Shown piece by piece: positions 1-31,236 of a stretch of 31,236 bases of DNA (positions are counted from its first letter, which is position 1; the number at the start of each line of letters is the position of its first letter). The stretch comes from Spirogloea muscicola (lineage: Eukaryota > Streptophyta > Zygnematophyceae > Spirogloeales > Spirogloeaceae), in NCBI GenBank assembly GCA_009602725.1, contig WELB01000129.1:341574-372809 (forward strand). The letters run 5' to 3'. Position numbers and translations under genes: made by a program. The notes under the pieces are model-generated. The model saw only the letters and a program-made list of their open reading frames with translations, had not been told where the DNA came from and did no database searches.

Positions 1-2
1 CG

Positions 3-1638
3 GCGCCGATCCCGGCGCCGCGGCGGGAGGAGCTGCGGCGGCGGCGGCGGCGGGGCGCGCTGGTGGTGGCGGCGGCCATGGCGCCCAACGACGGCGTGCG
101 GTGGTGGGAGAAGGACGGGGGCCCCAACTTCCACGACGTCCGCTCGACGGCCGAGTTCGTGGAGGCCCTCGCCGCCGCCGGCGACCGCCTCGTGCTCGTC
201 GAGTTCTTCGCCACCTGGTGCGGCTCCTGCCGCGCCCTCTACCCCAAGGTCAGCGCCCCCCGCCGCCCTCTCTGCCATCTCTGGTATCTGGGCATCAGTT
301 AGCGCTTCAATCAGCGCTTCAGCTGGCGACCTCTGTGTGCTGACTCGTGGTTACTGAGCGGGCCAGCTTAGCAGCAGGCGATGTACCATCTGTCAGTGTG
401 CTTGCCTCTGTGCTTGGTCACTCAGGCCCTCCATCACTCGATACACACTCTATTGCACCAGTCAGCGACCTTCAATGACTGCCTCGTGGTTGCTGAGCGG
501 GTCAGCTTAGCAGCAGGCGATACACATCTGTCAGTGTGCTTGCCTTTGTGCTTGGCCACTCGAGCCCTCCATCATCCAATACACGCTCCATCTCCCCACC
601 CTCTCTATGCACCTGACTGGCTTTCACAGCCGCTCTTTATCATCAGCAGCCGCATCCTCCCTTCGTTTCCTTTCCCCACCGCCGTGTATCTTGCCGCATG
701 CCCGTCGCCAGCCCGCCTGTCGTCGCCTGGATCGTCGCTCTCTGCCGTACCTATTGCGGCGTGCTGGCAGCCATGAAGCTAGTCTGCCCATCGAGCTGCT
801 TGCAGCGCCGACGAGTCGACATATTGCCAACAGCACCTTACTGAGAGTCGCTTCCTCGGTCGCGACGTACATCACCGATCGAGGTTCTGGGGTTACTGTC
901 TGACACGGCGGCAGCATTGCTGCGCATTCGATGCCCCTGCAGCTGGTGAAGCTGGCGCAGGAACACCCAGACGTTGAATTCCTCAAGGTCAACTTTGACG
1001 AGAACAAGCCCATGTGCAAGAGCCTCAACATCAAGGTGCTGCCCTACTTCCACTTTTACCGCGGCGCTGACGGGCAGCTCGAGGCCTTCTCCGCATCCCT
1101 CACCAAGGTGCGCAAAAGCTCGTGCCGCAAGCTCCCTCTCGCACTAGGCGGGCTGTCATACTTTGACTTTTGATGGGATAAGCTTGAAGCAGACTGGCCA
1201 TGGTCGTCAGCGAGGCTGCTGTTGTACTTGTGCGCCTGCCCAAAAGCTCAGAAGCAGGATGTATTCTCGTTGCCACTGGCTGCTTGTTAGCTCTTGGCGT
1301 GTACGTCTCCTTCATTGGTCTGGTTTGAAGCAGAAGGTTGCAAAGAAAGGCCTTCCTTTACTCGCCGCTGTTGTTGGCAAGTATTGGTTGCCTTGGCAAC
1401 CGAGCTGGTAGCCGGGCTGGAGCATGTTATGAATATGGGGCTCATGCTGAGGCCGCGATTGCATGCTGCGCATCTGTGGCCTTTGTGTGTGCAGCTCCAG
1501 AAGATCAAGGACGCACTTGCAACGCACACCACAGACCGTTGCAGCCTGGGCCCGCCGCGCGGTATTGGCGACCTGGATCTGAGTGGCGCGCTGGCACCAA
1601 AACCGGTGGAAGCCGCGACGGAGTCTGCTGCACGGTGA
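3..1638 (+). CDS. ACHT-like atypical thioredoxin, chloroplast (5' end outside window)
   Basis: Three exons are visible: 3-248, 943-1107 and 1495-1638 (TGA), all joined in phase 0 with GT/AG borders. The reading frame is open to the window edge and the protein should have a plastid transit peptide, so the start probably lies upstream; an internal ATG at 78 is the only ATG seen. Exon 1 carries the RWWEK segment and the redox centre WCGSC (216-230), followed by RALYPK. Exon 2 gives [19 protein letters not shown] and the cis-Pro region [13 protein letters not shown]. Exon 3 gives the basic/CSLG tail typical of this family. ACHT proteins are plastid thioredoxins that oxidise 2-Cys peroxiredoxin targets and relay light-dependent redox signals (family knowledge). 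The two introns are 694 and 387 bp, and the first contains a tandem 140-bp repeat. Family assignment is confident; the paralogue is not determined. Confidence 0.85.
318..595 (+). repeat. Two tandem copies of a ~140-bp repeat inside the ACHT intron 1
   Basis: Copy one begins near 343 (CTCGTGGTTACTGAGCGGG) and copy two near 483 (CTCGTGGTTGCTGAGCGGG). Both continue through AGCTTAGCAGCAGGCGAT, CATCTGTCAGTGTGCTTGCC and GCCCTCCATCA. By eye they agree at most positions over about 100 bases. A third, inverted copy lies at about 2525-2636. Confidence 0.8.
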
Positions 1639-2520
1639 TTGGGGCCACGATGGCCGCTACGTTCTTGAAGCATGCAGACGCCAGGCTTATTCAAATGTGC
1701 TCCTTGGGTTCGCTGCACATCACGTTCCCCTGGATGCGCCACTGTGCCTAACATTTGCTTCTTGTGGCCGCCAGTCAGCCCGCGGCCATAGTAGGGCTAC
1801 CACGCCTAGTTGCTCGCACGCTCGCTCTGGGAGGGCTGCTGCCTCGCCTGGTCTTTGTGCCGCGTGAGGGATGCTCAATAGTGGGGCCAGTCTGCACCTT
1901 AATGTATTAGAGTTGTGCATGCAGTTTCTCTGCAGCTGGGTGACAGTCATTGCTGTTACCGAGCCACTGTGCGATAACCACGGATTCCTGGACTTGCTTC
2001 AACTTAGCAGATGCAGATGCTTGTGTGAGCTGTGTCTGAGGGACTCGTGCAACCGAAGACAGGGCGGCAATCGTTGCCAAGGTGCATGTGGCCGGCCAGG
2101 ATGGAGTTGCTGCTCGGACAAGCGCGGCACTACGTCGGTTGCCCGTGCGAAGCCAGAGCTCCTGCGTTGCTTGGACGAATCGCCAGCGTGTTGAGCTTGC
2201 AAGTTGCAGCTCCGAGTGCCCTAGCGAGTCAGTGGAGCGCAGTATGGCCGTTGCGGCTTGCACGTCCCGTTACACTCCACGTGGTGGCCTTGCTGATGGC
2301 CCCCATGCAATCGGTCAAGTTCTTGTCAGACCCCAACGACCAGCGCCGCAGTGCTGTTGCCGTCCCCCTTCGCCACAGACGCGCCGTTAGTCATGCGCCG
2401 CTGGTCAGCTGCAGCATCAGCAGTAGCAGCGTGTGGCGGAGGCTGGGACGGCTGGGCGGGTGCAAGCTGCGAGTAGAGTTCACATCGTGTAGTGACTGAT
2501 AGAGGGCGAGCTGCAAGCGG
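1639..2520. other. Downstream region of ACHT, no gene recognised
   Basis: This should contain the ACHT 3' UTR. No canonical AATAAA was seen close to the stop. Open frames here are short, overlap one another on both strands and show no recognisable domain. Nothing else is supported. Confidence 0.5.
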
Positions 2521-2524
2521 AGGG

Positions 2525-2636
2525 ACGATACAGCGTGTAGTGGTTGATGGAGGGCCTGAGTGGCTAAGTACAGAGGCAAGCACATCTACAGATGTACATC
2601 ACCTGCTGCCAGCCGACCCGCTTAGTAACCACAGGT
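2525..2636 (-). repeat. Inverted copy of the ACHT-intron repeat
   Basis: Read on the minus strand, this gives CTGTGGTTACTAAGCGGGTC, a CAGCAGGTGATGTACATCTG stretch, TGTGCTTGCCTCTGT and CACTCAGGCCCTCCATCA. It is a diverged inverted copy of the units at 343 and 483. A weaker partial copy of the CCCTCTATCA...CACTACAC part follows near 2490-2515. Confidence 0.75.
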
Positions 2637-2639
2637 CTG

Positions 2640-2770
2640 CCAGGCATGGCCAAAAAGCGCTTTCTTGAAGCTTTCCCAATAGGATGATCACCCAGTCAGT
2701 GACTTTAGTGAGAAGCCGCAAATCAGAAGAGACCAGCAGCCGGAAAGCCAGCACGAGGATGCAAGAAGAG
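2640..2770 (+). repeat. Copy of a dispersed repeat end-block (R block)
   Basis: The order AAAGCGCTTTCTT, then CAGTGACTTTAGTGAGAAGC, CGCAAATCAGAAGAGACCAG and CAGCCGGAAAGC recurs in diverged form at 12805-12922 and 18995-19115. An inverted version lies at 12136-12240. It looks like a boundary block of an uncharacterised repeat family. Confidence 0.6.
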
Positions 2771-2989
2771 GTCCTCCCTGGTCGATGACTGATCAGTGGA
2801 TAGAGGAGGGGCCATCTACTGGAAGCATCTACCGTTTCAGTTTGTGGCGCCCACCACGCCAGGTGTTTGCTGCAGGGCCTTCCTCGGGGCTACGTGGGCG
2901 CCCACCTCGAGGGCCCTCTTCCCCCAGCTGCGCAGCTCCTCCCTCCGTCCCTACCGCACACGCCCTGTCCTCGGGAGAAAAGCGGTCAT

Positions 2990-3476
<487 letters not shown>

Positions 3477-3489
3477 TCCCCCCCCCCCT

Positions 3490-4011
3490 TCGTGCATGCT
3501 CCGGCGCCCCTTCCGAAACTTCCCTCAACCCCCACCTTCCACCTTTCCCTCACCTCTTCCTACCCTCCCTCAGTCGTCCAAGAACTGCAATTCTGATTGC
3601 AGCAGCCGCAGCAGCGGCAGTACCAGCTGCGTGTGCGATGGGCGATCATGTTGCTGGCGGCGCCCCAGTGCCGTCGTTGCTTAAATGTAAGCACCAGCAC
3701 CACCGCCGATACTGCTGTGGATGGTCCACCGCCCACCACTTGAGCAGCCTTGCTTACGGCCGGCGGCCAGTCCCGACTGGCAGGCCTGCTGCTGCTGCTG
3801 CTCGCAAGCGGCGCATCCAGCAGCCCCGAGAGCCCCCACACTCCGCGCTGCACATGGGCGCCCACGCCCTGCCCCTGGTTTGAGGTCCGCACACCTCCGC
3901 TGTGCTTTGTCCTCTGATGCCGGCCCCCGCTGTGCTCGGCAACGATGGCAGTCTTGGCTGCCGGAGACTGCGAGCTCACTGCAGCTTGAGCTTGCGGGCG
4001 GCGTTTTGCAG
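3490..4011. other. Upstream region of the tocopherol-cyclase-like gene; first exon not resolved
   Basis: An Ala-rich hydrophobic stretch (ILIAAAAAAAVPAACA, about 3589-3640) followed by a GTAAGC donor-like site at 3688 could be a signal-peptide exon. No ATG or phase-consistent junction to the exon at 4012 could be established. Elsewhere the region is CAG/CTG-rich with no recognised domain. Confidence 0.3.
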
Positions 4012-5872
4012 GGCTGGTACACGCGCGTGGTCGACGCCGCCACAGGCAACAGCTTCGCAGCGGTCGTGGGGTCTATGAGCGCCACCGGTTAGTCGGTGGT
4101 CATGCTGCTGGCTTCGCACAGCGCCGGCAGTGCCGTTGGCGGGAGTTGCCAGGCGATCATCGACGACCCGGCGCATGCAGCGACCAGCAGGCAGCGCTGC
4201 CCCACCATCGCCGGCGGCACCTCGCTCACGTACGTGTCCCAACTCATTGTCTCGGTGAGCAATTCTTAAGTACAACCACTAACAGTGTGGGATTGAACAT
4301 GTTGGACGCCATTGCTGATGCTTGAAAGTAAATGACCAGTGAAACACCAGTGCATGCTGCAGGACTCACATCTCGGCTAGAGGTATGTGCTCACAGCAAA
4401 TAGCAATAACATATCTGTGTTTTCCGCCAACGGCAGGACGTCAAGATCACCACGGGCGGCGCAGACGTGGTGGTCGATCCTCCGGACAGTGCACCTGCAG
4501 CAGTGGAGTGGCATTCAGCCAGTTATGGCTACTTCGTTGCTAACGCCTCCGAGACATACATCAGGCTAACTGCCAGTGGCACGACCTTTGCAGCGGTGCT
4601 CACGAGTCAGGTCAGCATCAGGCGGCACTGTACCTGGAGCCAGAGGCCACGTGACCAAGAAGTAATGTTACCTGTAACTACTCATATTAGTAGCATGAAC
4701 GAATTCATGCAAAGAGGTTGCTACTTTGTATCACTAGCATTTTCAGCTCGAGGTGCATAACTGGAGGTTGCACAAAGATGACTGGCTTTTAGCGCCACCG
4801 TAAATGGGTTCTGACACACTGCTCCCAGGGTTCTGACACACTGGTCCCATGGCGAGCAGGATACCCTGGCGCCGGCCCTGAAGGCTGGACGGCTGCTGTG
4901 CAGCGGCGCCTGCCTGTGCTCCCCACCCGGTGGCACGTTCACAGGTGAATTGTGAATCTACTCACATCCCCACATCCCCATCATTGTGCTTGCTTTGCAC
5001 GTTGACCAGCCGAGTCCATGAAGACTGAGATGACTACAATAAATCTCGACACTCTGTAAGAAGCCATTTTGCAACTTCTCATTGTTCTTGTACCTTGCCT
5101 CTGCTTCTGTGCCAGCCTAGGGTCTTTGGCGCAGTATAGCTTCAACAATGCTAGCGCAGGTGTTGTGCTCGCTGGGCATGGCTTGGGGCATGAGGAGAAG
5201 AACTGGGGCAATGCATTCCCAGCAGGTCACGTTTGGGCGCAGGCCATCAGTGAAGACAACTCTGTGCAGGTGAGTAGGTGCCCTTATAGCCCTTGCTTTA
5301 ATTGTTGATTTAATTTTCCTCCACCAGAAGATATGGCAGAGATTCTTCACCATTGCCGACAGCCCAAAGTCACGATTTATTACTTTCCATATCCTCATGG
5401 GTGCAATTATGGCTTGGATGTTCTGGTGGTATTACAGCTTGTGCTCGGGGCGGCATACTTCTCCATAGGATTGGTTCAGACGCCATATGTCGCATCGGTT
5501 GGCCTGCGTGCCCCATCGCTGGCGCTGGACTTAAGGTCCACTGATTTTGGGACCTACTTCTCACGGATCGCCGTGCATCCATGTGATGGCCGGCTGGACA
5601 TCGTGGCTCGGACATTTACGCGCAAAGTGTCCATCAGCTTCTCGGCTCCACCATCCACATTCTCTATCCCCATCTTTGGGCCAACTAGCCAAGCCTTGTG
5701 GCTGCCAACGTGTCAAGAGTCGTTTTCTGCTGTGGCGCACATCAGTATCGAGCGGCTTGGCTTCCAATGGCTCTGGGCTGCTTCCAGTCAGCCTACTAAA
5801 TATAGGATTGAGCATGCTGCGCTAGAATTTGGTGAAGAAGTCATGTGCTCAGCACGTGCTGAAATCCAGTAG
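4012..5872 (+). CDS. Tocopherol-cyclase-like family protein, probably extracellular; 5' end unresolved, in-frame TAG
   Basis: Five exons fit with matched phases: 4012-4254, 4437-4610, 4829-4944, 5116-5269 and 5438-5872 (stop TAG). Segments recognised in order are GWYTRVVDAATG, WHSASYGYF, VPWRAGYPGAGPEGW, WHVHSLGSLAQYSF, HEEKNWGNAFPAGHVWAQ, VGLRAPSLALDLRS, SISFSAPPSTFSIPIFGPTS and an ALEFG tail. These match the family that includes plant VTE1 (the EKNWG and GWY motifs), but the tail and glycine-rich pattern look closer to the secreted homologues known from fungi and protists. The substrate is therefore unknown, and tocopherol cyclisation should not be assumed. An in-frame TAG at 4090-4092 interrupts the first exon although the frame continues sensibly after it. 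Together with the missing N-terminus, this means a pseudogene or a sequencing error. AATAAA lies 229 bp after the stop. Confidence 0.72.
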
Positions 5873-6100
5873 AGCGTAACTGCGACTTTTGAATACTGAA
5901 GGTTCATTCATCGATTGGATCGGCAATTCATGTGCAACAAGGTTGGCCAGAAGCTGAACTTAAGCAATGGCTGACAGCCACGCCTTTTAGCATCCAGAGG
6001 ATAATGTTCTCTGCTATGCTGCCAAAACCTTGAGTACTTGGACTAGGGCACGTCGCTCATTACGAAGCTTCCTGAGGCTGCAGATTTGACAAAGAATACG

Positions 6101-6106
6101 AATAAA
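6101..6106 (+). terminator. Polyadenylation signal AATAAA
   Basis: A canonical AATAAA lies 229 bp downstream of the tocopherol-cyclase-like stop codon, with a TGTAA motif 14 bp later. Confidence 0.5.
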
Positions 6107-6599
6107 AGAATAATCCTCCTGTAACCTAACTCATTGTACTCTTCTACTGCGCAGCCAAGAGTGGTGCTAGCAACCACAGAGAAAGCTCCTAACTATCTGC
6201 AGGACAGTGAATTCGAGCTGCAAATAGCACAGACCACAGCATCTGACACAAAAAAAATCACCTATGGCAGAGGTTGTCAAAGTGCACAACGACAGAATTG
6301 GAGGCAAACAACCACCAAGACCTGTGCTTGGTGGCGGCAGCCTAATCATGGTGAAGGAACAAAATATGGCATGATGGTAGCAGGTCAGCGTGACATTGCC
6401 AGGGTTGCTCCATCATCTGAGTAGCCCTTCCGGCAGGGGCCCTTTGCTGGTTGAGAGCTTGTCCAGCGAAGCCTGAGGAGAGTGCTGCGGGCTGCTCCAC
6501 AATGGAAGAGATGCAGTCAGTATGGACCAACTAATTGCAGGAATGCAGTCGCAGAGTTGTGTACTTGTGCACTCTGAGCTTTGAGTACATTATGTAATA
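6107..6599. other. Spacer between convergent genes
   Basis: This holds the 3' flanks of the tocopherol-cyclase-like gene (+) and the JmjC gene (-). An open frame at 6134-6424 has no recognisable domain. No strong minus-strand AATAAA was seen. Confidence 0.5.
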
Positions 6600-11498
<4,899 letters not shown>

Positions 11499-11500
11499 GG

Positions 11501-11960
11501 CGAGCGCGACGCGCACCGCGAGCCGCGGAACCAGTGGGATGGCACCCTGCCCCCGCCGCCGCCGTCGCCGTAGCCGCAGGCTAAGGTCGGCCACCCAGCC
11601 AGCACGGCCCGGCGCTGTGGTGCCGCACCTACGGCGCCCGACCGATGGTCGCAAGAGTCCCGTCGCAGACTTGGGAGTGCAGACCGGGCATCGACAGGTC
11701 CCGCAGAGACGGCAGCGGCGACAATGGCGGCGGCGGCGGCGGCGGCGGCGGCGCCGTGGACGGCGGAGCCTGGCGCGGCGGGGGGGGGTCGCGCTGACGG
11801 CTGGCGGGTCGGGGCCGCCGAGTTGACGGGTGAAGACGGGGGCCGCTTAACGGCAGATACCGTCAGCTAATACAATTTCTCTATTCGGCCAGACGGACTG
11901 GTTACCAGCCGGCTCCGTGCGGAGGCGATTCAGCTCAATATCCTTGGGGGCGCCTTGACG
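11501..11960 (-). promoter_or_regulatory. Presumed 5' flank of the JmjC gene
   Basis: This is GC-rich DNA with a GGC-repeat near 11726-11755, lying upstream of the JmjC ATG. No TATA box was seen. The promoter role is inferred from position only. Confidence 0.35.
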
Positions 11961-11966
11961 AGCCGC

Positions 11967-12012
11967 AAGCGCCACGTGGCGGCGGCGCTCCCCCGCCAAG
12001 CGCCACGTGGCG
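11967..12012. promoter_or_regulatory. Paired G-box elements 31 bp apart
   Basis: The 15-mer AAGCGCCACGTGGCG occurs exactly at 11967-11981 and again at 11998-12012. Each centres on CACGTG inside a longer palindrome (CGCCACGTGGCG). CACGTG is the core site of plant bZIP and bHLH factors. It lies about 470-510 bp upstream of the JmjC start on the minus strand; function is inferred. Confidence 0.45.
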
Positions 12013-12063
12013 CATGCTTCCCGGGGGGGGTTAGGAGAGGTGGGCCCCCCCTCCGAAGCTTCC

Positions 12064-12930
12064 GAATGTCAAGTGCGGCCGTTGGGGAGCAGGAAAGTGG
12101 CTCTCACTGGTGGGGCAAGGGCTGTGTACAGCCAGCCTCTGGCTTTCGTCACGGGGACTGCTTTTCACGGGGACTGCTTTGGGACCCACTTCCAGGACCC
12201 TAGCCTCTCTGATTTGCGGCTGCTTAGCAGGGGTTACTGAGTTTTTTGTAGCTGCTTTCTTTCTTTGTGTGCTTTGGTTTCTTAGCGCTTCCTCTGGCTT
12301 CCTCTGGCCCCCTTCTCGTTCTTTGTTCATTCTTTTTTGGGCTGGCTTGTCCAGCCCCTATCCTCAATGGGCGAGCCCTTTCCTTTTCCGGCTCCCGGCT
12401 TTGTGCAAGTCTTTTGGTCTTCTCGGTCTGGTTTTGGTCTTCTTTTGGCCCTTTCTTCTTCGGTCTGGCCTCTCAGAGCGAGTTACTCAGAGCTGATGTT
12501 GCTCACCCGCGGGTACTGAGCTTCTCTCTGCATCGTCTTGTGTTTTCTAGTGTAGTCCTTTTCCGGCTCCTCTTTCTTTGGCTCTGGACATTGTCCATTC
12601 TGTTTGGGCTGGCTTTGCCAGCCCCTCTTCTCTATGGGCGAGCACTTTCTTTCTCACAGCCACCAGTCAATTTGGAAGCGCTTTTCTTTCCGGTGGCTAG
12701 TCTTGCTAACTTGCGGCTCGCACTGAAAAGTGGCTCTCCCAAAGGGGGCAAGGGCTGTGAACAGCCAGCTCGAGAAGAATCTACAAGGTCCGAAGGGGCC
12801 GAAAGCGCTTTCTCAGACCTTGCCCGGTAGGACAATTACTCAGTAACCTCTAGTGGGAGCCGCAGATCAGAAAGACTAGCAGCCGGAAAGCAATTCCCCT
12901 GACGAAAGCCACAGGTTGCAGCTAGAGTAC
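12064..12930. repeat. Inverted-repeat-bounded repeat element with hairpin units
   Basis: The block 12136-12240 (CCTCTGGCTTTCGTCACGGG ... TGATTTGCGGCTGC ... GTTACTGAG) is a diverged reverse complement of 12835-12922 (CTCAGTAACC ... GCCGCAGATCAGAAAG ... GACGAAAGCCACAGG). Between them are hairpin units such as GGGCTGGCTTGTCCAGCCCC (12340), GGGCTGGCTTTGCCAGCCCC (12607) and GGGCTGTGAACAGCCAGC (12751). No transposase frame is present. It may be a non-autonomous element or a compound of repeats. Confidence 0.6.
12281..12382 (+). repeat. 102-bp perfect direct repeat, left copy
   Basis: From CTTAGCGCTTCCTCTGGC to GGGCGAGCCCTTTC it is identical base for base to 17841-17942. The two copies lie on either side of the retroelement remains. 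Confidence 0.92.
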
Positions 12931-13254
12931 GGCCAGTACGATGCAAGGCGTAAGCCATGGACCGCTGGAGTGATATGGTAAGGTGCATACGAAAGACCTG
13001 AGCTAGCAAGCGGTGGCGCTGTCGTGCCTGCTCGTATAGTGCTCACTACGCGTCAAAGTGCCACACCTGAAGCTTTGCCTACAGGCCAGGACTCTGCTTT
13101 GTCAGCTAGCAGTATAGCCTGCCCTGCATGGCCTCACTACCAGGTGAGCAGACTTGCAAAGCATGTGGCAGAGGAGTCACCACCACCCCCCCCCGCTGCC
13201 TGGACCTTAGGTAGCTGCATCCTCTGAGGGTTAAGCATCCTAATTATGACAGCG
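12931..13254. other. Short region without a gene
   Basis: No domain or RNA gene was recognised. It contains a short C run at 13190-13196 and lies just downstream of the integrase-PHD fragment on the minus strand. Confidence 0.4.
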
Positions 13255-13410
13255 CTATGCGCAGCACGGGCAGAACCACTGCCCCGCCGGCACCTCAGCA
13301 AGAGGTGGTTGTAGGCAGCCAGTGTGCCACCCCTCATATCAACGGTCGCATAGCAGCATGGGCGGCTCAGTGTTCAAGCCGCCACACACTTCACACCTCA
13401 ACCCCTCCAT
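13255..13410 (-). other. PHD finger at the C-terminus of the retroelement integrase
   Basis: The ligand pattern is C-x2-C (CEVC), C (LLC), [TGA], H-x2-C (HTGC), C-x2-C (CPCC). Also present are the hydrophobic MLLCD and LQPPLAEVPAG stretches and the invariant WFCP. PHD fingers commonly read the histone H3 tail, so a targeting role for the integrase is an inference. Confidence 0.8.
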
Positions 13411-14906
13411 CGGCCACGCCAAGGTGTAGTCGATAGTGCAGTCCAGGTCGGGAAGATGGCACGGCGCACAGTCGCGCTGATGCTCCGCGACCGTGGATCC
13501 GCACCGGCCCTGCAGCAGCAGCACGCCGCTGGGCCTCACCTCCTTCACTTGCAGGACGACCTGCCGGACACCCGCGTCCAAGGTGCTGCGCTGCTGGCGC
13601 TGCACGTACACGTAGTCGTGCTTCTCGAACTTCATCACCCGTGGCTGGTACTTGCCCGACCGCACCTGCGCGTAACGCAGCTTGTCGCGATGCTGCGCCA
13701 CCGCCAGGTTGTCCATTGCCATCTGCATGACCCTACGGAAGAGCCTCCCGCGCTCCTCGCAGATCGCCACCAAGCGCCCTGGGCTGTTCATGTCCACCAC
13801 TGGCTCCACCCGCGGTCGGATGGCAGCTGGCAGCAGAGGATGCCTGCCAAAGAGCAAGAAGTGCGGCGAGTAGCTTGCCAGCGCCGCCTGCTTACTCATG
13901 CGGTACCCCATCAGCAACCAGGGGAGGAAAAGATCCCAACCCCTGGTGTCCCTCTCCAGGCAGAATTTCCGCAGTCCCCGCTTGATGGTCTGAACCATCC
14001 GCTCCGCCTGCCCGTCCGCCTGTGGGTTGTTACGCGAGGTTGTCCGGTGGTCGATCAGAGCCACCTCCAGGAGCTCGTCGATTGCGCCACGGAACTCGCT
14101 GCCGTCGTCGGTCAGCACCTCCGCGCAGGCCCCAAAGCGCACAACACCCGATCCAAGAAGCAAGCTGAGATCAGCGAGCTGGACTTGTCTGGGATCGCCA
14201 CAACCTACACCCACTTGCTTGCATGCTCGACCATGATGAGACTGTAGCGTTGCCCACGCTTCGACAGTGGCAGCTCGCCTGCAAGATCAAGACTCCACCT
14301 GTAGAAGAGTCCGTTGATGGGGAGTGGATGCAGCTCCACGCTGCGCACCGTGAGGTTGCCTCGGACGCGGTCGCAGGCCTGGCACCGCGCTACCACCGCA
14401 GCCACATTCCTGGCCATCCTTCCACCAGTGACCACACTCCACCAGGCTGTAGGGCCTCTTCACCCCAAAGTGCCCAAGCATCTCATGCTGCTGCAGCACC
14501 AGCGGCGTCCGCTCCGCTGGCCTGGGCACCACTGCCTCCCCACCATCCGACTTCAGACGTAGAAGGTGGCCCTCGCGCCACCGGTACCGTTGCGCCCGCT
14601 GCTGCACACGGTCCTTGCTCGCCTTGCTCCTCCCTAACGGATGTTCAGGCCTTTGGAGGTACTCCAGCACCTCCAAGTCGCTCCACACGTCCGGATCACC
14701 CCCAGCCGCCTGCTGGGAGGTCTCCCCTGGCACGGCCTCGGAGAAGTGTAGTCAATCTGCCTCCTGCCACGGAACCCCCCTCACGTGCAATATGGCTAGT
14801 GGCAAAGCCTAGCAGCTGCGGCATGGCTCCACGGCGACGGTACAACCTGGAGGTCTCTTCCTTCACGGCGGCCAGGCTATGCGCTACCCACGCGGTCTTC
14901 AATCGT

Positions 14907-14966
14907 CGGCTCCCGCTCCACGCTCCCGACGCTCCCAATGCTCCCGACGCTCCCGCTCCCGCGCTG
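14907..14966. repeat. Short GCTCCCGAC tandem repeat
   Basis: About six imperfect copies of a 9-mer (GCTCCCGAC/GCTCCCGCT) lie within the linker of retroelement block C. Confidence 0.6.
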
Positions 14967-15367
14967 CCGTTCATTTGAGACGATACGGTGGTCGGACTGT
15001 GCCGCCACACCAGAGATGACTCCAACCCGTATTGCACCATTCCAACATCACATGCATGCGCCCCAGCCACAGAAGGAGACAACCTGCGCGGGCCCCTATC
15101 CTGGGTGGTCAGGAGGTTCAGGGCCCGGGTGCATTTGTCCGCTGGTGATAGAAGCGGCTGCCGCGTGCAGAATTCATGCTCTTCGTGCGTGTCAAGCAGC
15201 TGCAGCAGCATCGCCGAGGCAGACCACGCGGGCAGCTCCACTTCCTCACGGTCGTGGTCAGCTCGCGCCACGCTTCCGTCTCGCGTGCTCGGGTTGGGGT
15301 TGGGACTTAGGCCGTCCGCGTCCAGGTGCACAACCCCCGCGCGATGGCGGATCTCAAAGTTGTACTC

Positions 15368-16022
15368 CTGCATCGCCACCGGGCTGGCGGCGGTGCTGGC
15401 CAGCGGCGTGCGCGTCAAGCGGTACGTGTACGTCGACCCGGATCCAGTGGCGCAGGCGGCAGCAGCGCACCACATCCGGCGGCTGATGGACCAGTACCCG
15501 GAGCTGTTGACCCCGGAGGCCATCAAGGGGTACCTCACCACCCTGCCGGCCGACATCCAGTTGGTGGGCCCACACCACCTGAGGGTGTTTGGACAGGTGG
15601 ACCTGGTGGATGCAGGCTGGGAGTGGCAAGGGCATTCCAGTGTTGGTGCAGGCGGAGGATTGGCTGACCACCGCTCACGGCTCTTTTGGGAGCTGGAGCG
15701 TGTTTTAGCGCTGCTGCAGGGGGGGCAGGAGGCTCCCCTCGCACACATGTTGGAGACGTGCCGGCAGGCGACGACCGCCGCGAGAATGTGCGGCGTGACT
15801 TTCAGGTGGTGGAGAGCCGCATTGGGCGCGGCGTGCCTCTGGACGCAGCTGCTCTGGGCAGCCGCGCGCACCGGCTGCAAATGAAGTGGACCAATCTGAC
15901 GCAGCCAGAGTTGGTGGAGCTGCGGCCGCGTTAGTCAAGCGCCCAGCCGGGCTGCTGGTGGCGGATATATTGGACCCGGGGAGGGTGCCTCAGCCGGTGG
16001 AGAGGGACGACATTCCTCCTTT
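15368..16022 (+). pseudogene. Retroelement block A, part 1: DNMT3-like cytosine-5 methyltransferase domain (inactivated)
   Basis: The translation starts inside motif I (IATGLAAVLASGV; its F-x-G is cut off at the junction). It continues with the acidic strand YVYVDPDPVAQAAA, LPADIQLV, and the motif IV region VDLVDAGWEWQGHSSVG with ADHRSRLFWELERVL. Motif VI is broken: the frame shifts at about 15751-15760 where ENV is expected (GAGACGTG). It then recovers as VPAGDDRRENV..., with GVPLDAAALGSRAHRLQMKW, WTNL and VADILDPGRVPQPV. The order and spacing are those of DNMT3-type cytosine methyltransferases. The catalytic Cys of motif IV reads Trp (TGG), so this copy cannot be active. It lies directly upstream of reverse transcriptase on the same strand, apparently as part of one polyprotein. 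Confidence 0.78.
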
Positions 16023-16390
16023 TAGCGCATGTGCGGCGACTACCGCCCCCTCAATGAGGTGACCCAGCCGGATAGGTACCCGATGCCCACACCGGATGAG
16101 ATCTTTGACGAGCTGGGTGCAGCGCGCGTGTTCAGCATCTTGGACTTGCAACAGGGGTTCAATCAGATTGGGATCAAGATGGAGGACAGGGCAACGACAG
16201 CCTTTTGGGGAGCGGAGCGGCTCTACCGTGGACGCGCATGCCATTTGGGTTGCGCAACGCCCTGGCCAGGTTTCAGCGGGTGATGGACCAGGTCTTGGCG
16301 GGGTTGCGCTTCGCAAAGTGCCACATCGACGACGTGTTGGTGTTCAGTACAACGGTGGCGGAGCATCTGGCGCACGTGGAGGCTGCGGGC
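16023..16390 (+). pseudogene. Retroelement block A, part 2: reverse transcriptase
   Basis: The translation gives MCGDYRPLNEVTQPDRYPMP, DEIFDELGAARVFSILDLQQ (fingers and first catalytic Asp region), GFNQIGIKMEDRATTAF, then after a frame shift near 16210 RMPFGLRNALARFQRVMDQV. CHIDDVLVFS follows, where the YxDD box reads HIDD. Domain order and motifs are Ty3/gypsy. The upstream part of RT is missing between the methyltransferase tail and this start, so an internal deletion is likely. Confidence 0.85.
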
Positions 16391-16886
16391 CTTCCTTGGC
16401 TTGGCAAGCTACTATCGGCACTTTGTCAACGGCTTCTCCGCCGTGGTGAAGCCGCTGAACGAGCTGTTGAAGAAGAGGAAGCCGTGGGTGTGGACAGCGC
16501 TGCGGCAGCAGATTAAGGAGCGCCTGTCATCTGCGCCGGTGCTGAGGCGGCCGGACTACTCCAAGCCGTTCCACCTACATACGGACTGGAGCCGACTGGG
16601 GCTGGGAGCAGTGTTGGTGCAGGAGGAGAAGGAGGGACAGAAGTATGTGGTAGCGTATGCGAGCCATTCACAACAACTCCGCGGAGGCGAACTACAGCTC
16701 GTACGAGGGCGAGTGCCCTTGCGTTGTGTGGGTGGTGGTGCACTTCCGTCCCTACTTGTATTGCAGGACATTCCTGTTGGTGACCGACCATCAGCCGCTA
16801 AAGTGGCTGATGACAAATCAGAAGCTTACAGGAAAGCATGCGAGATGGGCACTCATCCAACTTTGAGATCCGCCACCGTCCAGGTG
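16391..16886 (+). pseudogene. Retroelement block A, part 3: RT thumb/RNase H
   Basis: Contains SYYRHFVNGFSAVVKPLNEL, VLRRPDYSKPFHLHTDWSRL (RNase H first Asp in HTDWS), GLGAVLVQEEKEGQKYVVAY, then after a shift near 16670 NYSSYEGECPCVVW and LLVTDHQPLKWLM (DHQPL). It ends at the palindrome centre. Relative to block B, about 11 bases are missing just before AACTTTGAGATCC near 16860. Confidence 0.85.
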
Positions 16887-17378
16887 CACATCCCCCACGC
16901 GATGGCGGATCTTAAAGTTGTACTCCTGCAGGATGAGTGCCCATCTCGCATGCTTTCCTGTAAGCTTCTGGTTCGTCATCAGCCATTTTAACGGCTGATG
17001 GTCGGTCACCAACACGAGTGTGCTGCAATATAAGTAGGGACGGAAGTGCACCACCGCCCACACAACGCAAGGGCACTCGCCCTCGTACGAGCTGTAGTTC
17101 GCCTCCGCGGAGTTGTGAACGGCTCGCATACGCTACCACATACTTCTGTCCCTCCTTCTCCTCCTGCACCAACACTGCTCCCAGCCCCAGTCGGCTCCAG
17201 TCCGTACGTATTTGGAACTGCTTGGAGTAGTCCGGCCGCCTCAGCACCGGCGCAGATTACAGGCGCTCCTTAACCTCCTCGAACGCCTGCTGCCGCGGCG
17301 CTGTCCACACGCACGGCTCCCCCTTCTTCGACAGCTCGTTTCAGCGGCTTCACCACGGAGGAGAAGCCCTTAAGAAAC
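16395..17378. repeat. Large inverted repeat (palindrome) of RT/RNase H sequence
   Basis: The plus-strand block up to 16886 and the minus-strand block from 16887 encode the same RT-thumb/RNase H region head to head. The centre is GTGCAC at 16884-16889. The inner ~330 bp per arm are nearly identical (for example AACTACAGCTCGTACGAGGG at 16691 and its complement near 17080), and similarity declines outward. Confidence 0.85.
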
Positions 17379-17476
17379 TGCCGATGGTAGCCTGCCGAGC
17401 CAAGGAAGGCCCGCAGCCTGCTGGTGGGCACTGGCACGCGCATCAAGGCATCCACCTTCGTCGCATCTCTCCGCAA
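16887..17476 (-). pseudogene. Retroelement block B: RT thumb/RNase H fragment
   Basis: From 17476 downward: DALMRVPVPTSRLRAFLGSA, GYHRQFLKGFSSVVKPL, then LRRPDYSKQFQIRTDWSRLG, EEKEGQKYVVAYASRSQ, a frame change near 17120, NYSSYEGECPCVVWAVVHF, VTDHQPLKWLMTNQKL, and LQEYNFKIRHRVGDVHL. It is a second copy, related to but different from block A, truncated at both ends. Confidence 0.85.
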
Positions 17477-17479
17477 GCA

Positions 17480-17840
17480 CTAGTCACGAGACGGATCGCA
17501 AGCCAACTAAGTCGTCGCCTCTCTCTCTCTCTCTCCCGCGTGCGCCTCCTGCGCCGCTGCGCGGTCAGCCCCGCCGGGGGATCTCTCACCGCTTCGGCCC
17601 CCGACCGTCCCTGGCCTGGAGCGCGCACCCTGCGCGGCGCCTGCCAAACCCTTGCCTTGTGGAGAGATGGCCTCTCTCCGCAGTCCGATCTCTCAAGAGC
17701 CCGCCCCGCGAGGGGGGGTCAAGGCACCAGGTACAGGGACTTGGTGCTCAGCGCCTCGGGGCTCTCCAGCCCATACGGGTTGCGCCCTACCCAGCGAGTC
17801 ACCCCATGGGTTGCCCCCGCTGAGGTTCCCTATATCTCTT
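17480..17840. other. GC-rich region, nothing recognised
   Basis: Starts with a short CT run (17519-17534). No coding domain, RNA gene or LTR end (TG...CA with primer-binding site) could be identified. Confidence 0.4.
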
Positions 17841-17942
17841 CTTAGCGCTTCCTCTGGCTTCCTCTGGCCCCCTTCTCGTTCTTTGTTCATTCTTTTTTGG
17901 GCTGGCTTGTCCAGCCCCTATCCTCAATGGGCGAGCCCTTTC
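17841..17942 (+). repeat. 102-bp perfect direct repeat, right copy
   Basis: Identical to 12281-12382. It contains the hairpin unit GGGCTGGCTTGTCCAGCCCC. Confidence 0.92.
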
Positions 17943-17966
17943 TTCTTATACCAACCTGAGATATCT

Positions 17967-17986
17967 GACCAGGGCTAGCCCTGGTC
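17967..17986. repeat. 20-bp perfect palindrome
   Basis: GACCAGGGCTAGCCCTGGTC equals its own reverse complement. It lies 24 bp after the 102-bp repeat. Confidence 0.9.
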
Positions 17987-18099
17987 GATTCCGCCCAACC
18001 ACCCTCTAGCTGAGTGATCCATCCTCCCCCTGTGCTGACATGACATCTTCAGGCCCCTCTGTAGCTGCTAAACGCTTGTCGGCCCCTCCGAACCCTTGT

Positions 18100-19000
18100 C
18101 AATTCTTTATGGGCTGGCTTATCACAGCCCTTGCCCCCATTTGGAGTGCCACTTCTTCTAGCCGACGCTACGACGACGCTCTGCGCAGAAGAGCGGCCAG
18201 ATTGACTGGTGGCTGGGAGAGGCCAGCCCAAGGGAATGGACAAGGTCTGAAGAAGCCGGAGTGCCCGGGCATGACAGCGTTGAAGTTGGCCTGCTCCTCG
18301 CCTGCGGGACACAGCGCGTCGCGCAAGCCGGGCCTAGCTGGTCGAGCCACTGAGACCGATGTGCTCGAAAGCCCCGTGCACATCGACGGCCAAGGGGACG
18401 AACTCGTCTCCTGCCGGGTGGTCCGCGTACTTTCCCGCGTCGGCGTTCGCCGCTGCATGTCCAGCCTTCGAGGCAGCTCCGGATGAGTCCACCACACTTG
18501 TGATCACGTCGGCAAAGAAAGAAGCAGCTCTTCCTGAAGAAGGAAGCAGCCCTTCCAAAAGAGAAAGTCGCTCTCCTACAGGGAGCGAGGGCTGTAAACA
18601 GCCAGCCCGTGAGGGGGCGAGGGCTGGGGCAAAAGCCAGGCCCGCAAACGAGTGAACAAGGTCCAGAGAAAGAGAGATAGAGAGATACAGAGAGATACAG
18701 AGAGAGATACAGAGAGAGAGATACAGCTCTCATTCAACGTGAGGCAATGGGCGTGAGAGACCAGTCCAAAAAGAAGTGTGCAACATTCAAAAGGGCCAGA
18801 AGGTGCACAAAGAAGCAGCTCTTCCAATTTACGGCAGTGGCTGTGAGAGGCCAGCCCAAAGAATGGATACGGTCTGACAGAAGAAAGACGCTTCCAGGAG
18901 AGGGTGGTGGCTGGGAGAGGCCAGCCCAGCAAAAAATATGACCAAAGGGCCGGATGGCGAAGAAGGATGCTTGTCTTCAAGACGTCAGCAAGAGGCGCTT
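18100..19000. repeat. Cluster of hairpin-forming repeat units, both orientations
   Basis: Units of roughly 60-70 bp share a core GGGCTGTGAACAGCCAGCCC, a downstream ACAAGGTCTGAAG/GAGCCGG part and an upstream CTCTTCCAAA/GGGGGCGA part. Examples are GGGCTGGCTTATCACAGCCC (18109, inverted), GGCTGGGAGAGGCCAGCCC (18212), GGGCTGTAAACAGCCAGCCC (18588), GGCTGTGAGAGGCCAGCCC (18839) and GGCTGGGAGAGGCCAGCCC (18910). No coding capacity was recognised. Confidence 0.7.
18659..18725. repeat. GA/GATACA simple repeat
   Basis: Purine-rich tract of AGAGA and GATACAGAGA units. Confidence 0.9.
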
Positions 19001-19115
19001 TTAACCTCTAGTAAGCAAGTGCAAATCAGAATAACCAGAGGGCGGAAAAGCGTCGCCCTGACGGACTCCAGAGACAGCAGCCAAGGCGCCGCCTGCACGT
19101 AAGTGGACGGCAAAT
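18995..19115 (+). repeat. R block copy (dispersed repeat end)
   Basis: Contains TTTTAACCTCTAGTAAGC, GCAAATCAGAATAACCAGAG, GGCGGAAAAGC and CCCTGACG. It is a diverged copy of the blocks at 2695 and 12836. Confidence 0.6.
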
Positions 19116-19199
19116 GCTAAGGACCGCTGCATGGATATTGCGATACGCATCCTGTACACTTGAGCAAGCGACCCGACGGCATTGAAGCCGTGCACAAAA

Positions 19200-19280
19200 G
19201 GAAGAAGCAGCTCCTCCAAAGGGGCCTAGGGCTGTGAGCAAGCCAGCCCACAGGAGTAAACAAAGCCCGAAGGAGCCGGA
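19200..19280 (+). repeat. Hairpin repeat unit
   Basis: Contains CTCCTCCAAAGGGGCC, GGGCTGTGAGCAAGCCAGCC and AAACAAAGCCCGAAGGAGCC, the same three-part layout as the units at 18.2-18.9 kb. Confidence 0.65.
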
Positions 19281-20055
19281 AAATTTGAAGACCAGTGGTC
19301 AAGCGAGACAATGTGTCCGAGAAATGGGCAGTGTCAATATGGTTGACGTGATATTCTACTGTGTACAGCTGTTCTCGAGCATGTGTAAAGTATGGGTCCA
19401 GAGTCAAGTCATATGAGAGTTACTTTCAGGGACCACCAGGGAGATACTTGAGATCTATCCGATGTGATGATATCGTGATGATGACAATATAATTGATGAC
19501 CTTCATCATGACTTGCTTCAAGCGGTGACAACTATACGCAGCCGTTGTGAAGAGTAAATGTTATATTTTCCCCCCTTAGTTGCCACCCGCTGGTTGTTGC
19601 CCATGTCTCAACAGAGCTGATAACAAGGAGCACCTGGTGCAACGAGAGAAAGAGGCAAGCACTGGTGGCGGATGCTGATTCTGTCACGCCCCACCTGAGC
19701 TTACAAAGCTCAGCCATACTTGTGCCGCCGCCATCATTTCGCCACGAGCTGCTTGTCATATTACGGTAACCTCCTGTATAATTGGTCAGTGGCCCAATTC
19801 AACAACTGTGTGCACTTGGTCACTTGCCGTTGTCCCGATGGTATTTCATTGCCCTTCTTGTGGCAACTATGGCGTCTCCTTGCTGACATGGTGTGGATCG
19901 TAGCTACCGCTCACTTTGGGAGAGCTTCTTCTTCCCCGCCCCCCTTGGAAGAGTTCACTTTCATGACCCTAACCCGTTCAACACTATCACCAGAGGTTGT
20001 CACAGTAGCCAACATCGCAGGATGACTAGCCACGTCGCACATCGCACCTTGCACA
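19281..20055. other. Region without a recognised gene
   Basis: Locally AT-rich, with GATGAT-type short repeats at 19465-19512. No frame with a recognisable domain was found on either strand. Confidence 0.4.
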
Positions 20056-20059
20056 GAGC

Positions 20060-20365
20060 TATCAGCCCCTTCGGACCTTGCCCACTCTTTCCGGGCTGGC
20101 CTTCCACAGCCCTTGCCGCCATTTGGAACGCCACTTCTCTCTTTCACAGCCCTCGCCCCTTCTGAAAGATGCCTGCCAAAAAAAGCTCCAACGTAAGCAA
20201 TGGCTGTCGAGGCCAGCAAGTGGAAGAGCATCGCCAGGCGCAGCGCTGACTCCAAGAACCTTTCCATCATGCAGAACATTGAGACTCTTTTCAGTAGAGG
20301 GCGATGGCTGTGATTGGCCGGCCCACAAGAAAGTGATGAACAAAGTTCGAAGAGCAGAGATGCAG
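20060..20365. repeat. Two or three hairpin repeat units, opposed
   Basis: Inverted unit GGGCTGGCCTTCCACAGCCC at 20092, with CCATTTGGAACGCCACTTCT after it and TTTCACAGCCCTCGCCCCTT at 20141. A forward unit GGCTGTGATTGGCCGGCCC lies at 20305, followed by ATGAACAAAGTTCGAAGAGC. Confidence 0.65.
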
Positions 20366-20369
20366 AGCT

Positions 20370-20598
20370 GACACCGGGGTTTCGAGTATCGGGGTTTGGA
20401 GCGTCTCTGGAGCTCCCGCACCCCCCCTCCCCGTCGCGCCCTCCGGCATATATGCGCCCCGCTCGCCCGGCCTCCCCCCCTCCCCGCCGCCCCCTCCTCG
20501 GTACTACCCCACCCCTCGCTTCTGCACCCCTCCCCACCTCCCCCCTCCCTCTCTCATCCCATTGCCCCCGCCGCAGCTCCACGCCGCCGCCGCCGCCN

Positions 20599-20676
<78 letters not shown>

Positions 20677-20690
20677 AGCGCGGCAGCGTC
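20370..20690. promoter_or_regulatory. Presumed HHL1 upstream region with a T-tract and N
   Basis: A GC- and CCT-rich stretch is followed by N at 20598 and 77 T residues (20599-20675), then a 15-bp leader before the HHL1 ATG. The N implies an unresolved junction, so the native promoter may not be fully represented. Confidence 0.4.
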
Positions 20691-22909
20691 ATGGCGTGCG
20701 CGGCGGGGCTGGGCGGCCCCGCCGCCGCGGGCCTCGGCTGTTGCAGCCTGGCTCAGGAACGGTGCGTGCCTCCGCGAACTCCGCCGTGCGCTGCGGCGCC
20801 GGGCGGCTCGCTGGTCGCTGGACTCCATGCCGGCGGCATGCGTGGCCTCCAGCCTCCGACGGCGGCGCCGGAGACGGCCGTCGTCCTGGCGGCAGGGCTT
20901 CGGCGAGCCCGAGCTCGCCATGACGGCCGGCGACGGCAGAGCCTGCGAGCCTCGTCTGACGCTCTCCGCCGCCGCCGCCGCGACCGCTCCGCCGTCGCCG
21001 TCGCAGGAGGGCCTCCAACTGCAGCGCCGACTCGGAGTTCCTCGGCGCCGGCCGCCGGCGCCTGCTGGCGCTGCCGTCGCCGGCCACGTCTTTGCCTTCC
21101 TCGGACGCCACTCAGCGGCCCGGGTGAGAGGAATTTCGTAGAGCTGCTGCCTTCACGTCGTGGTGCCGGCTGGCCTGTAGCTGGAGCTGGCAGGCAGGGC
21201 GGCGTTGCAAGGGCGAGCGTGGAGCACGAGCATGGCCACGGGGCCGTTCAGTGAGGACGAACGAGGGAGGAGGGGGGGAGGGAGGGAAAAGGAGCAGGAA
21301 AAATCCGAGGAATTGAAGGAGTGAGGGGCAAAGAGAAATATGCATATATGCATATATGCATTGGGCCTCCGCCCCGACGAATTATCGCTGCGGCACTGAG
21401 TGGCGTTGTGCACTTGCAGGGTGTCTGTGCGAGCCAAGGGCAAGCGCAACGCCATGCCGGGCGGCGTGCGTCGCGGCGCTGGACAGCAGGCCATGCCGTC
21501 GCTGCCCAAGATCGACACGGCAGACGACACGCCCAAATTCGTGCTATTTATTCGCACCAAGAACGTGAGGCCTCTGCCTTGTCACGAGACTCTGCCACTC
21601 CCTCCACAGGGCCCTGCTTGTACATCTCTCGTCCGCATGCGGCACCTTTCTAGTCCATGCTTTTAGCTGTCTTGTCTTTGTGAGGTTAGCAAGGTCAGGA
21701 GGGAAACTGCAGCAAGACTAAAGACTGCGGGTGCTGACAAAATCAATAAGAGCGGCTGTAAAAGCCAGCCAGACACTGCAGCAAGACAGGGCGGGTGCTA
21801 AGAGCGCCGGGCCTACTTGCCGCAGGTTTCGCGGTGGTACCCATTGAGCGTTATCACTGGCGGCACGGCGGCAAAGTTGATGCTTGGCGCTATGAAGAAC
21901 GACATCGGCAAGCGGTTGTACCAGGGCACTCTCACGCGCAACATCGCCTCTGTCGTGTACAACGTGAGAGCAAGCACTATCTCTGCCTCATCAATGCAGC
22001 ATCATCGCCTCGTTGTCACTGGACAAGCAGCCTGAGACTTTGCCAACCTTAAACCTTGCGTTGCAGGACGAGCGTGCTGTGCGTACAACGGCCATCAAGG
22101 CATACCCGGTGCTCAAGGCCGCGACAGGCTTTGAGTATGGCTACAAGGTCATGGTAAGTAGAACCTCCGCCGGCCCCTGCTGGCATACCCGGTCATTGGC
22201 CAGCCTTGTGCTGTTTGAAGGATGTGTTGAATAAATCACAACATTGAATTATGTGATTGCTAAGTGTGGCATGGACATTACGATGGTGCTCGTATCTCAT
22301 TGAGAACTTATGGTGTTGCTTGGCGCAGGACAACAACAACCCACGGGCGGCTATGTTTGGCACAGACGTCGTTCAGGTGCCAACGTCTGCCCCCCTTCGC
22401 CTGCAATAGCCCGATCATGTAGCCCCTTAACGAACTTTTCAGAGTAGAAAGCCTGTCGGGCCGGCTTGCTCTACTTACATCGCCTTAACAAGCCAGCTCC
22501 CACATGCTGACTTGCATTTATACGTGTCAATGTAGACAATCATTCGTCTTATCACTATAGACATTCATTTCGTCAATACATCAGTATTGTGTTAAAATTA
22601 ATGCAATCCCATATCACATTTGTAAGCTCCTGCAGGTAGGCTCCTCCTATCAGTATTGGACGTCTGCGTAAGCTTAAGCGTCACATCTGTAGGAAATGCT
22701 AATGTGAAATTCATATGCAAGCCTGACAGAGGTACCTTCATGTTGCTGCTTTGCGTCTGCAGATCCCGCCGCAGGAGGAGATTGCGACGGGAATCGTGGA
22801 CAAGGTCAAAGGATTTTTCGGCAATGCCGCAGGCAGCCTGAAGGGGGCGTTTGGTTCCATAACATCAGCTATCCCGGTGTCGCCACCTGTGGAGGACAAC
22901 AAGAAGTGA
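20691..22909 (+). CDS. HHL1: HHL1 (Hypersensitive to High Light 1)-like thylakoid protein
   Basis: Six exons: 20691-20761, 21420-21564, 21826-21963, 22067-22153, 22329-22376 and 22763-22909 (TGA). Every junction keeps phase, giving about 211 aa. Exon 1 encodes an Ala/Gly-rich N-terminus suited to a chloroplast transit peptide. It splices through GGTGCGTG into RVSVRAKGKRN. The core MPSLPKIDTADDTPKFVLFI, WYPLSVITGGTAAKLMLGA, TLTRNIASVVYNDERAV, ATGFEYGYKVMDNNNPRAA and IPPQEEIATGIVDKVKGFF matches plant HHL1 in sequence and length. HHL1 binds photosystem II core subunits and helps protect and repair PSII under high light together with LQY1 (family knowledge). Exon 1 is the least certain, because the T-tract and N lie 16 bp upstream of the ATG. 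Confidence 0.9.
21338..21361. repeat. ATATGCAT tandem palindrome
   Basis: Three tandem copies of the self-complementary octamer ATATGCAT lie in HHL1 intron 1. Confidence 0.85.
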
Positions 22910-24128
22910 AGCCACTGTTGCCCTGCCTTGCGCCGGTCGTGTTGCTGTGGCCCCAGCCCGTTGCCGGGCATGGCTGAATAGGTTGGTACTTCTCTTGTTT
23001 GACGACCACACCGACCCTGGCTCCCGAATAGTAAGCCTTGACACTTAGTTCCTGATTTGCCCTTACATCAACCGCCTAGGGCCTCCAAGAAAGCAAGATA
23101 GGTGCACCCCGTCGTTGTTGCTGCCGGGTCTCCCTTAGCTAGGGGGATATGGCTGCGGATGCGGAGGTCAGTTGGAGATGCTGTTTGCTTACAGAGAGAG
23201 CCGGCCATAAGAGTCGTCTGAAGCTGGATCCTGCAGCTCAAGCAACTTCAAACGGCTTCCAAGAATGCTTGGGATGATGCGCAAGACACATGTATTCTAG
23301 CCGCCGGCAGTCTCTGTGCTTGTGTTTGCTCAGCGGCGGCCTGGCTACCTTGCTGCCCGATGCAAGGTTGCTCGCCCAGAGGGTGCTGTATGTGTGGACC
23401 CCTCTCATGTGCCGGTGTCTGCGGTGTGGATGCTGAGATGTCCACTTCTCATGCCAGAGCTGCCGGTGTTGCATTCCCAAACAAGTTGCTCAGCCCAGTG
23501 GTTTCCAAGGGAGGCAAGGACAGGAGCAGCCGAGCTCCCCTCTTGGTGGCACGCTATGATCAGACGCTCCACACGAAGTGCACGATTTGGAGCACTATCA
23601 CGATAGCAGCGCTGCTTCTGGACATGCTTGAATGGTCTGCTTCGTGCAATGCATGGCACGAACTAAAATGTAATAACACAAACTCGAGGGGTCTTTAAAT
23701 GGTAAGACTCGGGGATATTAGCGTCCCCCTTAGCCAGCTCATTACCCAGTTTACAGGACATTTGTAAGGCTAGAATTGACCTCCCTTTTAATTTCATGCG
23801 CACCGCGCGCCTTCTCTTGCGCCACGAGGTGCCTGGGAAGCAGTAGCTTCACCACCTATCAGGAAGGCCTTGAGGCCAGAAACCCAGTCAGACGTGCACC
23901 AGCCCCGCGCCGCGAGCTGAGTTCCGTCTGCGCCAGAGCTGCCTGCAGCCGCGCTTCTACCACCATTGCCCAGCGCAGAGGCAGTGGAGCTGCTGTGAGC
24001 CGCCAACTCGGCGTAGCGGTGGCGCTGGGAGCGCCGAATCTCGGCAGTGTACTTGGCTCCGCTGCGTCGCTGCGCTTTGGGTTTGCAAAGGCGCGTCCTG
24101 AGCACGGCAGACCGCCTTGGCGACGGCC
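22910..24128. other. Intergenic region between HHL1 and the PORR gene
   Basis: Holds the HHL1 3' flank and the PORR 5' flank. Open frames on both strands are short and without recognisable domains. No RNA gene was seen. A TTTGTAAGG at 23761 is the only TGTAA-like motif noted. Confidence 0.45.
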
Positions 24129-27100
24129 ATGGTCGGAAGCGCCGCGGCGGCGGCGGCGGCGGCTGCGGCGGCAGGCAAGGCGCTGCGGTGGGGCGGCTCC
24201 GCGCTGCTGGGCCAGCGAGCGGCGGGCCTGGCGCAGCCCAAAGCGGCGGCGTGGGCCTCGGGGCTTCCCCCACGGCGGTCGTCGTCGGCGCGCGCCGTCA
24301 TCAGGCGCCGCAAGGACCCCGAGCTCGACAAGGTGGGCAGGCCCCTGCCGCCAAGCTTCCGCTAAGCTGGGGTTCGAACCCCTGAGGCCCTGCCGACGTA
24401 TCTGGGTCTGGGTTTAGCACAGGGTTTAGTAAAGGGTTACGCAACCGAGGTTTGGCGCTGCTGGCCTCGTGCTCACGACTGTCTTCAAAAGGCACAGAGC
24501 TCCACGCTTTGCTATGGCAAGTGTGTCTTCAAGTGTCAAACTCGAAGCTGTGAACCCGAAGTCATGTGACAAGCTGACCGGCGGAATATGGTCAAAGACC
24601 TGGAGGAGCAGACCTTAATAGAAATTTAGAATGCACACTTTACCCACGGCTTCATGTCTCAGTGCTCTGGATCTGGAAGCACATTAGCTCATACCTTGAG
24701 GCATCCACTTTCAGTGGACAATAGGCGGCTGCAGTCACAGGGTAGGCGCACGCTGTCGTGTACAAGCCCGTTCGATCCCTTAGCAAAGGGCTTAAGGGAT
24801 TGTTTATAATAGCAGTAGCTTGTTGTCATGTCGTTGTGCTCGCTGCCGCCGCAGTGCCCTCCATCAGTGATGTAGCCAAAGACTGAGCAGCTGTAGCTAT
24901 ACGGTAGGGCAAGCACAGTTGCCAGCACCAGCTGGCTGTCCAAGCTGCAGCAGATCCGGCAGATTGCTGCAGCTTGCATGGTGTTGAAGGTGATGGGCTG
25001 CAGCATTCAGCCGCTGCGGCTGATGTGATACCCGCGAGACTGGCGGCGCGGCTGCACAGGTAGTGCAGGTCGACAAGCCGCTGCGCCTGGTGGTGAAGCT
25101 CAAGGAGCTGCTGCTCAAGCAGCCCGAGCGCCGCATGACGCTCCGCGACCTCGGCATGCACCGCAGGTCGGCAGCGGAGCCTGCTTGCCTGACCTCGTCG
25201 CACAATATCAAGCAGCTCTCAGTGACTGCATGTTGAGTTTTGATACAAATACTTATCATAATTATAGCTTATATATTGAATGCTTGCGATGAGGCTCTTT
25301 TCCAGGCCAACTTGCTGCTTCACGGTCAAAGTACGAGCACTACGCCACTATCACTTCTGCAGTAGCTCAGTCACTCAAAGCCCAACTCCTGAGTTCCAAC
25401 AGGCACTTGGGGCTTTCTGGCAAGCGGCGGTGTATTGCGCTGCTGCGCAAGTTTCCAGCGGTGTTTGAGGTTGTGGACGAGTCCCACGGTTATGTGTGGT
25501 TCACGCTTTCGCACGAGGCCGAGGTGCTGTACCAGCGCGAGCAGGCAATCAAGCGCGATATGACCAGCCTGCTCGTGGACAAGGTGAGCGGCCCGTCGAA
25601 TACGGCTCGTAGTCAGTCCATCTAGCAATTTAATTTTCTCTTTGAGTGGCACGTCACAATTTGGCTTTGGGAATTTCTGTTCTCTTCATGCTCCCTTTAG
25701 TGTCAAAAGTAAGACTTTCAAGTCCTTCACCTCAAGTGCTTGAGCATTTTGCGTTGCGCCGCTAGGATTCATCTGCCTCACATCTCTTGAGCCTTTGCTC
25801 TCAAGGAGGTCCAGCGGAGACATGTAATCGCAAATAGCAAGTGCTCTCCGGAGCTAGTCTGCATCCCACTTGAGAAAGGATTACGCCAGTGAATTTGTCG
25901 CATTTTTGTTGCCCAAAGGAGGCACCTGAGTCTGCCACAGACTCTGATGTGTGCATGCACCCTGAACTGACTGAGCGAGGACGCAGCCAGGTCAGGAAGC
26001 TGCTCATGATGTCCATGGAGAAGCGGATATTGGTGGAGCACTTGACGCACCTGCGGCGCGACCTGGGCCTCTCCGACGACTTCCGAATAGAGATGGTGCA
26101 CCAGCACCCGGAGTACTTTGAGGTTGTCGACACGCTGGACGGGCCGGCACTGGAGCTCCGGAAGTGGGACGACCGCCTGGCGGTGACCTTCTGGGAGGTC
26201 AGGCAGAGCAGGAGTCGGGAGGCCGAGGCACGACTGCAGGAGGAGGCCCTGGCCATGGGCTTTCCAGGTCCGGAATCTTGCATCATTTGAGCATTCTCTG
26301 TCTGCTACGATGTTGGGGACTAGGCTTTGGGTTTTTATAGTCAGATTGAAGCCAGAGCTTGGAGCTTGGACCACACCGTACTTGCTCTTGTCAACATGCT
26401 TTCCAGGGCTGATAGTCCACTAGGCTCAAGCATTGGTGTCACGCAGCAAGCTTCTGCATCAATTTGACTCGTTGTAGCCTTGGAGACCAACTTGTCAACT
26501 TGGTGACTGACGTGACAAAACACCAGCAACGGCGCCGCCCTTTTTGTAATGAGTCAGTGTTGTCCACTTTGTCAACACGGTGGTTTTTCTGAGAGAGGGC
26601 AAGTCGAGGGCTGTCTGCATCACCTTCCGTAGCTAACAGCGCTTTGACTGCTTCTCCAGGCCCCAAGAGCCTGCAGCTGCCAAAAGGACTGCAGCTGAAG
26701 CGGAAGGACCTGGACAGCTTGCAGCGCTTTGCAGAGGTCCCCTTTGTCTCGCCATACTCAGATGCGTCACATCACCTGGACCCAACGTCGCCCGAGGCCG
26801 AGAAGCACAACGTGGCGGTCATCTACGAGATGCTTTCTCTGACGCTAGAGAAGAGGCTACTTGTGGACCACCTCACGCACTTCCGCAAGGACTTCAAGCT
26901 CACGCAGGTGGTGCATGAGCTATTGTGGCCTTTATCTGGGTGCTAGCTTGATGGTATCCTCGACATAGCCGCTCCTATTTGCGAAGAACGAGATATATGT
27001 TGCAGTCATTGGCAGCACAACATTGTCTTCGTGTCTCTCATAGCTTTGTGGTGGAACATGTTTGGTCGTCATTGACAACCCTTTTTCCCATTCACTTGGT

Positions 27101-27850
27101 GGCACAGAGGATCAGGAGTCTCCTCATCCGGCACCCTGACCTCTTCTACGTCTCGGAGAAGGGCACACGGGATTCTGTGTTCTTGCGGGACGCCTACAAT
27201 GGCACGGTCCTCAAGGACGAGGAGAAGGATACAATAACACTGGCCATGGAGGAGCTCCGGCGTCTGGTGTATGCTGCTCAGCAGGTAAACTTTGTCAAAG
27301 TGCACAGACTTCTCAAAACCTCAGTACGGCGACCTCATCTTTTAAGCGTCATCCACATTGCCGTGTTTAAGAGGCTCGGAAAATTGTTGGCCACTAAGAC
27401 CTCTACAGTCATGCCATAACTGGAATGTGAATTTCTAGGACGACAACCAGACTAGGACTGGAAGAAACCACAGATCATCGGTTGGCTTGTCCCTACTTGG
27501 CTCGCTGGATGTCAAGTCTCACAGCTGACACGTGTTCGTTGGCTGCAACCCAGAGCCAGAGGCTCAACGCCTTGACGGCAGCAGATGAAGGGTGGGGTGA
27601 GGACGACGGAGCAGCAGACGACTGGGAGCATAAAGAGGATGCCGATGACAGTATGTCAACAGCTACGCGATCTAGCACAGCTCCGATAGGGCAGAGGGGA
27701 ACCACTGAACGTCGTGAAGTTGAGCGATTGGGAAGCGTGGCCAAGTCACAATCGTCCCCCGTTCAGATCCCAAGGAGTCTGGCGGCCACGGCGAAGGTGG
27801 TCACTGTGTTGGAGAAGGACGACACGGGCCCTCCAAAGGAGCGGTGGTAG
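24129..27850 (+). CDS. PORR-domain (plant organelle RNA recognition) protein, organellar
   Basis: Seven exons: 24129-24332, 25060-25166, 25403-25583, 25991-26267, 26660-26907, 27108-27284 and 27554-27850 (TAG), about 496 aa with consistent phases. The N-terminus (poly-Ala, Arg/Ser-rich, RRSSSARAVIRRRKDPELDK) is a typical mitochondrial or plastid presequence leading into the PORR domain. The domain shows LVVKLKELLLKQPERRMTLR, RCIALLRKFPAVFEV, RKLLMMSMEKRILVEHL, HPEYFEVVDT, VPFVSPYSDASHHLD, LSLTLEKRLLVDHLTHFRKD and RHPDLFYVSEKGTRDSVFLR, in the canonical order. Family members bind organellar group II intron RNA or rRNA and aid splicing (WTF1, WTF9, RPD1 class). The last exon adds an acidic tail (DEGWGEDDGAADDWEHKEDA). 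An alternative acceptor at 27438 would give a short 29-residue end instead. AATAAA lies 73 bp past the stop. Confidence 0.92.
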
Positions 27851-27922
27851 CGAAGCTGAGAGCCTGCATGCACCACAACTTTGGCTGGCAATTGCCTGCA
27901 CCAGTGTTGAAGCACTCTCTTT

Positions 27923-27928
27923 AATAAA
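27923..27928 (+). terminator. Polyadenylation signal AATAAA of the PORR gene
   Basis: Canonical AATAAA 73 bp after the PORR stop codon at 27850, supporting the longer last exon. Confidence 0.65.
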
Positions 27929-27934
27929 GAGATC

Positions 27935-28404
27935 TGAAATTGTCCCTGCACTTGATTCTATTTTGTGCTTACACTAGCTGTAGGCTAGATACCACTAATT
28001 GTGGGTATGCATCGCCATGACTGGACTTGATTGGAAATCAATTGAGGACATCTCAGCAAATAGGCTAAAGACTGTGCAGCCAAAGAATCTCAATGGCCTC
28101 CAATTTGGAGTCAATGAGCATCGTGTGGCATCAAAGTCGCGTGATGCCACGGTCGTGCTCCTGTGCAGCTTGGCACAGAGGCAACAATGTTCGTGAAGTA
28201 GCTAAACTGCTGACAAACATGCCAAGGGTTGCAGCCCACAGGATGACCCACACGAGACTGTCATGCAATCTAGCCTTGCTTGTCCAGTATTTGACTGAGG
28301 TGTAATTTGAGGGCTGTTGTGAGCCAGTTTCAAGGCAAAACTGTCGACATCATCGTGCCTTTCAAGGCCTACAAGGCTCCTAGCTTTCAGGTTTCCGATA
28401 GCTG
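27935..28404. other. Spacer between convergent PORR and KDO8P synthase genes
   Basis: Both strands show open frames without a recognised domain. It should contain the KDO8P synthase 3' UTR; no clear minus-strand AATAAA was found. Confidence 0.45.
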
Positions 28405-30998
28405 TCAGTCACCTGACAGCCTGCTGTCATCCAGCATGCGCCTGCCCTTGCTGACTCTCTGCATAACACCACAACCATCTGTTATGTTCTTAGCTATCCG
28501 GCAGTTGTGGTCCAGGGGATGTCTGATCAGCATACTCATGATAGAGCAGCAGAAGCGTACACACTAGGCATGATGTTGTCAGAAGATGGTCAAGTGGCTC
28601 CATTTTGATCGAACTTACCGCTATGGCCATCAGCTCTTCAAGAAGTGGCTGCAGGTTCTCAATGGGCTGCACATGACCAGCAGAAGCTGTGAGGTCATTT
28701 CTAAACACGGAAGTGAGACAAGGAATGAAGCATGAAGTGCTACTTGGCAGTTGAGTAGCCAGAGGACTAATTGTGTAACTGCAGCCAGCTCGCGCCCTCT
28801 ATAGGACAGCTGCAGTGAAGCGAGAACTGGAGAAATGAAGGCGTACTTAGCGGACGGGCTAACATCCAGCCTCATTGTGGAATCTTGGCAGGAGCGTCAG
28901 GATGTAACATTTTTCAGAGCAGATGCTAACATACCCATTGTGTAGGTCCATCTACTGGGGCGCTGTCAGGGTCATCATGCACCTGCCAGCATGGCACAAG
29001 GTGTTCCTAAAGCTTTGCAGCAATATGCATTGCCGATGGAAGCAAAAGCATGTCAGTGCATCAACAAGGGCTGGTCTGCACTGGTGCACTGTGTCGCTCG
29101 CCGGCAGAATCGGGGCCTTACCTCTATAAAGAGGCCGTCTACACCGACGGCGACGCATGCCCTGGCGACAGTTGGCACGAGGTCCCTCAGGCCTCCGCTA
29201 GCAATCCTGCCATCCGGTAGCTGCTCCATACTTGCAACAGCATGACATCCATGAGCAGCATGTGACCTGACTGATGGGAAATCAGGCTACACACAGCAGC
29301 ACAGGGTGCACAACCGGAGCATGTATGGGGGAGTGAGTGCCAATGGGCACTGATCCCAATATCCTGCTGTATTGATGCACAGCTTGGTTGAGCGATGACA
29401 AGAATGCCACTTAAACTCCTTCCTCCAGAATGCCTATTATAACTGACCAAGATCGAGCCAGTTGTTGCTTGCATGGCTCCAATTGTTGTGGAGAAGCGAT
29501 AGCTCATTCACAAACCTTTTGAGCTGCAGGCTGTTGGAGAGCATGGGTGATGTCGGCGACCTGTTCGTAGGCCACCGTGAGAAGGCCTGTCACGTCAGCT
29601 TTGCCATGCCAACAAAACAGATGATATGCCGGGGGCATGGATGGTATCACAGCAATGGCAGCCTCTACTTTGACGGGCTTACCACAGGGCAGGCGGCTTC
29701 CCGGAGCCAGACGAGGTTGCGGGGGTCCATGACCAGGTCATCTAAGCAAATGAGCATGGAGTCAATCGATCAGCAGATGTGAGGCGAAGAACTTAGTTGC
29801 TTGACTGAGTGGCTGATTGATCACACGTGCTCCTGTGCAGAGGTGGCACTTGAGCCTAGTAAGTATTGCAATAGAAGAGGTGGCGCAAGCAGCACGCGGA
29901 AGCTCACGATAGCAAAACATGGTCCCGCGCTCGCAGACCATGACGTGGGGGTTGCCAGCCCCGCGGACTTTCTCGGCCGCACTTGCCATTACCTGTCAGG
30001 GAACGGCTCTTACCAGCATGTTAGAGTTGTTCCTTTTGCAAGGTTACTTGACTGCTCTTCAGATGATCGAATCTGACATAGTCAAGGGGACTTGAGAGAA
30101 GACTGCCCAGCAATACTCAATTCACGAGTTTGGGATCTGACTCAGCTTTCATGCAAGGTGCAGGCTTGGATTGAGAGTCTTGGTCAGATTTCAAGGGTGT
30201 AGGTCTCAGGGGTCAGAGTTTATGATTCGGCAATCAGGAGTGACGGGAACGAAGTAATGGTAAGAGTAAGTGTCCATGCTGGTGAGCACCTGCGCGGCGC
30301 AGAATTGGCCCTTTTTGATGAGGACCACGCGGCCGGTCCTGGCGGCGGCCACCAGGAGGTCTGTCTGGAGGAGACGGGAGGCCGCTCAGTGTCGGGGACA
30401 TCGCCATGTCGGTGGTCGACCCGCTTCAGCTGGAGCTCTGCCAGACACTCGGGGCCAGCCCCGACGACGGCTGAAAGCTGCCGGCATGGGCACAGAGCAT
30501 GGGGAGCACCTGGCGGCACAGGAAGGCGGGGATCTGCAGGATGTCCGCCACGCGCGCCACAGCCTCGCACTGCCGCAGAGGTGGGGCCAAGCCTTGAAGC
30601 CGTGAGGCCACGCCTTCAGAGCCATCTCAGCGAGTGAACCCAAGTGGAAAATCAACGGTGGGCGAGGACCCACCTGGTGGGCCTCATGGACGTCCGTGAC
30701 CACCGGCAGCCGGTGCGCCGCTTTGACCTCCGCCAGCACCTGCCTAGAGCGCCGATGGCCGCCGCCTGGCGCTGACTTGAGGCCTGAGGCGCAAAGCGGC
30801 GAACCCAGGCCTGCAGCTCTGCCTAAACCCCGAACTCTGACCGCAAATCGTAAACCCAAAATCCTAAAGCTTAGAAGAGAGCGGGCCAGCGGTGGGGCTA
30901 CCTCGAGGCCGCGCTGGAGGCCGGGCCCGCGGAAGGAGCCGCCGGACGTGCGGTTGGCCTTGTCGAAGCTGCTCTTGAAGACCAGCAGGAGGCCGAGC
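28405..30998 (-). CDS. KDSA: 3-deoxy-8-phosphooctulonate (KDO8P) synthase, N-terminus outside window
   Basis: Eleven exons on the minus strand: 30998-30902, 30739-30674, 30569-30510, 30364-30290, 29992-29908, 29741-29683, 29560-29516, 29220-29122, 28982-28935, 28666-28619 and 28458-28405 (TGA). All phases agree. The chain reads [131 protein letters not shown] and ARVSKGRR. KdsA condenses phosphoenolpyruvate with arabinose 5-phosphate to KDO8P, the precursor of KDO, which plants place in rhamnogalacturonan II pectin. The first ~25-35 residues (start to the strand before LVFKSS) must lie beyond 31000 or off the window. The last residues after RVSKG differ from the usual LTP end of plant homologues. 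Confidence 0.93.
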
Positions 30999-31011
30999 CT
31001 GCAAGCGCGCA

Positions 31012-31060
31012 CGCCGTCAGCCGTCAGGCGTCAGGCGTCAGGACCCAGGCGTCAGGCGGC
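31012..31060. repeat. CGTCAGG heptamer tandem repeat
   Basis: Several copies of (C)GTCAGGC follow one another in the intron upstream of the first visible KDO8P synthase exon. The remaining 176 bp to the window end are GC- and CGG-rich with no exon recognised. Confidence 0.7.
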
Positions 31061-31236
31061 AGAGGCGGGCCCGCCGGCGACGACGGCGGCGGTGACAGCC
31101 TCGTGTACGGCCGTGCAGCCGGGCATGCGACGGTCGCCACAAGGGGCCCCGCAGTCCCCGGAGCGTGCGGAGCGGCGGCGGGTGACGACGGCGGCGACGA
31201 CGGCGGCGAGTGCGGCGGCGGGGAGCGCGGCGGCGT

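Follow-up and report, generated by a model that had tools for sequence, protein, structure and literature searches.

A retroelement family of Spirogloea muscicola with Gypsy-type Pol, a DNMT3-type methyltransferase, a conserved leaky-type stop codon and an integrase-borne PHD finger

Chromoviruses are Gypsy elements that carry a chromodomain on the integrase, and DNMT3 enzymes join their methyltransferase part to an ADD domain, which is PHD-like and reads histone H3. Retroelements that themselves encode a cytosine DNA methyltransferase (DNMT) have been reported from two lineages (PMC5890265). The nearest published element to the family described here, with which we compare it by description only, is KnitGypsy-Dnmt3 of Klebsormidium nitens (de Mendoza et al. 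2018, PMC5890265). As described there, it also comes from a streptophyte alga and has a Dnmt3-type DNMT inside a Gypsy-type element, likewise joins DIRS-like repeats to Gypsy domains and likewise has its DNMT under purifying selection; a yeast test of the Klebsormidium enzyme was inconclusive in print (PMC5890265). The DNMT elements of Symbiodinium are regarded in the same paper as independent captures (PMC5890265).

Here, we analysed a window, i.e. the whole stretch of 31,236 nt at positions 341,574-372,809 of the forward strand of Spirogloea muscicola contig WELB01000129.1 (GCA_009602725.1). Window positions 13020-17460 are a dead, rearranged copy of one retroelement family, with DNMT, reverse transcriptase (RT) and RNase H on the plus strand and RNase H, integrase and PHD finger on the minus strand. 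Hereby, mapping against L027, a copy from this subfamily whose parts are colinear (83-89% identical), places the domains about where the initial annotation had seen them (Table 1). The opposite-strand RT/RNase H fragment is part of a self-inverted repeat within the window (16380-17419, 88%).

Table 1. Features of the rearranged element copy, in window positions.
Feature	Position	Strand	Basis
DNMT3-type cytosine methyltransferase fragment	15370..16019	+	89% to L027 3238-3889; 90% to L014 4553-5204
Reverse transcriptase fragment	16029..16383	+	86% to L027 4862-5217; RVT_1 2.4e-7 in ORF 16109-16516
RT end and RNase H fragment	16380..16875	+	83% to L027 5387-5904; RT_RNaseH_2 9.1e-17
RT/RNase H fragment, opposite strand	16870..17460	-	86% to L027 5936-5340; RT_RNaseH 1.1e-20
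RNase H end, integrase, PHD and 3' part, all in natural order	13020..15372	-	86% to L027 8185-5877
Integrase with H2C2 zinc part and DDE core, split between frames	13339..14751	-	genome matches, L009 similarity, H2C2 profile
PHD finger with one in-frame TGA	13261..13395	-	Pfam PHD 1.4e-5 at C129:354834-354968

The copy is dead because its DNMT is scattered over three frames, the catalytic Cys of motif IV reads Trp, motif I, inside which the fragment begins, is cut by the inversion point, and 973 bases of L027 (3889-4862) are without counterpart at window position 16019/16029. With these bases the C-terminus of the DNMT and the junction carrying the stop codon discussed below are gone, and TAGCAA is absent from the plus strand of window 15300-17500. 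The methyltransferase running straight into RT, as initially described, thus results from a deletion in this copy. Pfam did not find the DNMT on the window's own ORFs; its identity is secure because of its relatives, a 123-aa block of it having 100 matches across the genome. Genome-wide, Pfam DNA_methylase gave 71 matches, some at places outside this retroelement family. The window integrase ORF (13339-14286) has 135 genome matches, with 49% to the second ORF of the relative L009; the H2C2 match of the window integrase (0.0098) is under the Pfam cut-off. Profile searches recover all domains named in the initial annotation on the L009 ORFs, but only RVT_1 and RNase H above cut-off on the window ORFs.

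The overall order is gag-protease-DNMT-stop-RT-RNase H-integrase-PHD, as seen in the colinear L027 and the uninterrupted relative L009. In L009, ORF1 (1411 aa) contains DNA_methylase (6.5e-12, Pfam) together with two weak matches that fall short of the Pfam cut-off, gag-asp_proteas (2.6e-4) and zf-CCHC (0.0024); the zf-CCHC of L010 (2.6e-5) lies above it. ORF2 (1037 aa) contains RVT_1 (7e-30) and RNaseH (8e-38), followed by H2C2, rve and PHD (1e-9). L027, from the subfamily of the window, has the same domain order. RT and PHD lie downstream on the same strand in 11 of the 100 methyltransferase matches, the PHD 3.64-3.92 kb downstream in eight of these 11; this count used all 100 methyltransferase matches together with 71 of 111 PHD and 38 of 127 RT matches picked by eye as family-like. 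The proposal of one family with DNMT, RT, RNase H, integrase and C-terminal PHD in the inferred order is borne out by L009, L027 and these 11 loci. Of the modules placed at its two ends, the PHD is indeed C-terminal, whereas the DNMT is preceded by a gag zinc knuckle and the protease. It is extremely improbable that DNMT and PHD come from separate sources, be they elements without kinship or genes of the host, and met in the window through nested insertions. The copy in the window is itself rearranged and has inverted arms, and opposite-strand methyltransferase fragments lie less than 3 kb apart at 10 genome places (14 pairs), but L009 is uninterrupted, L027 is colinear, the spacing is repeated in 11 loci and single public proteins carry DNMT, RT, integrase and PHD together.

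A methyltransferase match upstream is missing for 11 of the 38 family-like RT matches, eight of which were examined (leaving out C33, C104 and C7:875666). Hereby, C142 has an assembly gap (N) at the expected place of the DNMT, six loci retain DNMT remnants (C39, C18, C7:652094, C7:1055911, C115, C330), and C17, with protease and RT and without DNMT, represents an internal deletion; genuinely DNMT-less copies in this genome were thus rejected for the eight loci. Copies without DNMT or PHD, named initially as the refuting case, were sought in this way; DNMT-less PHD relatives do occur elsewhere in public proteins (P0069, P0075). At two further RT places, C101 and C36, the DNMT was not seen within the 4 kb examined; gag remnants are present at both, on the other strand at C101. 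None of four window-subfamily copies inspected over >9 kb (C25, C361, C21, C142) is open throughout.

With Ty3/Gypsy elements the family shares RT-RNase H followed by a DDE integrase with H2C2 in one ORF (L009 ORF2), an upstream gag CCHC knuckle and aspartic protease (weak in L009, above cut-off in L010), and TG..CA termini with a short, fixed target duplication. The termini read TGTCG..TGACA with 4-bp target duplications, GGCT in C2 and GTGC in C328, in both of the two copies with both ends, as judged by eye. Two flanking long terminal repeats (LTRs), however, were not seen. C328, the only copy examined in which both ends are repeated, has split direct repeats in the arrangement A-ORFs-B-A-B, the A repeats agreeing at 96% over 395 columns and the B repeats at 98% over 209, and C2 shows A-ORFs-B. 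For L009, no ordinary LTRs were found in a repeat search (at least 80 bp) or at the element ends on flank comparison. Because split repeats replace two LTRs, we file the family under Gypsy-type Pol and not as a standard LTR element. Split direct repeats are common to DIRS/PAT elements and, in one copy (C328), to this family; Pfam gave no tyrosine recombinase for either ORF of L009, where a DDE integrase is present instead.

The C5-methyltransferase motifs of the element DNMT, including the catalytic Cys, EN and RxR, are present in unrearranged order, and F18, G20, C106, E149-N150, R188/R190 and G318 are invariant in 13 rows. The Pro before the catalytic Cys is variable, Glu replacing this PC-motif residue in the window subfamily (L014). 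The AF2 model has a pLDDT of 89.5. By its PDB matches the domain is classified as DNMT3-type, nearest to DNMT3 among the solved DNMT families and in line with the initial assignment: DNMT3A (1e-22), DNMT3C (1.4e-18) and DNMT3B (1.9e-18) precede the DRM-type entries, namely the DNA methyltransferase 4onj (4e-11) and DRM2 (1.3e-10), as well as HhaI (3.3e-10) and DNMT2 (2.4e-7). Our DNMT tree covers retroelement-type DNMTs, rows P0006 and P0007 being labelled by hand. Viral DNMT relatives were seen at 42 loci with 24-54% identity, mostly over short stretches. Substitution ratios show purifying selection on the DNMT, with dN/dS of 0.147 for C134-C351, in a comparison where synonymous sites are saturated for 19 of 21 pairs. 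Of the six valid pairs in the window subfamily (those with C102 left out), five give 0.23-0.32. The most recent pair, C361-C25, gives 1.02, as in decaying copies. The PHD finger C-terminal to the integrase is, judged by its residues, canonical, with complete C4HC3 zinc ligands in L009, L011, L016, L027, L055 and L056. Its dN/dS of 0.135-0.26 in the three pairs with dS below 1.5 likewise shows purifying selection.

Among public proteins the family is widespread, and its DNMT occupies one of two places, upstream of RT or, in sister lineages, between RNase H and integrase. An integrase-PHD region served as bait, and the best 120 of 247 matches were used; a PHD is found in 120 of 125 integrase-bearing proteins, a share biased upward by this bait. 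No Klebsormidium name occurs among the matches listed. Integrase trees were built from 77 of 127 integrase rows, leaving out 48 of undecided order and two with long branches. A single clade for the proteins with DNMT between RNase H and integrase was rejected (p-AU 0.0002), and the position label is far from scattered on the tree, with 3 changes against a shuffle mean of 25.

ORF1 and ORF2 share one frame with a conserved stop between DNMT and RT, so the single polyprotein frame initially proposed gives way to two in-frame ORFs separated by a leaky-type stop. Among 16 junction loci (15 of L030-L045, plus L016), 14 have the stop (13 TAG, 1 TGA), each followed by CAA; stop-CAA-YYA occurs in 12 (11 TAG, 1 TGA), stop-CAA without YYA in two, and the stop of C330 sits five codons beyond the aligned place. 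The window subfamily has TAG-CAA-YYA at nine places, eight of which come from a search for the stop pattern itself, by which misses are not detectable; the ninth is C326. One of the nine, C15, adjoins a methyltransferase match in an order indicating rearrangement. In three DNMTs of this subfamily GC3 is 0.73-0.83 and CAA makes up 4 of 46 Gln codons, and the post-stop codon is nonetheless CAA. A genetic-code change as cause of the stop was rejected, because the codon at this place is TGA in one copy but TAG in the rest, and the frame of L009 is otherwise stop-free.

The junction fits the tobamovirus-type leaky context (UAG then CAR YYA), and readthrough is predicted. We hold it to be improbable that the stop is an ordinary terminator, with CAA-YYA as an ancestral coincidence and the ORFs made separately, whether by reinitiation, by internal entry of ribosomes or from a transcript that is spliced or driven by an internal promoter. 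There is no conserved RNA structure downstream of the stop (-0.85 kcal/mol), and the stop is missing at two of the 16 junctions. It is not universal, because C134 and C365 lack it, as do four public DNMT-upstream proteins with DNMT and RT in a single ORF (P0005, P0016, P0029, P0083). Against an ordinary terminator speak the single frame that the alignment keeps through the stop in all 14 stop-bearing copies and a hexamer conserved as nucleotides though the encoded residue varies: CAA is followed by a codon for Leu, Ser, Pro or Arg, with A as third base in 13 of 14, and stop plus hexamer are invariant in 5 of 9 columns versus 20 of 142 others in a ten-row alignment (p 0.007). Moreover, CAR YYA 3' of the stop is in print as the essential tobamovirus readthrough signal (PMC2754532, PMC4973966).

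Taken as a whole, we consider it probable that ORF1 (gag-protease-DNMT) and ORF2 (RT-RNase H-integrase-PHD) are linked by a leaky stop, with a DNMT that would mark DNA and a PHD that would bias integration. Most ribosomes would terminate after the DNMT, so that the enzyme would be produced at Gag level and, once packaged, outnumber RT and integrase in the particles; a few would read through to yield the full polyprotein. In the particle or the nucleus, the DNMT may act on CG sites, methylating either the cDNA of the element itself or the site of insertion. The integrase-borne PHD may recognise the tail of histone H3, most likely in its K4-unmodified form, and could thereby bias integration towards such chromatin. 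It is rather unlikely that the DNMT instead serves the host or another target than element cDNA, by slowing transposition or methylating RNA. Such options are discussed by de Mendoza et al. (PMC5890265), and a gag-side DNMT would be packaged with RNA as well as cDNA; the DNMT3-type sequence with its DNA-methyltransferase motifs nevertheless speaks against them.

A broader and distinctly tentative idea is that the family forms an ancient green-lineage clade with a kit to read H3 and write 5mC, a Gag-level DNMT3 made via a programmed leaky stop plus an integrase PHD for K4-unmodified H3. Host DNMT3 couples ADD and methyltransferase in one enzyme, a logic that the kit would recreate in trans; new copies might thereby land in, and be marked as, silent chromatin from insertion. 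The kit would have been rewired more than once, with both parts kept, as in the sister-lineage DNMT between RNase H and integrase. Here, a retroelement DNMT is paired with a histone-reading finger, is under selection and lies on the gag side of a conserved leaky-type stop, a position that predicts enzyme dose and place of action. With numerous public relatives, the reason for a parasite to methylate DNA can now be put to the test.

Compared to chromoviruses, which also have a histone-reading domain at the integrase C-terminus, the present family has a PHD instead of a chromodomain, plus a DNMT. DNMT3A and DNMT3B are the nearest solved relatives of the element DNMT domain, yet here the H3-reader-type domain sits on the integrase, in another ORF than the DNMT. 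Ginger1 DNA transposons share a Gypsy-integrase-like core, with a PHD in the C-terminal part of one listed family, Ginger1-9_HM; they are DNA transposons described with Ulp1, RT and DNMT going unmentioned in the parts of that source consulted, whereas the present family is a retroelement with both (PMC2836005). SymbioDIRS-Dnmt3 and SymbioLINE-Dnmt of Symbiodinium are likewise retrotransposons encoding a DNMT, the former also with DIRS-like repeats, but are described with a tyrosine recombinase or an endonuclease where the present family has a DDE integrase (PMC5890265). In KnitGypsy-Dnmt3, the DNMT is reported within the Pol ORF; the term PHD is absent from the main text of that paper, and its sole mention of a stop codon there concerns mutated DNMTs (PMC5890265). 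In the present family, by contrast, the DNMT lies on the gag-protease side, a conserved stop splits it from RT (L009 and 13 loci), and the integrase ends in a PHD finger.

The natural order of the element can be read from L009, an uninterrupted relative in the same genome (G000:C2:495000-504999). Its ORF1 (1520-5755, 1411 codons between flanking stops) gives a Pfam match to DNA_methylase and weak ones to zf-CCHC and an aspartic protease, and ORF2 (5756-8869, 1037 codons), which continues in the same frame after a single TAG, contains RVT_1, RNase H, H2C2, rve and PHD. Within the window's own subfamily, the copy L027 shows the same domain order with frames broken in places. Genome-wide, family-like matches were picked by eye for RT (38 of 127) and PHD (71 of 111), while all 100 matches to the DNMT3-type cytosine methyltransferase (DNMT) were used. 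A DNMT match lies at most 2.5 kb upstream of 27 of the 38 family-like RT matches, and a same-strand match to RT and another to PHD follow downstream of 11 of the 100 DNMT matches. Runs of N occur inside family copies (L046, ~5300-6780; L101, 2105-4098), where they can give the false impression of an element that lacks DNMT or is rearranged.

Within the window (G000:C129:341574-372809; assembly of 153 Mb in 471 contigs), positions 13020-17460 belong to one retroelement family, present as five pieces in scrambled order compared to L027. The neighbourhood of the RNase H end hosts both inversion points; read on the minus strand, the region is an RT-RNase H-integrase-PHD copy broken by a reversed DNMT-RT-RNase H segment. 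The arms of the resulting inverted repeat (16380-17419) are 88% identical, i.e. 12% diverged, and the rearrangement is thus presumably old and no sequencing palindrome. The window copy cannot work, since its DNMT is spread over three frames with the catalytic Cys changed to Trp and motif I cut, the DNMT end is deleted, as is the ORF junction, and a TGA lies within the PHD. Opposite-strand DNMT matches at most 3 kb apart form 14 pairs at ten contig places (C19, C24, C27, C51, C66, C91, C129, C183, C268 and C365). Possible causes of such foldback copies are template switching, self-integration or later inversion.

Features of the window and of the colinear copy L027
Feature	Coordinates	Strand	Match
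CT/GA simple repeat, long; SLSL or ERER in several frames	window ~3000-3460		
JmjC-domain exon, host-type chromatin gene, few kb from element	window 9393-9737	-	Pfam 3.4e-22
Element piece	window 13020-15372	-	86% to L027 8185-5877
Element piece	window 15370-16019	+	89% to L027 3238-3889
Element piece	window 16029-16383	+	86% to L027 4862-5217
Element piece	window 16380-16875	+	83% to L027 5387-5904
Element piece	window 16870-17460	-	86% to L027 5936-5340
PORR-domain (plant organelle RNA recognition) host gene, several exons	window 25293-27419	+	Pfam 5e-10 to 1e-26
gag	L027 494-1668		
Protease	L027 2433-2858		
DNMT	L027 3183-4186		
TAG-CAA-CCA	L027 4526		
RT	L027 4778-5482		
RNase H	L027 5498-5896		
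Integrase	L027 6657-7209		
PHD	L027 7797-7949		

Among the host genes, an RbcS exon scored 1.5e-29 against some RbcS chains versus 2e-22 against others, which we take to be land-plant and Chlamydomonas chains. GRAS matches number 92, in repeated locus sets that, we assume, are reminiscent of the triplicated Spirogloea muscicola genome. With the PORR exons, these genes suggest that the host belongs to the zygnematophycean algae. Peptidase_M11 gave no match in the genome, and none in the controls.

The junction between DNMT and RT is covered by 16 loci (15 of L030-L045, plus L016). A stop is present at 14 of them (13 TAG, one TGA), in C330 five codons beyond the aligned position, and is absent from C134 and C365. 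CAA follows in all 14 cases, and then TTA (5), TCA (4), CCA (3), CGA (1) or TCG (1). The residue after Gln can be Leu, Ser, Pro or Arg, yet 13 of the 14 codons for it end in A, a pattern that suggests selection at the nucleotide level. Across ten aligned junctions, stop plus hexamer have 5 invariant columns out of 9, versus 20 of 142 elsewhere (p 0.007, a guide only, as the copies are related). The window subfamily carries TAG-CAA-CCA or TAG-CAA-TCA at nine places, shown to be in frame for two (C25, C21); most were found by searching for the stop pattern itself, so that misses cannot appear. For comparison, tobamovirus readthrough is reported to require CAR YYA after UAG, and a yeast consensus reads UAG CAR NBA (PMC2754532, PMC4973966). 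No conserved RNA structure was found downstream of the stop in the junction alignment. Judging from these sequences, DNMT would likely be synthesised together with Gag, and RT-integrase-PHD via stop readthrough.

Motif I, the catalytic Cys, motif VI EN, RxR and the C-terminal motifs are common to 13 aligned DNMT sequences (seven from this genome, six public). Compared to solved chains, the DNMT profile matches DNMT3A best (1e-22), followed by DNMT3C and DNMT3B, and scores far lower against DRM-type, HhaI and DNMT2 chains; a second alignment, one row of it faulty, gave the same ranking. The AlphaFold2 model of the L009 domain reaches a pLDDT of 89.5 and a pTM of 0.90. While 19 of 21 DNMT pairs are saturated at synonymous sites (pN 0.23-0.47), dN/dS is 0.147 for the pair C134-C351. 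Of the valid window-subfamily pairs, five out of six have a dN/dS of 0.23-0.32; the value for the most recent one is 1.02. These values suggest that the DNMT was maintained during element activity and decays after insertion. The PHD finger has complete C4HC3 ligands in six copies, and MLL3, KMT2D, CHD4, ATXR5, PHF21A, KAT6A, DPF3, BAZ2 and UHRF1 are among its nearest solved chains. Several of these bind the H3 N-terminus with K4 unmodified; by this likeness, the element PHD is a putative H3 reader.

Public relatives, with Haematococcus lacustris, Closterium sp. and jgi/Chrzof1 (presumably Chromochloris) as named sources, include those from a search with the integrase-PHD region as bait, using the best 120 of 247 matches, and are hence biased towards PHD. 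Among the proteins collected, 16 of 131 carry RT-RNase H-DNMT-integrase-PHD on one chain, 26 DNMT-integrase-PHD, 36 RT-RNase H-integrase-PHD, and four DNMT-RT-RNase H-integrase with PHD detected or not. The DNMT thus has two alternative positions: ahead of RT in the element described here, and between RNase H and integrase in other relatives. Integrase trees were built from 77 of 127 rows, leaving out 48 of undecided order and two long-branch rows. The tree sorts the two positions strongly (3 changes versus a shuffle mean of 25); a single clade of the proteins with DNMT between RNase H and integrase is rejected (p 0.0002). In P0069 and P0075, RT-RNase H-integrase-PHD follows a weak protease match and a search for DNMT found none, so PHD and DNMT are separable. 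P0001, P0002, P0003 and P0005 extend ~240 to 370 residues beyond the PHD; by eye, these tails contain putative Rossmann/adenine-methyltransferase-like text, with DPFxGxG ... SPP/SPW in P0002 and P0005.

The element ends were compared between C2 and C328. In C328, one copy of repeat A (~390 bp) lies at the 5' end and a second, 96.2% identical, in the 3' region, where repeat B (209 bp) occurs twice (98% identical), giving A-ORFs-B-A-B, as against A-ORFs-B in C2. The termini read TGTCG...TGACA, with 4-bp flanking repeats identified by eye (GGCT in C2, GTGC in C328). DDE integrases are expected to leave TG..CA ends and 4-bp target duplications, with which these ends are compatible. At L054 1162 in C328, an extra GC between the TGACA of the first B and the TGTCG of the second A is reminiscent of the junction of a two-LTR circle whose ends stayed unprocessed.

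DNMT capture by retrotransposons is already known: de Mendoza et al. (PMC5890265) describe it, some DNMT3s are embedded in retrotransposons (PMC12344493), and green algae and charophytes are reported to have retrotransposons encoding DAM and DCM (PMC6338049). A search of openly available papers, at the level of titles and abstract openings, found no report of DNMT and PHD combined in a single element, and 'PHD' is absent from the main text of PMC5890265. The nearest published kin, KnitGypsy-Dnmt3 of Klebsormidium nitens, combines DIRS-like repeats with Gypsy domains according to that paper. Relative to these systems, three features are, we believe, new: the pairing with a PHD, the conserved stop of leaky type, and the existence of two DNMT positions.
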